The notes under the pieces: model-generated
What the model was told of the DNA's origin: nothing
Seen by the model: the letters and a program-made list of their open reading frames with translations, nothing else
Databases searched by the model: none
Program-made: the position numbers and the translations under genes
Source of the DNA: Chloroflexota bacterium
GTDB lineage: Bacteria > Chloroflexota > Dehalococcoidia > Lucifugimonadales > Australimonadaceae
Assembly (NCBI GenBank): GCA_028874795.1
Contig: JAPPHT010000010.1
Coordinates: 31,187-95,186, forward strand
Direction: 5' to 3'
Length of the DNA: 64,000 nt
Shown: one piece after another, positions 1-64,000 of the stretch
Layout of the letters: each line of letters starts with the position of its first letter
Position numbering within the stretch: the first letter of the stretch is position 1

Positions 1-1
1 C

Positions 2-133
2 TACTTCTCGGTTGGCGTGTTAGTGGTGCTCGTGCTCGTGTATGCGCCGGACGGCGTTACGCCGCTGCTCTCACGTGTGCGGGAGCGGTGGACGGCGCGC
101 AGACGTCTGCGCCGGGCTGTTGCTGAAGAGTAG
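2..133 (+). CDS. C-terminal end of a branched-chain amino-acid ABC transporter permease (LivM-like), partial
   Basis: An open frame runs from the window edge to a TAG stop. It encodes a hydrophobic segment (VLVVLVLVYAPDG) followed by a basic tail rich in Arg. The last membrane helix followed by an 'APxG' turn is typical of the C-terminus of LivH/LivM permeases. The convergent neighbour is a LivJ-type binding protein, which supports the call. Only about 43 residues are visible, so assignment rests on the short motif and on context. Confidence 0.5.
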   Translation, partial: YFSVGVLVVLVLVYAPDGVTPLLSRVRERWTARRRLRRAVAEE

Positions 134-137
134 ACAC

Positions 138-178
138 AGCGTCCGCTCGTCCCCCTGAACCGGGGACGGACGGACGCT
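138..178. terminator. bidirectional hairpin between convergent genes
   Basis: Arms AGCGTCCGCTCGTCCCC and GGGGACGGACGGACGCT pair over about 17 bp, with two mismatches around a 7-nt loop. The hairpin sits between the stop codons of the permease (+) and the binding protein (-). No long T-run follows on either side, so termination strength is uncertain. Confidence 0.6.
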
Positions 179-204
179 GCGGTACCGCAATGACGCGGCG
201 GCTG

Positions 205-1431
205 CTACTCGGTAACGATGCGCTCCGTTACGAGTTCGCCGTTGACGATCTTCCAGATCCCCATGGCGCCGGTAACGTCGCCATTCTCATCGACGTCAAC
301 TGGCCCCGAGGCTCCCTGGTAGTTGATCTCCCTGCCGTCGCGCAGGAGTTCGAGCGCGCGCTGGATCTCCTCCACGCCGGGACCAACCTCCTCACCCGGC
401 GGTGCGGAGACGGCACGTATGGAGTCGCGGATGGCCGTGGGGTCCGATGAGCCTGCCGCCTCAGCGGCGAGGGCGAAGATGACCGCCGCGTCGTAGGACT
501 CGCGGATGAACGGCAGTGACAGGTCGTTGTTGTAGGCGGCCATGTAGTCGCCGTCGAACTGCGCGCGGTCTTCGTTCTCCAGCGCCTCGGGAGCGGTGCC
601 GTACATGCCCTCGAGGTGCTCGGCGCCTACGGCGTCGATGAGGTCGTTGGACTTGCTTCCGTCCACGAAGAGGAAGGTATCGGCGGCGCCGCTCTCGATG
701 GCTTCGCGGATGTAGACGCCCGCGCTGACAGGGAAGCTGATGGCGATCAGCACGTCGGGGTCGTTCGCGGTTGCCTGGGCCAATTCGGAGGCGTAGGAAG
801 GTTGTTCAGCTTCGTGCGGCACCGTTACTACCTGCCCTCCCAGCGCGGTGAAGGACGCCTCGAACTGGTCGGCCAGCCCCTGGCCGTAGGCATCATTGAT
901 GTAGAGCGCGCCTGCGGAGCGGTAACCGAGGTCGTTGTAGGCGAGCTTCGCAAGCACGACACCCTGGAATGCGTCCGACGGTGCTGTGCGGAACACGAAG
1001 TTGTTGTCGTCCAGGACGGTGATGGTGGGAGACGTGGCTGACGGCGACATGAGGGGCACTTCCCCGTCGATCGTGACTGCGCGCGCGACCGCCTGTGTGT
1101 GGCTGCTGCGCAGCGGACCTACGATGGCGGACACGCTGTCCACGTCGACGAGCTTGCGGGCGGCGTCCACGGCAGTGATGTCGGTGGTGCCTGCATCCTC
1201 GGAAACGACCTCGATCTGGCGTCCTCCGAGAACGCCTCCGGCTTCGTTGACGTGGGTGGCGGCAAGCATCACCCCCTGGTCCATCAACGTTCCGAACTCG
1301 GACAGTTCGCCGGTGAACTCCATAAGCGAACCGATCTGTACCGGTTCATCTTCTCCACATGCTGTCAGCGTCATTCCGATGGACATGCCCAGCACAACCA
1401 ACAGTCCGATGCAGACTGACCTTGCGGTCAT
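205..1431 (-). CDS. ABC transporter substrate-binding lipoprotein, branched-chain amino-acid (LivJ/Peripla_BP_6) type
   Basis: Probable extracytoplasmic ligand-binding component of a Liv-type importer. The N-terminus is a lipoprotein signal peptide with lipobox LTAC (Cys25 from the chosen start). The mature part begins with QIGSLMEFTGELSEFG and LAATHVNEAGGVLGG, the standard opening of type I periplasmic binding folds. The ORF-track start is 21 nt further upstream, but AGGAGG lies 6 nt before the ATG at 1431, so MTARSV is preferred. It is convergent with the partial permease. dnaN ends 32 nt upstream on the same strand. The actual ligand (amino acid, amide or urea) cannot be told from sequence. 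Confidence 0.88.
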   Translation of the reverse strand: MTARSVCIGLLVVLGMSIGMTLTACGEDEPVQIGSLMEFTGELSEFGTLMDQGVMLAATHVNEAGGVLGGRQIEVVSEDAGTTDITAVDAARKLVDVDSVSAIVGPLRSSHTQAVARAVTIDGEVPLMSPSATSPTITVLDDNNFVFRTAPSDAFQGVVLAKLAYNDLGYRSAGALYINDAYGQGLADQFEASFTALGGQVVTVPHEAEQPSYASELAQATANDPDVLIAISFPVSAGVYIREAIESGAADTFLFVDGSKSNDLIDAVGAEHLEGMYGTAPEALENEDRAQFDGDYMAAYNNDLSLPFIRESYDAAVIFALAAEAAGSSDPTAIRDSIRAVSAPPGEEVGPGVEEIQRALELLRDGREINYQGASGPVDVDENGDVTGAMGIWKIVNGELVTERIVTE

Positions 1432-1463
1432 CAACCACCTCCTTGGGGGCACGTGTGATCAGT

Positions 1464-2594
1464 TCACCACTGGACGAACATCGGCATGACCACGTGAACG
1501 TATTCGCCGCCGTCGTCCACCGGGCGGATCACGCCCGGACTGGACGAGGTGGTCATCTCCAGGGCGACCTTGTCCTTGCCTATCACGCTGAGCACGTCGC
1601 TGAGGTAGCGGCTGCTGAAGGCGATCTTCCCTTCCGCGCCCTCGACGTCTGCCTCCAGGTTGCCCGTGTTGTCGCCGACTTCCTCAGCCCGCGACGAGAT
1701 CGTGAGCGCGCCCGTGCCTTCTCCCTCCGCGCTCATCTGCAGCCGGATGATGCCTGAGCCGTCCTTCGCGAAGATGGCGGCCGTTCGCGTCGCCCGCTGC
1801 AACTCGCTGAGTCCGATGATGGCGCGCGTGCCGTGCTCCTGCGGGATCAGCTGGGCGTAGTTGGGGAACGTTCCCTGGATGAGCTGCGAGACCACCTCGA
1901 CGTTCTTGAAGCGGAACAGCACCTGGCTGCGCTGCGTCGTGACAACGATGTCGACCGGATCGTCGCTGTCCAGGAGACGCTCGATGTCCGAGAGCGTGCG
2001 GGCCGGGACGATGACCGAGACCCGCTCGCTGGCAGGCTCCAGCAGTTGCGCCTTGCGTACCGCAAGCCGGAAGCCGTCGGCGGCTGCGAACGTAACGTTG
2101 GTGCCGTCGAGCTCGATGTTGACCCCGGTCAGTACGGGCCGGGAGTCCTCCACCGCCGCCGCGAGCACCACTTGGTGGATCGCGTCGCGCAGCGCCCTGC
2201 CCGACATCTTCGTTGAGACGCCCTGGTCTATCGCGGGGATGGGCGGAAACTCCTCGGCAGCTGTGCCGTTGATGTTGGCCTTGGTCCTGTCGCCCTCGAC
2301 GGAGATGCCGCCTCCCTGGGAAGCGGTCTGGACCCTGATGGTCTGCCGTTCGAGCGAGTTGACGAAGTCGGTCAAGAGCCGCGCCGGGATCGTTACGGCT
2401 CCCTCTTCCTGGATGTCAGCGCCTATCCATGTGCTTATCGCAACTTCAAGGTTGGTGGCGGAGAGCTTCAGCCGGCCTTCGTCCGTCGAGAGGAGAACGT
2501 GCTGCGTGATGGGGAGCGTCGTGCGCGTGGCAACGGCGGGCTGCACGATGCTGAGTCCCTGGCTGAGATTCTCCTGTAGGCAGTGCAACTGCAT
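1464..2594 (-). CDS. dnaN: DNA polymerase III subunit beta (sliding clamp)
   Basis: Ring-shaped processivity clamp that tethers the replicative polymerase to DNA. At 376 aa it matches the usual family length. The three repeated clamp domains can be followed: an N-terminal segment with VATRTTLPITQHVLL, a middle domain with VLTGVNIELDG and FAAADGFRLAVRKA, and a C-terminal domain ending in YVHVVMPMFVQW, close to the canonical 'VVMPM' end. GAGG lies about 7 nt before the ATG. dnaA and recF are not next to it, so it is not in the classic oriC cluster. The upstream neighbour on the same strand is a cytochrome c gene. Confidence 0.97.
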   Translation of the reverse strand: MQLHCLQENLSQGLSIVQPAVATRTTLPITQHVLLSTDEGRLKLSATNLEVAISTWIGADIQEEGAVTIPARLLTDFVNSLERQTIRVQTASQGGGISVEGDRTKANINGTAAEEFPPIPAIDQGVSTKMSGRALRDAIHQVVLAAAVEDSRPVLTGVNIELDGTNVTFAAADGFRLAVRKAQLLEPASERVSVIVPARTLSDIERLLDSDDPVDIVVTTQRSQVLFRFKNVEVVSQLIQGTFPNYAQLIPQEHGTRAIIGLSELQRATRTAAIFAKDGSGIIRLQMSAEGEGTGALTISSRAEEVGDNTGNLEADVEGAEGKIAFSSRYLSDVLSVIGKDKVALEMTTSSSPGVIRPVDDGGEYVHVVMPMFVQW

Positions 2595-2754
2595 CTTCAG
2601 ACCTCAATACGTTGTGGTTTTGCGGAAAGGAAACCTCTGCCGCGCTTGGCAGCGAAGTATAGGCGACGCGCCGAGAAGGGGTCAACGAACGGATCTGTAG
2701 GGAAGTGATGATGCCCGCGGCGTTTCCGGTCCGATGAAGGACCGTCCACCGTGG

Positions 2755-3240
2755 CTATTGCTCCGACAGGAAGGTGACGAGCGTGTCCAGCTCCTCGGCT
2801 GAGAGCTGGGTGGCGAAGTCCGGTGGCATCAGGCCGTCGTCGTAGCCCTCGACGACTTCGGCGGACGGGTCCAGGATCGATGTGCGGATGTAGTCGGCGC
2901 CCTTGGAGCCGACCCCGTCAAGTGCAGGGCCATCCGTGGAGTCCCGTGACTGGGAGACCGAGTCCAGCATGTGACAGGTCGCGCAGGCGTAGGTGATGAA
3001 GAGCACTCTCCCGCTGCCTCCCCCGTTCGTAGCGGGCGTGGGCGTTGGCGTTGGCTGCACGGTCGCCCCGGCGGGCGGCTCGCAGTCGACGCCGGCCGCT
3101 CCGACGATCTGCCCTTCCTGGGCGAGATAGCACTCAGGTGTCGCAACGACGCTGGTGCCCCCGCATGCCGTGATGACGGCGAGCATGGCCAGGGATGTGA
3201 TGGCGAGCAGTATGGAGAGTGTGGAACGGCGGAGTCGCAC
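2755..3240 (-). CDS. lipoprotein mono-haem cytochrome c
   Basis: Predicted exported electron carrier anchored by a lipid: the signal peptide ends in lipobox ITAC. A Pro/Thr-rich linker (PTPTPTPATNG) precedes one class I cytochrome c domain. The haem motif is CATCH in 'TYACATCHMLD', and the probable distal Met ligand is in 'GLMPPDFATQLS'. The C-terminal helix LSAEELDTLVTFLSEQ is typical of the family. Start is GTG with AGAGG 4 nt upstream. A CRP/FNR-like palindrome lies about 32-47 nt before the start. The redox partner is unknown; oxidase or dehydrogenase genes are not adjacent. Confidence 0.88.
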   Translation of the reverse strand: MRLRRSTLSILLAITSLAMLAVITACGGTSVVATPECYLAQEGQIVGAAGVDCEPPAGATVQPTPTPTPATNGGGSGRVLFITYACATCHMLDSVSQSRDSTDGPALDGVGSKGADYIRTSILDPSAEVVEGYDDGLMPPDFATQLSAEELDTLVTFLSEQ

Positions 3241-3271
3241 GCGGCCTCTATGTCGGAGGAGCAGGGGCAGT

Positions 3272-3287
3272 TGTGATTTCTATCACG
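3272..3287 (-). promoter_or_regulatory. CRP/FNR-family-like operator upstream of the cytochrome c gene
   Basis: TGTGATTTCTATCACG matches the CRP half-site arrangement TGTGA-N6-TCAC(A) at 9 of 10 positions. It is centred about 40 nt before the GTG start. Family consensus is established knowledge; binding here is inferred. Confidence 0.45.
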
Positions 3288-3431
3288 TTGTATCACCCGC
3301 CGATTCGCCGTGTCAAGGAAGCAACGCCGGATGCGGGCGCCCGTGGCTCGTGCATGGCGGACAGCAAGAGAGGCGGCCGGCGTTCTCCCCAGATAGCCGG
3401 ACCGCCCCTCCCCTTCGGCGGGAACGCTGCC

Positions 3432-3656
3432 CTAACTTGCCCGCTTGACCTCCAGGGTCTCCCCCGGGGCGAGGGCAACGCGTCGTACGTTGATGCCGAG
3501 CTTGAGAAGCCAGTACCCGAGCGTCGCCTTGGATACTTCCAACTCGGCCGCAGTGGCCGAGAGGCCGTTCTCGTTGATCATCTCGGGCAGCAGGCGTTCG
3601 AGCGGTTGATGGAACCGCTCCTCCACCTGTTGCATGAGCCGGGTCTTGCGCGCCAT
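3432..3656 (-). CDS. small helix-turn-helix-like protein of unknown role
   Basis: 74 aa, basic at the N-terminus (MARKTRLMQQVEERF). The central stretch NGLSATAAELEVSKATLGYWLLKLGI reads like a helix-turn-helix of the kind found in small DNA-binding regulators and transposase N-terminal domains. The longer ORF start was rejected because AGGAGGG lies 7 nt before the internal ATG at 3656. A TTGACA/TAGAAT-like promoter lies immediately upstream. No partner gene is obvious. It could be a stand-alone regulator or a relic of a mobile element. Confidence 0.6.
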   Translation of the reverse strand: MARKTRLMQQVEERFHQPLERLLPEMINENGLSATAAELEVSKATLGYWLLKLGINVRRVALAPGETLEVKRAS

Positions 3657-3690
3657 GTGCTTACCCTCCTCTGCTGAGTGTTCGGGGCAG

Positions 3691-3721
3691 ATTCTACACC
3701 GCCGGATGGCAAAAGTGTCAA
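3691..3721 (-). promoter_or_regulatory. putative sigma70-type promoter for the HTH protein
   Basis: On the minus strand a perfect TTGACA is followed, 19 nt later, by TAGAAT. The predicted transcription start would fall about 25-30 nt before the ATG at 3656. The spacer is two bases longer than optimal. A GTCCGGAC palindrome lies just upstream. Confidence 0.4.
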
Positions 3722-3873
3722 TGTTTGGCATACGACTTGTCCGGACTTTGGACTAGTATGAAGTTTAGGCAAAGTATAAGAAACGTCCAGAACACCTCCC
3801 GTCCCACTCCTGTTCGCTACAATGCGAGGCCGTCCCCGCACGGACCGCATCCCAGCCAACCGAGGTTGCCCCC

Positions 3874-4341
3874 TTGCCCGACGAACTGCTCGTGCTCCTG
3901 ACCGCCATGACGCCCATCGGCGAACTGCGCGCCTCCATACCCCTCGCGATCACCTCCATGGAGATGCCGTGGCCCCGGGCGTTCGGCCTGTCCGTCGTCG
4001 GCAACGTCATCCCCGTGCCGTTCATCCTCTATGCCCTGCGGATGGTCGGCGCCCGGATCGAGGCGCAGCAGAACGTCGCGGGACGCCTCCTGCGCTGGCG
4101 CACCGCTCGCATCCAGCAGTCGTGGGGGCCGCTCGTGCGGCGCTACGGCTTCTTCGGCATCGTGCTCGCGGTCGCCATACCGCTCCCGCTCACCGGCGCC
4201 TGGACCGGCGCGCTGATCGTGTGGACGCTCCACGTGCCGGCCCGCCGGGGGCTGCCGGCGATAGCGATGGGCGTCGTGATCGCGGGCATCGTCGTAACGG
4301 CGCTGACCCTGGCCGGCATCGAGCTCATCCGCTTGACCTGA
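3874..4341 (+). CDS. small multidrug export-like membrane protein (COG2426 family)
   Basis: A 155-aa integral membrane protein with four or five hydrophobic segments. The N-terminal signature TPIGELRASIPLAI is the hallmark of the COG2426/Sm_multidrug_ex family, and a second conserved block is RRYGFFGIVLAVAIPLPLTGAWTG. Despite the family name, transport function is poorly established. The start is a TTG with GAGG about 7 nt upstream. It is transcribed divergently from the HTH gene and is followed by a DUF6391-like gene on the same strand. Confidence 0.8.
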   Translation: MPDELLVLLTAMTPIGELRASIPLAITSMEMPWPRAFGLSVVGNVIPVPFILYALRMVGARIEAQQNVAGRLLRWRTARIQQSWGPLVRRYGFFGIVLAVAIPLPLTGAWTGALIVWTLHVPARRGLPAIAMGVVIAGIVVTALTLAGIELIRLT

Positions 4342-4486
4342 GCCCCGCCCGGGCGCCCTGCACCGAGGGGAATGACACGCGCCTCTTGACAGGTGCGCCC
4401 GAGTCGCTCCCCTGCCCTGCCGGCCTCGGCGGCCTCGCGCGCGAACGTATAGAATCGAGGAGCGGCAGCTGCCGCCGCGGAAGTGG

Positions 4487-4981
4487 ATGTTGAACCCCTG
4501 GGGAAAGACCAGGCGCAATCACGGGTTGGAGCACGCGACCATTTCGCTGCTGCTGTTGCCGTCGGTCAGCGGCAGACCGCTGGCCGGCTATTCCATCCCG
4601 GCGGGATTCCTGGTGGTGGGCGACATCCCCACCCAGCAGGTGGAAGCCTCCGCGCACGAGGCGCTCCGGCGGATGCAGGCCGGAGAGGGAAGCCTCGCCG
4701 TTTCTCCGTTCTGCGGCACCAACATCGTGGTGGGCGCCGGGCTCGCGACCGTGGCGTCGCTCGCCGGCTTTCGCATGGCCGGCGGTGGAAGTCGCGGGCT
4801 GAGCCGTGCCTTCTCCAACACCATGTTCGCCATCGTCGCGTCGCGTCCCCTCGGCCGGCTCGTCCAGGAACGCTGCACGACGTCCGCCGACGTCGGCGCG
4901 ATGTCCATCCGCAGCGTCACTCGTCACCGCGTAGGACCGGTCACCGTTCACTGGGTCGCGACGCGTTTCGCGAGCGGCTGA
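4487..4981 (+). CDS. DUF6391-like protein
   Basis: 164 aa with the opening motif RRNHGLEHATISLLL, which I recognise from DUF6391 proteins of cyanobacteria and Chloroflexota. The middle contains a glycine-rich stretch (FCGTNIVVGAGLATVASLAG), probably one membrane-embedded helix. The function of the family is unknown. There is no strong ribosome site next to the ATG. It ends 17 nt before the convergent enoyl-CoA hydratase gene. Confidence 0.6.
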   Translation: MLNPWGKTRRNHGLEHATISLLLLPSVSGRPLAGYSIPAGFLVVGDIPTQQVEASAHEALRRMQAGEGSLAVSPFCGTNIVVGAGLATVASLAGFRMAGGGSRGLSRAFSNTMFAIVASRPLGRLVQERCTTSADVGAMSIRSVTRHRVGPVTVHWVATRFASG

Positions 4982-4997
4982 ATCGACGCTCGGCCGG

Positions 4998-5780
4998 CTA
5001 CCGTCCGACGAACACCGGGGCGCGCTTCTCCACGAACGCGGTGTGCCCCTCCCGCCTGTCCTGGGTGAGCGCAAGCATCGCGGAGCAGCGCTGCTCATAC
5101 TGGATGCCATTGTCCAGGTCCACGTCCATCGCCACGTTCACTGCGTTCTTGATGCTGGCGAGCGAGAGCGGCGGAAGCTCCAGCAGCCGCGCCGCCCAGG
5201 CGCGGGCCTCGTTCATCAGCGCCCCCGGTGAGGAGATGGCGTTCACGAGTCCCCAGGACTGCGCGGTCTGCGCGTCGATGAACCTGCCGAACAGCATCAT
5301 CTCCTTGGCGCGCGCCGGGCCGATGAGGCGGGGCAGGCGCTGCGTGCCGCCCGCGCCGGGCAGGATGCCGAGCGTCAGCTCCGGCAGCGCCATCCGCGCC
5401 TCGGAGCTGGCGATCCGCAGGTCGCACGCCATCGCCAGCTCGAGGCCGCCGCCCGCCGCAACGCCGTTGACCGCGGCGATGCTCACCTGGTTGAGACGCT
5501 CCAGGCGGCGGAAGGCAGGCGAGATGACGGCGGACGTGCGCGCGAGCGAGAGGTCGTCGAGGTTCTCGGTGCGCTCCTTGATGTCCGCTCCCGCGCAGAA
5601 CGCCCGGCCCGCCCCGGTCACGATCAGGACGCGGACGCCGTCGTCCGTCTCCAGCCGGGTGACGAGGTCCTGGAGTTCCCCGGTGACCTCACGGCTGATG
5701 GCGTTCAGACGTTCCTGCCGGTTGAGCGTCAGCAGGCCGAGCGGACCTTCGGTCTCGAACTTGATCGTCTGGTACGTCAT
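4998..5780 (-). CDS. enoyl-CoA hydratase/isomerase (crotonase family)
   Basis: 260 aa, the full length of a crotonase. Oxyanion-hole and CoA motifs are visible: RAFCAGADIKE and NGVAAGGGLELAMACDLRIAS. Both acidic positions used by hydratases appear retained, in GGGLELAM and PELTLGILPGAGGTQRL. A role in fatty-acid or aromatic acyl-CoA beta-oxidation is likely, but the substrate cannot be inferred. It stands alone, with no acyl-CoA dehydrogenase or thiolase nearby. A strong minus-strand terminator lies just upstream, so it must have its own promoter in the roughly 35 nt between. Confidence 0.92.
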   Translation of the reverse strand: MTYQTIKFETEGPLGLLTLNRQERLNAISREVTGELQDLVTRLETDDGVRVLIVTGAGRAFCAGADIKERTENLDDLSLARTSAVISPAFRRLERLNQVSIAAVNGVAAGGGLELAMACDLRIASSEARMALPELTLGILPGAGGTQRLPRLIGPARAKEMMLFGRFIDAQTAQSWGLVNAISSPGALMNEARAWAARLLELPPLSLASIKNAVNVAMDVDLDNGIQYEQRCSAMLALTQDRREGHTAFVEKRAPVFVGR

Positions 5781-5814
5781 GGGATCGCATCGCCTCCGTG
5801 GTCTCGGTGGTATA

Positions 5815-5863
5815 AGAAAAGCCGGGGCGCATGGGAGGTTGATTGACCCCCATGCGCCCCGGC
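5815..5863 (-). terminator. strong rho-independent terminator (minus strand)
   Basis: Arms GCCGGGGCGCATGGG and CCCATGCGCCCCGGC form a perfect 15-bp stem. On the minus strand the stem is followed by TTTTCTTAT. It would stop transcripts of the 5968-6717 gene after they have crossed the antisense of the tRNA gene. Confidence 0.8.
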
Positions 5864-5880
5864 ACTATAGTCGAAGAGAG

Positions 5881-5957
5881 GCCCCAGTAGCTCAGTAGGA
5901 TAGAGCGGCTGCCTTCTAAGCAGCGGGTCACGGGTTCGAATCCTGTCTGGGGCGCCA
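5881..5957 (+). tRNA. tRNA-Arg (anticodon TCT), CCA encoded
   Basis: The cloverleaf can be drawn by eye. Acceptor GCCCCAG pairs with CTGGGGC. The D-arm contains GCTCAGTAGGATAGAGC. Anticodon stem GCTGC/GCAGC encloses loop CTTCTAA, giving TCT at positions 34-36. The T-arm is ACGGG-TTCGAAT-CCTGT. Discriminator G is followed by an encoded CCA. It decodes AGA/AGG. Confidence 0.97.
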
Positions 5958-5967
5958 GTCCCCCGCC

Positions 5968-6717
5968 TCACTCGTCCAGCTGACCGCCCAGGTCGAAGTC
6001 CATCCCCTCGAAGAGGGGCAGCGCGGGTTCGCCGGCAGTCTCCCGCCGCATCTCCGCCTGCATCGCCCGGAGGAGACTGATGGCGACGTCGATGTACTCG
6101 GCCGTAAGCGGGACCGAGAGCCGCCGCCCGGCAGCCGTGATGTGCAGTCCGTCTGACGATGGCTCTTCCGAGGTTGCTTCAGGAGCAGCGGCCAGAGAGT
6201 CTGCAGCAATCCTCTGGCGCCCCGCAGAATATTCTGCCCTTTTCTCTGCCCGGACAGGCCGGCCCAGGACCCGTATCGCGTCGGTCAGGTGCTTCTGGAT
6301 CAGCGGGGCCCGTTTGACGATCTCATCCCGGGGCGCCCGGGAGATCTCCTCGAGCCCCACCAGCAGGCTCATGTCGTCAGGCACCTCTCCCTCGAAGCGT
6401 GTGTAGAGCTGGCTCAGCAGTTCGACGCGCTGGAACGCTTCGGCCGTCGCTTCCAGGCCTTCCTCGGGGTTCGTGGGGTGGAGGACCCGCTGGGCCAGTT
6501 GGGAGACGCGGAGCTCGCCGCGCCCTTCCACGAGGCCGAAGTCACGCAGCGCTGCGACCTTGGCGAACAGGGTGCCACTCCCCTCGGCCATCCCCAGTTC
6601 CCACGCCAACCCTTTGACGCTCACCGTGCCCTTGAACTTGTTCAGGATGCGGTTCGCTATCTCCACCGCGTCCCCGAACCTGATGTCCGGGTAGCTGTAC
6701 TGTCCCAGTTTCGCCAT
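5968..6717 (-). CDS. hypothetical protein with winged-helix-like N-terminal region
   Basis: 249 aa, soluble. Residues about 12-75 (DAVEIANRILNKFKG ... LGMAEGSGTLFAKVAALRDFGLVEGRGELRVS) look like a winged helix-turn-helix. They are followed by a helical region and a variable, Ala/Glu-rich linker. The C-terminal part contains ITAAGRRLSVPLTAEYIDVAISLL. No enzymatic motif is seen. GAGAGGAA sits just before the ATG. It is transcribed toward the tRNA gene on the opposite strand and is probably ended by the terminator at 5815-5863. Confidence 0.55.
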   Translation of the reverse strand: MAKLGQYSYPDIRFGDAVEIANRILNKFKGTVSVKGLAWELGMAEGSGTLFAKVAALRDFGLVEGRGELRVSQLAQRVLHPTNPEEGLEATAEAFQRVELLSQLYTRFEGEVPDDMSLLVGLEEISRAPRDEIVKRAPLIQKHLTDAIRVLGRPVRAEKRAEYSAGRQRIAADSLAAAPEATSEEPSSDGLHITAAGRRLSVPLTAEYIDVAISLLRAMQAEMRRETAGEPALPLFEGMDFDLGGQLDE

Positions 6718-7156
6718 TTCCTCTCCCTCCGCTGCTGAATCATTCTACCCCGGCGCAGAGTTTATCTGCGCGCAGGGAGCATTCTGCAGGAGCGGCACAG
6801 AGAAAGCAACAGAACATTGCTACGCATTTCCCTGTGTTTCGCTACAGCTCTATCTGCGAACTGCTACTGGCACTCCTGGAAACTGCTGGAAGAGCCTCTG
6901 TTTCCTCCCTGCGTGGAGGCGTGAGGGTCGTGCCATCGGGGACTTGCGCGGTCGGGGCGACTCGTGTTCAGAGGTCACACCACTGCGCATGGTGGCGAGA
7001 GGACGTTCGGACACTTCGAGATGAGTGCAAGGCCATCTCAGCCAAGTGGAGGCGTCGTACGGGGCTTCTCAGGCGTGGCGGGGTTGTTCGGTGGTACTGT
7101 GGCATTTACGATTCTGTCTCGCGGTCCACTCTCACGCGAACGTACCAGGAGGACGC
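6718..7156. other. 439-bp gap without a recognisable gene
   Basis: The region lies between divergent genes. Several overlapping ORFs cross it in three frames, but none has family-like composition or a ribosome site. It presumably carries the promoters of both flanking genes. I see no convincing hairpin or repeat. Confidence 0.5.
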
Positions 7157-7609
7157 ATGGTCAAGGTTGGCGACGCGGCGCCCGATTTCACCGCGGCGGC
7201 TGACACGGGCGAGGAGTTCACGCTCGGTTCGCTGCGCGGCAGCAGGGTCGTCCTCTACTTCTACCCGAAGGACAACACTCCGGGCTGTACGCAGGAGGCT
7301 TGCGATTTTCGGGACCTCTCCCCTGCCCTGTCCGAGAAGAACGCCGTCGTGGTCGGCGTCAGCATCGACAGCGTCAAGTCGCACCGGAACTTCAAGAACA
7401 GGTACTCCCTGCCGTTCACCCTCGTTGCCGACCCGGACAAGGCGATCGTCAACCGGTACGGGGTCTGGGTCGAGAAGAAGAACTACGGGCGTTCCTACAT
7501 GGGCGTGGCGCGGACGACGCTCGTCATAGACGAAAACGGTGTCATCGAACACGTCTTCGACAACGTGAAGGTCAAAGGCCACGCTGGCGCAGTCCTTGGA
7601 TCGCTCTAG
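7157..7609 (+). CDS. bcp: peroxiredoxin, BCP/PrxQ type
   Basis: 150-aa thiol peroxidase that reduces hydrogen and organic peroxides in the cytoplasm. The active-site block FYPKDNTPGCTQEACDFRD holds the peroxidatic Cys44 and a resolving-type Cys49 five residues later, the E. coli BCP arrangement. The end GHAGAVLGSL is also typical. The ORF track begins far upstream, but AGGAGG 4 nt before the ATG at 7157 sets the start. Its last 14 nt overlap the presumed TTG start of modA, so it may be translationally coupled to the molybdate genes. Confidence 0.93.
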   Translation: MVKVGDAAPDFTAAADTGEEFTLGSLRGSRVVLYFYPKDNTPGCTQEACDFRDLSPALSEKNAVVVGVSIDSVKSHRNFKNRYSLPFTLVADPDKAIVNRYGVWVEKKNYGRSYMGVARTTLVIDENGVIEHVFDNVKVKGHAGAVLGSL

Positions 7610-8453
7610 CGCACCGCCTCCTGCCCCCGCCCTCAACCGGCGGGACAGTGCCGCCACGTTCGTCCGGGGCGCGTTGGCTATCGCCCTCCTGCTCGTGCCG
7701 TTCCAGTCCGCCTGCACGCCGACCGCAGGCCCGGGCGAGCCTGCCCTGGTGGTGGGAATCGCTGCCAGCGTACAGCCGGTCGTGGTCGAACTGGCTGCGC
7801 GTTTCGAGGCTGAGCACGGGATACCCGTAACGCTCGTCACCGGTTCGTCCGGGACGCTGGCCGAGCAGCTTCGACAGGGCGCGCCTCTCGACCTGATCAT
7901 CTCTGCTGACAGTCGCTATACGTCAGATCTCGCGGCCGAGGCCTTGCTCGACCCGGGCAGCATCACGGCGCTTGTCCGGGGTGAGCTCGTCGCGGTCACC
8001 AACCTGGACTCCTCCGCCGGATCAGTTGCGCTGCTCCTGGAAGCCGCCGCCGTGCGCCACGTCGCGCTGGCGAACCCGGACCTGGCTCCGTACGGTGACG
8101 CGGCGAGGCGCTACATCCAGGGCCAGGGCCTCTGGGAGGAAACAGCCGGACGCATCGTTTACGGCGAGAACGTCGCCCAGGCGTTCCAGTTCGTTGCCAC
8201 CGGTAATGCGGAGTTGGGCTTCGTTCCGCGCTCACTGCTCATCGCCTCGGACGCGGAGGGCGTGCACGAGCTCCCTGCTCTCCCTCCGGAGGCAAGCGCC
8301 CCCTTGCAGGTCACCGCGGGTGTCAGCGCGGGGTCCGGCTCCGGCGATGCGGCCCGCCGCTTCATCCGGTCACTGGGCGATGAGCGTACCCTCGAGACGT
8401 GGCGCAGGTTCGGCTACGCCCATCTTGGTAAGGTTGACGTCGCGGAGCGATGA
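7596..8453 (+). CDS. modA: molybdate ABC transporter substrate-binding lipoprotein
   Basis: 285 aa. The signal peptide ends in lipobox QSAC. The mature part starts VVGIAASVQPVVVELAARFEAEHG, then VTLVTGSSGTLAEQLRQGAPLDLIISAD, the ModA pattern that contacts the oxyanion. The C-terminal part has NAELGFVPRSLL. Molybdate or tungstate is the expected ligand. The only reasonable start, a TTG, lies inside the 3' end of bcp. A 4-nt ATGA overlap links it to modB. Confidence 0.88.
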   Translation: MDRSSAPPPAPALNRRDSAATFVRGALAIALLLVPFQSACTPTAGPGEPALVVGIAASVQPVVVELAARFEAEHGIPVTLVTGSSGTLAEQLRQGAPLDLIISADSRYTSDLAAEALLDPGSITALVRGELVAVTNLDSSAGSVALLLEAAAVRHVALANPDLAPYGDAARRYIQGQGLWEETAGRIVYGENVAQAFQFVATGNAELGFVPRSLLIASDAEGVHELPALPPEASAPLQVTAGVSAGSGSGDAARRFIRSLGDERTLETWRRFGYAHLGKVDVAER

Positions 8454-9121
8454 TGGACTGGGACGCCCTGAGACTGAGCCTGCAGACCGGCCTTGCGAGT
8501 ACGGCGCTTGCGTTCGTAGTCGGCATCCCGGTTGCATGGGGGCTCTCGCGCCTGCGCGGGTGGACACATGACCTGCTGTCGTCGTCGGTGCTCGTCCCCA
8601 TGGTGCTGCCTCCCACGGTGCTGGGCTACTATCTGCTGGTGGCGGTTGGTCGCAACTCCCCCGTCGGGAGTGTGCTGGATGCGCTGTTCGGGTTCAGCTT
8701 CGTCTTCCAGTGGAGCGGCGCCGTGCTGGCCGCCTTCTTCGTTTCGGTGCCCTTCCTCATCCGCACCGCACAGGCGGGCTTCGAGTCCGTGGACCACGCT
8801 CTGGAGGAGGCGGCCCGTACGCTCGGGCAGACCGAGTGGACCGTCTTCACGCGCATAACGCTCCCCCTCGCCTGGCGAGCGGTGATGACCGGCGTCAGCC
8901 TCGCGCTTGCGCGCGCGACAGGCGAATTCGGCGCAACGCTGATGGTGGCGGGGAGCATTCCCGAGCGCACGCGCACGATGCCCATCGCTATCTACGAGGC
9001 CGTGCTGACCGGACGGACGAGCGAGGCCCAGGTGCTCGCCCTCACGCTTACTCTGACCGCCAGCGGCCTGCTCGTAGCCGTCGCCTTCGGGATGCGGCGC
9101 AGGGGCCCGCGCTCGCACTGA
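8450..9121 (+). CDS. modB: molybdate ABC transporter permease
   Basis: 223 aa with about five transmembrane helices, the usual ModB size. The cytoplasmic coupling loop EEAARTLGQTEWTVFTRITLPLAW is the EAA motif that contacts the ATPase. GEFGATLMVAGSIPERTRTMPIAIYEAV is characteristic of ModB. Overlap with modA is ATGA. No modC (ATPase) follows; the next gene is ccdA-like after a 425-bp gap. The cognate ATPase must be encoded elsewhere or shared. Confidence 0.92.
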   Translation: MMDWDALRLSLQTGLASTALAFVVGIPVAWGLSRLRGWTHDLLSSSVLVPMVLPPTVLGYYLLVAVGRNSPVGSVLDALFGFSFVFQWSGAVLAAFFVSVPFLIRTAQAGFESVDHALEEAARTLGQTEWTVFTRITLPLAWRAVMTGVSLALARATGEFGATLMVAGSIPERTRTMPIAIYEAVLTGRTSEAQVLALTLTLTASGLLVAVAFGMRRRGPRSH

Positions 9122-9225
9122 AGATAGTCTGAACTGTCCCGCCGCGACATCCGCCCCTTACGCCGCCGCCCGCGGCTGCCCTATTATGGTTCCTGCAGCT
9201 CAGGTACACGGCCATGTCGCCTGGT

Positions 9226-9441
9226 GGTTCCGTCCGATGAGGACCGAGTTCTCAGGGGTGAGATGAGCCAGAATGAGCAGAAATGAGACACTTATTTCGA
9301 TTGTTCTCCATCGCTCACGCCTGAGGACTTCGTCCGTACGAGTGGAACGGCATGCTCATTCCGGGTTATTCGCGCTCAGAAGCGCGCTGGGCGTGCTCAT
9401 CATCGATCGTTCGATGCTCATTTCGAGTTCCGTTTGCTCAT
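9226..9441. promoter_or_regulatory. helically phased GCTCA/TGAGC motif array with a large imperfect inverted repeat
   Basis: GCTCA begins at 9313, 9354, 9374, 9395, 9416 and 9436, with spacings of 41, 20, 21, 21 and 20 bp. That is a two-turn helical period with one position missing. Four of these are TGCTCAT. Opposite-strand copies, read as ATGAG, begin at 9263, 9273 and 9283, exactly 10 bp apart. The left half (9226-9349) is also a long imperfect inverted repeat (GTTCC...GGAC..AGT.CTCAGG against its complement). The array lies in the 425-bp gap between modB and the ccdA-like gene. No coding capacity is apparent. Confidence 0.6.
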
Positions 9442-9546
9442 GCTGAGGGGTGGGAACGTGGCATGCCGTGCCTGGCGTCGAATCCCTCTCGGGCTGGGAG
9501 GCGTATCATTGGAGAGAGGAGATAGCACCTCGGGGTGGAGGACTGA

Positions 9547-10449
9547 ATGATGCGTGCCGCGGTACAGAACATCCGCTGGGGAACAGCATTCCCCGTTCTC
9601 GCATTCCTTGGAGCGATGGCTGTCGCGATCGTCGGCGCGTTCATCACGGGAAGTGAGTTCGGTGCGGTTACAGGACGCGTGGAGTCTGTGTCCGCGCAGT
9701 CCGGGAACCTGCTCGGCGATCTGGGTGACCTGTTCCCGTTCGGGTTCGCGTTCAGCGCAGGTATGGTCTCTTCCGTCAACCCGTGCGGCTTCGCGATGCT
9801 CCCGGCTTACCTCGGGCTCTATCTGAGCGAGAACGAGACCATGGAGGCCGGTCAGAGCTCGGTATTGGCGAGATTGCTTCGTGCCGTGCTCGTCGGCGCA
9901 ACCGTGTCCCTCGGGTTCGTCATCCTCTTCGCCGCCGTTGGGACCCCCATCGGGCTGGGAGCGCGCGGGATAGCGGATGCCTTCCCCTGGATCGGTCTCC
10001 TCATAGGCGTGATGCTTGTCGTGGCCGGAGCGTACCTCCTCTCCGGCGGTAAGCTGTACAACAACTTCGCGGCCAGTATCTCTGCGCGGTTCGGCAATGC
10101 CAACAGCAAGAGTGTGCGGAGCTATTTCACCTTCGGCCTTGCATACGGGACCGCTTCACTCAGCTGCACGCTCCCCATCTTTCTCGCGGTGATCGGCGGC
10201 ACGTTCACTGCTGAGACCTTCCTGGACTCCGTGCTGCAGTTCATCCTGTACGGGCTGGGCATGGGCTCCGTCATACTGGCGCTCACCATAGGCATGGCGT
10301 TGTTCAAGGGCGCCATCGCGGGAGGCCTCCGGAGGGCGCTGCCGCACGTGGGCACGATAAGTGCCGTCATGTTGCTCATCGCCGGGACGTTCATCGTCTA
10401 CTACTGGCTGACGATAGGCGAGCTATTGGAGCGCATCCGGGGCGCGTAG
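9547..10449 (+). CDS. ccdA: CcdA/DsbD-type thiol-disulfide transmembrane protein
   Basis: 300 aa with seven or eight predicted membrane helices, probably moving reducing equivalents from cytoplasmic thioredoxin to extracytoplasmic thiols, for example for cytochrome c maturation. The two buried redox cysteines are in SSVNPCGFAMLPAYL (about residue 80) and ASLSCTLPIFLAVIGG. An extra N-terminal helix of about 25 residues precedes the family core. Start is the first of two tandem ATGs, with GGAGG 5 nt upstream. Synthesis could be governed by the phased motif array just upstream. The cytochrome c gene at 2755 is a plausible client. Confidence 0.85.
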   Translation: MMRAAVQNIRWGTAFPVLAFLGAMAVAIVGAFITGSEFGAVTGRVESVSAQSGNLLGDLGDLFPFGFAFSAGMVSSVNPCGFAMLPAYLGLYLSENETMEAGQSSVLARLLRAVLVGATVSLGFVILFAAVGTPIGLGARGIADAFPWIGLLIGVMLVVAGAYLLSGGKLYNNFAASISARFGNANSKSVRSYFTFGLAYGTASLSCTLPIFLAVIGGTFTAETFLDSVLQFILYGLGMGSVILALTIGMALFKGAIAGGLRRALPHVGTISAVMLLIAGTFIVYYWLTIGELLERIRGA

Positions 10450-10663
10450 TTCGGTCCCACGGGAAGACGGCGGCGTCCGGGGGCGAGTCGCTGCGCGGTA
10501 CAGGCTCTCCTCACTTGCAAACACCGTGCCGGCAGGCCCTCTGTTAAATTGCCACGGGCGTACGCAGCCTCTTAACGACCCGTCTAAGCGTCCGATTGCA
10601 CGGCGGTCGTACAATTTCCGTAAACCCCAAAGGGCCCTGTGGCCCTGGACGGAGCCGATCCGC

Positions 10664-11353
10664 ATGACGACCCGCTCTGTGCTGGTGGTGGAAGACGAGG
10701 AGAACCTCGTAGAGGCCCTCCGCTACAACCTGGAGCACGAGGGCTACAGCGTGCTCACCGCACCGGACGGCGGGAGCGGGCTTGAGACGGCCCGGGCTGC
10801 CCTTCCCGACCTGGTCATTCTGGACGTGATGCTTCCCAACCTGGACGGGCTGGAAGTGTGCCGGATCCTCCGGCGCGAGACCGACGTCCCCATCCTCATG
10901 CTCACGGCGAAGGGCGAGGAGATCGACCGCGTCGTCGGCCTGGAGATAGGCGCGGACGACTACGTGACCAAGCCGTTCAGCATGCGGGAGCTGATGGCGC
11001 GCGTGCGCGCGATGCTCAGGCGGCCGCGGAAGACCGCAGTGGGCAGGATGGCCGAACCGCTCCGTTCCGGCTCGCTTGCGTTGGACGTGGAGGCGCACCA
11101 GGCTACGCTCAACGGCGAAGAGTTGCGGTTGAAGCCGCGGGAGTTCGAACTCCTCGCCCTCTTCATGCGGAACCCCGGCCGGGCCTTCACACGGGACCAG
11201 GTGCTCGAACAGCTGTGGGGGCACGACTATATCGGTGACGTCCGCACCGTGGACGTGCACGTTCGGTGGCTCCGTGAAAAGATAGAGGCGGACCCTTCGA
11301 CCCCCGCACGGATCATCACTATCCGTGGGGTCGGCTACCGGTTCGAAGGCTGA
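10664..11353 (+). CDS. phoB: OmpR/PhoB-family response regulator
   Basis: 229 aa. The receiver domain (1-120) has phosphoacceptor Asp54 in VILDVMLPNLDGLEV and the conserved Lys in GADDYVTKPFSMREL. The C-terminal half is a winged-helix trans_reg_C domain with LNGEELRLKPREFELLALFMRNPG and the end VRWLREKIEADPSTPARIITIRGVGYRFEG. The ORF-track start 46 codons upstream gives an extension that does not resemble the family. The ATG at 10664 begins directly with MTTRSVLVVEDEENL. A sensor kinase 12 nt downstream and the pst operon indicate phosphate-starvation control. Confidence 0.9.
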   Translation: MTTRSVLVVEDEENLVEALRYNLEHEGYSVLTAPDGGSGLETARAALPDLVILDVMLPNLDGLEVCRILRRETDVPILMLTAKGEEIDRVVGLEIGADDYVTKPFSMRELMARVRAMLRRPRKTAVGRMAEPLRSGSLALDVEAHQATLNGEELRLKPREFELLALFMRNPGRAFTRDQVLEQLWGHDYIGDVRTVDVHVRWLREKIEADPSTPARIITIRGVGYRFEG

Positions 11354-11365
11354 GGTGGGCCGCAC

Positions 11366-12736
11366 ATGGTCGGACTGCGGGGCACTACGGTCGTCCTGGG
11401 AGCGCTGGCGTTCCTCTCGCTCCTTGCCGGAGCGCTGAGTATCGCTGCATCCGAACCGCTCATCGCGGCCCTTTCCGTACTCGCAGGCTTCGGCCTGCTC
11501 ACCGTGCTGGTGAGGGAACGCAGGATCGATGCCATCGCCGCCAGAGAGACGCGTGCGGCAGTGGCGGCGATGCGTCGCATCGCCGGAGGGCACTTCAGCG
11601 TGCGAACGAGGGAGTTCACCTCCTCTACCCTCAGCGGCCTTCAGGCGCCGTTCGCAGCGATGGCGGAGGCGCTGGCCGTGCTCTTCGCGCAGCTCGCCGA
11701 CCACCGGGGACAGTTGACCGCGGTCCTCGACACCATGGCAGACGGTGTCATTCTCGTCGACCCCGAGAACCGGGTTGCGCTCTCCAACCGAGCCGCCCAT
11801 GAGGTGCTGGCCATCGAAGCGACCACCGGGACACCCCTGAGCTCGATCCTGCGCGACCACGAACTGCGGGGACTCGTGACCCTCTGCAGACAATCGGGAG
11901 CGCGCCAGCATGCGGAACTGCTGCTGCTCAGTCCACGCCGCAGCCTGAGCGCGACTGCCACACCGATAGTCAACGAACCTGGCGAAGCCGACGCTGGGGA
12001 ACCGGAAGTGTCCGTCCTCCTCACGCTGCACGACCTGACCCCCATACGACAGCTCGAAACCACGCGGCGCGAGTTCGTCGCAAACGTCTCCCATGAACTG
12101 CGCAACCCGCTTGCCTCCGTCAAGGCCATGGTCGAAACGTTGGAGGGCGGAGCGGCGACCGACCCTGTCGCAGCCTCCGATTTCCTCCAGCGCATCAACC
12201 GGGAGGTCGACCGCATGAACGCTATGGTCAACGACCTCCTCGAGCTTTCGCGGATAGAGAGCGGGCAGTCTGGACTGCGCCGGCAGCCTGTGGACGCCGC
12301 CGCTACGATCGCAGCCGTGCGCACCGACATGGAGCACCGCATCGCGGAAACCGAGGTCGCGGTGACCGTCAACGCTCCCGGCTCGGTGGTAGCGCTTGGA
12401 GACTCGGAGAAACTGCGCCAGGTCGTGGCCAACCTCCTCGACAACGCACTGAAGTTCACGCCGAGCGGCGGCACCATAGAGCTGTACGCGGACGACCTGG
12501 AACAGGACCGCGTTCTTTTCGGTGTGCGCGACAGCGGCCCCGGCATCGCGCCGGAGCACCTCCCTCACCTCTTTGAACGCTTCTACAAGGCTGATCGGTC
12601 CCGGCGCGATCAGGGAACGGGACTGGGGCTGGCGATAGCGAAGCACATAGTCGAGTTGCATGGCGGGGAGATAGGTGTCGAGAGCACCCAGGGTGCAGGC
12701 TCTACCTTCTGGTTCACGCTTCCCCGGGCCGCCTGA
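11366..12736 (+). CDS. phoR: PhoR-like sensor histidine kinase
   Basis: 456 aa. Two N-terminal helices (about 6-50) have almost no external loop. A linker and a PAS domain (about 112-225, LDTMADGVILVDPENRVALSNRAA) follow. The HisKA box FVANVSHELRNPLASVKAMVE contains the phosphorylated His (about 242). The HATPase has N-box NLLDNALKFTPSGG, G1 VRDSGPGIAP and G2 GTGLGLAIAKHIVELHGG. The lack of a sensory loop is normal for PhoR, which senses through the Pst-PhoU complex. It follows phoB by 12 nt and precedes pstS by 119 nt. Confidence 0.92.
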   Translation: MVGLRGTTVVLGALAFLSLLAGALSIAASEPLIAALSVLAGFGLLTVLVRERRIDAIAARETRAAVAAMRRIAGGHFSVRTREFTSSTLSGLQAPFAAMAEALAVLFAQLADHRGQLTAVLDTMADGVILVDPENRVALSNRAAHEVLAIEATTGTPLSSILRDHELRGLVTLCRQSGARQHAELLLLSPRRSLSATATPIVNEPGEADAGEPEVSVLLTLHDLTPIRQLETTRREFVANVSHELRNPLASVKAMVETLEGGAATDPVAASDFLQRINREVDRMNAMVNDLLELSRIESGQSGLRRQPVDAAATIAAVRTDMEHRIAETEVAVTVNAPGSVVALGDSEKLRQVVANLLDNALKFTPSGGTIELYADDLEQDRVLFGVRDSGPGIAPEHLPHLFERFYKADRSRRDQGTGLGLAIAKHIVELHGGEIGVESTQGAGSTFWFTLPRAA

Positions 12737-12768
12737 GACCTGTCCCTGCTGGAAACGTCTTTGACCGC

Positions 12769-12808
12769 GTTAACACTCCGATAAAGAACAACGTCGCTCG
12801 TCGTTAAC
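12769..12808. promoter_or_regulatory. possible PHO-box-like GTTAAC pair upstream of pstS
   Basis: GTTAAC occurs at 12769-12774 and 12803-12808, both preceded by CG, in the short gap before pstS. Related TTAA-containing sites (CTGTTAAATT, CTCTTAACGA) precede phoB. A shared PhoB operator is an inference; the consensus in this phylum is not known to me. Confidence 0.3.
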
Positions 12809-12855
12809 CTCGCCTCCTTACGCTGACGATGTAACCCCACCCCCGGGGAGGCAGG

Positions 12856-13794
12856 ATGATCCCGACCAGATACCGGAGACTCAGCGGACCGTTACTGCTC
12901 TTGGCGGCCCTTGCCGCCATCAGCGGGTGCGGCGATTCTCCGCAGGGCGGTTCGGATGCGCTGAGCGGCACGATCCAGATCGATGGTTCATCAACCGCGT
13001 TCCCCGTTTCCCAGGCCGTTGCCGAGGAGTTCCGCAAGGAACAGCCGCACGTACAGGTCAACGTCGGCGTCTCCGGCACCGGCGGGGGCTTCAAGCGCTT
13101 CACCGTCGGGGAGACCGATATCTCCAACGCCTCCCGCCCCATCAAGGACTCCGAGCGTGAAGCTGCCGCGGCCAACGGCATCGAGTTCATCGAGATGCGC
13201 ATCGGCACCGACGGGCTCTCAGTCATGGTCAACAATGCGAACGACTTCGTCGACTGCCTGACCGTCCAGGAGCTCAACGCGGTCTGGAAGCCGGGCTCCA
13301 CCATCGACAACTGGCAGGACGTGCGTGCAGGGTTCCCCGACCAGCGCCTCCGCCTCTACGGGCCGGACACCGACTCCGGTACCTTCGACTACTTCACCGA
13401 GGAGATCAACGGCGAGGCTCAGGTCTCCCGTGCCGATTACACTGCCTCCGCCGACGATAACGTCCTCGTCCAGGGTATCGCCGGTGACCGCGGCGCCCTC
13501 GGCTACTTCGGCTACGCCTACTACCAGGAGAACCAGGAGAGTCTCAAGGTCGTCGCTGTTGATGGCGGCGACGGCTGCGTCACCCCTGAGCCCTCCACGA
13601 TCGAGGACGGCTCCTACAAACCGCTCTCCCGGCCGCTCTTCATCTACGTCAACAGCAGCAGCCTGGAGAAACCCGAAGTGAAGGCGTTCGTTACGTTCTA
13701 CATGGACCACGGCTACCAGCTGACTGAAGAGGAGGGCTACGTCCCCGTCGAGCGCAGCATCTACGAAGCCAACAAGGCTGCGGCCGGACTTTAG
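12856..13794 (+). CDS. pstS: phosphate ABC transporter substrate-binding lipoprotein
   Basis: 312 aa. Signal peptide with lipobox AISGC. The mature protein opens with IQIDGSSTAFPVSQAVAEEF and then VSGTGGGFKRFTVGETDISNASRPIKDSE, the PstS phosphate-binding signature (loops with Ser/Thr, the SGTGGG turn and the S-R pair). The later DSGTFDYFTEEING is also diagnostic. AGGCAGG precedes the ATG. It is the first gene of pstSCAB-phoU and delivers phosphate to PstCA. Confidence 0.95.
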   Translation: MIPTRYRRLSGPLLLLAALAAISGCGDSPQGGSDALSGTIQIDGSSTAFPVSQAVAEEFRKEQPHVQVNVGVSGTGGGFKRFTVGETDISNASRPIKDSEREAAAANGIEFIEMRIGTDGLSVMVNNANDFVDCLTVQELNAVWKPGSTIDNWQDVRAGFPDQRLRLYGPDTDSGTFDYFTEEINGEAQVSRADYTASADDNVLVQGIAGDRGALGYFGYAYYQENQESLKVVAVDGGDGCVTPEPSTIEDGSYKPLSRPLFIYVNSSSLEKPEVKAFVTFYMDHGYQLTEEEGYVPVERSIYEANKAAAGL

Positions 13795-13904
13795 AGACAG
13801 CTTCCCCCATGGAGCGGCGGCCTTCCTCCCACGAGCGACGCCTGATGTGCCACTGCCCTGCCTCTCCTTCTCTCCTCCGGGAATGGACGCGACGAAGATA
13901 GGCG

Positions 13905-14888
13905 ATGGACACTACGAAGCAAGATAGCTTTGCAGCACCGATGGGGCAGCCCCGTCCAGCCATGCAGTTGAGCCGCAACCGCAGGCGAGGCGCGCTGCAG
14001 GGCCGCATCGTTCATTGGCTCTTCTTCGCCTGTGCAGCGATGTCCGTCGTCACGACATTCGGTATCGTCGCCAGCCTGCTGCGCGAGTCGCTCGGTTTCT
14101 TCGGTGAGGTCCCCGTCTGGGAATTTCTCTTCGGCACCACCTGGTCGCCCATCCTCAGGGACGCGGAAGGCAACCGGCACTACGGCGTCTTGCCACTGGT
14201 GAGCGGTACGCTCCTCGTTGCCACGATCGCGGCGGCGGTCGCGGTTCCGGCGGGGTTGGCCATAGCCATCTACCTCTCCGAGTACGCCCCGGACAAGGTG
14301 CGCCGCAGCATCAAGCCGGTCCTGGAAGTGCTTGCGGGCATCCCTACCGTGGTCTACGGCTACTTCGCGCTCACGTTCGTCACCCCGCTGCTCCAGAGCC
14401 TCCCGGTCCCCTACCTGCAGGAGAACCTGCTGGTCTTCAACGCGCTGAGCGCAGGTCTCGTCATGGGTTTGATGATCATCCCGATGGTGTCGTCGCTCAG
14501 TGAGGATGCGATGGTCGCGGTGCCCCGTTCGCTCCGCCACGCAGCCTACGCGCTCGGTGGCACGAGGCTGGAGGTCTCGCTCCGCATCGTCGTGCCCGCC
14601 GCGTTCTCTGGCATCGTCGCCTCGTTCATACTGGCGTTCTCACGCGCCATCGGCGAAACGATGCTGGTGACCCTCGCTGCAGGTGCAACACCGCGCCTGA
14701 CCTTCAACCCCGTCGAGAGCATCCAGGCGATGACCGCGTTCATCGTGCAACTGGCACTGGGCGAAACCCCGCACGGCTCGCTGGAGTACAACACCATCTT
14801 CGCAGTGGGACTGCTGCTCTTCTTCTTCACGCTCGGCATGAACGTGCTCGGGCACTTCCTCGTCCGCCGCTTCAGGGAGGAGTACTAG
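13905..14888 (+). CDS. pstC: phosphate ABC transporter permease PstC
   Basis: 327 aa with six transmembrane segments. It has an extended hydrophilic N-terminus, a periplasmic region [10 protein letters not shown], the PstC-typical [13 protein letters not shown], and the coupling motif [41 protein letters not shown] is a conserved block in PstC/PstA. It follows pstS after 110 nt and is separated from pstA by a single base, so the two permeases are co-translated. Confidence 0.95.
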
Positions 14889-14889
14889 C

Positions 14890-15777
14890 ATGGCGAAGGC
14901 AGAGGTCACGGCGCTGCTCAATCCGCGCCTCGCCGTTCGCAAGCGCATCGGCTCGGTGGCCTACGTCATCTTCATGCTGGCGATCCTGATCGGGCTCGCC
15001 GGGCTTGCAGCGCTCCTTCTTCGCGTGCTCTGGCAGGGCGTTCCCTGGCTCAGCCTGCACTTCCTGACGGACTACCCTTCCCGCTTCCCTGAGCAGGCGG
15101 GCATGAAGTCCGCAATCTTCGGGACGATATGGATCATGGCGCTCACGGGCCTGTTCACAGTCCCTGTGGGCGTGGGGGCAGCCGTCTACCTGGAGGAGTA
15201 CGCCCCCAAGAACTGGTTCACCCGCATCATTGAGGTCAACATCTCCAACCTTGCCGGAGTGCCCTCGATCGTCTACGGACTGCTCGGCCTCGCCGTTTTT
15301 GTGCAGATACTTGCGCTGGGCAGGACGGTGCTCGCTGGCGCGATGACGATGTCGCTTCTCGTGATGCCCATTGTCATCATCGCCTCGCGGGAAGCGATCC
15401 GCGCCGTTCCATCGACCTACCGGGAAGCGTCGTACGGCCTGGGCGCCACCAAGTTCCAGACCGTCAAGGACGTCGTCCTGCCGCATGCGCTCCCCGGCAT
15501 CATGACCGGCACCATCCTCGCGATGTCGCGTGCCATCGGAGAGGCGGCGCCGATGATTGCGATCAGTGCGCTCGTCTTCCTCACGTTCATCCCGACCGAT
15601 CCACTGGACGAGTTCTCGGTGATGCCCATCCAGATATACAACTGGGTAAGTCAGCCCAGACCCGAGTTCCGTGGCATCGCCGCCGCAGGCATCATCGTCC
15701 TGCTTGTCGTCCTGCTCTCCATGAATGCCGTAGCGATCTATATCCGCAACCGCACGCAGAAGAGGTCTGAGGAATGA
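14890..15777 (+). CDS. pstA: phosphate ABC transporter permease PstA
   Basis: 295 aa with six membrane helices. Diagnostic stretches are [39 protein letters not shown] and the EAA-like loop [44 protein letters not shown] matches PstA. It forms the heterodimeric channel with PstC. Its stop overlaps the ATG of pstB by 4 nt. Confidence 0.95.
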
Positions 15778-16568
15778 CGACGACGACAGAAAGCACCTCC
15801 TCCACCGACACATCCCTGAGCGTCACGCACCTGGACATGTACTACGGCTCATTCAGAGCGCTGCGTGACATCAACCTGGACGTGAAGCGCAACAGCGTTA
15901 CCGCGCTCATCGGTCCTTCCGGGTCCGGCAAGAGCACGCTCCTGCGTTGCTTCAACCGCATGAACGACCTCATTCCAGGCGCGCGCGTCGAGGGCCAGGT
16001 GCTCTTCAACGGGGAGGACATCTACCACCCGAGCATCGACCCCACGGAGATACGGCTCCGCATCGGGATGGTCTTCCAGAAACCCAACCCCTTCCCGAAG
16101 TCCATCTACGACAACGTCGCGTTCGGGCTCAGGATCAACGGCTTCCGGGGCAACATGGATGAAGCCGTAGAGCGCTCGCTCCGCAGGGCCGCCCTCTGGG
16201 ACGAGGTGAAAGACCGGCTCAAGGCGAGCGGTCTCACGCTCTCTGGCGGGCAGCAGCAACGGCTCTGCATCGCCCGCGCCGTCGCGGTGCAGCCGGACGT
16301 CATCCTGATGGACGAGCCCGCGTCCGCGCTTGACCCCATCTCTACACTGGCGATAGAAGACCTCATGCGTGAGCTCAGCCGGGACTACACCATCATCGTC
16401 GTCACGCACAATATGCAGCAGGCTGCGAGGGTGTCGGACTGGACCGCCTTCATGACGATGGGAGAGGACCGGGCAGGCTACCTCGTAGAGATCGGCGATA
16501 CGCACCAGATATTCACCAACCCCCGTGATGAACGCACCGAGGGGTACATCACCGGCAGGTTCGGCTAG
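15774..16568 (+). CDS. pstB: phosphate ABC transporter ATP-binding protein
   Basis: 264 aa. Walker [19 protein letters not shown]-loop [20 protein letters not shown], signature [16 protein letters not shown], Walker [14 protein letters not shown] and switch His in [13 protein letters not shown] are all intact. [15 protein letters not shown] is specific to PstB. It powers phosphate import and transmits transporter state to PhoU/PhoR. ATGA overlap with pstA. Confidence 0.97.
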
Positions 16569-16594
16569 TCCCGCATCGGCGTTGTCAGGAGGAC

Positions 16595-17290
16595 GTGATG
16601 ATGGACCGACCAATGGGTAGACACCAGCGTGCGGAGTTCGACCGGGACCTCCAGAACCTCCAGGACGAGCTCCTCGCGCTCGGCAGCATGGTGGAGAAGG
16701 CCACCATCAAGTCCGTCGAGGCGCTCAAGACCCGCGACCTCGCCATGTCCCAGCAGGTCATTCGCGACGACGACATCATCGACAGGAAGCGCGCCGAGTT
16801 GGAAGAACGCGCCGTCGACCTGATCGCCATCCAGCAGCCCGTTGCTTCAGACCTGCGGATGCTCATCGCCGCTCTTCACGTCTCGATGGAGCTGGAGCGC
16901 ATCGGCGACTACGCGGAAGGCATCGGCAAGATCAGCCTCATGATGGGTGATCAGCCGCCGATAAAGCCCTTGGTCGACATCCCACGCATGGCCGAGAAGT
17001 CCACCGCTATGCTCCGCGCTTCGCTCGACGCGCTGGTCACGCACGACGTCGAGAAGGCGTACCAGGTGCTCGCCGATGACGACGAGGTGGACGCCCTCTA
17101 CGACCAGGTCTACCGGGAACTGCTCCTCATCATGGTGCAGGACCCCAAGGTCATCGAGCGCGGAACGTACCTCCTCTGGACCGCCCATGACCTGGAGCGC
17201 ATCGCCGACCGCGCGACGAACATCGCCGAGCAGGTCGTCTACCTCGTCACCGGCAAGCAGGTGGACCCGGGCCGCGCCTCCAGGTACTAG
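16595..17290 (+). CDS. phoU: phosphate-signalling complex protein PhoU
   Basis: 231 aa in two repeats of a three-helix bundle. Repeated metal-binding signatures are visible: DLRMLIAALHVSMELERIGDYAEGI in the first repeat and TYLLWTAHDLERIADRATNIAEQ in the second. It links PstB to the PhoR kinase and damps the phosphate response. AGGAGG precedes the first of two ATGs by 5 nt. The stop codon shares the palindrome CTAG with the stop of the convergent membrane protein. Confidence 0.95.
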   Translation: MMMDRPMGRHQRAEFDRDLQNLQDELLALGSMVEKATIKSVEALKTRDLAMSQQVIRDDDIIDRKRAELEERAVDLIAIQQPVASDLRMLIAALHVSMELERIGDYAEGIGKISLMMGDQPPIKPLVDIPRMAEKSTAMLRASLDALVTHDVEKAYQVLADDDEVDALYDQVYRELLLIMVQDPKVIERGTYLLWTAHDLERIADRATNIAEQVVYLVTGKQVDPGRASRY

Positions 17291-17805
17291 CCGCGGGACC
17301 GTTTCCTGCGAGGAGCGAACGCCAACCAGAGGATAGGCAGCACAATGCCGAGCCCGGCAGCGAGCGCGGGCCACGGGAAGCCTCGGCCTTCACTCACTGA
17401 AACCGGAAGCACGAGCGTTGTACTCCCCGGTTCCCCGTCTATGTTGACCGTTATCTCCCACTGCCCCGCTTCTCTGGGCTCCAGCACCGTGGTGTATTCA
17501 TTTGCGCGCAGGCCGAGTGGCCGGATAGCCGGGGCCGGACCTAACCGCTGTTCCCCGCGCTCGGCCTGAACGACCACGCGTGGCGCGTACGGCAGCGAGA
17601 TGTCGGGCGTATCCGGCGCGAAGACGACCGTCACCTCCAGGAAGCCGACGCGCGGCACCGCGGCCACGAGCACCTCGTAAGGGCCGCTGACCCCTCTGTA
17701 CAGCTCGACATTGCCCTCGTGCCTGCTGTGCGCCTGAGCCGGGGTCTCCGCAGCGAGGATGCACGCGGCGATGACAACCATCCCAAGCGCCATCGCGGCG
17801 GCCAT
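17287..17805 (-). CDS. exported, C-terminally membrane-anchored protein of unknown function
   Basis: 172 aa. N-terminal signal peptide (MAAAMALGMVVIAACILAAETPAQA), then a beta-rich extracytoplasmic domain (YEVLVAAVPRVGFLEVTVVFAPDTPD ... WEITVNIDGEPGSTTLVLPVSV). One C-terminal helix (PWPALAAGLGIVLPILWLAFAP) precedes a basic cytoplasmic tail. The arrangement resembles FixH/YtkA- or CopC-like accessory domains, but no metal ligands stand out. It starts 4 nt after the end of the EVE-domain gene, so the pair are probably co-transcribed. Confidence 0.6.
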   Translation of the reverse strand: MAAAMALGMVVIAACILAAETPAQAHSRHEGNVELYRGVSGPYEVLVAAVPRVGFLEVTVVFAPDTPDISLPYAPRVVVQAERGEQRLGPAPAIRPLGLRANEYTTVLEPREAGQWEITVNIDGEPGSTTLVLPVSVSEGRGFPWPALAAGLGIVLPILWLAFAPRRKRSRG

Positions 17806-17809
17806 CGCG

Positions 17810-18274
17810 TTACTTGGCTTCTCCCATCCGGAGCACTGCGTTGAACTCTTCCTCGGTGACCGGGGTGATGGAGAACCGGTTCCCGCGCTTGAGCACCATC
17901 ATCTCCGCGAGCGCGGGTTCTGCCCGCAGCTCCTCCATCGTGACCATGTCCGCGAACTTCCGGTCGGCCTTGATGTCCACCATGTACCAGAGTGGCTTGT
18001 CGGGTGTGCTCTTCGGGTCGGGATGGTCGGAGTCCGAGTCCCACGCCGTATCGTCGGGATAGCCCTCCCGAACGACGGTCGCCGTGCCCACGACCCCGAT
18101 CGGCTTCGCACTCGAATGCCAGAACAGCACGCCGTCGCCGGGCTTGATGTCGTCGCGCAGCCAGTTTCGCACCTGGAAGTTGCGGACGCCGTCCCATTCG
18201 GCGACACCGTCGCGTACGAGGTCATCGAATGAGTAGGTTGTCGGTTCCGACTTGAATAGCCAGTAGCGGGGCAT
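17810..18274 (-). CDS. EVE domain-containing protein
   Basis: 154 aa covering essentially one EVE domain. The N-terminus RYWLFKSEPTTYSFDDL and the block WDGVRNFQVRNWLRDDIKPGDGVLFWHS are diagnostic of the thymocyte nuclear protein 1 branch. EVE domains belong to the PUA/YTH superfamily and bind modified nucleic-acid bases; in bacteria they are often linked to modified-DNA restriction or RNA modification. Here the neighbours give no restriction context. GGAGA lies about 9 nt before the ATG. Confidence 0.88.
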   Translation of the reverse strand: MPRYWLFKSEPTTYSFDDLVRDGVAEWDGVRNFQVRNWLRDDIKPGDGVLFWHSSAKPIGVVGTATVVREGYPDDTAWDSDSDHPDPKSTPDKPLWYMVDIKADRKFADMVTMEELRAEPALAEMMVLKRGNRFSITPVTEEEFNAVLRMGEAK

Positions 18275-18310
18275 CTGCTCGTCTCTCCTTCCCCAGAGGT
18301 AGCTGAACGC

Positions 18311-19267
18311 CTACGCGAACTGCGGAGCGACTTCGTGGGCGAACCGCTCCATGATCCTCGCGTCGAACGGCCGCGGCGTCATGAGGATGAAGTGGTCTAT
18401 GCCGGCGTCCACCCACCTGCTCAGCTGTTCGACGATAGCGCTCGGTGATCCGAGAAGCATGCTGTCGCGCACCTGCTCTTCCGGCGTCGCGTAGTAGGAG
18501 GTCTGCTGCGTTGCGAGCGAGGCGCCCCTGGCCACGGTCGCCTCCACCTCGGAAGCGTCGTCACTCAGCTTGATCTGTATCTGGACGGAGTGCCGCATCC
18601 CGGAGAAGTCCCTGCCCGTCTCGTCGCACACCGCCTGCATACGGCCGAGGTTGACCTTCACCTCCTCCAGAGGCGCGATCTGGTTGTAGTCGGTGGCGTG
18701 TTTCGCCGCTATCTGCAGCGTACGGTCGCCGCGTCCCCCCACGATGATGGGCGGGTGCGGTTGCTGCACCGGCTTTGGCATCTGCGGCGCCTCGTCCAGC
18801 GTGTAGTACGTCCCCTGGAACGAGGCCGGCTCCTCGGTCCAGATGGCCCTGATGACGGACAGCGCCTCGTCCAGACGGTCCGCCCGCTCCTTGAACGGCG
18901 GGAACGGGATACCGTGGACGTCGAACTCGTGTTTCACGTTGCCGCTGCCGATACCGAGCTCGGCGCGTCCGCCGGAGGCGTGGTCGATGGTGTTGACCAT
19001 CTTTGCAGTTATCACGGGGTGGCGGAGGTTGTTGTTCAGCACCAGCATGCCCAGCCGGAGGTTCCTGGTGTGACCGGCCATCGCGGCCATCACGGTCAGC
19101 CCTTCCAGCCGCGCGGGGCTCGGTCCTCTGCCCGGGTTGATCTGCATCAGGTGGTCCGACGGGTAGAAGCCGTGGAAGCCGAGTTCATCGCAGGTCTGGC
19201 ATATCTCGAGGAAGTCGTTCCACTCGAGTCCTGAGCTCCCACCGACGCTGAAGATGACCTTGCCCAT
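18311..19267 (-). CDS. LLM-class F420-dependent oxidoreductase (luciferase-like)
   Basis: 318-aa TIM-barrel flavin/deazaflavin enzyme. Recognisable blocks are FLEICQTCDELGFHGFYPSDHL, LEGLTVMAAMAGHTRNLRLGMLVLNNNLRHPVITAKMVNTIDHASGGRAELGIGSG and PPIIVGGRGDRTLQIAAKHATDYN. The last two are typical of F420-using members. The ORF-track start adds 27 atypical residues. GGGAG directly precedes the ATG at 19267, so MGKVIFSVGG is taken as the start. The substrate is unknown. Confidence 0.88.
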   Translation of the reverse strand: MGKVIFSVGGSSGLEWNDFLEICQTCDELGFHGFYPSDHLMQINPGRGPSPARLEGLTVMAAMAGHTRNLRLGMLVLNNNLRHPVITAKMVNTIDHASGGRAELGIGSGNVKHEFDVHGIPFPPFKERADRLDEALSVIRAIWTEEPASFQGTYYTLDEAPQMPKPVQQPHPPIIVGGRGDRTLQIAAKHATDYNQIAPLEEVKVNLGRMQAVCDETGRDFSGMRHSVQIQIKLSDDASEVEATVARGASLATQQTSYYATPEEQVRDSMLLGSPSAIVEQLSRWVDAGIDHFILMTPRPFDARIMERFAHEVAPQFA

Positions 19268-19353
19268 GCGCTCCCCCTGCCGTGATTTCGGGAGCATTGT
19301 ACCCGCTCGACGCGAGTGGCGGAGGCTGAGGCTTGCACTGGGAGGCATAGACG

Positions 19354-19385
19354 AAGAGGGCCGGACTCCGGTCCGACCCTCCTCG
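19354..19385 (-). terminator. rho-independent terminator of the EamA gene
   Basis: GAGGGCCGGAC pairs with GTCCGACCCTC over 11 bp with one G-T wobble and a short loop. On the minus strand it is followed by TTCGTCTAT. It lies about 30 nt after the stop of the 19415-20308 gene. Confidence 0.6.
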
Positions 19386-19414
19386 TTGTTGGCACCCTTC
19401 CCGAGGACGTTTGC

Positions 19415-20308
19415 TTAGAAGGCCATCGCCCCGACGCCGGTCGTGACCAGCGCTGCGGACGCCCAGCGGGCGCGCCCCTGGCTCGACGACGTCCGCCTGT
19501 CCAGCACGGCCCGGACGCTCATCCCGCTCGCCACGACCCAGAACAGCAGCAGCACCGGCCTCGTGGACATGACGGCCGAGCTCAGCGACACCGGGCCCAA
19601 CTCGAACGCTTTGAGCGCCACCACGAACGCGAACAGGATGATGGCCTGCGCCACGCCCGTGGAAACGAGCGCCGGCCGCGAGGTCAGCGCCGTGTGCAGG
19701 CCGGAGGGGTTCCTCAACAACGACGTACCCATCAACCAGGGGATCGAGAACATCCAGGACACCGCGTACATCTGCATGATGGACATCTGGCCTGTCGCCG
19801 CCTTCGCCAGCACCGAGTACGTTGCCATGGCGAAGGCAGCCCCCAGAATGACCACCAGCGAGCGGTTCAGCCTGATGCGCGCGCCCGGCAGCGACTGATG
19901 CCACGAGGCGACCATCACCCCACCGGTCACGAGGAGCGCGGCGCCCGCCTTCAGCGGGGTCAGCGCCTCGCCCAGGAATACGATCGCCATGACGAGCACG
20001 AACAGCGGGAAGGCATCCATGATGGGCACGATGCGTGAGATGTCCGCTTCCCTGCGGAACGCGTAGCCGCTGAGCAGTTGGATGGCCGCGTGCGACGTTC
20101 CCGCCATCGCCATCGCGAGGACGGGCCACGAGAACCAGTCCGGGGGGTCTGCTAGAAGAATAACGCCGGCGATCAACCCGTGCGGGATGCACGAGAGGGC
20201 CGCAAAGGTCACAGCCCCGTCGACATAGCGGTCCAGCACGCGCTTCTGGATCACCGAGTAAGCGGTGAATGCCAGAGCGGCGGCAAACGATAACACTACC
20301 CAATCCAT
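19415..20308 (-). CDS. EamA/DMT-superfamily transporter
   Basis: 297 aa with ten hydrophobic segments in two repeats of five, the EamA pattern. Typical stretches are LSFAAALAFTAYSVIQKRVL, MDAFPLFVLVMAIVFLGEALTPLKAGAALLVTGGVMVAS and the repeat counterpart near the C-terminus. These carriers export metabolites or amino acids, or import nucleotide sugars; the substrate is not deducible. The start MDWVV at 20308 is chosen because GGGGAG lies 5 nt before it. Confidence 0.82.
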   Translation of the reverse strand: MDWVVLSFAAALAFTAYSVIQKRVLDRYVDGAVTFAALSCIPHGLIAGVILLADPPDWFSWPVLAMAMAGTSHAAIQLLSGYAFRREADISRIVPIMDAFPLFVLVMAIVFLGEALTPLKAGAALLVTGGVMVASWHQSLPGARIRLNRSLVVILGAAFAMATYSVLAKAATGQMSIMQMYAVSWMFSIPWLMGTSLLRNPSGLHTALTSRPALVSTGVAQAIILFAFVVALKAFELGPVSLSSAVMSTRPVLLLFWVVASGMSVRAVLDRRTSSSQGRARWASAALVTTGVGAMAF

Positions 20309-20463
20309 TCGTTCTCCCCTCTCTCTCGCTTGGGCTGTGCTATGCGCTGAGCCAATTGCGGGCACGCCTGTTCGGAGTGAACACGTGCCCGGTTGGGGCG
20401 TCCGCCCAGGACTGGAGCGGACCGGCGGTCCGGGAAGCCCGCCGGAGCCGAGGCGCCAAAGCG

Positions 20464-20769
20464 TTATTCTGTTCCTTCTTCCTGCTCCTCGCTGTCCGGG
20501 TTCTCTTCCACAGCCTCGGCTTGCACCAGGGCCTCGAGGTCAAGCACCTCGCGGATACCTGCGTAGTTGACGCCTTTGTCGGATAGCTCCGCTATGCGTA
20601 TCACGAGGCCCACTTCTACGTCCGAGTACAGCCGCGTACCTCCCTCCGTACGCTCGGGCTCTATGAGCCCCGCCGACTCGAACGCCCGGAGCCGATGCTC
20701 CGGCACGCCCGTGAGCCTTGCGACCACGCTGATCGGGTACTTACCCGTGTTCTCGTCCGCGTCGACCAC
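20464..20769 (-). CDS. MerR-family transcriptional regulator (HspR/GlnR-like size)
   Basis: 101 aa. The N-terminal HTH_MerR domain reads YPISVVARLTGVPEHRLRAFESAGLIEPERTEGGTRLYSDVEVGLVIRIAELSDKGVNYAGIREVL. The GTRLYS wing and the spaced helices are clear. The C-terminal tail is acidic and short, as in HspR, with no metal-binding cysteines, so a metal or redox sensor is unlikely. Start is GTG without an obvious Shine-Dalgarno. It is divergent from uvrC and shares a palindrome-rich 175-bp region with it. Confidence 0.85.
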   Translation of the reverse strand: MVDADENTGKYPISVVARLTGVPEHRLRAFESAGLIEPERTEGGTRLYSDVEVGLVIRIAELSDKGVNYAGIREVLDLEALVQAEAVEENPDSEEQEEGTE

Positions 20770-20806
20770 AAAGGTAATCTAACAGCGCCAGAGAGATTAT
20801 GCAATA

Positions 20807-20863
20807 CCTGAAATCAGGATTCCATCTGGTTAGCCTGACGATAATCTGCCTGTTACGGACAGG
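20807..20863. promoter_or_regulatory. palindrome-rich divergent promoter region (merR / uvrC)
   Basis: CCTGAAATCAGG (20807-20818) and CCTGTTACGGACAGG (20849-20863) are both inverted repeats with CCTG/CAGG arms, and another CCTGA lies between them. AGATTAT and ATAATCT form an outer inverted pair. These are candidate operators for the MerR protein or for DNA-damage control of uvrC. Confidence 0.4.
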
Positions 20864-20944
20864 TTACATCTTCCGACCAGTCAGGTTCTTCAACAGCCTC
20901 GGACGGATCCGGCCACTCCTCCACTCGAGGGGAAGGATGCGTGC

Positions 20945-22960
20945 GTGCGTTCGCGTTACACTTGCAGCATGACCACCCGCGTCCGAACAGAATCGCGTGC
21001 GCCGGAGTTCGGGAACCGCCTGGGCGCCCTGCCCGCACAGCCCGGCGTCTACATCATGAAGTCAGGCACCGGAGCGGTCCTCTACGTCGGAAAGGCCGCG
21101 AGCCTGCGCAATCGCGTGCGCTCCTACTTCCAGACGCCGTACGGCAAGGAGCCGCGGATCCAGGCGATGGTCCGCCACATCGCGGACTTCGAGTTCATCG
21201 TCACCGAGTCCGTCCAGGAGGCGCTGCTGCTGGAGAACCTCCTCATCAAGCAGCACAAGCCCTTCTACAACGCCCGTCTCAAGGACGACAAGACCTATCC
21301 CTACATCAAGATAGACCTTGCGGAGGAGTTTCCGCAGGTCTACTTCACCCGCCGCGTGCTTGCGGACGGCGCGCGCTACTTCGGGCCGTTCGCGAGCGCC
21401 AGTTCCGTCCGCAAGACCATGGACCTCCTCAAGAAGCTCTTCCCCTACCGCTCCTGCACCAAGACCATCACCGGCAACGACGAACGCCCTTGCCTGGAGT
21501 ACTTCATCCACCGCTGCGTCGGCCCGTGCATCGGCGCGGTGGACGCGGGCGGATACGGTGAGGTCATACGGCAGGTGCTCCGTTTCCTGGAGGGCGACTC
21601 CGAGAGCGTGGAGATGGAGCTGCGCGTGAACATGGAGCGTGCCTCCGAGTCGCTCGAGTTCGAACGCGCCGCCGTCCTGCGGGACCAGCTCCGCGCCATC
21701 GAGTCCGTTTCGCAGAACCAGAAGGTCGTCTCGAACCGCAACGAGGACGCGGACGTCATCGCGCTGGCCTATGACAAGGGCGAGGCGTGGGTAGAGCTCT
21801 TCCGCGTGCGGCGCGGCAAGCTGATCGGGCGCGACCACTTCGTGATGGAGGGTGGCGAGGCGGAGGACGAGCCTGCCCTGCTGGAGCACTTCGTCCAGCA
21901 GTTCTACGAGGCGTCCACGGATGTGCCGGGGTCGCTGTTGATGCAGCACGACATCGAGAACGCCGCCGCCATCGCCGAGTGGCTCGGCGGCAAGCGCGGC
22001 AGACGCGTCTCTGTATACCGGCCGCAGCGGGGTGAGAAGCGCCAGCTCGTCCAGATGGCGGCGGCGAACGCCGTCGAGGCGCTGACGCAGCGCCGCATCC
22101 AGTGGTTGCACGAGTCTGACAAGGTGCTCCAGGCGTTGGCGGAGCTGCAGGAGGCGCTGAGCCTGCCGGAGTTACCGCGCCGCGTCGAGTGCTACGACAT
22201 CTCGAACATCCAGGGCACGAACTCCGTCGGGAGCATGGTCGTGTTCGAGAACGGGCGTCCGAAGAGCGCACACTACCGCAGGTTCCAGATCAAGGGTGTG
22301 AGCGGCATAGACGACTACGCTTCGATGCAGGAGATGCTGAGGAGACGCTTCCGAAGGCTGGGCGAGCAGCGGCGGGCCGAGGCAGAAGCCGTTGCGAGCG
22401 CTCCCCTGCCCGACGGCACTGCGGCGGGCGGCGAGACTGACGGGTCGCCGGACGATGGTCGAGTGTCGCAGAACTCGTTCGGGTTCGTGCCCGGCCTCGT
22501 CATCATCGACGGTGGCAAGGGGCACCTGAACGCGGCGCAGCAGGTCTTCCTCGAGCTTGGGCTCACGGACATCCCGCTCTGCTCGCTGGCGAAGCGTGAG
22601 GAGGAGGTGTTCCTGCCGCACGTGCCGGAACCGGTGCTGCTGCCGCGCAGGTCGCAGGGGCTGTACCTCGTCCAGCGGGTACGGGACGAGGCGCACCGCT
22701 TCGCAATCACGTACCATCGGCAGCGCCGCTCGCGGGCCGCCACGCGCTCCCGGCTGGACGACGCACCGGGCATCGGGCCGAAGCGGCGTCGCGAGCTCAT
22801 ACGCCGCTTCGGAAGCGCGGCCGGCGTCCGTGCGGCGAGCGTCGAGGAACTGGCAGGCATCAGGGGGATGAGCCGCGCATCGGCGGAGCAGTTGAAGGCG
22901 TTCCTGGGAGGAGAGGAGCCTCCTCCTCCACAACCGCGTTCAGAGGAGATGGAGCGATGA
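20945..22960 (+). CDS. uvrC: excinuclease ABC subunit C
   Basis: 671 aa nucleotide-excision-repair endonuclease making both incisions around a lesion. GIY-YIG domain (about 30-110: GVYIMKSGTGAVLYVGKAASLRNRVRSYF), cysteine cluster region CTKTITGNDERPCLEYFIHRCVGPC, UVR domain (about 210-245), RNase H-like domain (YDISNIQGTNSVGSMVVFENG ... VIIDGGKGHLNAAQ) and C-terminal helix-hairpin-helix (LDDAPGIGPKRRRELIRRFGS). A roughly 35-residue linker with an AEAVASAPLPDGTAAGGETDG stretch interrupts the RNase H-like part. GTG at 20945 follows GGAAGG by 8 nt; an ATG 8 codons later is an alternative. Confidence 0.97.
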   Translation: MRSRYTCSMTTRVRTESRAPEFGNRLGALPAQPGVYIMKSGTGAVLYVGKAASLRNRVRSYFQTPYGKEPRIQAMVRHIADFEFIVTESVQEALLLENLLIKQHKPFYNARLKDDKTYPYIKIDLAEEFPQVYFTRRVLADGARYFGPFASASSVRKTMDLLKKLFPYRSCTKTITGNDERPCLEYFIHRCVGPCIGAVDAGGYGEVIRQVLRFLEGDSESVEMELRVNMERASESLEFERAAVLRDQLRAIESVSQNQKVVSNRNEDADVIALAYDKGEAWVELFRVRRGKLIGRDHFVMEGGEAEDEPALLEHFVQQFYEASTDVPGSLLMQHDIENAAAIAEWLGGKRGRRVSVYRPQRGEKRQLVQMAAANAVEALTQRRIQWLHESDKVLQALAELQEALSLPELPRRVECYDISNIQGTNSVGSMVVFENGRPKSAHYRRFQIKGVSGIDDYASMQEMLRRRFRRLGEQRRAEAEAVASAPLPDGTAAGGETDGSPDDGRVSQNSFGFVPGLVIIDGGKGHLNAAQQVFLELGLTDIPLCSLAKREEEVFLPHVPEPVLLPRRSQGLYLVQRVRDEAHRFAITYHRQRRSRAATRSRLDDAPGIGPKRRRELIRRFGSAAGVRAASVEELAGIRGMSRASAEQLKAFLGGEEPPPPQPRSEEMER

Positions 22961-23337
22961 GCACTGGCCAGAACGACAGCAGACCGCCCGTCTGGGTGGG
23001 ACACGTCAGCATGGGGACCTCGAATCTCACGGAGTCCCAGACGTTCATGGAGCAGCTCGGGATGCGGCCGATGTTCCGCAACGAGTCCGTCGCCATCTTC
23101 GAGCTCCGCGGCGGAACGCACCTCGTGCTGGTGGCGGACGCGGATGCCCAGCCCGGCGACGCGCCGTTCGACCTGATGGTCGAGGACGTGGAGGCGACGC
23201 ACGCAGAATACGCCGAACGCGGGCTGGAGCCCTCGTCGATCGAACGGGGGCGCATCCACGCGTCGTTCACGGTCACGGAGCCCGGCGGCGGACGCATCAC
23301 GGTCAACTCCACCCACGTCTCGGACCTGCCTGTGTAA
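22957..23337 (+). CDS. VOC-fold (glyoxalase/bleomycin-resistance-like) protein
   Basis: 126 aa, a single VOC unit. It opens WVGHVSMGTSNLTESQTFMEQLGMRPMF, with a metal-ligand-type His at the first strand, and continues to FELRGGTHLVLVADADA. It ends with a strand pair FTVTEPGGGRITVNSTH. The function is not predictable: dioxygenase, isomerase or binding protein. Its ATG overlaps the uvrC stop by 4 nt. Confidence 0.8.
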   Translation: MSTGQNDSRPPVWVGHVSMGTSNLTESQTFMEQLGMRPMFRNESVAIFELRGGTHLVLVADADAQPGDAPFDLMVEDVEATHAEYAERGLEPSSIERGRIHASFTVTEPGGGRITVNSTHVSDLPV

Positions 23338-23339
23338 CC

Positions 23340-23464
23340 CCCACGGCCCCGCCCCGGAGGGCCTTCACCCCAGCCCTTTCCCTCAGGAGAGGGAACCGAA
23401 CATCCTGGCCCGTTCAATCGCACTTCCGCCCGCTTAAGCAAGGGTCTCCTCAAATGAGAGGGAA
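23340..23464. repeat. intergenic dispersed repeat ('CTCAGGAGAGGG' family)
   Basis: Contains GGCCTTCACCCCAGCCC followed by TTTCCCTCAGGAGAGGGAAC and a second, weaker CTCAAATGAGAGGGAAT. The same core, CTCACCC...CTCTCC(CTC)AGGAGAGGGG, recurs at many intergenic sites of this window. It can fold into a short hairpin between the two convergent genes. Confidence 0.6.
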
Positions 23465-24712
23465 TCAGGCCGGTGGGCGCTTGACGAGCGTCTCCCTGGT
23501 GGCGAACGCCAGCAGCAGGCCCGCGATCAGCAGCACCGGCGCGTAGGCGATGAACGGCGCGGTCGGGCCGACCGTGTCGAGAAGCACCCCACCCAGCAGC
23601 GGCGCGCTCACCCCTCCCACTTCCGCGGTCGTTCGCCGGAACGCCTGCAGACGGCCGCGCACGTGGTCCGGGAGGACGTCGTAGGTGCTCGCGGCCAGTG
23701 ACCCGAGCGACAGCCCGTTGAAGACGGCCATCGCGCCCACCAGCACCGCGAGGTGCGCGTACGTATCCACGAACGGCATGAGCAGGAACGCTATGCCCGG
23801 CAGAAAGGTGCTGGGCACCGTCGCCCATTTGCGGCCGAGCTTGTCGAGTACGAAGCCCGCCGGAAGGATCATCGCGAACACGACGCCGCCCGAGATCGAG
23901 AAGAGGAAGCCGATCTCGGTGGGCGTCAGGCCCAACTCCTCGTCCGCGTACAGCGGCAGCACGCTCTGCAGCGTGATGCGGAACGTGAAGCCCGCGAACG
24001 TCGCGAGGACGAAAACCCAGTAGCTCATGCGCAGGCCGGGATGGATCTGCTGGAACAGGTCGGCGAAGCCCCGCAGGCGCCGGGCGAGTCCGCCCGACGG
24101 CGCATCCGACGGCCTGGACGCGGACTGCGGAGCATGGGCGTCGTGAGCGAACACGCCCAGGGCAACCGCGACCGCGGTGAGCGCTGCGAAACCCGCGAAC
24201 GTCGCACGGAAGTCGAAGGAGTCTGCCAGCAGACCGCCGAACAGCGGGCCGATGGCGAGTGCGCCGGAGTGCATGCCGTGGAATCCGCTCAGCACCCTGC
24301 CCCGCTGGTCGAGCCGCACCAGGTCGATGCCGGCGACCTCGCGTCCGAGCGACCACAGGCTGTCCCCGGCCCCAACGACGAATATGCCTACGAGGATGGG
24401 CCAGAACCAGGGTGTGAATACGCCTACGAGGGCGCCGAGCAGGACGAGCCCCGGCCCGCCGATGAGCATCGTGCGGGTGCCGAAGTGGTCGATCAGCACG
24501 CCAGCGGCGGGGATGCCGAAGAACCGCCCGAGAGCGTAGGCGGTGACGACCTGCGCGGCGGTCCCGGCAGTAACGTCGAAGTGGTCCGCCAGCACCGGCG
24601 TGACGGGCAGGACCATCGCCCAGCCGGAACCGGAGATGAGCGTCCCGGCATACAGGTTGCCCAGACCGCGAGCCGTGCGACTGCGGAACAGTGCCGTCGG
24701 CGAGCGGGTCAC
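23465..24712 (-). CDS. MFS transporter
   Basis: About 415 aa with 12 predicted membrane helices. The typical loop 2-3 signature is in ALGRFFGIPAAGVLIDHFGTRTMLIGG, and the mid-protein repeat is in GFVLDKLGRKWATVP. It resembles multidrug or tetracycline-type antiporters of the DHA1 group, but the substrate is unknown. The ORF track begins at 24778, overlapping the Rieske gene by 35 bp. GTG at 24712 with GAGG 6 nt upstream avoids that and is preferred. It probably forms an operon with the oxygenase upstream. Confidence 0.83.
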   Translation of the reverse strand: MTRSPTALFRSRTARGLGNLYAGTLISGSGWAMVLPVTPVLADHFDVTAGTAAQVVTAYALGRFFGIPAAGVLIDHFGTRTMLIGGPGLVLLGALVGVFTPWFWPILVGIFVVGAGDSLWSLGREVAGIDLVRLDQRGRVLSGFHGMHSGALAIGPLFGGLLADSFDFRATFAGFAALTAVAVALGVFAHDAHAPQSASRPSDAPSGGLARRLRGFADLFQQIHPGLRMSYWVFVLATFAGFTFRITLQSVLPLYADEELGLTPTEIGFLFSISGGVVFAMILPAGFVLDKLGRKWATVPSTFLPGIAFLLMPFVDTYAHLAVLVGAMAVFNGLSLGSLAASTYDVLPDHVRGRLQAFRRTTAEVGGVSAPLLGGVLLDTVGPTAPFIAYAPVLLIAGLLLAFATRETLVKRPPA

Positions 24713-24743
24713 CGGCGGCCTCGGTCGTACCGGCGACGTGCGG

Positions 24744-26045
24744 TCAGGAGACCTCCGCTTCCTGCCACGGCGGCGCATCCGCCCAGGGGCGCAGGAACTC
24801 CTCGACCTCCTTGATGTGCTCCGGGCTCTGGCCGGACTGCGACGGCGTGAAGGCCGCGAGCCGCGCGGGGTTGTTCATGGACGGCCAGTGCTCCAACGGC
24901 AGCCTGATGCACTCGTTCTCCCCCTCGTCACGGACGACCGCCATCGGCTCGCCGCCGTCGGCCACGACGGCCATCTGCTCGGTGAGCAGCTTGCGGTAGA
25001 GGATGATGCCGCGGTCGGACTCGCCGAGGTGCTCCCGGTGGCGCGGGGCGATGCCGCCCTGCGTGATCCACGCTACGAAGTCCTGGTGGTTGACGAGGTC
25101 CTCGATGAGGCGGCCGTCGTCGCCGTAGAGGTTGACGTTGAAGTACGGGATGCGCTCCTGGGGGTGCACGGCCTGACCCGGCGCGGCGCGGTAGAAGAAC
25201 CACGTGACGTGCAGGGTGTTCTCGTCATCCACGGGCGTGCGGAACTGCATGGAGCAGCGCACCGAGCTGCCCACGAAGAGGATCTGCGGGAACATGATGG
25301 GGTGGCCGATGGCCCAGTCGCCATGGGTCTCGTCGATGCCCTCGGTGATGCGGCGCTTGACGATGCCGTAGTCGAAGACGTCGAAGCCGATCTTCTGGTG
25401 CCGCTTGGGCAGGATGCCGACCTCCTCAGCCTTGGCGAGGCCGAGACGCACTGCCTTGTCGTGCTGCTGCCGGACGCCCCAGTAGCCGTGCAGCCACTCC
25501 AGGTGCACCGGGTCCAGCGAGTTCTCCATGCACTGCAGCCAGTTGCACGGCAGCGGCGCAAGGGCGACCTCGCTCCAGCCGTCGTCCCAGGTGAACGGCT
25601 CCCAGTTCGGCAGCAGCGGCGCGGGCTGAGGGCCCATGTAGGCGAACACCATGCCCGCGAGGACCTGCACGGGGTAGCCGGCGACCTTGACCTTCTCCTT
25701 GAAGCGGCCGTCCGGGTGGACGGTCTCCTCGAAAGGCTGCTCGATGCACTGTCCGGTCTCGTCCATCATCCAGCCGTGGTACATGCAGCGGAGGCCGTGC
25801 TCCTCGGGGATGCCGTAGGAGAGGTCCACGCGGCGGTGTGGGCAGAAGCGTTCGATGAGTCCGAGCGTGCCGGACCTGTCCTTGTAGAGGACGAGGTCCT
25901 CGCCGAGCAGGCGGACGGCCTTGGTGGGGCGCTCGTCGAGCTCGGCTGCTGCGGCGATGGGGTGCCAGTAGCGGCGCATGAGCTCGCCCATGGGCGTGCC
26001 CTGCCCGACTCTCGACAGCCGTTCGTTCTCCTGGATGCTGAGCAT
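24744..26045 (-). CDS. Rieske aromatic ring-hydroxylating oxygenase, alpha-subunit type
   Basis: 433 aa. The Rieske [2Fe-2S] ligands are C68 and H70 (RFCPHRR) and C87 and H90 (RCMYHGW). The catalytic non-haem iron domain carries ENSLDPVHLEWLHGYWG, with the Asp and His ligands expected. The closest recognisable type is phthalate dioxygenase / vanillate demethylase-like, a single-component oxygenase fed by a separate reductase, which is not nearby. GGGAGG precedes the ATG by 7 nt. It is likely an O-demethylase or ring hydroxylase. Confidence 0.92.
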   Translation of the reverse strand: MLSIQENERLSRVGQGTPMGELMRRYWHPIAAAAELDERPTKAVRLLGEDLVLYKDRSGTLGLIERFCPHRRVDLSYGIPEEHGLRCMYHGWMMDETGQCIEQPFEETVHPDGRFKEKVKVAGYPVQVLAGMVFAYMGPQPAPLLPNWEPFTWDDGWSEVALAPLPCNWLQCMENSLDPVHLEWLHGYWGVRQQHDKAVRLGLAKAEEVGILPKRHQKIGFDVFDYGIVKRRITEGIDETHGDWAIGHPIMFPQILFVGSSVRCSMQFRTPVDDENTLHVTWFFYRAAPGQAVHPQERIPYFNVNLYGDDGRLIEDLVNHQDFVAWITQGGIAPRHREHLGESDRGIILYRKLLTEQMAVVADGGEPMAVVRDEGENECIRLPLEHWPSMNNPARLAAFTPSQSGQSPEHIKEVEEFLRPWADAPPWQEAEVS

Positions 26046-26063
26046 CGATCTACCTCCCTGTGC

Positions 26064-26108
26064 TCAACCCTCACCCTAACCCTCTCCCAGGGGGAGAGGG
26101 GACAGAAG
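26064..26108. repeat. dispersed repeat: CCCTCACCCTAACCCTCTCCCAGGGGGAGAGGGG family
   Basis: Located between the Rieske and tautomerase genes. CCTCTCCC and GGGAGAGG form an inverted repeat. Nearly the same sequence is found inside the esterase gene at about 29296 and at 48200. Confidence 0.65.
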
Positions 26109-26172
26109 GGCCGGATGGCGGGATTGTAGCGCACGGCGCAAGTGTCGGCGTGGGATGTGGTTGCCGCTTCGC

Positions 26173-26562
26173 CTAAACGTTCACGGAGTACGGCAGAGCG
26201 ATCTCGTCGCCGACCGCGCCGCGGAGGCCCCAGTTCTGCATGGGGGACTCGAACAGCGTTATCTCCACGTCCTGCGGGTCGATGCCGAGGTTGTGGTGTA
26301 TCCGCTGGAAGAGGAGCCGGATGAGCGTGCGTTTCGCTTCCGCGGACCGGCCCTCGAACATGGAGATCTCGATGATGGTGTAGCGGTCCGACCGGTCGGC
26401 CGGGTGCACGAAGTCCTCGCGCTCCAGCGGAAAGAAGCGGTGGAACCGCTTGTCCGGCGGGTACGAGAGCGCATCGACCACGCACGAGTGGATGGTGTCG
26501 GAGAGCGCGCTCCTGATGGGAACCAACTCTTCCCTGAGTCCGAATATCCTGGTCTGGGCCAT
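26173..26562 (-). CDS. tautomerase-family protein (Tautomerase_2 type)
   Basis: 129 aa. The pattern FHRFFPLEREDFVHPADRSDRYTIIEISMFEGRSAEAKRTLIRLLFQRIHHNLGIDPQDVEITLFESPMQNWGLRG matches the large, monomer-repeat tautomerase family. Members of the superfamily use an N-terminal proline as catalytic base, but here the protein begins MAQTRIFG, so Pro1 is missing. The start is set by AGGAGG 8 nt before the ATG at 26562. It sits just downstream of the Rieske gene's promoter region on the same strand and behind a strong terminator, possibly an attenuator. Confidence 0.82.
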   Translation of the reverse strand: MAQTRIFGLREELVPIRSALSDTIHSCVVDALSYPPDKRFHRFFPLEREDFVHPADRSDRYTIIEISMFEGRSAEAKRTLIRLLFQRIHHNLGIDPQDVEITLFESPMQNWGLRGAVGDEIALPYSVNV

Positions 26563-26610
26563 TGCGGTTGCCTCCTGCAGCATGTTGTCCGTACAGGTCC
26601 GATACGCGGC

Positions 26611-26775
26611 AAAAAAAGAACCACTGCCCCAAGAGGCGTGGTTCTACAGGTTGTGCACGTCGCGCCTCGTGGGACGCCCGTGCCGCTTACGTGTCGCCTA
26701 CTCGCGCGACGGGGCTCCCGCTTCTACCAGCGGAAGCCACCAGCGATTCTCCTTGCCAGGTAGTCTGTACATCGG
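26611..26775 (-). ncRNA. candidate structured RNA or leader ending in a strong terminator
   Basis: On the minus strand, AGAACCAC and GTGGTTCT form a perfect 8-bp stem followed by seven T residues (26611-26617). Upstream, GGCTTCCGCT and AGCGGGAGCC form a 10-bp stem (26713-26738), and GTCGC/GCGAC a smaller one. GGCAAGGAGAA...CGCTG (26741-26757) can pair with the terminator's own 3' arm and T-tract. That would close the RNA or act as an antiterminator. No ORF with family features overlaps. It lies 49 nt before the tautomerase ATG. The 5' end is a guess. I could not match it to a known RNA family. Confidence 0.45.
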
Positions 26776-26814
26776 CAGACAGGGTAACACCTTTTGCAGA
26801 TCCGCAAAGTGTCC

Positions 26815-27078
26815 CGCCCGGCTCACCCCCCATCCCCGCATCAAGTGCGGGGCAGGCTCTAGCCTTCCCCCATCAAGGGGAAGGACCAGACAGGGCGCCC
26901 ACAAGAGACGCCCCTACACCGAGCACCACGTTCCACGCCCCGCCGGGGGCCCTCACCCGCCGCGCAAGCGCGCCTCCCTCTCCCTCAGGAGAGGGGAGCT
27001 GGCCCCCGAGAGGATGTTGCGCGCTGAAGCGCGGGCTCCGCCTCGGGCTCCGCTCAACATGACGCACTCCCCCGACCC
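26815..27078. repeat. composite block of dispersed repeats
   Basis: Several elements follow one another: CCCCGCATCAAGTGCGGGG hairpin; CCTTCCCCCATCAAGGGGAAGG; a GGGCGCCCACAAG...CGCCCCTACACCG unit; CCCTCACCCGCCGCGCAAGCGCG; CTCTCCCTCAGGAGAGGGG; and GCGCGCTGAAGCGCGGGCTCCG. Each has relatives at other sites in this window. No gene is present in this stretch. Confidence 0.65.
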
Positions 27079-27102
27079 TGCCCCGTGTGCCCTGACGTCC
27101 TC

Positions 27103-27130
27103 TTCACATCTGTACGGTATATCGTACAAT
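27103..27130 (+). promoter_or_regulatory. promoter and operator of the HigBA module
   Basis: TTCACA (27103) and TACAAT (27125) are spaced 16 nt. Between and overlapping them lies TGTACGGTATATCGTACA (27111-27128), an almost perfect 18-bp palindrome. The predicted start of transcription falls at or next to the GTG of higB, so the mRNA may be nearly leaderless. HigA is the expected repressor. Confidence 0.6.
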
Positions 27131-27136
27131 GGGGCC

Positions 27137-27433
27137 GTGTACACGATTCTGAGAAGCGCGACGTTCGACCGATGGTTGAGCAGGCTGCGGGACCGCCAAG
27201 CGGTGAACCGCATCGTCGCCAGGCTGCTGGCAGCCGAAGATGGGCATCTCGGAGACGTGGGACCTGTGGGCGGCGGCGTGTCCGAGATGCGGATCCAGTA
27301 CGGACCCGGATACCGGGTCTACTTCATCACGCGGAATACCGATCTGATCGTCCTGCTATGTGGCGGCGACAAGGACAGTCAACGGCGAGACATTGAGCGG
27401 GCCAGGAGAATGGCGACAGAATGGAGGAGCTGA
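27137..27433 (+). CDS. higB: HigB-type (RelE superfamily) addiction-module toxin
   Basis: 98 aa. FDRWLSRLRDRQAVNRIVARLLAAEDGHLGDVGPVGGGVSEMRIQYGPGYRVYFITRNTDLIVLLCGGDKDSQRRDIERA matches the 'putative addiction module killer protein' branch of RelE/HigB ribosome-dependent mRNA interferases. The ORF track runs 229 codons further upstream through repeat sequence and is rejected. GTG at 27137 gives the family's normal N-terminus VYTILRSATFDRWL. Its TGA overlaps the ATG of higA (TGATG). Confidence 0.85.
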   Translation: MYTILRSATFDRWLSRLRDRQAVNRIVARLLAAEDGHLGDVGPVGGGVSEMRIQYGPGYRVYFITRNTDLIVLLCGGDKDSQRRDIERARRMATEWRS

Positions 27434-27777
27434 TGTCTGAGGAGTATCGAAGGTTCGACGCAGCGGACTACGTAAAGACCGAAGAAGACATCCAAGGGCT
27501 TCTCAGCGCAGCTGTAGATGAGGACACGGGTGACGGAGCCGTGATCCGCGCCGCCTTGAAGTACATCGCCCAGAAACACAACATGAGCGCCCTTGCCCGC
27601 GCCACCGGGCTGAACCGCGGCAACCTCTACGAGGCACTGTCTGACGGCGGCAACCCTACCCTGGCAACGCTGCTGAAGGTCACAGCCGCCCTGGGTCTGA
27701 GACTGCGCCTCGAGCCTGTGGAGGACGGCGTAGCAGGTGCGCAACCGGCCAGGGCCGGAAGCACCCAGCAGGGATAG
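27433..27777 (+). CDS. higA: HigA-type addiction-module antidote protein
   Basis: 114 aa. DAADYVKTEEDIQGLLSAAVDEDTGDGAVIRAALKYIAQKHNMSALARATGLNRGNLYEALSDGGNPTLATLLKVTAALGLRLRLEP is the Xre-like HTH antidote paired with HigB of this branch. The HTH is MSALARATGLNRGNLYEAL. The second ATG (27433) was chosen because it overlaps the toxin stop and has GGAGG 5 nt upstream. It neutralises HigB and probably represses the upstream palindrome. The C-terminal AQPARAGSTQQG tail is extra. Confidence 0.87.
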   Translation: MSEEYRRFDAADYVKTEEDIQGLLSAAVDEDTGDGAVIRAALKYIAQKHNMSALARATGLNRGNLYEALSDGGNPTLATLLKVTAALGLRLRLEPVEDGVAGAQPARAGSTQQG

Positions 27778-27819
27778 CCGTCGACTGCTCTATCGCCTGG
27801 CTGAGTGAGCGGCGCGCGC

Positions 27820-27990
27820 ACCGAGAGGGCGCCCACAAGGGTGGTTCGACAGGCTCACCATGAGCGGGGGCGGGTGGACCACCCTCACCCGCCGCGCGAG
27901 CGCGTCTCCCTCTCCCAGAGGGCGAGGGGAGCTGGCCAGCCTGAGGGGATGCGCGCTAAAGCGCGGGCTGCGCTCAAAGTGACAAGGCCC
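27820..27990. repeat. dispersed repeat block
   Basis: Contains GAGGGCGCCCACAAGGGTG, ACCCTCACCCGCCGCGCGAGCGCG, CTCTCCCAGAGGGCGAGGGG and GCGCGCTAAAGCGCGGGCTGCGCTCAAAGTGACA, an arrangement like the block at 26815. It lies between higA and the first alpha/beta hydrolase gene. Confidence 0.6.
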
Positions 27991-28030
27991 TGCGTATAAT
28001 CCGGCGCAGCCGGTCCGGAGGAGGCGTGTG

Positions 28031-28966
28031 ATGCCGCTCGACCCTGAAGCGAAAGCGTCGTTGGAGAAACGCATCGAGATGGGTGTGCTCGAGCCGCACG
28101 AGACGAGCCCGCAGGAGGCACGAGCGTTGCAGGCGGCCCGGCCGAACCTGCCCGGGCCGGAGGTGGCGTCGGTCAGCGATCACCTGGCGCCCGGGCCGCA
28201 CGGCGACGTGCCCGTGCGCGTATACGTCCCAGTGACGGACGATGAAGGCCCCCTGCCCGTTTCCATGTGGTTCCACGGCGGCGGCTGGGTCATCGGGAGC
28301 GTCGCGACGAACGATGCAACGTGCCGGGCGCTGGCGAACGCGTCCGGCGCCATCGTCGTTTCGGTGGACTACCGGCTCGCGCCGGAGCACAAGTTCCCGG
28401 TGCCGTTCGACGACTCCTACGCGGCGACGGTGTGGGCGGCGGAGAACGCGGCGTCGCTGGGCGGCGACCCCTCCCGGTTGGCGGTCGCGGGAGCAAGCGC
28501 CGGCGGGAACCTCTCAGCAACGATAGCGCTGCGGGCGCGGGACGAGGGAGGGCCGCGACTCGTGCAGCAGTCGCTCATCTACCCGGTGACCGACCACGAC
28601 TTCACCCGTCCGTCATACGTCGAGAACGGCGAAGGCTACGGACTCTCTTACGCCTCGATGGTCTGGTTCTGGGACTGCTACCTCTCCAGCGGGGCGGAGG
28701 CGTCGAACCCCTACGTTTCGCCGATGCTCGCGGAGAACCTGTCCGGCCTCCCTCCAGCGTTCGTGCTGACGTGCGAGTACGACCCCCTGCGCGATGAGGG
28801 TGAGGCATACGCGGCCCGGCTGCAGGAGGCGGGCGTGCCGACCAGGCTGAGCCGCTACGACGGGATGATCCACGCGCTCTTCAACGCGGGCATACCCTTC
28901 TCCCGGACGTGGAGCGCGATCGACGAGACCGCGGGCGAGCTGCGGAAGGCGTTCGGCACGGCGTAA
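28031..28966 (+). CDS. alpha/beta hydrolase, hormone-sensitive-lipase (HSL) type esterase
   Basis: 311 aa. The oxyanion motif MWFHGGGWVIGS (HGGGW), nucleophile elbow GASAGG, catalytic Asp region CEYDPLRDEGEAYAARL and catalytic His in YDGMIHALFN form the complete HSL-family triad. It likely hydrolyses short- to medium-chain esters. GGAGG lies 6 nt before the ATG at 28031 (a GTG three bases earlier is the track start). A close paralogue follows 124 nt downstream. The same repeated promoter-proximal sequence (CGTATA.TCCGGCGCAGCCGG) precedes both genes. Confidence 0.92.
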   Translation: MPLDPEAKASLEKRIEMGVLEPHETSPQEARALQAARPNLPGPEVASVSDHLAPGPHGDVPVRVYVPVTDDEGPLPVSMWFHGGGWVIGSVATNDATCRALANASGAIVVSVDYRLAPEHKFPVPFDDSYAATVWAAENAASLGGDPSRLAVAGASAGGNLSATIALRARDEGGPRLVQQSLIYPVTDHDFTRPSYVENGEGYGLSYASMVWFWDCYLSSGAEASNPYVSPMLAENLSGLPPAFVLTCEYDPLRDEGEAYAARLQEAGVPTRLSRYDGMIHALFNAGIPFSRTWSAIDETAGELRKAFGTA

Positions 28967-28969
28967 CGG

Positions 28970-29050
28970 GGCCCTTCGGCAGGCTCCGGGCAGGCTCTCG
29001 ACTTCGCCCTCGGCTGCCGCCGACGGGCTCCGCTCGGAATGACAATCCGT
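28970..29050. repeat. dispersed repeat ('...GGCTCCGCTCGGAATGACAA' family)
   Basis: CTTCGGCAGGCTCC, TCTCGACTTCGCCC and GGGCTCCGCTCGGAATGACAATC resemble elements at 32905, 42301, 46400 and 61468. The repeat separates the two esterase genes. Confidence 0.6.
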
Positions 29051-29090
29051 CGCGTATACTCCGGCGCAGCCGGCCTGGAGGAGATGTCTC

Positions 29091-30053
29091 GTGCCCCTCG
29101 ACCCTGAAGTGAGAGCCTCGTTGGAGCAGCAGGCCGCCATGGGCCTGCCCGCCCAGCACGAGGTGAGCCCCGAGGAGGCGCGCGCGATGTCGGAGGGCCA
29201 GCCGCGCATCCCCGGGCCGGAGGTTGCGTCGGTGAGCGACCTCGCCGCGCCGGGGCCTCACGGCGACGTGCCCGTGCGGGTGTACGTTCCGGTGATTCAC
29301 CCTCACCCTCTCCCAGGGGGAGAGGGGAATGAAGAGTCCCTGCCCGTGTGCGTGTGGTTCCATGGGGGCGGATGGGTAGTTGGCAGCATCGCGACGAACG
29401 ACCCGACCTGCCGGGCGCTCGCGAACGCATCAGGGGCCATCATCGTGTCGGTGGACTACCGGCTGGCGCCGGAGCACAGGTTCCCGATCCCCCTAGACGA
29501 CTGCTACGCCGCGATGGAATGGGCGGCGGCGAATGCGGCGTCGTTCGGCGGCGACCCGTCGCGGCTGGCGGTCGCCGGGTCCAGCGCCGGTGGCAACCTC
29601 GCCACCGCGGTGGCGCTGCGGGCACGGGACGAGGGCGGGCCGCGGCTCGCGCACCAGTCGCTCATCTGCCCGGTCGTTGACAAGGACTTCCGGCGCGTGT
29701 CGTACGTGGAGAACGGCGAGGGCTACGGCCTGTCCTACGACACGATGGTCTACTTCTGGCTGTGCTACGTGTCCGGCGAAGCCGACGCGTTCAACCCTTA
29801 CGCCGTACCGATGGCGGCGGCGGACCTGTCCGGCGTGGCGCCGGCGTTCGTGCTGACGTGCGAGTACGACCCGCTGCGCGACGAGGGCGAGGCGTACGCC
29901 GAGCGGCTGCGCGAGGCCGGCGTGCCGGTGAAGCTGTCCCGATACGATGGGCAGGTCCACGCATTGTTCAACGCCGGGGTGCCGTTCACGCGGACGTGGG
30001 ACGCCATCAACGAGGCGGCGGGAGAGCTGCGGAAGGCGTTCGGCACTGCGTGA
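29091..30053 (+). CDS. alpha/beta hydrolase, HSL-type esterase (paralogue with repeat-derived insertion)
   Basis: 320 aa, very similar to the preceding esterase. HGGGW, the GSSAGG elbow, CEYDPLRDEGEAYAERL and YDGQVHALFN are all present. Start is GTG with GGAGG 9 nt upstream. Relative to its paralogue it has nine extra residues, IHPHPLPGGEGNEES replacing TDDEGP, just before the HGGGW strand. These codons are read from a dispersed GC-rich repeat. The insertion is in frame and lies in a surface region before the oxyanion loop, so activity may be kept. Its stop overlaps the GTG of the MFS gene. Confidence 0.92.
   Translation: MPLDPEVRASLEQQAAMGLPAQHEVSPEEARAMSEGQPRIPGPEVASVSDLAAPGPHGDVPVRVYVPVIHPHPLPGGEGNEESLPVCVWFHGGGWVVGSIATNDPTCRALANASGAIIVSVDYRLAPEHRFPIPLDDCYAAMEWAAANAASFGGDPSRLAVAGSSAGGNLATAVALRARDEGGPRLAHQSLICPVVDKDFRRVSYVENGEGYGLSYDTMVYFWLCYVSGEADAFNPYAVPMAAADLSGVAPAFVLTCEYDPLRDEGEAYAERLREAGVPVKLSRYDGQVHALFNAGVPFTRTWDAINEAAGELRKAFGTA
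29293..29332. repeat. dispersed repeat inside the esterase coding sequence
   Basis: CACCCTCACCCTCTCCCAGG and its continuation GGGAGAGGGGAA match the intergenic family seen at 26066 and 48200. The paralogous gene lacks it, so it is an acquired insertion. Confidence 0.75.
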
Positions 30054-31429
30054 GTGAGCACCGCCATCCCAACCTTCCCCCATCAAGGGGGAAGGGGCAG
30101 GCAAGAGCGCCAGGGATACCGCGTTTCTGGCCGTCGCACCGCGTCTTCTACGGATGGGCTGTGGTCGGCGCGGCGTTCGTGGCGACGTTCGCGGAGGTGC
30201 CGGGGTTCGGGCCGGTGCTCACGGTCTTCGTCAAGCCGATCCAGGATGAGCTGGGCTGGTCGTACAGGGTAATCGCAACGGGGTTCCTCATCGGGAGCGC
30301 GTCGGGGGCGATCGCATCGAGCGTCACGGGGTGGCTGGTCGACAAGTACGGGCCGCGGGTGGTGGTGGCGCTGGGAGGCGTGGGGCTCGCGGCTGCGCTC
30401 ATAGGGCTGTCGACGATACAGGAGCCGTGGCACTTCTGGACTTTCTTCGGGTTGGCGCGCGGGTCGGTGATCGCGGGGGTGGAGATCGGGTCCTCAGTGG
30501 CGATAGCGAAATGGTTCGTGCGGCAGCGCGGGCGCACACTGGCGCTGAAGTCGATGGGCCAGCGGTCGGGACAGGTCGTGCTCCCCATCGTCAGCTTTCT
30601 CATCATGGACGCGTCCGACTGGCGGACGGCGTACGTGGCGCTGTCCGGCTTCGCGTGCCTGGCGATCATCGGGCCCGCGCTGGTGCTGATGCGCAGCCAG
30701 CCGGAAGACCACGGGCTGTTGCCGGACGGCACGACCGATCTGCGCAGCGTTCGGGGCGAACCGGGGGGTGAAGGGGCGAGTTCCCTGCCTCCGCGGGAGC
30801 GACTAACAGTGGTGGAGGATTCGTGGACGCTGCGGGAGGCACGGGGGACGCGGGCCTTCTGGCTGATCACGGTGTTCCTCATATGCACGCCGTTCGTTCA
30901 GGGGGCGACGAACCTGCACATGGCGCCCATCTTCCACGACCGCGGGCTGAGCGATGGCCAGGCGGTGGCGATCGTGTCCATCTTCGGGATGTCGTCCGTG
31001 TCATCGATCATGCCGATGGGGTTCATGATGGAGCGCGTACACGTGAGGCTGGGAGCGATGATGCAGGCGGTGCTGGTGCTCACGTCCATGCTGCTTCTCC
31101 TGGTCCCGGCGGGCGGCTTCCCGCTAGCGGTGCTCTGGGCGGTCATCTTCGGCGTCGCGGCGGGGATGCGGAACGTTATCGAGGTGCTGCTGCTGGCGAA
31201 CTACTACGGTCGGGCGTCGCTGGGAGCGATCAAGGGGTTCACGGCGCCGTTCCGCATGATCAGCCCGTTCGGGCCATTGCTGGCGGCGCACATCCGGGAC
31301 GAGACGGACAGCTACACGGGGGCGTTACTGCTCTTTGCGGGCGTCGCGGTGTTGATGCTGGCGCTCATGGCGTTCGCGACGCAGCCGCGGAAGGCGCCGG
31401 CGTTCATTTCCGGTTTACGCTCTCCCTAG
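30050..31429 (+). CDS. MFS transporter (OFA/monocarboxylate-like)
   Basis: 459 aa with 12 membrane helices. The first helix FYGWAVVGAAFVATFAEVPGFGPVLTVFVKP and the block GWLVDKYGPRVVVALGGVGLAAALIGLS are typical of OFA/MCT-type carriers of organic acids. A central cytoplasmic loop (LPDGTTDLRSVRGEPGG...) separates the halves. The only start upstream of helix 1 is a GTG overlapping the esterase stop (GTGA). It makes the first 20 residues (VSEHRHPNLPPSRGKGQARA) repeat-derived. Coupling to the esterases suggests uptake or release of an ester's acid product. Confidence 0.85.
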   Translation: MSEHRHPNLPPSRGKGQARAPGIPRFWPSHRVFYGWAVVGAAFVATFAEVPGFGPVLTVFVKPIQDELGWSYRVIATGFLIGSASGAIASSVTGWLVDKYGPRVVVALGGVGLAAALIGLSTIQEPWHFWTFFGLARGSVIAGVEIGSSVAIAKWFVRQRGRTLALKSMGQRSGQVVLPIVSFLIMDASDWRTAYVALSGFACLAIIGPALVLMRSQPEDHGLLPDGTTDLRSVRGEPGGEGASSLPPRERLTVVEDSWTLREARGTRAFWLITVFLICTPFVQGATNLHMAPIFHDRGLSDGQAVAIVSIFGMSSVSSIMPMGFMMERVHVRLGAMMQAVLVLTSMLLLLVPAGGFPLAVLWAVIFGVAAGMRNVIEVLLLANYYGRASLGAIKGFTAPFRMISPFGPLLAAHIRDETDSYTGALLLFAGVAVLMLALMAFATQPRKAPAFISGLRSP

Positions 31430-31738
31430 AGAGCCGCTCGCCCGCCCCGAGGGCCCTCACCCGCCGCCTGTGGCGGCACCCTCTCCTTCAGGAGAGGAGT
31501 GCGTTAGGCCCCACACTTCCCCACGCCCCCACAGTACCCTCTCCCTAACCCTCTCCCCTTGTAGGGCGAGGGGACCATTCCGTCTCCCAGCGCGAGGGCG
31601 CAGTAGTATAGTTGCCGGCGAGCGGCGGAGAACGGTATGGACCGAAGGCCCTCAGCGGCAACCCTCCGGGCGGCGACCTCTCCCACGAGAAGAGGTGACC
31701 CAGGAGTTGTCGATTTTGCGTAAAGGAAGGTCAGGGTC
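31430..31738. repeat. 309-bp gap filled with dispersed repeats
   Basis: GGGCCCTCACCCGCCGCCTG, CTCTCCTTCAGGAGAGGAG and CTCTCCCTAACCCTCTCCCC are members of the same GC-rich families. No gene is seen. The last about 60 bp should hold the promoter of the amidohydrolase; GGAAGG there is its ribosome site. Confidence 0.6.
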
Positions 31739-32839
31739 ATGGCGACGTTTGGTGTGATCGACGCCGACACGCACGTGGACGAGAACGAGGCCACGTGGCA
31801 GAGCCTGGAGGAGGCCGGCTCCAAGTACGTGCCTGTCTCCATCTCGCCGGACGCACGGGTGGCGTCCGCAGTGGCGGACCGTCCGGAAGCGCCGGGCGTA
31901 CGCATCGCAGGGGCGCTCGGCAACCGCTGGTGGCTGGTCGAGAACCGCCTGCAGCCGCGCTTCATCCGCGACGAGGAACACCACCCGCTGCGCGAGCACC
32001 GGGAGCTGGACGACGCCGCAGGCGTCGCGGGGCGCCTGAGAGATATGGACAAGATGGGCGTCGATGCCCAGGTCATCTTCCCGACGTTCTTCATCCGCTA
32101 CGGCGCGCAGGACCCGGACGCCGAGGCAGACCTGACGGGCGCGTACAACCGCTGGCTCGCAGACCGGTGCGCGATGAGCAACGGACGCCTGCGCTGGGCG
32201 GCTGTGCTGCCGCTGCTCGACCCCGACAGGGCGGTAGCTGAGCTGCGCTGGGCGAAGGAGAACGGCGCGTGCGCCATCTTCAAGCGCGGATTCGACCTCG
32301 ACAAGCCGGTCAGCGACAAGCACTTCTTCCCGGTGTACGAGGAGGCGGACTCGCTGAACATGCCGCTCTGCATCCACACCGGCCATCCCCTGCCCGGCCG
32401 CGAGTGGGACAGGGGCTTCCCGGTGATGGCTGCGTTCCTCGCGGTGGTCTCCAGCAGGCTCCCGAGCAAGTTCCCGAACCTCAAGTTCGGGTTCATAGAG
32501 GCGGGCGCCGCATGGATCTCCTACGTGCTCTCCAACCTGGGGATGGTGCAGCGGTCGCTGGCGCTGCACGACCGCTCGGCGGCGTTCGACCTGCAGCGAG
32601 ACCTCTTCAAGGAGGACCGGCTGTACGTGTCGATAGACCCGATGGACCAGATCGAGCACCTGCTGGACTTCGGCACTGAGGACAACCTCATCATCGGCAC
32701 GGACTACTGCCACTCAGACCCGTCGGCGAACCTCGCGGCGCTCGACGAGGTGAAGAAGTGGGCGAGCGAGGGGCGGATCAGCGATGCGGTCGCGCGGAAG
32801 ATACTGGAGACCAACGCCAAGGAGTTCTACAACCTGTAA
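31739..32839 (+). CDS. amidohydrolase-2 (ACMSD-like) metal-dependent hydrolase
   Basis: 366 aa TIM-barrel protein. The opening GVIDADTHVDENEATW gives the D-x-H metal motif. CIHTGHPLPGREWD supplies the barrel histidine, and IIGTDYCHSDPSANLAALDEV the late Asp. This matches the ACMSD / 2-amino-3-carboxymuconate decarboxylase-like family, which contains decarboxylases and hydrolases of aromatic intermediates. A paralogue lies at 46460. It is a single gene with its own repeat-filled upstream gap. The substrate is unknown. Confidence 0.85.
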   Translation: MATFGVIDADTHVDENEATWQSLEEAGSKYVPVSISPDARVASAVADRPEAPGVRIAGALGNRWWLVENRLQPRFIRDEEHHPLREHRELDDAAGVAGRLRDMDKMGVDAQVIFPTFFIRYGAQDPDAEADLTGAYNRWLADRCAMSNGRLRWAAVLPLLDPDRAVAELRWAKENGACAIFKRGFDLDKPVSDKHFFPVYEEADSLNMPLCIHTGHPLPGREWDRGFPVMAAFLAVVSSRLPSKFPNLKFGFIEAGAAWISYVLSNLGMVQRSLALHDRSAAFDLQRDLFKEDRLYVSIDPMDQIEHLLDFGTEDNLIIGTDYCHSDPSANLAALDEVKKWASEGRISDAVARKILETNAKEFYNL

Positions 32840-32867
32840 CGGGGGAGGCCTTGGTCACCACTCCCCG

Positions 32868-33118
32868 TTTCCGGGGGCCCTCACCCGCCGCGGGTGAGAG
32901 ATTTCTCGACTCCGCTCGAAATGACAAGTCTCCCCCAGCCCAACCTCCCGGAGGGCCCTCACCCGCCGCGCTGAAGCGCGTTGCCCTATCCCTCAGGAGA
33001 GGGGACCATACAGGGCACCCACGAGGGGTGCCCCTACACCGGATCACCCCGGACATCCCCGCCCCGCCGCGTGACCTGGCGGTCACCCTGGATCCCCGCG
33101 TTCGCGGGGATGACGAAG
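32868..33118. repeat. dispersed repeat block
   Basis: CGGGGGCCCTCACCCGCCGC, TTTCTCGACTCCGCTCGAAATGACAAG, GCTGAAGCGCG, CCCTCAGGAGAGGGG, GGGCACCCACGAGGGGTGCC and the GGATCCCCGCGTTCGCGGGGATGACGAA hairpin. Each unit recurs elsewhere in the window. No coding signal. Confidence 0.65.
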
Positions 33119-33120
33119 GC

Positions 33121-33921
33121 TTATCCCAGTAGCGCCAGGACGGCGTCGTGGAGGAGGCCGTTGGTGGAGATGCCGTTGATCTCGTGGATGGTGCGCGCGC
33201 CGCTGAGGCCGGTGAAGCGTCCGCCTGCCTCCTCGACGATGGGGAGCAGCGGCGCGTTGTCCCAGACGCTCATGTAAGGGTCAATCATGACCTCCACCCT
33301 GCCCGTCGCGACGAGGTAGTGGCCGTAGCAGTCGGACCAGCCTCGCGCTGAGCCGACCGCTGCGAGGAGCCGCGTCATCCCTTCCGCCTTGCCGATGTTC
33401 GCGAAGTCGTGGAAGCCGGTGGCAGCGAACAGGGCCTCGCCGAGGTCGGCGACCGTCGAGACGCGCGCGGGTCGCGGGTCCAGCGGGTCCGACGGCGCGC
33501 CGATGGCGTTGGCCCACCATGCGCCCTGCCCGCTGGCGGCGTAGACGAGTTCGCCGAGGGCCGGGAAGCAGATCGCGCCGGCGACAGGCTCGCCGTCGTG
33601 CTCGATCGCGGCCATGCAGCCGAAGAGCGGGACGCCCCGCACGAATGACACGGTGCCGTCGATGGGGTCCAGGTACCAGCGGTAGCCGGACGTTCCGTCC
33701 TTTTCGCCATACTCCTCGCCGAGGATGGCGTCCGCGGGGCACTCCGCGTTCAGGATGCGCCGCGCGAGCTCCTCGCCCTCCTTGTCGGCGCGGGTGACGG
33801 GCGAGCGGTCCGGCTTGAAGTCGAGGCCGATGTCCCGCTGCTGGTAGTAGGTGATGGCGTGCGCGCCGATCTCCCGCACGATGCGGACGGCAAGCTGCGC
33901 ACGTTCGGCGAGTTCGCTCAT
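33121..33921 (-). CDS. inositol-monophosphatase-family phosphatase (HisN-like histidinol phosphatase)
   Basis: 266 aa. Metal-site motifs EEYGEKDGTSGYRWYLDPIDGTVSFVRGVPLFG (E...DPIDGT) and the late SVWDNAPLLPIVEEAGGRFTGLSG (WD..A) are intact. The W-Y-L-D-P-I-D-G-T-x-x-F-x-R-G-x-P wording is closer to HisN-type histidinol-phosphate phosphatases than to SuhB. No other his genes are nearby, so inositol monophosphatase or PAP phosphatase activity remains possible. There is no clear Shine-Dalgarno before the ATG. Confidence 0.85.
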   Translation of the reverse strand: MSELAERAQLAVRIVREIGAHAITYYQQRDIGLDFKPDRSPVTRADKEGEELARRILNAECPADAILGEEYGEKDGTSGYRWYLDPIDGTVSFVRGVPLFGCMAAIEHDGEPVAGAICFPALGELVYAASGQGAWWANAIGAPSDPLDPRPARVSTVADLGEALFAATGFHDFANIGKAEGMTRLLAAVGSARGWSDCYGHYLVATGRVEVMIDPYMSVWDNAPLLPIVEEAGGRFTGLSGARTIHEINGISTNGLLHDAVLALLG

Positions 33922-33992
33922 GGGAGGAACAGGATACAGCGTCCTGCGCTACCGGACGTAGTACCATGCGGACGACTACCGGAGGGGAAGCG

Positions 33993-34856
33993 ATGCCGCT
34001 GCTGAAGCCCGAGTCGCTGAGCTACGGACACTACGAGTGCCGCTCGCTGGACCAGACGCTGCCGGTGTTCACGGACCTGCTGGCATCCGAGGTCGTTCAG
34101 CGTGACGAGGGCGCGGCGGTGGTGAAGCATCCGAACACGTCGTGGAGACTCGTGGTACACGAGGGCGGGCCGGGCGCGCCGGTGAAGCCGCACGCGAACC
34201 ACTACGGCTTCCGTGTCGCCGACCACACTGAGATCGACGCGGCGGCCGCATACCTGCACGAGCACCGGCAGGAGTACGGGCTGACGATGATCGACGGGCC
34301 GCGCGGCAGTCATTTCGCCTACTCGGTGTACATCGAGGAGCCTGGCGGCAACACGATAGAGATCGAGCACTACAACCCGCGCGCGGCGCTGCACGGCAGG
34401 CAGATAGCGGCGCCCCACTGGAGCGAGCCGCTGGAGGCGGAGCGATTCCCGGGACGCGGGTACGTGCCGCAGGCGCTCTCCCACGGAACGATGCAGTGCA
34501 CCGACAAGGAGACGAGCAACCGCTTCTATACGGAGGTGCTTGGGCTGCAGATCGTGGGCGGAGGCAACGTCTCGACGTACATCGCCGCGTCGGACGAACC
34601 GTGGTACGTCGTCGTGCTGCCCGCGACGGAACGGACGCTGCTGCGCCCGGTGAACCGCTACGCGCTGCGGCTCGCGGGCAGCGTTGACGTGCTCGCGGCA
34701 CACGACGCGCTGGGGCGCCTCGCGGGGTCGGCCGTGTCGCACCTGGGCGAGGTGCAGGAGGACAGCGGCGAGGCGTGGTTCCTCATGGCCGACCTCGACG
34801 CGAACTGGTGGGAGGTCACGTCGTCAGCGGAGCCGAACCTGTTGGCGTTGGGGTAG
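33993..34856 (+). CDS. two-domain VOC protein, extradiol-dioxygenase-like
   Basis: 287 aa with two VOC modules. The first (about 5-115) has YGHYECRSLDQTLPVFTDLLASEVV and ends YSVYIEEPGGNTIEIEHYNP. The second (about 155-285) has SHGTMQCTDKETSNRFYTEVLGLQIV and ends WFLMADLDANWWEVTSS. The duplicated layout and the histidines and glutamate at module starts and ends resemble type I extradiol dioxygenases. Start at 33993 follows GGAGGGG by 5 nt; the track start nine codons earlier lacks one. Confidence 0.8.
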   Translation: MPLLKPESLSYGHYECRSLDQTLPVFTDLLASEVVQRDEGAAVVKHPNTSWRLVVHEGGPGAPVKPHANHYGFRVADHTEIDAAAAYLHEHRQEYGLTMIDGPRGSHFAYSVYIEEPGGNTIEIEHYNPRAALHGRQIAAPHWSEPLEAERFPGRGYVPQALSHGTMQCTDKETSNRFYTEVLGLQIVGGGNVSTYIAASDEPWYVVVLPATERTLLRPVNRYALRLAGSVDVLAAHDALGRLAGSAVSHLGEVQEDSGEAWFLMADLDANWWEVTSSAEPNLLALG

Positions 34857-34913
34857 GCTGACGCTGCCGCGTCGCAGACTCCCTTGCACGGCCTGGCCGG
34901 ACCGACCTGGTCC

Positions 34914-34978
34914 TTCCCACCCACCCGCCCGAACGCTTGCGGGGGACACCCCCACGCCCCCGGCAGAGGGGGCCTCTG
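34914..34978. repeat. dispersed repeat ('TTCCCACCCACCCGCCCG' family), copy 1
   Basis: CTTCCCACCCACCCGCCCG, ACGCTTGCGGGGGACACC, CCCACGCCCC and GGCAGAGGGG recur almost unchanged at 43413-43475. Confidence 0.7.
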
Positions 34979-34993
34979 CACTCTGCCCTGCTG

Positions 34994-35515
34994 CTACGTG
35001 GCGGTCTCCCGCCAGTTGCGGACGTAGTCGAGCTGCTCCGGCATCTGGGGCGAGCGCGGGTGGCGCGAGGACTTGGGGCAGTCCTGCCAGAGTTCGTCCA
35101 GCCGCTCGAGCGCCTCTTCGCCGGAGCGACCGTGGCGCACGAGCCAGCAGCCGACAATGGTGCCCGTGCGCCCGACGCCGCCGAAGCAGTGGACGTAGAC
35201 GGTGCGCCCCTCGGCGATGTGACGGTCGATGGCGTCGAGCGCCGCGGCCGCCAGCGCAGGCGACTGCGGCACGGCCATGTCGCGGATGGGGAACCGCTCG
35301 TGCGACGCGCCGTCCAGGAACTCGCCGTACGGCTTGATCCAGCCCCACGCCTGCGCCTCGACCTCCTCGGTGAGGTCGACGAACGCGGAAACGCCCGCCT
35401 CCCTCAGCGCGCGGAACTTCGTGATCGATGGCGCGTGGTCATACTCCCGGGGGTACTCGCCCGCAAGCAGCTTGCCGGGTTCCACCCAGTAGCAGTTCTG
35501 GATGGGGCGCTCCAC
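34994..35515 (-). CDS. dual-specificity / protein-tyrosine phosphatase-like protein
   Basis: 173 aa. The active-site loop VYVHCFGGVGRTGTIVGCWL matches H-C-x5-R-T-G exactly, with the general acid probably Asp in FPIRDMAVPQSP. The N-terminus (CYWVEPGKLLAGEYPRE) is typical of DSP/cyclin-dependent-kinase-inhibitor-like phosphatases in bacteria. It begins 2 nt after the end of the bicupin gene, so the two are co-transcribed. The phosphorylated substrate is unknown. Confidence 0.88.
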   Translation of the reverse strand: MERPIQNCYWVEPGKLLAGEYPREYDHAPSITKFRALREAGVSAFVDLTEEVEAQAWGWIKPYGEFLDGASHERFPIRDMAVPQSPALAAAALDAIDRHIAEGRTVYVHCFGGVGRTGTIVGCWLVRHGRSGEEALERLDELWQDCPKSSRHPRSPQMPEQLDYVRNWRETAT

Positions 35516-35517
35516 GC

Positions 35518-36654
35518 CTACCCTTCGCGGAGGCGGGGGATGAAGTCGGCCATCTTCGACTCGCCGCCGACCCTCGCGAGCGTCTCGGCGAAGGTGTCGT
35601 GGATCCAGGGGTCCTCGTCCTCGTACTCGATCTGCCCGCCACCGAGCTTGACGGAGACGTCGGCATCGCCCTCCATCGCGACGCCGAGGCTGAAGCCGTG
35701 CTTCTGCGAGCCCCAGCGGAACGCGAGGTAGCGCGCGGGCGTCGTGCCGCCGTTGAAGTGCTGGTGGAACCAGTCGTTCGGCGGGACGACCATCGCGCCG
35801 GGTTTCCAGTCGACGCGGATGACGTCGTCGGGCACGCTGCCGCTGCGGGGCCAGAGGAGGCTGTAGCCGTGGCCGGAGATGATGATGACGTGCGCGCCGG
35901 GGCCGTGGCGGTGTGCCTTCTTGTAGGTGCCGACGGGGAACTGGGATACGTGCGCGGCCTGGGTGTTGTCGGCGAACTCGAACATGACGCTGGAGCCGCC
36001 CGCGCCGCGCTCTTTCCAGGTGAAGGTGGTGAACGTCTCGATGTCCGGGATGAAGTTGGTCTCCCAGACGTTCACACGGCCGGTGTTGCCGGTGAACATG
36101 TAGCCCTCGCCCTGGAACTGGCGGGAGTCGCCGATGCGGTCCTCGAACACGAACGGGTTGCCGAAGATGAACTCCGGGTTATGGAAGAGGTTCATGGTGA
36201 TGGGCGCGGTGGTGACTGCGAGAAAGCGTGCGGGCTCGGCGCCGGAGCCATTGAGGTGCTGGTGCCAGACGTTGAGCGGGACGGAGAAGATGCTGCCTTC
36301 CTTCCACTCGAAGGACGTTCGGCTGTTGGGGTCGTCGCCGACGAGGGTCGCGCCCCTGCCCCGCAGGACGTAGATGTTCTTCTCGAAGAGGTGCTTCTCC
36401 GGGGCCATCCTGCCGCCGGGCGGGATCTCGGCGATGTAGGCGTCGTTCGTACCGCCGTTGCCATCGAGGTTGATGTACGCGCCGAGGCAGTCGAGGCGGG
36501 CCCAGGGCGCGACCTCGACGGTACGGAGGTCGTCCACGGCGAAGCCGGTGATGTTGGGGATGCCTTCGCTCTCGACGAAGGCCTCGTAGGCGCTGATCTT
36601 GGTGAGCCGGGGCTGGTCGGCTGTGACTTCCGGCTTGGCGCTGAGCTGCGTCAT
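35518..36654 (-). CDS. bicupin protein (paralogue of 57008-58270)
   Basis: 378 aa with two cupin folds. Cupin 1 (about 75-150) has IPPGGRMAPEKHLFEKNIYVLRGRGATLV and VPLNVWHQHLNGSG. Cupin 2 (about 235-330) has SQFPVGTYKKAHRHGPGAHVIIISGHGYSLLW and VPPNDWFHQHFNGG. Histidine ligands are visible in both halves. Many ring-cleaving (gentisate, homogentisate) dioxygenases are bicupins, so an oxygenase role is possible but not shown. AGGAGG precedes the ATG by 8 nt. It is followed by a DSP phosphatase gene. Confidence 0.82.
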   Translation of the reverse strand: MTQLSAKPEVTADQPRLTKISAYEAFVESEGIPNITGFAVDDLRTVEVAPWARLDCLGAYINLDGNGGTNDAYIAEIPPGGRMAPEKHLFEKNIYVLRGRGATLVGDDPNSRTSFEWKEGSIFSVPLNVWHQHLNGSGAEPARFLAVTTAPITMNLFHNPEFIFGNPFVFEDRIGDSRQFQGEGYMFTGNTGRVNVWETNFIPDIETFTTFTWKERGAGGSSVMFEFADNTQAAHVSQFPVGTYKKAHRHGPGAHVIIISGHGYSLLWPRSGSVPDDVIRVDWKPGAMVVPPNDWFHQHFNGGTTPARYLAFRWGSQKHGFSLGVAMEGDADVSVKLGGGQIEYEDEDPWIHDTFAETLARVGGESKMADFIPRLREG

Positions 36655-36806
36655 GTGTCGCTCCTCCTGTGAAGGCCGCGTCGGGCGGCGCTGTCATGCT
36701 TTGTACTATCGGGACGCGTGGAGCGTCAAGGAAATCTCCGCTAATGAGACAGGATGGAGGGCAAAGGAGACATCTGCCGCAGGCCGTGGCCTGCTTCGTG
36801 CAATCT

Positions 36807-36884
36807 ATTCACGGTGTGAATGAAATCTATTCACGGTGTGAATGATTGTCATTCACGATATGAATGATTATCATTCACATATGG
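36807..36884 (+). repeat. 22-bp palindromic tandem repeat array running into the DUF4143 ATPase start codon
   Basis: ATTCAC begins at 36807, 36829, 36851 and 36873, exactly 22 bp apart. Units 1 and 2 contain ATTCACGGTGTGAAT, a perfect 6-3-6 inverted repeat. Unit 3 is ATTCACGATATGAAT. Unit 4 (ATTCACATATGG) contains the ATG of the gene. Linkers (GAAATCT, GATTGTC, GATTATC) are also related. Spacing of two helical turns suggests co-operative binding of a regulator or a titration array. Confidence 0.85.
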
Positions 36885-38110
36885 AAGACGCCGTGCTGCG
36901 CCGCGCTATCTCCGAGAACCTGGCCAGACAGCTGGCAGTCATGCCCGCCGTAGTGCTCACGGGCGCGCGCCAGACGGGCAAGACCACCATTGCGCGCGAC
37001 CTCTCCGGCAGCGAGCGGCGATTCGTCACCCTCGACAGCGCGGCCGATCTGGACCTCGCGGAACGCGACCCCGACACCCTTATCGGCGCGCTCGCCGAAC
37101 CTCCCCTCACTATCGACGAAGTGCAGCGCGCCCCTGACCTGTTGCTCGCCGTCAAACGCGCCATCGACTCGAAGCGGCAACGAGGGCAATTCCTGCTGAC
37201 GGGCTCGGCGAACCTTCTCCTCATGCGCAGGGTCTCCGAATCGCTGGCGGGCCGCGCCGGCTATCTGACGCTATGGCCGATGACGCGCCGTGAGCAACTC
37301 GGTCAAGGCCGCGAAGGAATCTGGGACGCACTGCTGGAGACCCGCGAACGAGAGTGGCCCGAGTTGATCCGGTCGCAACCCGACGAGCAGGAGGACTGGC
37401 GTGTTTCTGCACGCCGCGGCGGCTACCCTGCCCCGGCACTGGAGCTTCGCACCGACGATGAACGCGCTGTCTGGTTCGAGGGGTACATCCGCACGTACCT
37501 CGAGCGAGACCTACAGGACATCTCGGCCATCTCCGCGCTCCCTGACTTCCGGCGGCTCATGCGCATCGCGGCGCTTCGCGCCGGTCAGATCACGAACCAG
37601 TCCGGCATGGCGCGGGACGCCGACCTTTCGCAGCCCACAGCACATCGCTACCTCAATATGCTCGAGACGTCCTACCTGACCGTCAGGGTCCCCCCGTACG
37701 TGACGAACCGCACGAAACGGCTCATCAAGTCCCCGAAACTCTACTGGGGTGATACAGGGCTGGCGATGTACATCGCCCAGGAGAATGAACCGCGGGGCGC
37801 TCGCCTTGAGAACATGGTGCTCCATGATCTGCTCGTATGGCGCGACTCCCGCTTCAAACACGCCGAGGTGTTCTACTGGCGTACGGCCGGCGGTCAAGAG
37901 GTGGACTTCGTGATCGAGGAAGGCGAGCGTCTTCTGCCTATCGAGGTCAAGGCCTCCCGCAGGGCCAACGTGAGGGATGCGATGCACATCCATGCCTTTC
38001 AGGAGGAATACGGCCCGATGGCCCGTCCTGGTCTCGTCCTTCATACGGGCGAAATCGTCGAGTGGCTTCTGCCCGGCGTGCTCGCCGCGCCGTGGTGGCG
38101 CGTCTTCTGA
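36881..38110 (+). CDS. AAA-type ATPase of the DUF4143 family
   Basis: 409 aa from the chosen ATG. Walker A VVLTGARQTGKTTIARDL, Walker B-like LTIDEVQRAPDLLLAVK, sensor-like FLLTGSANLLLMRR. The C-terminal DUF4143 region has the endonuclease-like VFYWRTAGGQEVDFVIEEGERLLPIEVKAS (D-x-E-x-K). The family is abundant and mobile, with unclear function, possibly defence or toxin-antitoxin related. A longer start at 36842 would read through the repeats. ATG at 36881 is within the fourth repeat unit. No Shine-Dalgarno is visible. It appears to stand alone. Confidence 0.87.
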   Translation: MEDAVLRRAISENLARQLAVMPAVVLTGARQTGKTTIARDLSGSERRFVTLDSAADLDLAERDPDTLIGALAEPPLTIDEVQRAPDLLLAVKRAIDSKRQRGQFLLTGSANLLLMRRVSESLAGRAGYLTLWPMTRREQLGQGREGIWDALLETREREWPELIRSQPDEQEDWRVSARRGGYPAPALELRTDDERAVWFEGYIRTYLERDLQDISAISALPDFRRLMRIAALRAGQITNQSGMARDADLSQPTAHRYLNMLETSYLTVRVPPYVTNRTKRLIKSPKLYWGDTGLAMYIAQENEPRGARLENMVLHDLLVWRDSRFKHAEVFYWRTAGGQEVDFVIEEGERLLPIEVKASRRANVRDAMHIHAFQEEYGPMARPGLVLHTGEIVEWLLPGVLAAPWWRVF

Positions 38111-38255
38111 AGGAGGGCGGAGAGCTCGCCTTGCCGACGAACGCCTGCAGGCATAAGATTGAGCACATCTCCGGATGCGCGGCGGTTGACGGCGGGTTGT
38201 GCCCCGTTCGGGCACACGCGGACGCCCGCGCTTTCCGATATTCGAAAGGCGGCCC

Positions 38256-39773
38256 ATGCACGACGATCCCTGGGAGCACGGACACTACGGCGCGGAAGAC
38301 GAGGTCATCTTCGGTTCCATCGCGGAAGACGGATTCCCGATAAACCCGGACTGGTTGCGGCTCACGAGCGTGGGCATCGACATCGGCTCCTCCACCTCGC
38401 ACCTGATGTTCTCCAAGCTGGTGATGCGGCGGCGCAGCACCGAGATGTCGAGCGAGTTCGAGGTGGTGTTCCGGCAGGTGCTCTACCGCTCACCCATCCT
38501 CCTGACTCCGTACTCCGACCCCGACACGATCGACACCGACTCGCTCGGCGAGTTCGTCAAGCAGAGCTACGCGGAGGCCGAGCTGGAGGCGGACGACATC
38601 GACACGGGCGCGGTTATCTGCACGGGCGAGGCCGTGCGGAAGCACAATTCCGAGGCGATCATCCGGATGCTGGCCGCGGCGGGCGGGCGCTTCGTCTGCG
38701 CGACGGCGGGGCCGAACCTGGAAGGCATCCTCGGGGCACACGGCTCCGGCGCGGCAGCGCGGTCGCTCAAGATAGGCGCCGGCATGAACGTGGACATGGG
38801 CGGCGGCACCACGAAGATCGCCATCGTCCAGGACGGCAAGGTCGCTGAGACCATGGCCATCAACGTGGGCGCGCGCCTCATCGCATGGGACGCTGACAGC
38901 GTCGTCGAGCGCATCGAGGATGCGGGGCGCACGATAGCGCGCAGCGTTGGCGTCGAGGTCGAGGTCGGCAAGCGCATGGAGGAGGAGGAGAAGGAGAAGG
39001 TGGCGGAGAAGCTGGCCGACCTCCTCTTCGAGGCGCTCACCCGCAGCGAGTACTCCCAGCTCGCGACTGACCTCCTCATCTCCGGTCCGATCGCATTCGA
39101 CGAACCGATAGACGAGATCGGCTTCTCCGGCGGCGTCGCGGAGTACGTGTACGACTACGACCAGCAGGACTACGGCGACATGGGGCCGCTGCTGGGCGCG
39201 GCTGTCCGGCGTCGCCTGCCGTCGCTCGGCATCCCGCTGGCCGGCAGCGCCGAGCGCATCCGCGCAACCGTGATCGGCGCGTCGCAGTACACGGTGCAGG
39301 TGTCGTCCAGCACGGTGTTCGTATCGAACTCCGAGCTGCTGCCGTACCTGGACCTGCAGGTCGTGCCCGCCTACCTCCCCGCCGACCCGAACGCCCTGAC
39401 GCAGGAGGCTGTCGAGCAGGCGATCGCGCGAGGCTTCGAGCGCCTGGACATCGCCGAGCAGGACATCGGGAAGCACATCGCGCTGGCGGTGCTGGGCCCG
39501 GTCATCCCCACCTACGACTCCATCAGGTCCATGTGCGGCGCGATAGCCAACGCGCTCGCTCCGTTCCACGACCACGTCTGGACGATCGTGCTGAGCGCGG
39601 ACGTCGCAGGCCTCGTCGGGGCCATGCTCAAGAACGAGTTCAAGGTGGAACCCGAGGTCATCGTTGTCGACGGCATCAACGTCGGCGAGTTCAACTTCAT
39701 CGACCTCGGCGAGCAGCTCGAGTCGGTGGAGGCGATCCCGGTGGTGGTGAAGTCGCTCGTGTTCGAGGGATAG
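38256..39773 (+). CDS. eutA: ethanolamine ammonia-lyase reactivating factor EutA-like
   Basis: 505 aa of the actin-like ATPase fold. SVGIDIGSSTSHLMFSKLVM is the phosphate-1 loop, NVDMGGGTTKIAIVQDGKV the second nucleotide loop, and VICTGEAVRKHNSEAI is typical of EutA. In known systems EutA removes damaged cobalamin from ethanolamine ammonia-lyase. Here eutB and eutC are absent, so the client is unknown. The shorter start is chosen because AGGCGG lies just before the ATG at 38256. Confidence 0.85.
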   Translation: MHDDPWEHGHYGAEDEVIFGSIAEDGFPINPDWLRLTSVGIDIGSSTSHLMFSKLVMRRRSTEMSSEFEVVFRQVLYRSPILLTPYSDPDTIDTDSLGEFVKQSYAEAELEADDIDTGAVICTGEAVRKHNSEAIIRMLAAAGGRFVCATAGPNLEGILGAHGSGAAARSLKIGAGMNVDMGGGTTKIAIVQDGKVAETMAINVGARLIAWDADSVVERIEDAGRTIARSVGVEVEVGKRMEEEEKEKVAEKLADLLFEALTRSEYSQLATDLLISGPIAFDEPIDEIGFSGGVAEYVYDYDQQDYGDMGPLLGAAVRRRLPSLGIPLAGSAERIRATVIGASQYTVQVSSSTVFVSNSELLPYLDLQVVPAYLPADPNALTQEAVEQAIARGFERLDIAEQDIGKHIALAVLGPVIPTYDSIRSMCGAIANALAPFHDHVWTIVLSADVAGLVGAMLKNEFKVEPEVIVVDGINVGEFNFIDLGEQLESVEAIPVVVKSLVFEG

Positions 39774-39837
39774 CGGCCCGCATGCCGCCGCTCTCCTCAT
39801 GCGACTCGCAACAACCGGCGCGCGGCAGGCGGCAGCC

Positions 39838-40491
39838 ATGACCATCGCCAGGGCCCGGCGCGAGCGACCCGAGGGTGCGTCCGCGCCGCGGGCTCAGCCC
39901 GCGCACGATGCCGGCTCAGGCGCGTTTCCACCGCTGCCGACCGGGGTCTACGACATCATCTACGCAGACCCGCCGTGGGACTACAGGGGACAGTTGCAGC
40001 ACGCGGGTCCGGGCAGCGGGGACACCGGCGGCGCTGTGCGCCACTACCCCACCGTAACGCTGGACGACCTCAAGCAGCTGGACGTGCCGGGCATCGCGGC
40101 CGACGACAGCCTGCTCTTCATGTGGGCGACGAACCCGCACCTTGACCAGGCCATCGAGCTGGGCAAGGCGTGGGGGTTCGCGTGGGCTACCGTCGCATTC
40201 GTCTGGGACAAGGAGCGCGTCAATCCCGGCTTCTACACGCTCAGCCAGTGCGAGCTCTGCCTCGTGTTCAAACGGGGCGCCATCCCGCAGCCCCGCGGAG
40301 AGAGGAACGTCCGCCAGCTCGTCAGCGCGCCGCGCGGCCCTCACTCCGCGAAACCGGCGGAAGTCCGCCGCCGTATCGAGCGGATGTTCCCCCACCAGCG
40401 CAAGATAGAATTGTTCGCGCGCAATCAGGCGGCGGGCTGGAATTCGTGGGGCCTGGCTGCAACTGCGCTCGAACCCGGGTGGAGCGACTGA
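39838..40491 (+). CDS. MT-A70-family adenine methyltransferase
   Basis: 217 aa. The catalytic DPPW motif is in YDIIYADPPWDYRG. LLFMWATNPHLDQAIELGKAWGFAW and the C-terminal FARNQAAGWNSWG are conserved in the family. Bacterial members methylate adenine N6, usually in DNA. No restriction enzyme gene is adjacent, so it is an orphan. The track start 13 codons upstream is also possible; the ATG at 39838 follows AGGCGG by 5 nt. Confidence 0.9.
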   Translation: MTIARARRERPEGASAPRAQPAHDAGSGAFPPLPTGVYDIIYADPPWDYRGQLQHAGPGSGDTGGAVRHYPTVTLDDLKQLDVPGIAADDSLLFMWATNPHLDQAIELGKAWGFAWATVAFVWDKERVNPGFYTLSQCELCLVFKRGAIPQPRGERNVRQLVSAPRGPHSAKPAEVRRRIERMFPHQRKIELFARNQAAGWNSWGLAATALEPGWSD

Positions 40492-40530
40492 CCGGCATTG
40501 GCTACAGCGAGCAGACACGGAAGGCTCCAC

Positions 40531-41781
40531 ATGCCGTTCTACGGCTGGTGGATCGTGCTGTCGTCTGTGCTCTTCCACGGGCTCTCCGGCGCGGCGTTCG
40601 GCTTCACGTTCGGCCAGTACCTGCTCAGCATCGAAGAGCACTTCGGCTGGAGCAAGTTTGCCATCTCCACCACGTACTCGGGCTCCCTGCTTGTGGCGGG
40701 CGTCCTGAGTCCCCTGCACGGCTGGCTCCTGGACCGGTTCAGCCCCCGTTCCATCATGCAGGCCGGCACGGTGTGCTTCGGGCTCGGCTTCATCGCCCTG
40801 CCCTTCGCGGACACCTTCATCGCCTTCCTGGCCGTCATCATGGTCATGTCGCTCGGGGCGAACCTCTCGGGCTGGCTGACGCTGACGACGGTGACGACGC
40901 GCTGGTTCCGCCGCAAGCGCGCGCTCGCCCTCGGGTTGAGCTCTACCGGGATCGGCCTCGCGGGCGTGCTCTCGACCATCGTCGCCTGGTCGCTGGTGCT
41001 GCACGGTTGGGAGTCGACCGCCATCGGCTCGGGCATCGCGGTGATCGTCATCGGGCTGCCGCTCTGCCAACTGATGCGGGGCTATCCGGAGCAGCACGGC
41101 ATGCTGCCGGACGGCGCGCCACCCCCTGCCCGTTCAGCCGCCGGCGCCTCGCCGCTGGCGGACTCCGGTGAGATCAACTTCACCGTGCGCGAAGCGCTGC
41201 GGGACCGCGCGTTCTGGTACGTGTCGCTCGGGCACGGGGTAGCCCTTCTCGCCGTCTTCGCGGTCCTCGTCCACCTCGTCCCGCACCTCGTGGAAGGGCT
41301 TGGCTGGAGCAAGACGTCCGCCCAGACGATGCTGACGCTGGTGACGGTCACGAGCATCGTCGGCCAGGTGGGCGGTGGGTACATAGGCGACCGCTACAAC
41401 AAGGCCCGCCTGGCCGCCTTCTGCATGCTCATGCACGCGGTGGCGCTCGTGACGCTGGCGTACGCCTCCAGCGTCCCCGTCATCGTTTTCGCGGCGCTGC
41501 TGCACGGCCTGGCCTGGGGGACGCGCGGCCCGCTCATGATGGCGATACGCGCCGACTTCTACGGGCGGCGCTACTTCGGGCAGATCGCGGGCTACTCGAA
41601 CGTGCTGGTCATGTTCGGACCGCTCATCGGCCCGTCCTTCGCCGGATGGATGAGCGACACCTACGGCGACTACACCGGCGCCTTCCTGGCGGTCGGCGTG
41701 GTCGTGGGCGCCGGGTCGTTGCTCTTTCTGGGTTCGAGGAGACCTCCCGTACCGGCCCGGCTCAGGGCTTCAGGGGCGTGA
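40531..41781 (+). CDS. MFS transporter (OFA/monocarboxylate-like)
   Basis: 416 aa with 12 membrane helices. MPFYGWWIVLSSVLFHGLSGAAFGFTFGQYL is almost the same opening as in the MFS gene at 30050, which supports common ancestry. PLHGWLLDRFSPRSIMQAG and GGGYIGDRYNKARLAAF are the two loop signatures. The TTG start of the track is rejected; GGAAGG precedes the ATG at 40531. It is coupled to the next gene through TGATG. The substrate is probably an organic acid, by family only. Confidence 0.88.
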   Translation: MPFYGWWIVLSSVLFHGLSGAAFGFTFGQYLLSIEEHFGWSKFAISTTYSGSLLVAGVLSPLHGWLLDRFSPRSIMQAGTVCFGLGFIALPFADTFIAFLAVIMVMSLGANLSGWLTLTTVTTRWFRRKRALALGLSSTGIGLAGVLSTIVAWSLVLHGWESTAIGSGIAVIVIGLPLCQLMRGYPEQHGMLPDGAPPPARSAAGASPLADSGEINFTVREALRDRAFWYVSLGHGVALLAVFAVLVHLVPHLVEGLGWSKTSAQTMLTLVTVTSIVGQVGGGYIGDRYNKARLAAFCMLMHAVALVTLAYASSVPVIVFAALLHGLAWGTRGPLMMAIRADFYGRRYFGQIAGYSNVLVMFGPLIGPSFAGWMSDTYGDYTGAFLAVGVVVGAGSLLFLGSRRPPVPARLRASGA

Positions 41782-42284
41782 TGCAGATGACCGGCTTGCG
41801 CAGCGGGCTGCGATGGGTCTGCGCCGTCGAGCACTGGACGACGCTCGTGCTGGTCGCGGTCGTCGCGGTGCTCATCGGGCAGTTGATCGGCCTCGCGTTC
41901 GGGGCGACTTCCATCGTCAAGTCTCCGCGCGGCACGTTCGAGGCGCTCTACCAGGCGTCGCAGGACGGCGACTACGAGGCTGCGTTCGAGCTGCTCGACC
42001 GCGACGGGCAGGCGCAGGCCCGCGCGATGGGCCCGGAAGCGTGGCGTGAACTGGTGGACGGCCTCTCCCGCGGACGCACCATCGCGGAGATGGGCATCGG
42101 CTCGCAGCGCAACTACGGCCAGAACGCTGTCATCGGCGTCATCGTCGAGTATACGGACGGAAGAACCCTTGCGCGCACGGAGGAGCTGGTACGGGAGGGG
42201 ACGCACTGGCGCGTGATGTGGCCGCCGGGCACGAGGAGTTTCACGGAGACGGTGCGCAAGTACGACCCGTGGTTCGGACGCTAG
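41781..42284 (+). CDS. single-pass membrane protein with a DUF4878/NTF2-like extracytoplasmic domain
   Basis: 167 aa. One N-terminal helix (HWTTLVLVAVVAVLIGQLIGLAFG) anchors a domain of about 115 residues: FEALYQASQDGDYEAAFELLDRDGQAQARAMGPEAWRELVDGLSRGRTIAEMGI followed by strands VIGVIVEYTDGRTLARTEELVREGTHWRV. This pattern is that of small NTF2-like/DUF4878 domains. The ATG overlaps the upstream MFS stop (TGATG), which fixes the start. Function unknown; an MFS accessory role is possible from coupling. Confidence 0.65.
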   Translation: MQMTGLRSGLRWVCAVEHWTTLVLVAVVAVLIGQLIGLAFGATSIVKSPRGTFEALYQASQDGDYEAAFELLDRDGQAQARAMGPEAWRELVDGLSRGRTIAEMGIGSQRNYGQNAVIGVIVEYTDGRTLARTEELVREGTHWRVMWPPGTRSFTETVRKYDPWFGR

Positions 42285-42300
42285 CGCGGGGCCGCCCCCT

Positions 42301-42428
42301 GGTTGTCATTCCGAGCGAAGTCGAGGAATCTCTCGGGGGCGTCCCAGGCACACCGGCGTTCCTTGAGAGATGCTTCGACTTCGCCTCAGGCTACGCCCTC
42401 GGCTACGCTCAGCATGACAATCGCCCTT
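42301..42428. repeat. dispersed repeat with long inverted halves
   Basis: TTGTCATTCCGAGCGAAGTC and CGAGGAATCTCTCGG at the left are answered by GAGAGATGCTTCGACTTCG and CTCAGCATGACAATC at the right, forming a large imperfect inverted repeat of about 125 bp. Related half-elements lie at 28970, 46400 and 61468. Confidence 0.65.
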
Positions 42429-42431
42429 GCC

Positions 42432-42872
42432 CTACCCGGCCACCTGGTCCGTGCCTGCCCAGCCGTGGACGGAGAGGTCGAACGTGACGCCGTCCGGGCC
42501 GGTGAACTTGACCTCGACGTTGCCGCCGCCCGTCTCCTCCGGCCTGCGCTGGTTGTACTCCTCGCGGATCTTCGGTTCGACGTGCTCGACCGCGCCCGCG
42601 GACAGCACCTGCGCCTGCGCCGAGTCCATGTCCTCGACGCCGAAGCCGATGTGGTGGACGCCGGTGCGCTTGGGCGCGCCCTCGGTGACGGACGCCCACT
42701 CCTGGCGCCACTTGAGGATGGCCATGTTCACGTGGCCGTCGCTCAGGTAGTAGCCCTCCGCGGTCGGCGAGTCCACCCTGCCGACCTGCTTCAGCCCGAG
42801 GCCTTCGACGTAGAACTTTGCCGTTGCTTCAGGGTCGTCCGTGCCGATGGCGATGTGGCGGATGCGCGCCAT
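42432..42872 (-). CDS. VOC-family protein
   Basis: 146 aa, two beta-alpha-beta-beta-beta units. It opens ARIRHIAIGTDDPEATAKFYVEGLGLKQV, with the middle KRTGVHHIGFGVEDMDSAQAQVLSAGA. His residues at strand starts (RHIAI, HHIGF) and Glu in the VEVKFTGPDG stretch are candidate metal ligands. GGGAGG is 9 nt before the ATG at 42872; the GTG three codons upstream overlaps it. Substrate unknown. Confidence 0.82.
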   Translation of the reverse strand: MARIRHIAIGTDDPEATAKFYVEGLGLKQVGRVDSPTAEGYYLSDGHVNMAILKWRQEWASVTEGAPKRTGVHHIGFGVEDMDSAQAQVLSAGAVEHVEPKIREEYNQRRPEETGGGNVEVKFTGPDGVTFDLSVHGWAGTDQVAG

Positions 42873-42987
42873 AACGTTCACCTCCCGCGTGGTGCGTTCG
42901 CTTGCCTTGTTGCGCCTGCATCATAGCGCACGCACTTGCGTCGCGTCGTACCATATGCGCAGTAAGACGGATCACAGGAGGTCCAGC

Positions 42988-43389
42988 ATGGGCGGCATCA
43001 GCGGCGTGAACCACGTGGCGGCGATAGCGAAGGACATGGCGGAGACGGCCAGCTTCTACGGTGAGGTGCTGGACGTGCCGGTCTGCAGGATCGTGAACGA
43101 CGAACCCGGTCACAAGCACTACTCGTTCGACCTCGGCGGCGAGGGCACGCTCGACTTCTTCGAAGGAGCGCCGGGAGTGAGCGGCACGACGCGCGACACC
43201 ATCGGCGCGCTGAACCACCTGGCCGTTACCTCGACGCCCGAGTTCATCGACGAAGCGGAGTCGCGGCTGCAGGCGCGCGGCGTCGAGGTGCACGTCACCC
43301 AGCGCCAGGGTCAGAAGACGATCTACTTCAGCGACCCGAACGGCATCAACCTGCAACTCTACCCGTCGACGGGCGGCAGCCGGGGCTAA
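42988..43389 (+). CDS. VOC-family protein (glyoxalase/dioxygenase-like)
   Basis: 133 aa. SGVNHVAAIAKDMAETASFYGEVLDVPVCRI is the first beta-alpha unit. The second starts TIGALNHLAVTSTPEFIDEAESRLQARGVEVHV and ends IYFSDPNGINLQLYP. Putative metal ligands are His (NHVAA), His (NHLAV) and Glu or Asp near the end. AGGAGG precedes the ATG at 42988 by 6 nt, so the long track ORF is trimmed. It is divergent from the VOC gene at 42432. Confidence 0.83.
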   Translation: MGGISGVNHVAAIAKDMAETASFYGEVLDVPVCRIVNDEPGHKHYSFDLGGEGTLDFFEGAPGVSGTTRDTIGALNHLAVTSTPEFIDEAESRLQARGVEVHVTQRQGQKTIYFSDPNGINLQLYPSTGGSRG

Positions 43390-43410
43390 GGCTGCCCTCC
43401 GGGAGGCGTA

Positions 43411-43480
43411 GTTCTTCCCACCCACCCGCCCGGACGCTTGTGGGGGACACTCCCACGCCCCGGTAGAGGGGCTATCCCTC
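43411..43480. repeat. dispersed repeat ('TTCCCACCCACCCGCCCG' family), copy 2
   Basis: Nearly the same as 34914-34978, differing by a few substitutions (GCTTGTGGGGGACACTCC instead of GCTTGCGGGGGACACCCC). It is followed by GGGGCGCCCTCATGGGCGCC, a separate inverted repeat of another family. Confidence 0.7.
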
Positions 43481-43556
43481 TGCACTCCTGGGCATACATA
43501 GAGATGTAGAGGGGCGCCCTCATGGGCGCCCCTGCTGCGTCTCATGCGGGTGTGCG

Positions 43557-44501
43557 CTACGCTGAGATGCAGTTTACGGGCGCGAGGCCGTCTGCGACGA
43601 CGCTCCAGTCATCGCCGTCGGCGGCGCGGACCAGCACCTGACCCCCATGCGTCCCCGCGTAGACCGCGCCGTCCGCGTCGACTGCGAGCGCCTCGACCGA
43701 TTCGACGAGTCCCTCGTCCATCAACGGACGCCACTGAGAGCCGCCGTCGTCGCTGCGGTAGACCTTCGCCACTGCGCCCTCCGGGCGCGTCCTCCATCCG
43801 CGCGGCCTGCCCAGTGTGGCTGCGGCGTAGAGCCTCTGGCGGTCGCCGGGGTCGTTCGTGAGCGTGACGGTGTACATGGTCTCCAGGCCATCGCAGCGGG
43901 ACTGCCAGGAGCGCGCCGCGTCCTGCGAGCGGTAGAAACCCACGCCCGTGACCGCGAAGACGTGGTCGCCGCCATCCGGCGCCGCGGCGAGCCCGTGGAT
44001 GTCCGGGTGGATGCTCTCGCGTGCCTCCTGCCAGGTCTCTCCGCCGTCCTCGGTGAGCATGACGCCCCCGACCTCGACGCCGACGTAGACGCGTCCGGGC
44101 CGGGTCGGCGACGCCACCAAGGCGCGGATGTTCGGCATGTGGGGGTTCACAGGGAACGTCCACGTGCCGTAGGTCGGCAGGTCCTTGAAGCTCTCGACCT
44201 CGGAGAACTGCTCCTCGGCAGCGCGGCGGCGGAAGAGCATCGCGTTGTCCGCGCCCACGAAGGTAGTGCCGTCCAGCGTGACGACGACACACCGGGTGTC
44301 GACGTCTGACAGGGTCTGCTTCCAGTCGGCGGGGTCCGCTCCGCTCTCGAAGACGCCTTCCACCGTCGCGGCGATCTGACCGGTGGGGGTCTCGCAGATG
44401 CCCTCGACCCGCACGCCGGGCAGCGCCTTCGCGGCGACTTCCCACGCGCCGTTCTTGTTCTCGAGCGCAACGATGCCGTCGTTCGTGCCTATCGTGAGCA
44501 T
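43557..44501 (-). CDS. beta-propeller protein with BNR/Asp-box repeats (sialidase-like)
   Basis: 314 aa. Asp boxes recur: TEDGGETWQEA, SQDAARSWQSR and SDDGGSQWRPL. Propeller strands such as GRVYVGVEVGGVMLT and GAVYAGTHGGQVLV lie between. The arrangement is that of the 'photosystem II stability / exo-alpha-sialidase-like' propellers. There is no signal peptide, so it is probably cytoplasmic. Catalytic residues of true sialidases are not evident. Function unknown. Confidence 0.75.
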   Translation of the reverse strand: MLTIGTNDGIVALENKNGAWEVAAKALPGVRVEGICETPTGQIAATVEGVFESGADPADWKQTLSDVDTRCVVVTLDGTTFVGADNAMLFRRRAAEEQFSEVESFKDLPTYGTWTFPVNPHMPNIRALVASPTRPGRVYVGVEVGGVMLTEDGGETWQEARESIHPDIHGLAAAPDGGDHVFAVTGVGFYRSQDAARSWQSRCDGLETMYTVTLTNDPGDRQRLYAAATLGRPRGWRTRPEGAVAKVYRSDDGGSQWRPLMDEGLVESVEALAVDADGAVYAGTHGGQVLVRAADGDDWSVVADGLAPVNCISA

Positions 44502-44637
44502 CCCGCCAACCTCCCGATGCAGGGTGAGTGGACTATAGCACGAGGGTCGTCCGCCGCGCCCTTGACGTGCGGCACGCAGCCCTCAACAATGCGCCGCGCA
44601 GGGGGAGCCTGCAGCCCCATCGGAGGAAGGTGACGCG

Positions 44638-45099
44638 ATGTCAGAGGAGAACAAGGCGTTCGTCCGCCGCTTGTACGAAGAGGTCTACAACAACGGGCGC
44701 ATCGACCTGATCGGCGACCTGTACGCGCCGGACGTCGAGCTCCACATCGCGGGCATCCTCGAGGACCCGTTCGGGCCGGAGCCGATCAAACAACTGGTGA
44801 CGATGACGCGCACCGCCTTCCCCTCGATACACGTCACGGTGGACGACCTGATCGCGGCGGAGGACCGCGTGGCCGCGTGCGTCTCCTTCACCGGCGGGTT
44901 CCAGGGCGTGGGCATGGGCACGTCTCCTCGGGCCAACCTGTCGTGGTGGCGGCGCATCGACGTCTACCGCATCCAGCTTGGGCGCGTCGTGGAACAGTGG
45001 GGCGACCGCGACGACTTCACGATGCTGCAGCGGCTGGGCGTTGCCGTCCCGGCATTCAACGACCCGAAGCCAGCGCCGCGGGAGTTCGGCAGGCTGTAG
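44638..45099 (+). CDS. SnoaL-like polyketide cyclase / ester cyclase family protein
   Basis: 153 aa cone-fold protein. NKAFVRRLYEEVYNNGRIDLIGDLYAPDVELH at the N-terminus, DLIAAEDRVAACVSFTGGFQG in the middle and WWRRIDVYRIQLGRVVEQWGDRDDFTMLQRLG at the end are typical SnoaL/DUF1486 features. Substrate unknown. The last 13 codons and stop are part of a 44-bp sequence that is repeated exactly beyond the HicBA genes, so this 3' end was the site of a duplication. Confidence 0.85.
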   Translation: MSEENKAFVRRLYEEVYNNGRIDLIGDLYAPDVELHIAGILEDPFGPEPIKQLVTMTRTAFPSIHVTVDDLIAAEDRVAACVSFTGGFQGVGMGTSPRANLSWWRRIDVYRIQLGRVVEQWGDRDDFTMLQRLGVAVPAFNDPKPAPREFGRL

Positions 45100-45100
45100 C
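45057..45100 (+). repeat. 44-bp direct repeat, left copy (3' end of the SnoaL-like gene)
   Basis: Begins CAACGACCCGAAGCCAGC and ends TTCGGCAGGCTGTAGC. It is identical over 44 bp to 45613-45656. The identity stops sharply on both sides. Confidence 0.95.
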
Positions 45101-45174
45101 GCGGCGGTGTGGCATCAACCCCCTTGCTACAATCTGTGCAGGATTAGGGAAACCCACCGCCTGGGAGGATGAGC

Positions 45175-45393
45175 ATGGAGCGCACCTATGAAGTGGTCCT
45201 GGAGCCCGCTGAGGAAGGCGGCTTCGCCGTCTACGTTCCAGGCATGAGTGGCTGCGTCTCCCAGGGCGAAACGGAGGAGGAGGCGCTGGAGAATATCAGA
45301 GACGCTATCGAATGCTGGCTTGATTCATGGGAGCAGATCGAGCGGGAACGAGCGGGCCAAGGTCGGCGCCGCACGGTCGTTGTTGACCGGTGA
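45175..45393 (+). CDS. hicB: HicB-type antitoxin
   Basis: 72 aa. MERTYEVVLEPAEEGGFAVYVPGMSGCVSQGETEEEALENIRDAIECWLDS is the partial RNase H-fold HicB domain. The short C-terminal tail (GQGRRRTVVVDR) lacks a full HTH, as in the compact HicB class. GGGAGG lies 6 nt before the ATG at 45175, and directly abuts the earlier ATG at 45169, so the second is chosen. A TACAAT -10-like box lies about 40 nt upstream. It overlaps hicA by 4 nt. Confidence 0.88.
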   Translation: MERTYEVVLEPAEEGGFAVYVPGMSGCVSQGETEEEALENIRDAIECWLDSWEQIERERAGQGRRRTVVVDR

Positions 45394-45608
45394 ACAGAGT
45401 CCCAGACCTGTCCCATCAACGCGTGGTGCGTGCTCTGAGCAAAGCAGGATTCGTCATCAAGCGCCAAGGCAAACACATTTCGATGTACAAGGAGGAACGA
45501 AACGTTCTCGCAGTGATACCCAGGCAGAACCCGGTCAAACGGGCTACGCTGGTACAACTACTGAAAGGGATCGGCATATCGCCGGAAGAGTTTGCGGACC
45601 TAATCTGA
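45390..45608 (+). CDS. hicA: HicA-type mRNA interferase toxin
   Basis: 72 aa with the double-stranded RNA-binding-like fold. LSHQRVVRALSKAGFVIKRQGKHISMYKEERNVLAVIPRQNPVKRATLVQLLKGIGISPEEFADLI matches HicA, with the catalytic His29 in GKHISMY. It cleaves mRNA and is neutralised by HicB. The GTG start overlaps the hicB stop (GTGA). The pair lies entirely between the two 44-bp direct repeats. Confidence 0.9.
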   Translation: MNRVPDLSHQRVVRALSKAGFVIKRQGKHISMYKEERNVLAVIPRQNPVKRATLVQLLKGIGISPEEFADLI

Positions 45609-45612
45609 TGGG

Positions 45613-45656
45613 CAACGACCCGAAGCCAGCGCCGCGGGAGTTCGGCAGGCTGTAGC
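45613..45656 (+). repeat. 44-bp direct repeat, right copy
   Basis: Exact copy of 45057-45100. It encodes the same C-terminal peptide NDPKPAPREFGRL and stop, but without an upstream gene in frame. The distance between copies is 556 bp. Confidence 0.95.
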
Positions 45657-45695
45657 TGGTCGAGCGGGACCGCACACCCGATATACTGCAGGTGT

Positions 45696-46331
45696 ATGGC
45701 TCCTGCGTCCCGCCAGCCGGCTATCCCATCCCTGATCGTGCCTCTACTCCTGTTGCTCACCCTGGCGGCGTGCCAGGTTTCCCCTACCCCGACTCCCCTT
45801 CCGACGGTGGCGCTCGAGCCCACCCCGACCCCGACTTCCCTGCCGACGTCAACCCCCGAACCTCCCGCTCCGACCGCAACGCCCACCCCGGTACCGACGC
45901 CAACGCCGACGGCCAGTCCCGACCCGACACCGACCCTCACTCCTGCGCCGACGCGGCGTCCGACCGCTACGCCCACGCCTACCCCCGAACCCGAACCGAC
46001 GCCAACGCCGGACCTCGTCGCGCAGTACGTCGAGGCCATCTGCGCGGGCAAGCCGAGCTTCAACGTCGCGACGGCCTCGTTCTCGGAACTCGAGGAGAAG
46101 TTCCGGGCGTACGAGCAGTACCTCATCGCCATGCACGTTCCCGACGACGTGCGCGACCACTACGACGCCCAGTTGCACGCGACGCGGGTGGTGGTCGGCG
46201 AGCTGGCTCGCGCGGCGGCCAGCCGGCCGAACGGCAGGCCGGCAGGCAACCTGAACGACTACGTCGGCTTCCTGTGGCTGCACCCTGAGCCGTACGAGCG
46301 CCTCACCGGCATCGACGTCCCGTGCTTCTAG
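45696..46331 (+). CDS. lipoprotein with Pro/Thr-rich stalk
   Basis: 211 aa. Signal peptide with lipobox LAAC. Residues about 30-105 are a low-complexity TPTPTP stalk, typical of surface lipoproteins in Chloroflexota. The C-terminal domain (about 106-211, LVAQYVEAICAGKPSFNVATASFSELEEKFRAYEQYLIAMHVPDDVRDHYDAQLHATRVV) is helical and unknown. Two cysteines (AICAG, DVPCF) might pair. The stalk probably holds the domain away from the membrane. Confidence 0.75.
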   Translation: MAPASRQPAIPSLIVPLLLLLTLAACQVSPTPTPLPTVALEPTPTPTSLPTSTPEPPAPTATPTPVPTPTPTASPDPTPTLTPAPTRRPTATPTPTPEPEPTPTPDLVAQYVEAICAGKPSFNVATASFSELEEKFRAYEQYLIAMHVPDDVRDHYDAQLHATRVVVGELARAAASRPNGRPAGNLNDYVGFLWLHPEPYERLTGIDVPCF

Positions 46332-46371
46332 GCGATCTTGGACCCCAGGAAGCGCGCCCTTACATCAGACC

Positions 46372-46438
46372 AGCCCGAGAGGATTCCGCGCGCTGAAGCG
46401 CGGACTCCGCTGCGCTCCGCTCGGAATGACAAGGTGCG
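46372..46438. repeat. dispersed repeat (GCGCGCTGAAGCGCGG / GGAATGACAAGG family)
   Basis: GAGAGGATTCCGCGCGCTGA, AGCGCGGACTCCGCTGCG and CTCCGCTCGGAATGACAAGG. The same order of units occurs at 27000-27065. Located between convergent genes. Confidence 0.6.
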
Positions 46439-46459
46439 GGTACTACGGTGCGCTCCCCG

Positions 46460-47518
46460 TCACTCGATGGCGTAGAGGCGCGCGGGGTTGTCGGAGAGGA
46501 CCTTGTCCACGACGCGGGGCTCCAGAAGCCCGCTCGACTTCAGCGACTTGAGCGCCTCCAACTCGCTGGAGGTGTCGGAGTGGCCGTAGTCGGAGCCGAT
46601 CATGAAGTTGTCCTCGGAAGCGTTCGCGAAGATGTACGGCAGGTCGTCGTTCGTCTGGCAGGTGACGTACATGCGGCTGTCGGCCATGAGGTTCTCGGAG
46701 TCGAACGCGTTCCCGTCGCGGCGGGCCCGGTGCTGCACTTCGTTGAGGATGTAGGGCACCCAGTTGGCCGCTCCCTCGACGAAACCGGCGCGCAGGCGCG
46801 GGAAGCGCTGCCACAGACCGCGGTACAGCATGGAGTGGAACGCGCTGATGATGGGCAGCTTGTTGCGGGAGTAGGCGTCCGCCTCGGTGAGGTTCACGAA
46901 GTCAGGGTTGCCGCAGCCCGCGTGGATGCAGACCGGCATGTCGTACTCCTGCGCCGCCTCGTAGAGCGGGTCGAAGTAGGGGTCGATGAGTCGCCTGTCC
47001 CCCTCGAAGCCGCGCATGAAGATGGCGCACGCGCCGTGCTCCTTGCCGTAGCGCAGCTGCTCCTCCACCTCGTCCATGGTGTCCAGCGGCGGGACCACGG
47101 CCCAGCGCAGGCGTCCGCCGCCCTCGGCCCAGATGTCGGCGAGCCAGCGGTTGTAGCTCTTGGTCAGCGCGAGCTCCACGGCCGGATTCTCGGAGATGCG
47201 GGTCAGGAAGATGGTGGGGAAGAGCACCTGCACGTCCACGCCGAGCTCGTCCATGTGCGCCAGGCGCGCGGTGATGTCCGCGAGCGTCCGTGTCGCCTGG
47301 GACGTTTCAGAGAAGCCGGAGAGCTGCTCGGCGACCGCGCCGGTGCCTCCCGCGGCGAAGGGACGCTGGCGCTCCCTTCCGTCTATGATCCAGATGGGCC
47401 TGTCGGGCCGGTTGGGGTCGAACCTGGACGCGGGCTTGAGGTGCTCGTCGGCCGGGTCCAGGTACTCCCAGGTCTGCTCGCTTTCGATAACGTGGCAGTC
47501 AGCGTCTATGATGGGCAT
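46460..47518 (-). CDS. amidohydrolase-2 (ACMSD-like) metal-dependent hydrolase
   Basis: 352 aa, paralogous to the gene at 31739: PIIDADCHVIESEQTWEYL at the start, TKSYNRWLADIWAEGGGRLRWAVVPPL in the middle, MPVCIHAGCGNPDF for the barrel His and FMIGSDYGHSDTSSELEALKSL for the late Asp. It is probably a decarboxylase or hydrolase of carboxylated aromatics, judging only by family. GGGAGG lies 7 nt before the ATG at 47518, so the track start 19 codons upstream is rejected. Confidence 0.86.
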   Translation of the reverse strand: MPIIDADCHVIESEQTWEYLDPADEHLKPASRFDPNRPDRPIWIIDGRERQRPFAAGGTGAVAEQLSGFSETSQATRTLADITARLAHMDELGVDVQVLFPTIFLTRISENPAVELALTKSYNRWLADIWAEGGGRLRWAVVPPLDTMDEVEEQLRYGKEHGACAIFMRGFEGDRRLIDPYFDPLYEAAQEYDMPVCIHAGCGNPDFVNLTEADAYSRNKLPIISAFHSMLYRGLWQRFPRLRAGFVEGAANWVPYILNEVQHRARRDGNAFDSENLMADSRMYVTCQTNDDLPYIFANASEDNFMIGSDYGHSDTSSELEALKSLKSSGLLEPRVVDKVLSDNPARLYAIE

Positions 47519-47607
47519 GGCTATCCCTCCCGAGACGGATGGCAGAAGATTACACCTTTCGTGCCGCGTCAACATGTCCGACGACGGCGCGTCGAGAGGA
47601 GCGGCAA

Positions 47608-48066
47608 GTGGTCAAGAGCGACGCTGCGACCGTGGAGGAATACCTCGCCAGCCTGCCGGAGGAGCGACGCTCGGCCATCGAGGCGGTGCGCCGCGTGGTG
47701 CTGGAGAGCCTGCCTGACGGCTACGAGGAGTGCATGCAGTTCGGCATGATCGGCTACGTGGTGCCGTTGAGCCGCTACCCGGTGACGTACAACAAGCAGG
47801 CGCTGCAACTGGCGGCGCTGGCGTCCCAGAAGCGGTACATGGCGCTCTACCTGAACAACGTCTACGGGGACCCGGAGACGCTGGAGTGGTTCACCTCCGC
47901 GTACGCGGCAAGCGGCAAGCGGCTGGACATGGGGAAGTCGTGCGTGCGCTTCAAGCGCCTGGACGACCTCCCCCTCAACGTGATAGCGCAGACGATAGCG
48001 CGCACGAGCGTTGACGACTTCCTCTCGTTCTATGAGTCGGCGCGCAGCAAGGCGAAGCGGGGGTAG
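47608..48066 (+). CDS. DUF1801-domain protein
   Basis: 152 aa. VEEYLASLPEERRSAIEAVRRVVLESLPDGYEECMQFGMIGYVVPLSRYP and the later CVRFKRLDDLPLNVIAQTIARTSVDDFLSFYE are the DUF1801 (YdhG-like) pattern. Family function is unknown, though the fold is related to iron-chaperone frataxin-like proteins. GTG at 47608, with GAGAGGAG 6 nt upstream, is preferred. The longer ORF start lies too near the divergent amidohydrolase. Confidence 0.8.
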   Translation: MVKSDAATVEEYLASLPEERRSAIEAVRRVVLESLPDGYEECMQFGMIGYVVPLSRYPVTYNKQALQLAALASQKRYMALYLNNVYGDPETLEWFTSAYAASGKRLDMGKSCVRFKRLDDLPLNVIAQTIARTSVDDFLSFYESARSKAKRG

Positions 48067-48069
48067 ACT

Positions 48070-48290
48070 GACCCTCTCCTGAGGGAGAGGGTGCCGCCGC
48101 TAGCGGCGGCGGGTGAGGGCCCTGTGTTGGATTTCAGACCAGAGTTGTAGAGGTGCGGAGAAGCACGCATGGACGACGCCCACCCCACACCACCCGGAGG
48201 GCCCTCACCCTAACCCTCTCCCCCAGGAAAGGGGATCAAACAAGGTCCCTCACGCAGCCCTCTCCTGAGGGAGAGGGCATCAGACAGGAG
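48070..48290. repeat. dispersed repeat block
   Basis: ACCCTCTCCTGAGGGAGAGG, GCCGCCGCTAGCGGCGGCGG (a near-perfect palindrome), GAGGGCCCTCACCCTAACCC, CTCTCCCCCAGGAAAGGGG and CCCTCTCCTGAGGGAGAGGG. At least three units of the families seen elsewhere are adjacent here. Confidence 0.7.
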
Positions 48291-48299
48291 GATGATCCG

Positions 48300-49892
48300 A
48301 TGGCGAAGCCACGCATAGCAGTGTTCTCAGGACCGCGGTCGACGATCGCGAACACGCCGGTGCTCGTGACGAGCAACAAGGGGCGGAAGGCGGACGAGCG
48401 GCAGATCGAAGGGCGGTTCGACCACCTCGTGCCACAGCGGCTGCACGAGCCGGTGCGCGTGCGTATCGAGAAGTTCAGCGCGCACCCACTGGAGTCCGAT
48501 GCCGTCGAGGTCTACCACGACGACGGCAAGGAGTACTACGAGGTGGAGCTGCGCCCGGAGGACGGCGCGTACCTCCTGCCCTACATGGCGCGCCGCGCCG
48601 ACGGCTCGCCGGACGGCGCGCCGTTCGAGAATGCGGACATGCTGGACCCGGCGCTCGACTACGGTGGTCGACAGACGTTCTTCCCGGACGCGTCGCGGCT
48701 GTTCGAGGAGATCGACCGCGGGTTTGCCGGCCGGGGCCACGACGGCGCGGCGAGCGAGTTGGACCACATCGCGGACTACGACTTCGTCCGCGTTCTGCCC
48801 CCGGCGGGCTACACGAAGCAGGGCGAGACGGCAGGCCGGGACTTCTTCCCGTACAGCCCGCGCGCCATGGGCAAGTTCCTCTCCAATGCGGCGATGGCCC
48901 GCGCCGTCAATATCGTGCAGCAGACGATCGACTCGGGCACGTACGACGGCTTCATCTGGCTGGAGGGCAGTCCGCACGTCGAGGAGACGATCTACTGGCT
49001 GAGCCTCGTGCTGGACACCTCCCTGCCCTTCGTTGGCATATCGTCGCAACGCGCGCACGGAACGCTGGCCAACGACGGCGACCGCAACATCGTGGACGCT
49101 GCGCGTTACATCACGTCCGGCAAGGGCGCCGGGCTGGGCGCTGTCGGCATCGTGGACGAGCAGATATTCGCGGCGCGCACCTTCAAGAAGGGCGACGCCC
49201 GCCCCGGCGGCTACCGCGCGACCGGCGGACACGGCGGCGTGCTCGGCAGCGCGGGCGCGGAGGTGCGGGTCTGGTTCCGTCCCGCGTACCGCACGACGGG
49301 TTCGTCCGAGGTCGCGGTGAAGGACCTCCCTGCCGAGGTCGTCTTCCAGGAGTATGGGGACAGCCCGGAAACGACGAGCGTGCGGATCAAGGACGACGAC
49401 GGCTCTTTGCGGGGCGACGCCATCGCGCCTGTGCACATGGTGAAGTACGGCCACTACATGGCGGAGGAGGACACGGCGGACCCGGACGTGGAGGTCGATA
49501 TCATCGCGCGCATCGAGCGCGGCATTGCGCAGGAGGCGTCGGACGAGCCGGGCTCACCGCGGTTCCACGGGTTCGTGCTGGAGGCTGCCGCGGGCACGGG
49601 CTCGGCGCTGCCGAGCCAGGCTGCGGCGCTCGCCGTCGCGGCATACAGCGGCATGCCGGTCGCCCGGGTGAGCCGGGGCGACCCTGAAGGCGCGCTGCCG
49701 TCCAACCCGCACGACCTCACGATAGAGGGGAGCAACCTGGACGCGACCAAGGCGCGGGTGCTGCTGCGCGCAGCGATCCTGCGGCTGGGGCGTCTGCCGA
49801 AGGCGCGCGACCCGCGCAACCCGACCGCACAGGAGCGCGAAGCGGCGCTCGCGGCCATCGCGCGCTACCAGGAGATATTCGACACGCACTAG
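48300..49892 (+). CDS. asparaginase-like protein with altered catalytic motif
   Basis: 530 aa, much longer than the 330 aa of type I/II asparaginases. The central part reads WLEGSPHVEETIYWLSLVLDTSLPFVGISSQRAHGTLANDGDRNIVDAARYITS, which follows the asparaginase pattern (HGTDTxEETAYFLDLV ... ADGPRNLLDAV). GIVDEQIFAARTFKKGDARPGG follows as in the family. The usual Thr-Asp catalytic pair is replaced by Ser-Pro. The N-terminal 100 and C-terminal 170 residues are extra. AGGAGG lies before the ATG at 48300. Asparaginase activity is therefore doubtful. Confidence 0.65.
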   Translation: MAKPRIAVFSGPRSTIANTPVLVTSNKGRKADERQIEGRFDHLVPQRLHEPVRVRIEKFSAHPLESDAVEVYHDDGKEYYEVELRPEDGAYLLPYMARRADGSPDGAPFENADMLDPALDYGGRQTFFPDASRLFEEIDRGFAGRGHDGAASELDHIADYDFVRVLPPAGYTKQGETAGRDFFPYSPRAMGKFLSNAAMARAVNIVQQTIDSGTYDGFIWLEGSPHVEETIYWLSLVLDTSLPFVGISSQRAHGTLANDGDRNIVDAARYITSGKGAGLGAVGIVDEQIFAARTFKKGDARPGGYRATGGHGGVLGSAGAEVRVWFRPAYRTTGSSEVAVKDLPAEVVFQEYGDSPETTSVRIKDDDGSLRGDAIAPVHMVKYGHYMAEEDTADPDVEVDIIARIERGIAQEASDEPGSPRFHGFVLEAAAGTGSALPSQAAALAVAAYSGMPVARVSRGDPEGALPSNPHDLTIEGSNLDATKARVLLRAAILRLGRLPKARDPRNPTAQEREAALAAIARYQEIFDTH

Positions 49893-49905
49893 GAGGAGAG
49901 GAGGG

Positions 49906-50133
49906 TCAGAGACCCAGCCTCGCCCTGAACCGTCCCAGGAGCGATCTCGGGCGTGCAGCCTTGGCCTTGGGCCTGGCAGCGCGGCGTTCGGACTCCTTGC
50001 GGAGTTGGGACGGCGTCATCTCGTCCATCGGCCGCTGCTTCTTGCCCGGCCCGAACAGGAGCTCTTCGCTGCCCTGATTGCCGTTGAGCTTGATCTGCTC
50101 GGCGGCCTGGGACTTCCACTCGCGTCCGTACAC
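49906..50133 (-). CDS. small basic protein, tandem copy 2
   Basis: 75 aa. It shares REWKSQAAEQI-L-G--GS-E-LFG---KQ-P-DE--P---R-E--RRAAR with the protein encoded just upstream. It is strongly basic at the C-terminus (PKAKAARPRSLLGRFRARL). Start is a GTG two bases after the stop of the other copy, without its own Shine-Dalgarno, so translation is probably coupled. I do not recognise the family. Confidence 0.6.
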   Translation of the reverse strand: MYGREWKSQAAEQIKLNGNQGSEELLFGPGKKQRPMDEMTPSQLRKESERRAARPKAKAARPRSLLGRFRARLGL

Positions 50134-50135
50134 AG

Positions 50136-50357
50136 CTAGCGGTGCAGCCAGGCCCGGAACCCGATGGAGCGCGTCCGCTGGGGTGCATGCGATCTGGCCG
50201 CCCGGCGGAGCGCCTCCTGGCGATACTCGCGCGGCAGGAGTTCGTCAGCGGGCATCTGGCGCTTGGCCGCGCCGAACAACACCTCGCTGCTGCCCCGGGC
50301 CCCCATGAGTTGGATCTGCTCGGCAGCCTGAGACTTCCACTCCCGCGGTGCGACCAT
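50136..50357 (-). CDS. small basic protein, tandem copy 1
   Basis: 73 aa. VAPREWKSQAAEQIQLMGARGSSEVLFGAAKRQMPADELLPREYRQEALRRAARSH is about half identical to its downstream neighbour. GGGAGG lies 6 nt before the ATG at 50357; the longer track ORF is rejected on that ground. The pair is a recent tandem duplication. The mostly helical, charged composition suggests a nucleic-acid or protein-binding role, unproven. Confidence 0.62.
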   Translation of the reverse strand: MVAPREWKSQAAEQIQLMGARGSSEVLFGAAKRQMPADELLPREYRQEALRRAARSHAPQRTRSIGFRAWLHR

Positions 50358-50460
50358 GCGCCACCTCCCTGTGACTACAGCAAGAATTGTAAGGCCGGTG
50401 ACGGCAACGCGCGAGATGGTTTCACCCCCAATTTCAGAGTCAGTTTCCGGGGATAGAGAA

Positions 50461-50492
50461 GGAGGGCATCCGCGGATGCCCTCCCCTTTTCC
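50461..50492 (-). terminator. rho-independent terminator of the LigJ-like gene
   Basis: GGAGGGCATCC and GGATGCCCTCC form a perfect 11-bp stem with a two-base loop. On the minus strand the tail is TTCTCTATC; on the plus strand it is CCTTTTCC. It lies about 45 nt after the stop of the 50530 gene. Confidence 0.7.
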
Positions 50493-50529
50493 GTAAGGTG
50501 CGGTCGCGGGAACGCTGTCCCCTGCCCGC

Positions 50530-51522
50530 TTACGCTGCGCCGAACCGCGGGAACGCCTCGCGGGTGACGTTCTCGAAGACATTTGCGCGGTCCTCATCCG
50601 TCAGCCAGTCGATGTCCTCGATGACGGGCTTGAGGTCGTCGAGCCACTTGCCGGTATTCGGGTCCTTCGAGGACCCGGTGCCGGGCCGCTCGGTGCCGAA
50701 CATGCAGCGGTCCGTCCCCACGATCTTGAAGAGCAGTTCCAGCCCTTCCTTGTTGTAGAGGACCGAGTCGAAGTAGAGCTCCCGCAGACTCTCGTCGAAC
50801 GGCTTGACGTTGGGTTGGCGCCAGCGGAGCGCGCGCCACCGCCCTATCTGGTACGGGATCGACCCGCCGCCGTGACACATGATGATCTTCAGCGTGGGGA
50901 AGTCTTCGAATGCGGTGGAGTCGCACAGCGAGATGGTCTGGATGCTCTCTTCAGTGATGAAGTGGCCTGTGTACGACTCGCGGACGTTCTTGCACGAGGC
51001 GGAGTGGATCATGGCCGGCACGTCGTACTTCACCATGCGCTCGTAGAGCGGGTACCAGTACTCGTCGCCGAGCGGGGGTGTGTCGTTGTCGAGCCCCTCC
51101 GACGGGTCGGGGTTGATCATGATGCCGATGAAGCCCAGGTCGTTGACGCAGCGGTCGACCTCCTCCAACACGACGTCCACGGGCTCGCCGTGGAGCTGCG
51201 GCAGGCCGGCGACGCCCTGGTAGCGGTCCGGGTACATCTCGACGGTCTTGGCGATGAGGTCGTTGTTGGCGCGGCAGAACGCCTCTACGAGCCGGCCCGG
51301 CTTCTCCGAGTGCATGAGCTGGAACGGGCGGGGCGAGAGGAACTGCATGTCCGTGCCGACGGCGTCCAATACCGTGGTGACGTGGTTGTCCACGACGGGC
51401 TTCAGCTTCTCGTCCGGTATGCCGCCCCAGTGCTGGTATGCCCCCCGGCTGGCAAGCAACCCCGCCTTGTACGCGTACAGGTCTGGCGGCGCGTTCAGGT
51501 GTCCGTGCATGTCGATGATCAT
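50530..51522 (-). CDS. amidohydrolase, 4-oxalomesaconate hydratase (LigJ)-like
   Basis: 330 aa. MIIDMHGHLNAPPDLYAY supplies the D-x-H motif, and VPAMIHSASCKNVRESYTGHF and IIMCHGGGSIPYQIGRW the barrel histidines. CMFGTERPGTGSSKDPNTGKWLDDLKPVIEDIDWLTDEDRANVFENVTREAFPRF closely follows the LigJ C-terminus. LigJ hydrates 4-oxalomesaconate in the protocatechuate 4,5-cleavage pathway. A LigB-type dioxygenase lies at 58719, which strengthens an aromatic-catabolism role. The exact substrate is inferred. Confidence 0.82.
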   Translation of the reverse strand: MIIDMHGHLNAPPDLYAYKAGLLASRGAYQHWGGIPDEKLKPVVDNHVTTVLDAVGTDMQFLSPRPFQLMHSEKPGRLVEAFCRANNDLIAKTVEMYPDRYQGVAGLPQLHGEPVDVVLEEVDRCVNDLGFIGIMINPDPSEGLDNDTPPLGDEYWYPLYERMVKYDVPAMIHSASCKNVRESYTGHFITEESIQTISLCDSTAFEDFPTLKIIMCHGGGSIPYQIGRWRALRWRQPNVKPFDESLRELYFDSVLYNKEGLELLFKIVGTDRCMFGTERPGTGSSKDPNTGKWLDDLKPVIEDIDWLTDEDRANVFENVTREAFPRFGAA

Positions 51523-51663
51523 CTGGGTCCTCCTCCCATCGTTCGGTGTGATGCGTGTGCGGGCGCGATGCTAGCACGTACCGGGGCGCGCCGCGCGGCG
51601 GCAGTGATAGGATGCGGCCCGCGCTGGAAGGCGCGGGACGCACTCGAGAGCGAGGAGGCGGCG

Positions 51664-52446
51664 ATGCTGTTGGAAGGCAAGGTTGCGGTTGTTACGGGCA
51701 GCGGGCCGAACATCGGCGGGGAGATCGCGCGGACGCTGGCGCGAGAAGGCGCAAAGGTCGTGTGCGTGGACTTCCTTGACGACCGCGCCGACGTTGCCGC
51801 TGCCTCCGTTCGGGAGGAGGGTGGCGAGGCGATAGGCGTCAGCGCGGACATCTCGTCGCCGGAGCAGGTGGAGGACCTGTTCAAGCGCGCCGACGAGGAG
51901 TACGGGCGCGTCGACATCCTGGTGAACAACGCCGCCGTCAACAACGAGGCGGGCATCCTGGACATCGAGTACGAGAAATGGAAGTGGGTGCAGTCCGTCA
52001 TCATGGACGGGACGATGCTCTGCAGCCAGCAGGCCGCGCGGCGGATGGTGGCGCAGGGCGAGGGCGGCGCCATCGTGAACACGGCCTCGACGACCGGCCA
52101 CCGGGGCAAGGCGGGCTTCATCGCCTACTCCGCGTCCAAGGGCGCGGTGCTGCAGATGACGCGCACGATGGCGGTTCAGCTCGCGCCGTACGGCATCCGC
52201 GTGAACTCCATCACGCCGACGCAGACCGGCGACAACCGGGGCACGACGCCCGGCGGCAGCACGGCGCCACGCGCCGCCAAGCCGAAGAACATCCCGCTCG
52301 GCAGGTGGGGCCAACCCGTGGACCAGGCGCAAGCAGTGCTCTTCCTGGCGTCACCGATGTCGGCGTTCGTCACGGGCGAGAACATCAACGTGGACGGCGG
52401 ACTGCTCGCTCTCTTCCCGTCCGAGCGCGGGTTGATGGAGACGTAG
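51664..52446 (+). CDS. short-chain dehydrogenase/reductase
   Basis: 260 aa classical SDR. Cofactor motif VAVVTGSGPNIGGEIA (TGxxxxxG with an unusual Pro-Asn), NNAAVNN, catalytic Ser in NTASTTG and Tyr-x-x-x-Lys in AYSASKG. The C-terminal VTGENINVDGGLLALF is standard. GAGGAGG lies 7 nt before the ATG at 51664; the track ORF extends 283 codons upstream antisense to the LigJ-like gene and is trimmed. It is divergent from that gene, so the two may share regulation. Confidence 0.93.
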   Translation: MLLEGKVAVVTGSGPNIGGEIARTLAREGAKVVCVDFLDDRADVAAASVREEGGEAIGVSADISSPEQVEDLFKRADEEYGRVDILVNNAAVNNEAGILDIEYEKWKWVQSVIMDGTMLCSQQAARRMVAQGEGGAIVNTASTTGHRGKAGFIAYSASKGAVLQMTRTMAVQLAPYGIRVNSITPTQTGDNRGTTPGGSTAPRAAKPKNIPLGRWGQPVDQAQAVLFLASPMSAFVTGENINVDGGLLALFPSERGLMET

Positions 52447-52467
52447 GCCCGCTCCTGGCTATGGGCT

Positions 52468-52803
52468 CTACTCGGACAGCAGCGGTTCGAGTTGGGCGAT
52501 GAGCGTGGGCAGGTCGTCCTGGATCGTGTTCCAGACTATGTCCACGTTGACGGCGTAATAGGCGTGAATGAGGCGGTTCCGCATGCCGATGATGTCTGTC
52601 CAGGGGATGGCGGGGCTGGCCTGCTGAATGCTCCCGCTGATGCGCGAAGCTGCCTCCCCGATAGTTGCTATCGCGTTGAATGCCGCGTACTGATGGAGCG
52701 TGCTCTGGCTGAAATCCAGAAGCGACAGCCCTTCCGTGAAGTCGAGCGCCCGGTAGGCGTACGACCGCATGTCGGCGAGGTAGTCCTCATCCTCACGCGG
52801 CAT
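52468..52803 (-). CDS. hepT: HepT-family RNase toxin (DUF86/HEPN)
   Basis: 111 aa HEPN protein. The catalytic R-x4-H-x-Y motif is intact as R75-H80-Y82 in GMRNRLIHAYY. YLADMRSYAYRALDFTEG and AAFNAIATIGEAASRIS are the usual helices. In studied pairs, MntA inactivates HepT by transferring AMP to the tyrosine of this motif. It overlaps the end of the mntA-like gene by 11 nt, the standard antitoxin-first order. Confidence 0.88.
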   Translation of the reverse strand: MPREDEDYLADMRSYAYRALDFTEGLSLLDFSQSTLHQYAAFNAIATIGEAASRISGSIQQASPAIPWTDIIGMRNRLIHAYYAVNVDIVWNTIQDDLPTLIAQLEPLLSE

Positions 52804-53119
52804 AGACTACCTGCGCGGACCCCAGGATCCTCTCTTGGTGGAAGCGGTTTCCGCTCTGCTCCAGACCTCTCCACGAGATCAGGTTGACCTGCTGGTTGAA
52901 CAGACTGGTGAGTTCTCGTTCCATTCTGCCTAGATCCAAGAGGGTGTGACGCGCCTCCGGGCCGAACCGCGCAATCGCGTCCACTGCACTCTCCGGACCG
53001 AAGTTGCCGTTGTCGCTCACCACGGGGCCGAACAGCGCAAATTCCGTGATCTGCCACCGCTTGCAGAAAGCCGCCAGTTCAGCCTTGGGCACGCGTATCT
53101 TTGGCTTCGTCATGGCCAT
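52793..53119 (-). CDS. MntA-like nucleotidyltransferase antitoxin, catalytically degenerate
   Basis: 108 aa with the MNT-domain outline: ITEFALFGPVVSDNGNFGPESAVDAIARFGPEARHTLLDLGRMERELTSLFNQQVNLIS ... FHQERILGSAQVVYAA. The canonical LFGS...SDxD pattern should have Ser after Gly31 and Asp at 45. Here Pro32 and Ala45 occupy these positions, and the third acidic position (VDL) is Asn79. Only Asp47 remains. AMP transfer is therefore unlikely. It may still bind HepT, or the module may be decaying. Confidence 0.82.
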   Translation of the reverse strand: MAMTKPKIRVPKAELAAFCKRWQITEFALFGPVVSDNGNFGPESAVDAIARFGPEARHTLLDLGRMERELTSLFNQQVNLISWRGLEQSGNRFHQERILGSAQVVYAA

Positions 53120-53133
53120 GGCTCGATTCTAGC

Positions 53134-53559
53134 TCACTCCCACTCGGCCCAGGGGTCGTAGGAGCCGACGTGCCAGAGGTGGCCTTCCGGGTCGCGCACG
53201 GCGAAGAGGCTGCCGCCGTAGAACTGCTCCTCGAGCTCCATGACGATGTTCGCGCCCGCTGCCTGCACCCGCTCGTAGTGCGTCTCGATGTCGCTTACGA
53301 CGACGAGGTTCGCCTGCGTGAGCGTTCCACCGGGGGTAGCCGGGACGACCATCGCGTCGGGGTTGTCGAACGCCGAGCCGAGCATGACCATGCCGTTGCC
53401 GTGTGTCAGCTGCGCGTGGGCGATGGTGCCGTTCTCGCCGGGAACGACGAGACGCCGCTCGAAACCGAGCACGTCGCAGAGCCAGTCGATGGCGGCCGGC
53501 GCGTCGCGGTAGGTCATGCCGGGGATGACGTAGCCCTTCGGTCCCGCCGAATCGGCCAT
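53134..53559 (-). CDS. VOC-family protein (PhnB/glyoxalase-like)
   Basis: 141 aa. VIPGMTYRDAPAAIDWLCDVLGFERRLVV at the start and ETHYERVQAAGANIVMELEEQFYGGSLFAVRDPEGHLWHVGSYDP at the end are the PhnB-like VOC arrangement. Putative ligands are His in AHAQL and Glu or His in the final DPEGHLWHVG. It ends between the MntA-like gene and the GMC oxidoreductase, with short gaps. Substrate unknown. Confidence 0.85.
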   Translation of the reverse strand: MADSAGPKGYVIPGMTYRDAPAAIDWLCDVLGFERRLVVPGENGTIAHAQLTHGNGMVMLGSAFDNPDAMVVPATPGGTLTQANLVVVSDIETHYERVQAAGANIVMELEEQFYGGSLFAVRDPEGHLWHVGSYDPWAEWE

Positions 53560-53566
53560 TCGTGTC

Positions 53567-55087
53567 CTACCTGCCCGCCTCGCGGACGAAGTCGGCTACG
53601 CGCTCGCCGATCATGATGCAGGTCACGTTCGTTGCCGAGTGCGGGACGGTCGGGATGATGGACGCGTCCGCCACGTACAGGTTGTCGATGCCGTGCATCT
53701 TGAGGCGGCTGTCCACCACGGCCATCGGGTCCCCGGCGGGGCCCATCTTGCACGTGCCGGAGCCGTGGTGGTGGCTGTCGTAGGTGGACTGGGCGAACTC
53801 GACCCAGTCCTCGTCTTCGGTTGGCAGGATGAGGTCGCCGTAGAAGGGGCGCATGAGGTCGTCCTGCATGAAATCGTAGACGAAGTTCATCACGGAGCGC
53901 ACCGCTGCCTGGTCGTCCGGGTGCTGCAGCATGCCGTCGTCGACGATGGGGAGTTCGTGCGGATCGGTGGATGCGAGGTGGATACGTCCTCGAGAGCGCT
54001 GTTCCACGAGGTTCATCGCCACGGGCATCATGGGCTTCAACCCCTCGACGCCGATGGGCGCGCGCATGTAGATGTGGAAGTTGCCGGTCGGCAGGCTGGG
54101 GTCGCTCTTGTAAACGAGCTGGAAGCCGGAGACGACCCAGTCCGGCGTGAAGTCCGACATGCCCTGGAACGTCATGTTGATCGCCGCGTGGTCCTGGTAG
54201 TTCCGCCCTATCCCTTCGAGCGGATGCACCACGCGGATGTCGAGCCGTTCCAGCTCGCTGATGGGGCCGATGCCGGAGAGCATGAGCACCTGCGGGCTGT
54301 GGTACGTCCCTGCGCTGAGGATGAAGGTGTCGGCGGAAGCTGAGTAGACCTCGTCTCCCTGCTCGTAGAGCACCTCCTCCACCCTGCGCCCGTTGAGCTT
54401 GAGCGACACCACGGGGGCGTCCGCGATGATGTGCAGGTTCCTGCGGCCGCGCGCCGGGCCGACGTAGGCGACGGCGGTGGACTGCCGGATGCCGTCCTTC
54501 ACGTTGCTGGCTGATGCCACGATGCCGGCGCGCTCCGGTCCGTTGCCGTCCTTCATGACCGGGTAGCCCAGGGCCTTCGCGCGGTCGACGAACGCCTGCA
54601 TCGGCGGGGCGAGCTCTTCTTCGAAGTTGATGCGGCGCTTCACGGTGAGCGGGCCGTTGTTACCGTGGTGCGGCTGGTCGCCGAAGTCCTCGTCGGTCTC
54701 GATGCGCTTGAGTACGGGGAGGCAGTCTTCGTACGACCATCCGGGGTTGCCGAGCGACTCCCAACGGTCGAGGTCGAACTGCATGGGGCGCGCCACGCCC
54801 ATCATGTTGACGGAGGAGCCGCCTCCGAGGATGCGTCCGCTGAGGGGGTAGTATTCGCTGCCGTCTATCTTGCGCTTCGTGGGGTACATGACGACGTATT
54901 CGGACTCGAGGATGGGGCGGTTGTTGCTGCGCCCGTCGGCGATGATGCCGGGCAACGGCTGCGGGTCGGGCCCGGCCTCCAACAGCAGCACCTGGCGGTT
55001 CGGGTCCTCTGAGAGACGGGACGCGGCGACACATCCTGCCGAGCCCCCGCCGATAACGATCACGTCGTAGTAGCGCCTCTGGGTCAT
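53567..55087 (-). CDS. GMC-family FAD-dependent oxidoreductase (choline dehydrogenase-like)
   Basis: 506 aa. FAD dinucleotide motif YDVIVIGGGSAGCVAASRLSEDPNRQVLLLEAG, GMC signature 1 GRILGGGSSVNMMGVAR and signature 2 LSAGTYHSPQVLMLSGIGP. The C-terminal active-site region is SHHHGSGTCKMGPAGDPMAVVDSRLKMHGIDNLYVADASIIP. It oxidises an alcohol group; choline, glucose or alkyl alcohols cannot be separated. AGGAGG lies 4 nt before the ATG at 55087, so the 851-aa track ORF is cut. Part of a row of minus-strand genes starting here. Confidence 0.93.
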   Translation of the reverse strand: MTQRRYYDVIVIGGGSAGCVAASRLSEDPNRQVLLLEAGPDPQPLPGIIADGRSNNRPILESEYVVMYPTKRKIDGSEYYPLSGRILGGGSSVNMMGVARPMQFDLDRWESLGNPGWSYEDCLPVLKRIETDEDFGDQPHHGNNGPLTVKRRINFEEELAPPMQAFVDRAKALGYPVMKDGNGPERAGIVASASNVKDGIRQSTAVAYVGPARGRRNLHIIADAPVVSLKLNGRRVEEVLYEQGDEVYSASADTFILSAGTYHSPQVLMLSGIGPISELERLDIRVVHPLEGIGRNYQDHAAINMTFQGMSDFTPDWVVSGFQLVYKSDPSLPTGNFHIYMRAPIGVEGLKPMMPVAMNLVEQRSRGRIHLASTDPHELPIVDDGMLQHPDDQAAVRSVMNFVYDFMQDDLMRPFYGDLILPTEDEDWVEFAQSTYDSHHHGSGTCKMGPAGDPMAVVDSRLKMHGIDNLYVADASIIPTVPHSATNVTCIMIGERVADFVREAGR

Positions 55088-55261
55088 GGCACCTCCTGCA
55101 CAGACGTATCCCGGCCAACCTCGATTTAAGCATACTCCTCGCAGGGCCATTTGCGTACCATGCCCCTCCCCTGCGCTTGCCCTGCGGGCGCGCGCTGCCC
55201 GATACTCACCAACCGACCGGTAACGGCAGCGGTTGTTCCGGGAACGATGGAGGTAGATCGC

Positions 55262-55819
55262 ATGACAGAGGTTCCCGGCTGGTACCTGGAGTTCGCGGGG
55301 GCAGTGACCGCCGCGCTTCCGCCGGACTTGGACGAAGAGACGGCGCAGGCCTGGGTGGATGACCCCGCAGGGCTGCGCGAAGCGCTTGCGGGCGCGCTGG
55401 GAGGCTCTGCCGCGGCCTCCGGTCCCGCCCGCCTGCGGCTGGACAAGGCGAACGACGGATGGACGCTCGTGCGGGACGACCCGGAGATGCCGGTCGTCAG
55501 GGGCGCGGACATCCGCGGCGGCGGTTTCCCCCAGGGTACGGAGGATCTCATCGGCGAGCCGATGGTGGAGCTCATCCTGGGTATCGAAGGGCTGCTGGGG
55601 CAGCGCCAGGCCGAGTACCTGATGGACCATCCGGACGGGATACCGGACGAGCTGGTGCGGTACGCGCTCGTGTTCCCGGGCACCGTCTGGCAGAGCCCGG
55701 ACCAGAATCACCAGGTGCCCTGTCTCGTGAACCGGGGCGGCGCATGGGAGATCATCTTCGGGATCCTGGAGGGCGGCTTCGACTCCCGCGACCTGCTTGC
55801 GGAAGCTGCCTCCGCGTGA
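55262..55819 (+). CDS. hypothetical soluble protein
   Basis: 185 aa, acidic, no membrane helix. It opens TEVPGWYLEFAGAVTAALPPDLDEETAQAWVDDPAGLREAL. VRYALVFPGTVWQSPDQNHQVPCLVNRGGAWEIIFGILEGGF near the end is the most distinctive part. It has no recognisable catalytic motif. GGAGG lies 8 nt before the ATG at 55262, while the track start lies in the shared upstream region. It is followed by a GNAT gene after 33 nt. Confidence 0.55.
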   Translation: MTEVPGWYLEFAGAVTAALPPDLDEETAQAWVDDPAGLREALAGALGGSAAASGPARLRLDKANDGWTLVRDDPEMPVVRGADIRGGGFPQGTEDLIGEPMVELILGIEGLLGQRQAEYLMDHPDGIPDELVRYALVFPGTVWQSPDQNHQVPCLVNRGGAWEIIFGILEGGFDSRDLLAEAASA

Positions 55820-55852
55820 GGCCCGTTCCTGCGCTCGCGGGAGAGACAACGC

Positions 55853-56347
55853 ATGATCCGCACCGCGGTTGAATCCGACCTGCCGGCCATCGTCGCCATC
55901 TACAACGCGGCCGTGCCCGGGCGCATGGCGACGGCGGATACGGAACCCGTTTCGGTCGCATCGCGGAGGGACTGGTTCGCAGAGCACACGGCCGGTCGCC
56001 ACCCCTTGTGGGTCGACGAGCGCGACGGCGAGATCGCCGGCTGGCTGAGTCTCGGCACGTTCTACAACCGTCCGGCGTGGGACATCACGGCGGAAGTGAG
56101 CGTCTACGTTGCTCCCGCGCACCGGAGGCAGGGCGTCGCGACTTCGCTGCTGGAGACGGCCATCGCCGAGGCGCCCGCGCTCGGTCTACGCGTGCTGATC
56201 GGCATCATCTTCGGCCACAACGACCCGAGTCTGGCCTTGTTCGAGCGGTCCGGGTTCGAGCGGTGGGCCTTCATGCCGCGCGCGACGGAGCTGGACGAGA
56301 CCGAGCGTGACGTCGTCTTCATGGGCCGCCGGGTGGACGGACGCTAG
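55853..56347 (+). CDS. GNAT N-acetyltransferase (phosphinothricin acetyltransferase-like)
   Basis: 164 aa. IRTAVESDLPAIVAIYNAAVPGRMATADTEPVS is the typical Pat/YncA-like start. The acetyl-CoA pyrophosphate loop is VYVAPAHRRQGVATSLLETAI (RRQGVA), and GIIFGHNDPSLALFERSGFERWAFMPRATELD completes the domain. Such enzymes acetylate small amines such as methionine analogues. GGGAGAG lies about 7 nt before the ATG. Confidence 0.92.
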   Translation: MIRTAVESDLPAIVAIYNAAVPGRMATADTEPVSVASRRDWFAEHTAGRHPLWVDERDGEIAGWLSLGTFYNRPAWDITAEVSVYVAPAHRRQGVATSLLETAIAEAPALGLRVLIGIIFGHNDPSLALFERSGFERWAFMPRATELDETERDVVFMGRRVDGR

Positions 56348-56408
56348 CGTTGCACGGCAGGCGCACTGCCGGGTACCCTCACGAATGACGAGATCAGGAG
56401 GTTGGGCT

Positions 56409-56888
56409 ATGGCGAAAGTGACGTCACTGGGACACGTTGGGCTCTTCGTGAACGACCTGGCGACGATGCGTGACTTCTACACGCGCGTGCTCGGGATGAC
56501 GGTTACGGACGAGAGCGCGGAGCGCGGGATGGTATTCCTGTCCGCGCAGCCGGGAGCGGAGCACCATGAGTTGCTGCTGATGCCCGGAAGGACGGGCGAT
56601 GCCGACGTGAAGATCGTGCAGCAGATGTCGTTCCACGTCGACAGCGTCGAGGACGTGCGCGAGTTCCACAACCGCTTCGTCGAGGACGGCGTGCAGATCG
56701 ACTCCGTCGTCACGCACGGCAACACGGCGAGCGTCTACTTCCGCGACCCGGAGGACAACCGGCTGGAGATCTACTACAGCCTGCCGGTGGAGTGGAAGCA
56801 GCCGTTCCGCGCCGAGATAGACGTTACGCAGAGCGACGAGGACATCCTCAGGCAGATCCACGACGTGACGGTCGGCGCCCAGCGTTAG
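56409..56888 (+). CDS. VOC-family protein, extradiol-dioxygenase-like
   Basis: 159 aa. TSLGHVGLFVNDLATMRDFYTRVLGMTVTDE opens the first unit. MSFHVDSVEDVREFHNRFVEDGVQ and VYFRDPEDNRLEIYYSLPVEW end the second, with His in GHVGL, His in SFHVD and Glu in LEIYY as plausible iron ligands, the set expected for catechol 2,3-dioxygenase-like proteins. AGGAGG lies 7 nt before the ATG at 56409. It precedes the second bicupin gene. Confidence 0.87.
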   Translation: MAKVTSLGHVGLFVNDLATMRDFYTRVLGMTVTDESAERGMVFLSAQPGAEHHELLLMPGRTGDADVKIVQQMSFHVDSVEDVREFHNRFVEDGVQIDSVVTHGNTASVYFRDPEDNRLEIYYSLPVEWKQPFRAEIDVTQSDEDILRQIHDVTVGAQR

Positions 56889-56904
56889 CCGACGCCGGAC
56901 CAAT

Positions 56905-56990
56905 CGAGGGCTGCGAGATTCCCGCCTTCGCGGGAATGACGGGAAGTGCGGGAACGACGCGGACGCGCAGGAATGACTACGTTCGTACAC
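56905..56990. repeat. dispersed repeat (TTCCCGCCTTCGCGGGAATGACG family)
   Basis: GATTCCCGCCTTCGCGGGAA forms a hairpin with arms TTCCCGC/GCGGGAA. Similar hairpins lie at 33085-33118 and 61568-61595. It sits before the bicupin gene. Confidence 0.7.
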
Positions 56991-57007
56991 ACAGGAGAAG
57001 GGACACG

Positions 57008-58270
57008 ATGACGGAACCGAGGTACGTGGAGCCGACCGGGAACCAGCGCGCCGGGTGGCACAAGGAAGGCGAAGGCGGCAGCACGAGCTACACCGTGCGG
57101 CTTGCGACGGCATGGGAGAAGTTCCAGCGCGCGGAGGGCATACCGGTCTTCAAGGGCGTGGGTGTGCGCGACTCCCGCGAGCTGCCGCGCGCCGAGTGGA
57201 AGCGTGTCGGCGGCAAAGGCACGTACATCCAGGTGACCGGCACCAACAACGCAACCGGCATGTTCGTCGTGGAGGTGCCCCCGCGCGGCGCGCTCCTCCC
57301 CCAGCGCCAGATGTACGAGGAACGCTACATCGTGCTGGAGGGACGCGGCAGCACGGAGGTGTGGCGGAACGGCGACACGGCGATGACCGCGTTCGAATGG
57401 CAGCCATGGAGCCTGTTCGCGATACCGCTGAACGCCAACTTCCGCATCATCAACGCGTCGTCGGCCCCGGCCCTGCTGCTCGCGGTGAACACTGCTCCCC
57501 GGACCATCAACGCGTTCCAGAACATGAACTTCGTCTTCAACTGCGAGTTCAACTTCGACGACCGGCTCGGCGGCAACCTCGAGGACTTCTGGAACCCGAA
57601 CGACGAGATCGAGCCGCAACCGGTGCGCGGGCGCGCCATGGTGACGTCCAACCTGCTGCCCGACATCCAGAACGCCTACCTGCCGCTCGACAATAACCGC
57701 GGCCCCGGCTTCCGGTGGGTGGCGCCGAACCAGGTGGGCAACACGATGATCCAGGGATGGCTTGCCGAGTACCCCAGCGGCCGCTACGCCAAGGCGCATG
57801 CCCACGCGTCAGGGGCGGTGCTCGTCTGCTGCAAGGGCGAAGGCTTCTCCTGGACGTGGCCGAGCAGCGAGGGCGGTCTCACCCCGTGGCAGGACGGCAA
57901 GGGCGACCTCGTCAAGATACAGGAGTACGTTCCCGGCGGCCTCATCAGCGCCGCGCCCGGCCCGGCCAACTGGTTCCACCAGCATTTTGCAGTCGGGAAG
58001 GAACCCTTCCGCGTCTTCAACTACACGGGGCCCATGCCCGGCAACCCGGAGTCCAGCCGCAACCGCGCCAACGACTTCGCTGAGGAGGGCACGCTGATCC
58101 GACAGCATGCCGACATCACGGACGGCGGCAACGCTATCCCCTACCACCTGGAGGACCCGTACGTGCGGCAGCACTTCGAGGAGAAGCTGCGCCAGAACGG
58201 CGTGGCCTCCACGATGCCGGAGGTGGTCTACACCGAGGCGGGAGCGAACATGGAGGTCATGTCGGACTAG
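57008..58270 (+). CDS. bicupin protein (paralogue of 35518-36654)
   Basis: 420 aa with two cupin modules. The first has VEVPPRGALLPQRQMYEERYIVLEGRGSTEVW and FAIPLNANFRI. The second has AEYPSGRYAKAHAHASGAVLVCCKGEGFSWTW and SAAPGPANWFHQHFAVGKEPFRVF. Histidine ligands are clear in cupin 2, but cupin 1 lacks the usual H-x-H and reads QRQMYEE, so one metal site may be lost. AGGAG precedes the ATG. It follows a VOC gene and shares 4 nt with a convergent PPOX-fold gene. Confidence 0.82.
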   Translation: MTEPRYVEPTGNQRAGWHKEGEGGSTSYTVRLATAWEKFQRAEGIPVFKGVGVRDSRELPRAEWKRVGGKGTYIQVTGTNNATGMFVVEVPPRGALLPQRQMYEERYIVLEGRGSTEVWRNGDTAMTAFEWQPWSLFAIPLNANFRIINASSAPALLLAVNTAPRTINAFQNMNFVFNCEFNFDDRLGGNLEDFWNPNDEIEPQPVRGRAMVTSNLLPDIQNAYLPLDNNRGPGFRWVAPNQVGNTMIQGWLAEYPSGRYAKAHAHASGAVLVCCKGEGFSWTWPSSEGGLTPWQDGKGDLVKIQEYVPGGLISAAPGPANWFHQHFAVGKEPFRVFNYTGPMPGNPESSRNRANDFAEEGTLIRQHADITDGGNAIPYHLEDPYVRQHFEEKLRQNGVASTMPEVVYTEAGANMEVMSD

Positions 58271-58692
58271 CCCCGTACGCGGAGGCTGCCGTAGACACGC
58301 TCCGGCGCGACGAGCACCACCGTGCGCTGCTCCTCGCGCATGGCGCTGTCGAAGTCGCTCCACGACTCCGGCGGCCGCCCGGCCGCCCCGTACGTGCGCC
58401 GCAGCAGGTCGAGCAGCCCCGCCTCGTCCGTGTTGTCCCAGCTGTGCACGGAAGCCGCACCTTGGACGGTCACGTAGCGCCGGTTGTCCGGGTTGACGAG
58501 GGTGACGGAGCAGTGGCCGCTGCGGCGCACGTTGCGCACCTTTATGGTGTCGGCGCGCGAGACGAACCCCACCTGCCCGTCCACGAGCCCCGCGCTGACC
58601 ACGGTGGTCTGTGCGCGTCCGGACGCACCGACGGTGCTGACGAGCGCGAAGTGGTTGGCTTCGATGAAAGGAAGTGCTTCTGCGAGTTCCAA
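58267..58692 (-). CDS. pyridoxamine-5'-phosphate-oxidase-fold (F420/FMN-binding) protein
   Basis: 141 aa split-barrel protein. LPFIEANHFALVSTVGASGRAQTTVVSAGLVDGQVGFVSRADTIKVRNVRRSGHCSVTLVNPDNRRYVTVQGAASV is typical of PPOX-class F420-dependent enzymes. The start is taken as TTG at 58692, with AGGAGA 6 nt upstream. The track ORF continues for 350 codons antisense to no gene of its own and has the composition of a frame shadow, so it is cut. It sits right after the LigB-like gene. Confidence 0.83.
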   Translation of the reverse strand: MELAEALPFIEANHFALVSTVGASGRAQTTVVSAGLVDGQVGFVSRADTIKVRNVRRSGHCSVTLVNPDNRRYVTVQGAASVHSWDNTDEAGLLDLLRRTYGAAGRPPESWSDFDSAMREEQRTVVLVAPERVYGSLRVRG

Positions 58693-58718
58693 GGTCTGTC
58701 TCCTAGTCTGGTGCCCTT

Positions 58719-59675
58719 CTATCCCCAGGTGCCGAAGGTGAGGCCGTGGCCGGTGCCCGCGAGCGAGCGGTAGCACGGGAGGTAGTCGAGCAGCGTCATG
58801 GTGCCGGGGGACATCGCGCCCGCGACGGTCACCCAGTTCAGTATCTCCGGTGTGCCGGGCGCGCCGTTGAGCCGGTCGCGCTGCAGCGACGAGAGCGCCT
58901 GCTCGTCGCCGCTCTCCAGCGCCGCGATGACGCCCCGGTCGAGCTCCTCGTCGATGATCTGGTGGCTGAGGCCGCCGGATGCCATCAGCGCGACGCGGGC
59001 GTCGGCGTCCCATGATTCGACCGCGCGGCGCAGCGCCCCGCCGAGCGCGTAGCAGCGGGCGGAACTCGCCTGGTACGGCAGGTACCGGCTGACCATGAAC
59101 GGCACGACGGGCAGGTTCTCGTCCGGCATGACGTAGTGGTGCGCGTAGGAGAAGGCGTCGTCGAGCGCGTGACCGTCGCGCACACCGTCGCCGCAGCCGA
59201 CGTCGAAGCCCTCGTCGTTCAGCGCCGTGATCAGGTGCTCCGCGAGCTGCGGCTGGCCGGGGCGGTCGTTGATGACGGGAGCGCGACGCTCCTCGTTCGA
59301 GCGAAAGCGGGCGTCGGGGTCGAAGTCCTGACGTTCGGCGACGGGCAGCGACCCGGCACGCATGACGGCGAATACGGCGCGCGTCTCGTCGGCCCAGACC
59401 CGGTGGGGGTTGCTGATGACGACGAGCACGTCGGGCTTCGCCTCGTCCAGCGCGCCGCGCAGCTTGCCGATCGCGGCGTGGGCGGCCTCGTAGCGCTCGC
59501 GCTGCTTCTCCGGCGTCAACTGCGCCTCGATGTCGGCCGGCGCGTTGGCGAGCAGCGACTGGTAGTCGAAGCGGGGGTCCCGGGTATCGGCGTCGCCGAG
59601 GCGCGGCCAGCCGACAGGGTCGGTCTGTATCGAGGGGCCGTGCGAACTGCCGATGCCGAGGACGATGGTGGCCAT
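58719..59675 (-). CDS. LigB-type class III extradiol dioxygenase
   Basis: 318 aa. GIGSSHGPSIQ, VVISNPHRVWADE, DGHALDDAFSYAHHYVM and MASGGLSHQIIDEELDRGV are the LigB-family blocks carrying the iron ligands (His, His, Glu/Asp) and the acid-base His. The family includes protocatechuate 4,5-dioxygenase beta subunits and 2,3-dihydroxyphenylpropionate dioxygenases. AGGAGG is 5 nt before the ATG at 59675. It ends 26 nt before the PPOX gene. The role is probably meta-cleavage of a catechol. Confidence 0.88.
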   Translation of the reverse strand: MATIVLGIGSSHGPSIQTDPVGWPRLGDADTRDPRFDYQSLLANAPADIEAQLTPEKQRERYEAAHAAIGKLRGALDEAKPDVLVVISNPHRVWADETRAVFAVMRAGSLPVAERQDFDPDARFRSNEERRAPVINDRPGQPQLAEHLITALNDEGFDVGCGDGVRDGHALDDAFSYAHHYVMPDENLPVVPFMVSRYLPYQASSARCYALGGALRRAVESWDADARVALMASGGLSHQIIDEELDRGVIAALESGDEQALSSLQRDRLNGAPGTPEILNWVTVAGAMSPGTMTLLDYLPCYRSLAGTGHGLTFGTWG

Positions 59676-59783
59676 GTGCGCCTCCTGCGCGCGGCTTCTC
59701 GCCGCGAAGGTGTTGGTCTGCTTGTGGCGCAAGCATAGGACGCAGGGCGGCGTAAGGCAAAGGCAGGTTTGTTGGTGGTGTGG

Positions 59784-60038
59784 TCAGGACGCAGAGTCGA
59801 GGCGCGCGATCTCCGCTTGCATCTGTTTGGCGACACTGATGAGTTCCCGGATGCGGACGGTATTCTCCTGCATCCTTGTGCGGATGGCCCCTATCTCCTG
59901 CCCACTGGCGCGTATGCGCTCGTCATGTTGAATGGCCAGCAGTTCATACTCCTGCTGTTGGTCGACCATGACGTGCATTGCCTGCGACAGGTTGGTGATC
60001 GCTCTGAAAAGTTGGGACATTCCGTCTTGTGACGTCAT
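59784..60038 (-). CDS. small coiled-coil protein
   Basis: 84 aa. It is almost entirely heptad-like: AITNLSQAMHVMVDQQQEYELLAIQHDERIRASGQEIGAIRTRMQENTVRIRELISVAKQMQAEIARLD. No known domain. GAGGGG lies 5 nt before the ATG at 60038; the longer track start lacks one. It could be a structural partner protein. Confidence that it is expressed is moderate. Confidence 0.6.
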   Translation of the reverse strand: MTSQDGMSQLFRAITNLSQAMHVMVDQQQEYELLAIQHDERIRASGQEIGAIRTRMQENTVRIRELISVAKQMQAEIARLDSAS

Positions 60039-60211
60039 CGGATCCCCTCTGGCAGCGGGAGTTGTCTGCCGTGTGCTGCCTGACAGTCGCATCGTAGGAC
60101 TGCGGCACGTGGGGGGGCAAGGGGCAGGTGGCACAGTTCGCACATCCCGTTCCCCTTGCCTCTGCAGATGCTATCCTCCGCGCATCCGGAACCCTCGCAG
60201 GAGGAGGACGC

Positions 60212-61423
60212 ATGACCACTGAGAACTCCACTGTGCTCGGCATCGGCATCATCGGGCTGGGCGGCGCGGCGGTCGCCATGGTCCCGCGGATGGCATTCAA
60301 TCCGCGCTTCAAGATCATCGCCGCGGCGGACCTCGACACCGAGATACTCGGCCGCTTCGCCCAGGACTTCCCGGACGCCGCGACCCACACGAGCGCGGAG
60401 GAGATGTGCAAGGACCCGCGCATCGACCTCGTCTACATCGCGACGCCGACCATACTGCACAGCCAGCACTGCGAACTGGCGATGTCGTACGGCAAGCACG
60501 TGCTCATCGAGAAGCCGATGACGATCAACGTGGAGGAAGGCACGGCGCTGGCCGAGTCGGCGGAGCGCCAGGGCGTGCTGCTCGGCGTGAACGTGAAACA
60601 CAGCTTCGAACCGCGCGTGCTGCGCATCCGCGAGATGGTGCGCACCGGTGAGTTCGGCGAGCTGCGGATGATGCACCACTGGCGCTACCAGGACTGGCTG
60701 TACCGCCCGCGCTCCCACGAAGAACTGACGCCGGGGCCCGGCGGCGGCATCCTCTGGCGGCAGGGGCCGCACCAGTTCGACATCATCCGCACCATAGGCG
60801 GCGGCATGGTGCGGAGCGTGCGCGGCACGTCTGCCGCGTGGGATCCCGCCCGCCGCGTACCGGGCGCGCACGCAGCCTACCTGGAGTTCGAGAACGGCGT
60901 GTTCTGCACCGCCGTCTACAGCGGCTACGACCACTGGGACTCGCGTGAGTTCATGCACGGCGTCGGCAGGGACGGCATCTTCCCCGACCCGGCGAAGCAC
61001 GCCTCGGCGCGGCGCGAACAGGCAGAGGCCACCGACCCCGATTGGGAGGACGCGGCGGCGCGGGCTGAACGGTACGGACTGGGACGCTCCGACCCCATGG
61101 AGCCGCCGACCGGCCCCTCCAGCGCGGGCTGGCTGCTCGGCGGGCCGCTCATGGTGAGCTTCGACGACGCGGACGTTCGGCTCTCGCCGGGCGGGCTTAC
61201 CGTCTACGGCAACAGGGAGCGCACCGAGATTCCGCTCGTGACGGTGGAGGACGGCCGCGATGGACGGCTCAACACGTTCTACGACGCCATCGTCACGGGA
61301 CGCCCCCTTCCCGCCAACGCGCGCTGGGGCAACGCCACGATCGAACTGCTGCTGGCGATCGAGCAGTCCGGCGAGCAGCGCAAGGAGATGTTCCTCCAGC
61401 ACCAGACGCCGACGGTGGACTGA
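60212..61423 (+). CDS. Gfo/Idh/MocA-family oxidoreductase
   Basis: 403 aa. Rossmann fold GIGIIGLGGAAVAMVPRM, then VYIATPTILHSQHCELAMSYGKHVLIEKPMTINVEEG. This contains the EKP motif diagnostic of the family, with Lys as the catalytic residue. GPHQFDIIRTIGGG is in the C-terminal domain. The substrate is a sugar, inositol or aromatic carbonyl compound. Phthalate dihydrodiol dehydrogenase-type enzymes belong here too. AGGAGGAGG precedes the ATG at 60212 by 4 nt. Confidence 0.92.
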   Translation: MTTENSTVLGIGIIGLGGAAVAMVPRMAFNPRFKIIAAADLDTEILGRFAQDFPDAATHTSAEEMCKDPRIDLVYIATPTILHSQHCELAMSYGKHVLIEKPMTINVEEGTALAESAERQGVLLGVNVKHSFEPRVLRIREMVRTGEFGELRMMHHWRYQDWLYRPRSHEELTPGPGGGILWRQGPHQFDIIRTIGGGMVRSVRGTSAAWDPARRVPGAHAAYLEFENGVFCTAVYSGYDHWDSREFMHGVGRDGIFPDPAKHASARREQAEATDPDWEDAAARAERYGLGRSDPMEPPTGPSSAGWLLGGPLMVSFDDADVRLSPGGLTVYGNRERTEIPLVTVEDGRDGRLNTFYDAIVTGRPLPANARWGNATIELLLAIEQSGEQRKEMFLQHQTPTVD

Positions 61424-61454
61424 GGATTTCGTTCGCAGAGACGCTCGATGAGAG

Positions 61455-61640
61455 TACAGACATTGTCATCCCGAGTGGAGCGCAGCGGAACCGAGGGATC
61501 TCTCGGAGCGATATCCCGTCGTATACCAACCCCTCCCTACTCCCGCCCCGCGTGCCCTGACGGGCGCCCTGGATTCCCGCTTTCGCGGGAATGACGAAGA
61601 GGGCGGGAACGACGAAGAGTACGGAAGCAACGAACGTACA
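61455..61640. repeat. dispersed repeat block
   Basis: TTGTCATCCCGAGTGGAGCG and CAGCGGAACCGAGGGATCTC, then GATTCCCGCTTTCGCGGGAATGACGAAG. These are the 'GAGCG..TCTC' and 'TTCGCGGGAATGACG' families again. Confidence 0.65.
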
Positions 61641-61652
61641 AGGAGAGAAGGG

Positions 61653-62765
61653 ATGCTGTTCATAGACAACGCGACCGTGGAGCGGCTGCTCCCGATGGAC
61701 GAGTGCATAGACGCGCAGGACTACGCGTTCCGCGGGCTGCCCACGGGCGAGTCCGTCCACCGGCCCCGCATCGACCTGTACATGCCGGCGGAGCGTCCAG
61801 ACGGCTACTACCGCTGGGGCACGATGGAGGGCGCGAGCGACGCGCTGGGCGTCTTCGCCATCCGCATGAAGTCGGACATCCTCTACTGGCCGCGCGACGA
61901 GCACGGCTACTGGAAAGAGGAGAAGTACTGCATGGAGCCGGGCACGTACTGCGGGCTGATCTTCCTGTTCAGCACGCGCGACGGCGAACCGCTGGCGCTC
62001 ATCAACGACGGCATCCTGCAGCACATGCGCGTGGGCGGCGGCGCGGGGCTCGGCGTGAAGTACCTCTCGCGTCCGGACTCGCAGACCGTGGGGATGCTCG
62101 GCTCCGGCGGCATGGCGCGCACGTACCTGGAGGCGTTCTGCGCGGTGCGCGACATCCGCAGTGTCAAGGTGTTCAGCCCCACGAAGGCGAACCGCGAGCG
62201 CTACGCGGAGGAGATGTCGGCGAAGCTGGAGCTCGAGGTGCGCGCCGTCGACACGCCGGAGGCGGCGGTCGAGGACGTGGACATCGTCTCCGCCTGCACG
62301 AACGCGATGGAGCCTGCGCTGAAGGGCGACTGGCTCTCGCCCGGACAGCACGTGACCGACGTACGCGGCGAGCTGGACGCCGGGGTGTTCGAGCGCGCGG
62401 ACGTCACTGTCAAGCAGGGCGTGGCGCACTCGCGGCCCAGCAACGAGGACGTGCGGAGCATGGGCGACGGGTACAACCGGGGCGACTACATCGGCGGGAC
62501 GGAGGAGCAGAAGCAGCGCCTCCCTGCCCGTCTGCGCGAGGCGCGGGTGAACACCGGAGGGACCGATGAGACGCCGACGTTCAACGACCTCGCGAGCGGC
62601 AGGGTCGGCCGGACGTCGCGGGACCAGATCTCGCTCTACCTGAACTCCGGCAACCAGGGGCTGCAGTTCGCGGCGGTCGGCTCGGTGGTCTACCGCAAGG
62701 CGAAGGAAGAGGGCCTCGCGCGCGAGATCCCGACGGAGTGGTTCCTGCAGGACATCCGGGACTAG
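61653..62765 (+). CDS. ornithine cyclodeaminase / mu-crystallin family protein
   Basis: 370 aa. NAD(P)-binding GVKYLSRPDSQTVGMLGSGGMARTYLEAFCAVRDIRSVKVFSP, and the substrate-side LALINDGILQHMRVGGGAGLG. VDIVSACTNAMEPALKGDWLSPGQHVTDVRG belongs to the family. The substrate may be an amino acid or imine; ornithine cyclodeamination is not assured. AAGGAGAG precedes the ATG. It follows the Gfo/Idh/MocA gene after a repeat-filled gap and ends 15 nt before a 12-bp hairpin. Confidence 0.88.
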   Translation: MLFIDNATVERLLPMDECIDAQDYAFRGLPTGESVHRPRIDLYMPAERPDGYYRWGTMEGASDALGVFAIRMKSDILYWPRDEHGYWKEEKYCMEPGTYCGLIFLFSTRDGEPLALINDGILQHMRVGGGAGLGVKYLSRPDSQTVGMLGSGGMARTYLEAFCAVRDIRSVKVFSPTKANRERYAEEMSAKLELEVRAVDTPEAAVEDVDIVSACTNAMEPALKGDWLSPGQHVTDVRGELDAGVFERADVTVKQGVAHSRPSNEDVRSMGDGYNRGDYIGGTEEQKQRLPARLREARVNTGGTDETPTFNDLASGRVGRTSRDQISLYLNSGNQGLQFAAVGSVVYRKAKEEGLAREIPTEWFLQDIRD

Positions 62766-62780
62766 GGAGAACGAGGCGCG

Positions 62781-63014
62781 ATCAAGGTGGCCAACCTGCC
62801 TGGGTTCTGGCCACCTTGATGCCTGGCCTACGAGTGAACGGCCGCCGCCGTTTGGCCCCCTTGAGATCCTTGATATGGGCAATTTCAAGGCCACGGCCTG
62901 CTTCCGGGGCTCCGCAGTATCAAGAATCTCAAGATGGCCATGTTCTTCAAGTTTGAGGACTGGAGCCATAGACGTGGTCAATAGCAGCGGGGCGGAGCTA
63001 TAGACGCGGTCTAT
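62781..63014. repeat. palindrome-dense intergenic region with CTTGA/TCAAG and ATAGAC motifs
   Basis: ATCAAGGTGGCC (62781) and GGCCACCTTGAT (62809) are perfect 12-bp arms. CTTGAGATCCTTGATA (62860) and TATCAAGAATCTCAAG (62918) are inverted 16-mers with one mismatch. ATAGACGTGGTC (62969) and ATAGACGCGGTCTAT (63000, a perfect 6-3-6 palindrome) are 31 bp apart. No gene is seen in the roughly 400-bp gap. The ATAGAC palindrome is a likely operator for the downstream toxin pair. Confidence 0.65.
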
Positions 63015-63162
63015 GGGTGCTGCGTGAACGGCAGTCATACGACCAGCGTAGCGGGCGCGGGCCCGACCGCGTAAGTGGCCGGTGTCAGAAGAATGTGACA
63101 CGCGCCCCTACCCTATGCAGTTGGGGGCGCATTACGATAGGTGGGAACGAAGGAGGTCAGCC

Positions 63163-63609
63163 GTGGCCACGAACATGCGAAAGCGGCGGAGTACCCGTGC
63201 TGCTGCCGAAGAAAAGGCGCTCGAACCCGCGCGTACGCATGGCATGCTCATGGAAGTGAACTGGCAGGAGCGTACCGCCCAGCTCCATCCGACGCGCCCG
63301 TTTCCCGGCAAACGCCACGTTCCGCTACGGTTTCCGGGGGCGCTCGATGCGGAGATGCTGCGTCACGCGACGCGGTTCGTGACCGTCGTGGGTAAGGCTC
63401 GCTTCAACGAGAACGATGAGTACGAGGTCTTCCACGTCGAGGAGATCATCCCTCCCAGGGGCAACAGGCCGTTCAGCCGTGAGGAGTTGGAGGAGGCGCT
63501 GGCGAACGCCAAGCCGTTCGTGCCTGGTGAGATACCGCCTATGGACATCCCCGAAGAAGAGATGGAAGAGTTCAGGCGTGTGATTCGCGAAGCGCGGAAC
63601 GTGCGATGA
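63163..63609 (+). CDS. putative antitoxin partner of the PIN toxin
   Basis: 148 aa. TRAAAEEKALEPARTHGMLMEVNWQERTAQLHPTRPFPGKRHVPLRFPGALDAEMLRHATRFVTVVGKARFNENDEYEVFHVEEI is a beta-rich domain, followed by an acidic helical tail FSREELEEALANAKPFVPGEIPPMDIPEEEMEEFRRVIREA. I do not recognise a Pfam family, but similar ORFs precede PIN toxins. The position and 4-nt ATGA overlap with the next gene make an antitoxin role likely. GTG start with GGAGG 6 nt upstream. It is larger than typical VapB proteins. Confidence 0.6.
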   Translation: MATNMRKRRSTRAAAEEKALEPARTHGMLMEVNWQERTAQLHPTRPFPGKRHVPLRFPGALDAEMLRHATRFVTVVGKARFNENDEYEVFHVEEIIPPRGNRPFSREELEEALANAKPFVPGEIPPMDIPEEEMEEFRRVIREARNVR

Positions 63610-63962
63610 CCACACAGTACCTCCGCCCCATCGTCTTGGACACCTCAGTAGTTTCGGTGCTGCTCAATGAACGCCCCGCAGTTGCTTGTCGCTACTATGA
63701 AGATCAACTGCGAGGGTCACGCCTGCTCGTCTCCTTTCAGACACTCGAAGAGATATGGTTCGGCGCCTACCAAGCAAGCTGGGGTCTTCGCAGGAGGGGT
63801 GAACTGACAGGCCGACTTGCACGCTACGAGGTCGTCTGGCCCGGTCCTGAGCTGGTTGACCGTACGGCGCAACTGCGCGTCGAGCAAAGACGCAAGGGAC
63901 GCGAACTGACAACAGCCGACGCGTGGATAGCCGCGACCGCGCTGTCGCTAGGGATGCTCTGA
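63606..63962 (+). CDS. PIN-domain (VapC-like) toxin, C-terminus shortened
   Basis: 118 aa. PIVLDTSVVSVLL supplies the first Asp (D12), FQTLEEIWFGAY the Glu (48/49), and TTADAWIAATALSLGML the third acid (D105). VapC proteins normally continue with a strand, T/N-N-x-x-D/S-F and a terminal hydrophobic segment. Here TGA follows GML at once. In the next frame the DNA would encode LNNPSTLS, which resembles the missing motif, so a one-base frameshift is likely. RNase activity may be reduced. The window ends 38 bp later. Confidence 0.75.
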   Translation: MTTQYLRPIVLDTSVVSVLLNERPAVACRYYEDQLRGSRLLVSFQTLEEIWFGAYQASWGLRRRGELTGRLARYEVVWPGPELVDRTAQLRVEQRRKGRELTTADAWIAATALSLGML

Positions 63963-64000
63963 ATAACCCGTCAACGTTGAGTTGAGCGGATGGACGGGGT

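Follow-up and report, generated by a model that had tools for sequence, protein, structure and literature searches.

Phased 10-bp word arrays on insertion-polymorphic promoter cassettes and their link to terminase-small-subunit-like genes in SAR202-related Chloroflexota

Between a permease gene and a gene labelled CcdA-type in an uncultured, SAR202-type Chloroflexota bacterium lies a short segment (9226-9441) in which GCTCA, with an opposed TGAGC block, recurs in step with the DNA helix. A first, sequence-only reading of the window (the whole 64,000-nucleotide stretch analysed here) took it for the array of a co-operatively binding regulator or a nucleoid structure, and allowed that it could either control a thiol-redox gene or be a mobile element in itself. 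We questioned whether the array belongs to ccdA at all, where else such arrays occur, and which protein might read them.

The array and its cassette

All six GCTCA starts of the sequence-only reading (9313, 9354, 9374, 9395, 9416 and 9436) and all three opposed ATGAG starts (9263, 9273 and 9283) were recovered, together with one further ATGAG start at 9237. The segment is the densest of the window for GCTCA/TGAGC (8 in 216 bp, against a mean of 0.62 per 216 bp across the 64 kb). Its regularity was also beyond what simulation produced, count or phase being matched in 0 of 5,000 dinucleotide shuffles of the segment, and random placement of six sites equalled the phase in 1.5e-4 of trials. The phasing held up but the proposed two-turn spacing with a vacancy did not: the units lie on a 10-11 bp grid, every second one being degenerate (e.g. 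GGTTATTCGC and GATCGTTCGA). The right array has TGCTCAT at 9353, 9394, 9415 and 9435 and GCTCAG at 9374, with degenerate units between, and a copy from the same genome (L042) makes the grid explicit, with a GnnCAT-like word at nearly each 10-bp step. Across copies the units read AATGnnC on a 10-bp grid. These observations support a helically phased array to which a protein would bind co-operatively.

The imperfect inverted repeat is also real. The + strand of the segment folds at -121.9 kcal/mol (z = -4.0, compared with z -1.2 for the - strand), and the arm sequences at 9263-9279 and 9353-9369 are 82% complementary. Tandem-repeat and Rfam searches by themselves do not pick up the window array, and the Rfam search of the segment matched no family. 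A candidate microORF (ATG AGC CAG AAT GAG CAG AAA TGA, after an AGGAG-like sequence) was rejected: any ATGA repeat with a 20-bp period yields such a frame by default, and TGGCC-type copies no longer have it.

Positions 9144-9441 are a promoter-plus-array cassette of ~300 bp (Table 1). The promoter elements at its left end are TTACGC -18- TATTAT, with the -10 at 9182-9187, and the exact promoter-like consensus has a single occurrence in the 64-kb window, at the array. The left-array unit and tail are common to paralogous copies and to the leader of a TerS-like gene considered below (G000:C79:110863, 79% over 48 bp). The second cassette of the window, from a wider family, matches one other locus at 67% over 323 bp (L056) and also matches L040, L135 and L277. 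The gene at 9547-10449 had no Pfam or NCBIfam match, its CcdA label coming from a motif recognised by eye. Genes for a PhoB/PhoR-like pair and for PstS follow just downstream. A REP-like dispersed repeat, CCGCTCATGGTGAGCCTGTCGAACCACCAGCG, was seen near several cassettes (flanks of L003 and L004).

Table 1. Positions of cassette parts and neighbouring genes in the 64-kb window
Feature	Position	Strand	Basis
ModB-like permease gene, upstream of the insertion	8450-9121	+	PF00528, E 8.9e-19
DNA present here and missing from the modB-ccdA spacer of G002, G003, G004 and G005 (approximate extent)	9122-9475	.	pairwise alignments
Promoter-like left end of the cassette, GCGACATCCGCCCCTTACGC (9144-9163)	9144-9187	+	exact consensus match
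Left arm of the imperfect inverted repeat enclosing the left array	9226-9262	+	fold z -4.0; weak covariation, 4 copies
Left array, ATGAGCCAGA / ATGAGCAGAA / ATGAGACACT, spacing exactly 10 bp, then constant tail TTATTTCG	9263-9300	+	
Right arm of the inverted repeat	9301-9349	+	fold and arm complementarity
Right array, opposite orientation, TGCTCAT words on a 10-11 bp grid	9353-9441	-	
Downstream gene, called CcdA-type from motif NPCGFAMLPAYL only	9547-10449	+	orthologs in 6 relatives
Second cassette, wider family, promoter-like left end as at 9144, word class TCAAGG/CCTTGA	62660-63100	-	

Comparison of orthologous loci separated the array from ccdA. In four congeners (G002, G003, G004 and G005) a spacer of ~105 bp separates the neighbouring modB and ccdA; the spacer of the window species is ~320 bp longer, and the extra DNA is the cassette. 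The orthologous ccdA upstream regions thus lack the period, a check that the sequence-only reading had itself named, and the cassette's absence from four such loci refutes an element specific to ccdA or thiol-redox control while leaving the array itself untouched. The suggestion of a mobile element gained support, as both loci tested showed insertion polymorphism of the cassette and paralogs of it lie at other places in the genome. At the second locus, that of a CoA-binding gene, ~120 bp of proximal promoter are conserved in five genomes; upstream of it one genome has no cassette, and in the other four the cassettes differ from genome to genome and all begin with a similar promoter-like sequence. 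Because cassettes differ or are absent among congeners at both the CoA-binding and ccdA loci, they come and go. Presence and absence at orthologous sites, as expected of a MITE or transposon, was found at these two loci, and no terminal inverted repeats, target-site duplication or fixed end were seen at the ccdA junctions.

Copies, private words and TerS-like genes

A search of the own genome with the array segment recovered diverged copies (the two best places at 72-73%; divergence among copies of 25-33%). Extended leftward, the copies have a promoter-like start, GYGACAYCYGCCC-TTRYGC, with TACNNT ~18 bp on. A 56-nt sequence model of the left array, run on the own genome and 30 relatives, matched 23 times in the own genome and 9-35 times in four of the five congeners; a member of another genus of the same family (G014) had 33 matches, and the remaining relatives almost none. 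One word is common to all units of an array and usually changes in concert, being TGAGC in the window and TGGCC, TGTCCC, TGTTGC, TGGCAC or TGAGAC elsewhere. Drift affects the sequence between units but not the units or their spacing, and up to 71 arrays were found in one genome. Rather than being tied to ccdA, the copies are scattered before unrelated genes (lipA, ispF, VOC and others); orthology could not be shown between VOC loci with TGAGC and with TGGCC arrays. A same-strand gene lies downstream in 31 of 46 sampled arrays (p 0.013), leaving 15 with none.

Arrays often run into a gene for a protein of ~133 aa, 'LTxRQxxALPYIA...TLxRWxxDPxFRxEL', which PHROGs profiles assign to the terminase small subunit, TerS (phrog_2538, 7344 and 4044, E down to 2e-7); a Pfam HTH_Tnp_1_2 match was below the cut-off. 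A structure model of medium confidence (pLDDT 75.8, pTM 0.52) has HTH helices at 14-46 and then two long helices, and its best Foldseek matches in the PDB, all weak (E 0.008-0.2), were phBC6A51 (nine chains) and the small terminases of PaP3 and NV1. There are six such TerS-like genes in the own genome and one to eight in congeners, and 28 of the 197 genomes of the order have them. Named relatives of the protein occur in MAGs titled SAR202 cluster bacterium, Chloroflexi bacterium and Dehalococcoidia bacterium, with isolate names suggesting sponge-associated hosts. IMG/VR held no phage relatives of the TerS clade, and phage records yielded only three distant TerS-like matches, two of them satellites (Streptococcus), without arrays. 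Two TerS clades are conserved within 1.2-2.5 kb of the large-subunit gene TerL; other TerS-like genes are solitary, several with conserved neighbours.

Most TerS-like genes have two or three ATGnnnC units at 10-bp spacing over the start codon, each clade with its own word, so that the array determines how the protein begins (MSQN, MAQN, MLQN). Across 53 non-redundant start regions, self-match was strongest at a shift of 10, which is not a codon multiple (z 10.7); shifts of 20-21 were also raised, and 9 and 12 were much lower. Distant families keep the pattern with words of their own, for example TGCAAC (G076), TGCGAC (G174), TGGAAC (G036) and TGTGGC (G102), and a few members have no obvious start array (L200, L214, L215). 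Repeats at the promoter or start of terS, a mark of a pac site, are seen here as 10-bp units over most TerS-like start codons.

Arrays and TerS-like genes also keep company across genomes. With the word left free, the 28 genomes that have TerS-like genes contained 307 occurrences of AATGN6AATGN6AATG, and the 169 genomes that lack such genes contained 73 (means of 11 versus 0.4 arrays per genome; p 2.5e-16, in statistics across the 197 genomes that ignore phylogeny), while a reversed-pattern control gave 20 and 14. Words at starts matched arrays of the same genome at 2.93 of 4 bases, compared with 2.27 +/- 0.10 for a size-matched null drawn from other genera (maximum of 2,000, 2.63). Between two congeneric genomes the word has changed in both places, with TGAGAGG at the TerS-like start and in arrays of G106, and TGAGCGG at the start and in most arrays of G168. 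Similarity of the recognition helix tracked that of the word (r 0.31, p < 2e-4) in a hand-made table of 25 pairs, a correlation that shared descent inflates. One genome (G014) has many array words, yet one intact TerS-like gene and one fragment. Two others, G060 and G094, have 6 and 11 phased arrays (TGGGAG/TGAGAG; TGTCCG/TGGGCAC) and no TerS-like match at 1e-5, for which a divergent reader or a missing contig may account.

The window itself has left units TGAGCC, TGAGCA and TGAGAC and right units TGAGCA. Judged by sequence, its TGAGC reader may be one of three candidate paralogs: C80:40849 (word TGAGCAG, 17-bp exact match to the window array), C2:1782 (word TGAGCC, 16-bp exact match) or C79:110863, whose leader has the unit-and-tail layout of the window.

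Operator, packaging site or relic

With moderate confidence we read the array as a set of multiple recognition sites for small TerS/phBC6A51-like HTH proteins, on a non-autonomous cassette of ~300 bp whose insertion between modB and ccdA in this lineage would have put ccdA under TerS control. The proteins acting on it would be encoded elsewhere in the genome, each paralog with its own word and each subunit of the oligomer reading one AATGnnC word; unit spacings of one or two turns would bring all subunits onto one face of the DNA. TerS-like genes have their start codon and ribosome-binding site inside the array and are therefore likely autorepressed. Because the cassette array lies just downstream of a promoter, ccdA would most likely be TerS-controlled, either by roadblock repression or by looping between the opposed left and right arrays, and the cassette would have given it a new promoter under that control. 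The 15 of 46 arrays without a same-strand gene next are a poor fit to an obligate operator, which makes a pac-like or mobilisation site a rival to be taken seriously; the two readings are compatible by descent.

According to this rival, possible if somewhat doubtful, the arrays are TerS sites for packaging or cutting by TerL of the same genome, and the cassettes, instead of being operators, are non-autonomous mobile elements or else mark DNA for packaging by a dispersed gene-transfer-agent-like system. TerL (phrog_2) has 4-9 matches each in the own genome and congeners, many of them intact and set among ordinary genes, outside obvious prophages or phage clusters as judged by a selective reading of the surrounding ORFs. 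The HK97-type capsid gene is present exactly once in each of eight genomes (G000 to G007), with a head protease adjoining in the two loci read (G000, G001). The cassettes share their promoter-like motif with TerS-like genes, TerL genes, a methyltransferase and the protease-capsid operon of G001. The conservation of two TerS clades beside TerL, the variation of cassettes between congeners at both loci tested, and the one third of arrays not upstream of a same-strand gene likewise favour a pac-like site, as does the pac of SPP1, where direct repeats span the promoters and the start of terS (PMC4737164). Packaging, however, does not need several private words per genome, and known gene transfer agents package without sequence preference, the TerS of RcGTA lacking the DNA-binding HTH and packaging being random (PMC6854486). 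Also against it stand the junctions without target-site duplication or fixed end, the several solitary TerS-like genes with conserved neighbours, and G001, which has eight TerL genes yet no R1-type array.

The TerL and capsid loci have further features of their own. The head-protease and HK97-type capsid pair sits among cellular genes (L284:9854-12439, L285:7577-10006). In G001, a single contig, at least one of the eight TerL genes is directly behind a DNA methyltransferase (L266:4571-8480, L267, L268), and the three TerL genes read there have near-identical promoters. Leaders of TerL genes (L263:6838-7075, L264:8906-9126, L262:8547 on the - strand, L270:5461) share a conserved 5' region in which a hairpin resembling an intrinsic terminator, CCCCCTCAGCGAAGAGCACGAGGGGGCTTTCTG, separates the promoter from the gene, as would suit control of TerL by attenuation. 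The capsid pair and TerL of SAR202 relatives possibly constitute a dispersed gene-transfer-agent-like system. A related proposal, which we regard as rather unlikely, is terminase-based dispersal, in which TerS-like families, each with a private phased word, and multi-copy TerL nucleases move or package promoter-array cassettes around the chromosome; if true, this would be a class of element or gene transfer with phage packaging parts replacing the transposase.

It is unlikely that the arrays are decayed, functionless repeats, truncated TerS-like 5' ends scattered by recombination and periodic by descent only. One array in G014 does run into a broken TerS-like frame (L098), and copies differ by as much as noted above, but the words still match intact TerS-like genes of the same genome, and the arrays are numerous, with units and spacing kept through the drift of intervening sequence. 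Still harder to sustain, and very unlikely, is a structured leader RNA formed by the palindromic array after transcription from the cassette promoter: the upstream promoter and the strand bias of the fold agree with it, but no Rfam family matched, covariation adds only -1.62 kcal/mol to the consensus fold of four copies (weak), and the strict 10-bp DNA period and the one-sided arrays over TerS starts would go unexplained. That the array is an operator, whether for a regulator specific to ccdA/thiol redox or for the PhoB-like regulator nearby, is hinted at by the position between promoter and gene and by the PhoB/PhoR-like pair and PstS, but is highly improbable, being contradicted by the four orthologous ccdA loci without a cassette and by copies before lipA, ispF, VOC and other genes.

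Read as TerS recognition arrays, our preferred interpretation, the results suggest that a viral packaging protein has given rise to many private DNA-binding switches or site markers in bacteria. If true, free-living or symbiotic bacteria would have developed it into a many-membered family of sequence readers, each with a word distinct from the others'. As regulators or mobilisers such a family would be new, and its protein-DNA code would be readable. Natural protein/word pairs would number in the dozens and be conserved throughout an order, and DNA reading by a TerS oligomer, which is disputed in phage biology, would become testable. The results also point to a dispersed terminase-capsid system in SAR202-related Chloroflexota.

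Comparison with known systems

Literature searches found no description of a dispersed TerS-array system of this kind, nor of a dispersed terminase-capsid system in SAR202-related Chloroflexota. By analogy, the TerS-like proteins and arrays may work like a TerS/pac pair, and we do not file them as phage or gene transfer agent. Like mobile promoters, MITEs and REPIN-type repeats, the cassettes are short, dispersed, intergenic, insertion-polymorphic and promoter-bearing; unlike them, they carry phased words that match a protein family, and neither terminal inverted repeats nor target duplication were found. Phage satellites (SaPI/PICI) encode an alternative TerS with private packaging specificity. 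The TerS-like genes here, in contrast, have no satellite genome around them, and the satellite TerS-like matches are without a 10-bp array. The best fold matches, phBC6A51 (PDB 2ao9) and the PaP3 and NV1 small terminases, have weak E-values and are phage proteins without known dispersed chromosomal sites, unlike the set described here.

As with gene transfer agents such as RcGTA, the host genus keeps domesticated terminase and capsid genes. Unlike in RcGTA, the TerS-like HTH is kept, the sites look specific and the head genes are dispersed, with TerL away from the capsid gene; the genes covered here are those for terminase, head protease and capsid. There is also a resemblance in layout to SPP1 and SF6, where a TerS-type HTH protein is likewise combined with repeats over the start of its own gene, and where a ring of HTHs has been proposed to grip bent DNA (PMC4737164). 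On pac DNA the TerS of SF6, through its DNA-binding domain, discriminates little between sequences (PMC4737164); a word-specific TerS would therefore be unusual. The Chloroflexota genomes differ from SPP1 and SF6 in that a single bacterial genome has several paralogs, each associated with a separate 10-bp word, and that site copies lie by the dozen before or between host genes.

Follow-up and report, generated by a model that had tools for sequence, protein, structure and literature searches.

The mobility and clustering of solitary toxin-antitoxin operons are well documented, and the locus described here raises the question of how such an operon moves when no mobile-element gene accompanies it. 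In the window (the whole stretch of 64,000 nucleotides analysed, from Chloroflexota genome G000), a hicBA pair lies between two copies of the 3′ end of the gene upstream. The locus is laid out as follows.

44638..45099, + strand: SnoaL-like target gene, intact (PF07366, E 7e-27), whose 3′ end is repeat copy 1
45057..45100, + strand: repeat copy 1, identical to copy 2 at 44/44 positions
45101..45168, + strand: module leader with a promoter-like TACAAT (45128-45133), a putative promoter judged by its sequence, and a ribosome site
45169..45393, + strand: hicB antitoxin, 74 aa (PF15919 HicB_lk_antitox, E 4e-10)
45390..45608, + strand: hicA toxin, 72 aa, GTG start (PF07927 HicA_toxin, E 3e-9)
45613..45656, + strand: repeat copy 2, with no complete gene attached and native downstream DNA after it
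45696..46331, + strand: Pro/Thr-rich lipoprotein-like ORF, the native right neighbour by ORF call and by alignment with relatives G004 and G005

The hicB and hicA reading frames overlap by 4 bp and constitute a predicted operon, whose second product scores above the curated cut-off of PF07927 and is a predicted toxin. The 68-bp leader, hicB and hicA are the sole content between the repeat copies, and copy 2 starts 4 bp past the hicA stop. The leader's GCTACAATC is also present 5′ of a second hicBA pair in G000. The insert holds no recognised mobile-element gene, and the ORFs and Pfam profiles revealed no recombinase gene between or beside the copies.

The repeat unit consists of the final 13 codons and stop of the SnoaL-like gene, flanked by a single C on either side, and its two copies are spaced 556 bp start-to-start. 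All of this agrees with a preliminary description of the locus, which had noted an exact 44-bp duplication of the upstream gene's 3′ end, 556 bp between equivalent points, a toxin-antitoxin pair in between, a preserved C-terminus of the upstream gene and no integrase. Among exact direct repeats at 100-3000 bp spacing, it is the longest in the window, and the longest such repeat in Markov-3 simulations (n = 40) did not exceed 20 bp. A search allowing 3 mismatches returned the two copies only, with 0 expected, and the SnoaL 3′ end occurs at two sites in the G000 genome, both at this locus. Viral contigs gave no exact match to 33 bp of the repeat and contained two HicB relatives, both distant.

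Other repeats in the window are of different kinds. Palindromic repeats such as CCCTCTCCCTCAGGAGAGGG and GATTCCCGC-TTCGCGGGAATGACG are dispersed over 26939-33005 and 56917/61572. Neighbouring direct repeats of ~270-300 bp that are 76-81% identical (27964-28541 and 29024-29628) are probably a tandem gene duplication.

Orthologues of the SnoaL-like gene are found in all six genomes of the genus. An empty site with a single repeat copy, which the preliminary description proposed to look for in relatives, is present in G004 and G005, and the window DNA to the right of copy 2 matches the DNA after the single copy in these genomes. The hicBA pair at the SnoaL 3′ end is an insertion, because in both genomes the single copy is joined directly to the lipoprotein gene. 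The same place is occupied in G003 (MPMJ01000002.1, SAR202 cluster bacterium bin16), an independent assembly, and the structure is therefore not an assembly artefact. There (L020:2732-3011), hicA is deleted and hicB is almost whole, a solitary antitoxin left behind; hicB starts 9 bp past the SnoaL stop with the leader mostly absent, and the second copy, though still recognisable, is decayed and contains a frame change. On the right, the junction of hicA stop, 4 bp and CAACGACC falls at the identical base in G000 and G003, so a single common event or a common cassette sets the minimum age of the structure. The preliminary description had held that the same pair with diverged copies in all relatives would speak against insertion; diverged copies are found in G003, and the insertion reading survives thanks to the clean empty site in G004 and G005. 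An unrelated 2.4-kb insert with two metabolic genes, for a phosphotriesterase-like and a luciferase-like monooxygenase protein, occupies the same spacer in G002 (L019, about 904-3347) with the second repeat copy absent, which shows that the SnoaL/lipoprotein spacer tolerates insertions. The remaining genome, G001, has a different neighbourhood at the SnoaL gene.

A tree of the flanking genes places G003 together with the empty-site genomes G004 and G005, with G000 outside (support 83-93). The occupied state is thus not monophyletic, and occupied and empty genomes interleave on the genus tree. Identity between G000 and G003 is 88% for hicB and 89% for SnoaL; hicB divergence is close to genome divergence, as would be expected under vertical descent with loss in G004 and G005. 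The two G000 copies are identical, and both contain G000-specific bases. A functionless copy should diverge, as it has in G003, so we infer that in G000 the module was recently re-inserted or one repeat copy converted the other. Taken together, tree and divergence do not establish a recent insertion in the window; they suggest that the insertion happened earlier in the genus and was followed in G000 by recent homogenisation or re-insertion. Clean losses and homogenised copies would both be expected if the repeats recombine together.

The architecture recurs with other targets and other toxin-antitoxin families. We assembled 112 related hicBA loci from many phyla and counted direct repeats, 26 bp or longer, that span the module; these flank 20/112 modules versus 84/3713 (2.3%) control placements at these loci. 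In an initial test without gaps, the figures were 13/112 versus 10/607 control placements, the control matches being mostly internal repeats of repeat proteins. When one random placement per locus was drawn in a within-locus permutation, repeats flanked 10/43 modules, compared with 0.4 on average for the placements (p ~5e-5); under tight geometry the figures were 6 and 0. Repeats also flank 5/25 vapBC loci (3/354 controls) and 2/23 parDE loci (0/368 controls). The GNAT acetyltransferase family, a control outside toxin-antitoxin systems, gave 1/27 with a weak 31-bp match, a sample too small to separate the groups alone (Fisher p 0.08 for hicBA and 0.25 for PIN plus ParE). Some hicBA hits (L094, L141, L068 and L102) were rejected as target duplications and are not to be counted as such, their repeats being dispersed palindromic or REP-like sequences and not gene ends. 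Within G000, no flanking repeat surrounds the second hicBA (L023:4053-4490, G000:C87; 73% DNA identity), which lies between ruvB-like and methylmalonyl-CoA-mutase-like genes, or the five vapC and two parE loci, save one dispersed repeat in L293.

Repeat length ranges from 31 to 207 bp, and targets vary freely, 5′ gene ends being used as well as 3′ ends. The second copy begins 4-52 bp past the toxin stop in many unrelated loci, and the module ends show no conserved motif. Cassettes with the same boundaries, which the preliminary description proposed to look for, exist elsewhere as an architecture; the repeat sequence itself differs from cassette to cassette, and most loci share none. The clearest cases, in which the repeat duplicates one end of the adjacent gene and that gene stays whole, are these:

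L078: tRNA-Ser end, no leader at the junction
L069: tRNA-Met 3′ end
L109: dprA, 13 codons and stop, as in the window
L057: acyl-CoA dehydrogenase gene, 85 bp with one mismatch
L257: queA, 207 bp
L259: carA
L202: lysS
L216: leuD 5′ end, the copy beginning at the ATG; a parDE case
L248: phosphoribosyltransferase gene 5′ end
L238 and L242: helicase-like gene 5′ end

Relatives of the L216 genome have leuC and leuD adjacent with no insert, an empty junction. At L099:3142-4583, three 3′-end copies of a methyltransferase-like gene (R1/R3 94.5% identical, R2 80-82%) separate a DUF4258/DUF2283 pair from a hicBA pair, and the locus is a small toxin-antitoxin island of two modules with gene-end spacers. 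An exception to the diversity of repeats is a tRNA-Met 3′ end that flanks related hicBA modules in two genera (L069 in G537, L167 in G598 and L168 in G600:C113). The tRNA-Met is missing or decayed in G600, where the setting differs; the idea that this hicBA moved with its att core was downgraded, as the left flank could be a decayed tRNA.

Two further arrangements were observed. Two gammaproteobacterial assemblies (L143:3806-4487 and L145:2039-2716) have a common hicBA flanked by a 52-56-bp repeat; the upstream stretch resembles a decayed tRNA read backwards, and ARAGORN found no tRNA. At L048:91-2057 (G275), consecutive DUF2283, HicB-like and hicBA genes have as flanking sequence a 302-bp copy of a HigA-like antitoxin gene.

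How did the module come to lie between two gene ends? As a whole account, it is modestly probable that hicBA inserted with target duplication, most likely through recombination at a gene end that it carried. A type II module (promoter and hicBA, ~510 bp) would have inserted at the 3′ end of the SnoaL-like gene and duplicated its last 43-44 bp; the repeat copy would restore what insertion would otherwise remove, leaving the gene intact. The module may travel with a piece of the neighbour gene, one possible form being an excision circle of hicBA plus gene end. Recombination at the matching gene end of a new genome would then generate the order end-hicBA-end, recombination between the two copies would permit clean removal or re-insertion, and toxin addiction may help the module to persist. 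No circle, transfer event or activity was observed. The interleaved occupied and empty states, the similar divergence of hicB and SnoaL and the identical G000 copies fit pop-out and pop-in of the module or conversion between copies. The left module boundary is not fixed, since the junctions in G003 and L078 have no leader.

The differences between repeat copies bear on where the second copy came from. Ten protein-coding cases contain 42 synonymous and 27 non-synonymous differences (n = 69), against 28 synonymous expected (p 8e-4) under a simple model in which the complete gene accepts silent changes only and the fragment accepts all; four loci (L238, L242, L257 and G003) contribute most of the excess. 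This suggests, with moderate confidence, that some copies once belonged to a functional gene of a different genome and that in these cases the module arrived with the gene end attached, the reading that we prefer.

An unlikely but serious alternative is that both copies are the recipient's own. A break or stalled fork would capture the module, copying would resume 44 bp back, and illegitimate repair or template switching would thereby duplicate the target locally. The freshest copies are 98-100% identical (window, L057 and L078), against differences of 10-20% among relatives' orthologues, and the perfect identity in the window can also come from a fresh local target duplication. The free variation of repeat length and target at both gene ends and the motif-less module ends also favour such repair. 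The synonymous excess between copies argues against it, and a junction common to G000 and G003 with empty genomes interleaved would need extra losses and conversion.

Distinctly less probable is a non-autonomous integrative element whose repeat would serve as att core: a tyrosine recombinase with its gene at another locus would insert a circle at gene 3′ ends, as happens with tRNA-targeted islands. tRNA 3′ ends are the classic integrase target, and several repeats derive from them (tRNA-Ser in L078, tRNA-Met in L069), including the tRNA-Met end common to hicBA flanks in G537, G598 and the tRNA-less setting of G600. G000 also encodes four tyrosine recombinases, all elsewhere in the genome, a normal complement for a genus with 2-9 per genome. 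Against this explanation, no integrase adjoins the module in the window, the repeats of most loci lack a common sequence, and 5′ ends are used too (leuD, phosphoribosyltransferase and helicase-like genes). The preliminary description had compared the locus to integration at an att site; since each repeat belongs to its own neighbour gene, a dedicated att site is not indicated. Its suggestion of an enzyme acting in trans is compatible with the recombinase genes present, none of which is tied to this site. Its minimal mobile cassette is borne out as regards insertion and recurring architecture, and not as regards att-type boundaries.

It is highly improbable that a larger island, bounded by attL and attR, once lay here and was reduced to its toxin-antitoxin genes. 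Islands often carry such genes, and deletion does occur, as in the loss of hicA from G003. The proximity of toxin stop and second copy in many unrelated loci would, however, require independent shrinkage to the same unit; no other mobile-element gene lies between the window repeats, and the six genus genomes hold no larger element between the same two copies, the G002 insert being unrelated. Chance, assembly error or simple tandem duplication, a concern with a G000 assembly of 90 contigs, is a negligible explanation, given the short simulated repeats, the diverged copies in independently assembled G003 and the need for hicBA to double and then lose one copy exactly.

Recombination at a carried gene end, the preferred reading, might extend to solitary type II toxin-antitoxin operons as a class, a generalisation that we put forward tentatively, as somewhat short of probable. 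These operons would be mobile units that pick up an adjacent gene end and re-insert at the matching end elsewhere, which would leave a 40-200-bp duplication, allow clean excision and build islands module by module. The recurrent footprint of duplicated neighbour gene end, clean empty site and two-gene cargo makes the question of their movement testable by counting, strain comparison and excision assay. Its presence at other toxin-antitoxin units in many bacteria suggests how minimal selfish units spread, and it would give two kinds of addiction module, toxin-antitoxin and restriction-modification (RM) systems, a common mode of spread.

Integrase-dependent elements at tRNA or gene 3′ ends duplicate the gene end and leave the target functional. 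The hicBA loci resemble them in both respects and differ in lacking an integrase in the module and, for most loci, a conserved core between elements, in using 5′ ends too, and in their two-gene cargo. Integron cassettes and pdif (Xer-site) modules are, like these loci, minimal toxin-antitoxin cassettes that are sometimes arrayed; they use one type of recombination site, whereas the hicBA borders are pieces of different target genes with no common attC or dif by sequence. Toxin-antitoxin islands consist of adjacent unrelated modules, as in L099, which adds gene-end repeats as spacers. High horizontal mobility of such islands is described in passages of Makarova et al. 2009 (PMC2701414) and Gerdes 2024 (PMC10865869), the former suggesting preferred regions of insertion or transfer of multi-TA cassettes. 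Direct repeats of neighbour gene ends around toxin-antitoxin modules are not described in those passages, a silence of open-access literature that is weak evidence.

The closest parallel is with RM systems. Passages of three reviews (PMC3874152, PMC3031569 and PMC1643837, citing Nobusato et al. 2000 Gene 259:99 and Furuta et al. 2010 NAR 38:2428) describe RM insertion unlinked to mobile elements, with long and variable target duplications, on the order of 100 bp (PMC3874152); there, target-duplicating mobility is stated for RM and not for toxin-antitoxin systems. Both kinds of locus involve a small addictive unit, no mobile-element gene, an empty site in relatives and long variable repeats. 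The window has the target repeats, the single-copy relatives and the lack of a mobile gene, with a cargo other than an RM system. The differences lie in that cargo, which is hicBA, vapBC or parDE, and in the clearest repeats, which are gene ends that keep the neighbour whole. By this analogy, we read toxin-antitoxin modules as probably doing the same as RM systems; the locus would be a case of insertion with long target duplication, known for RM, with a toxin-antitoxin cargo.
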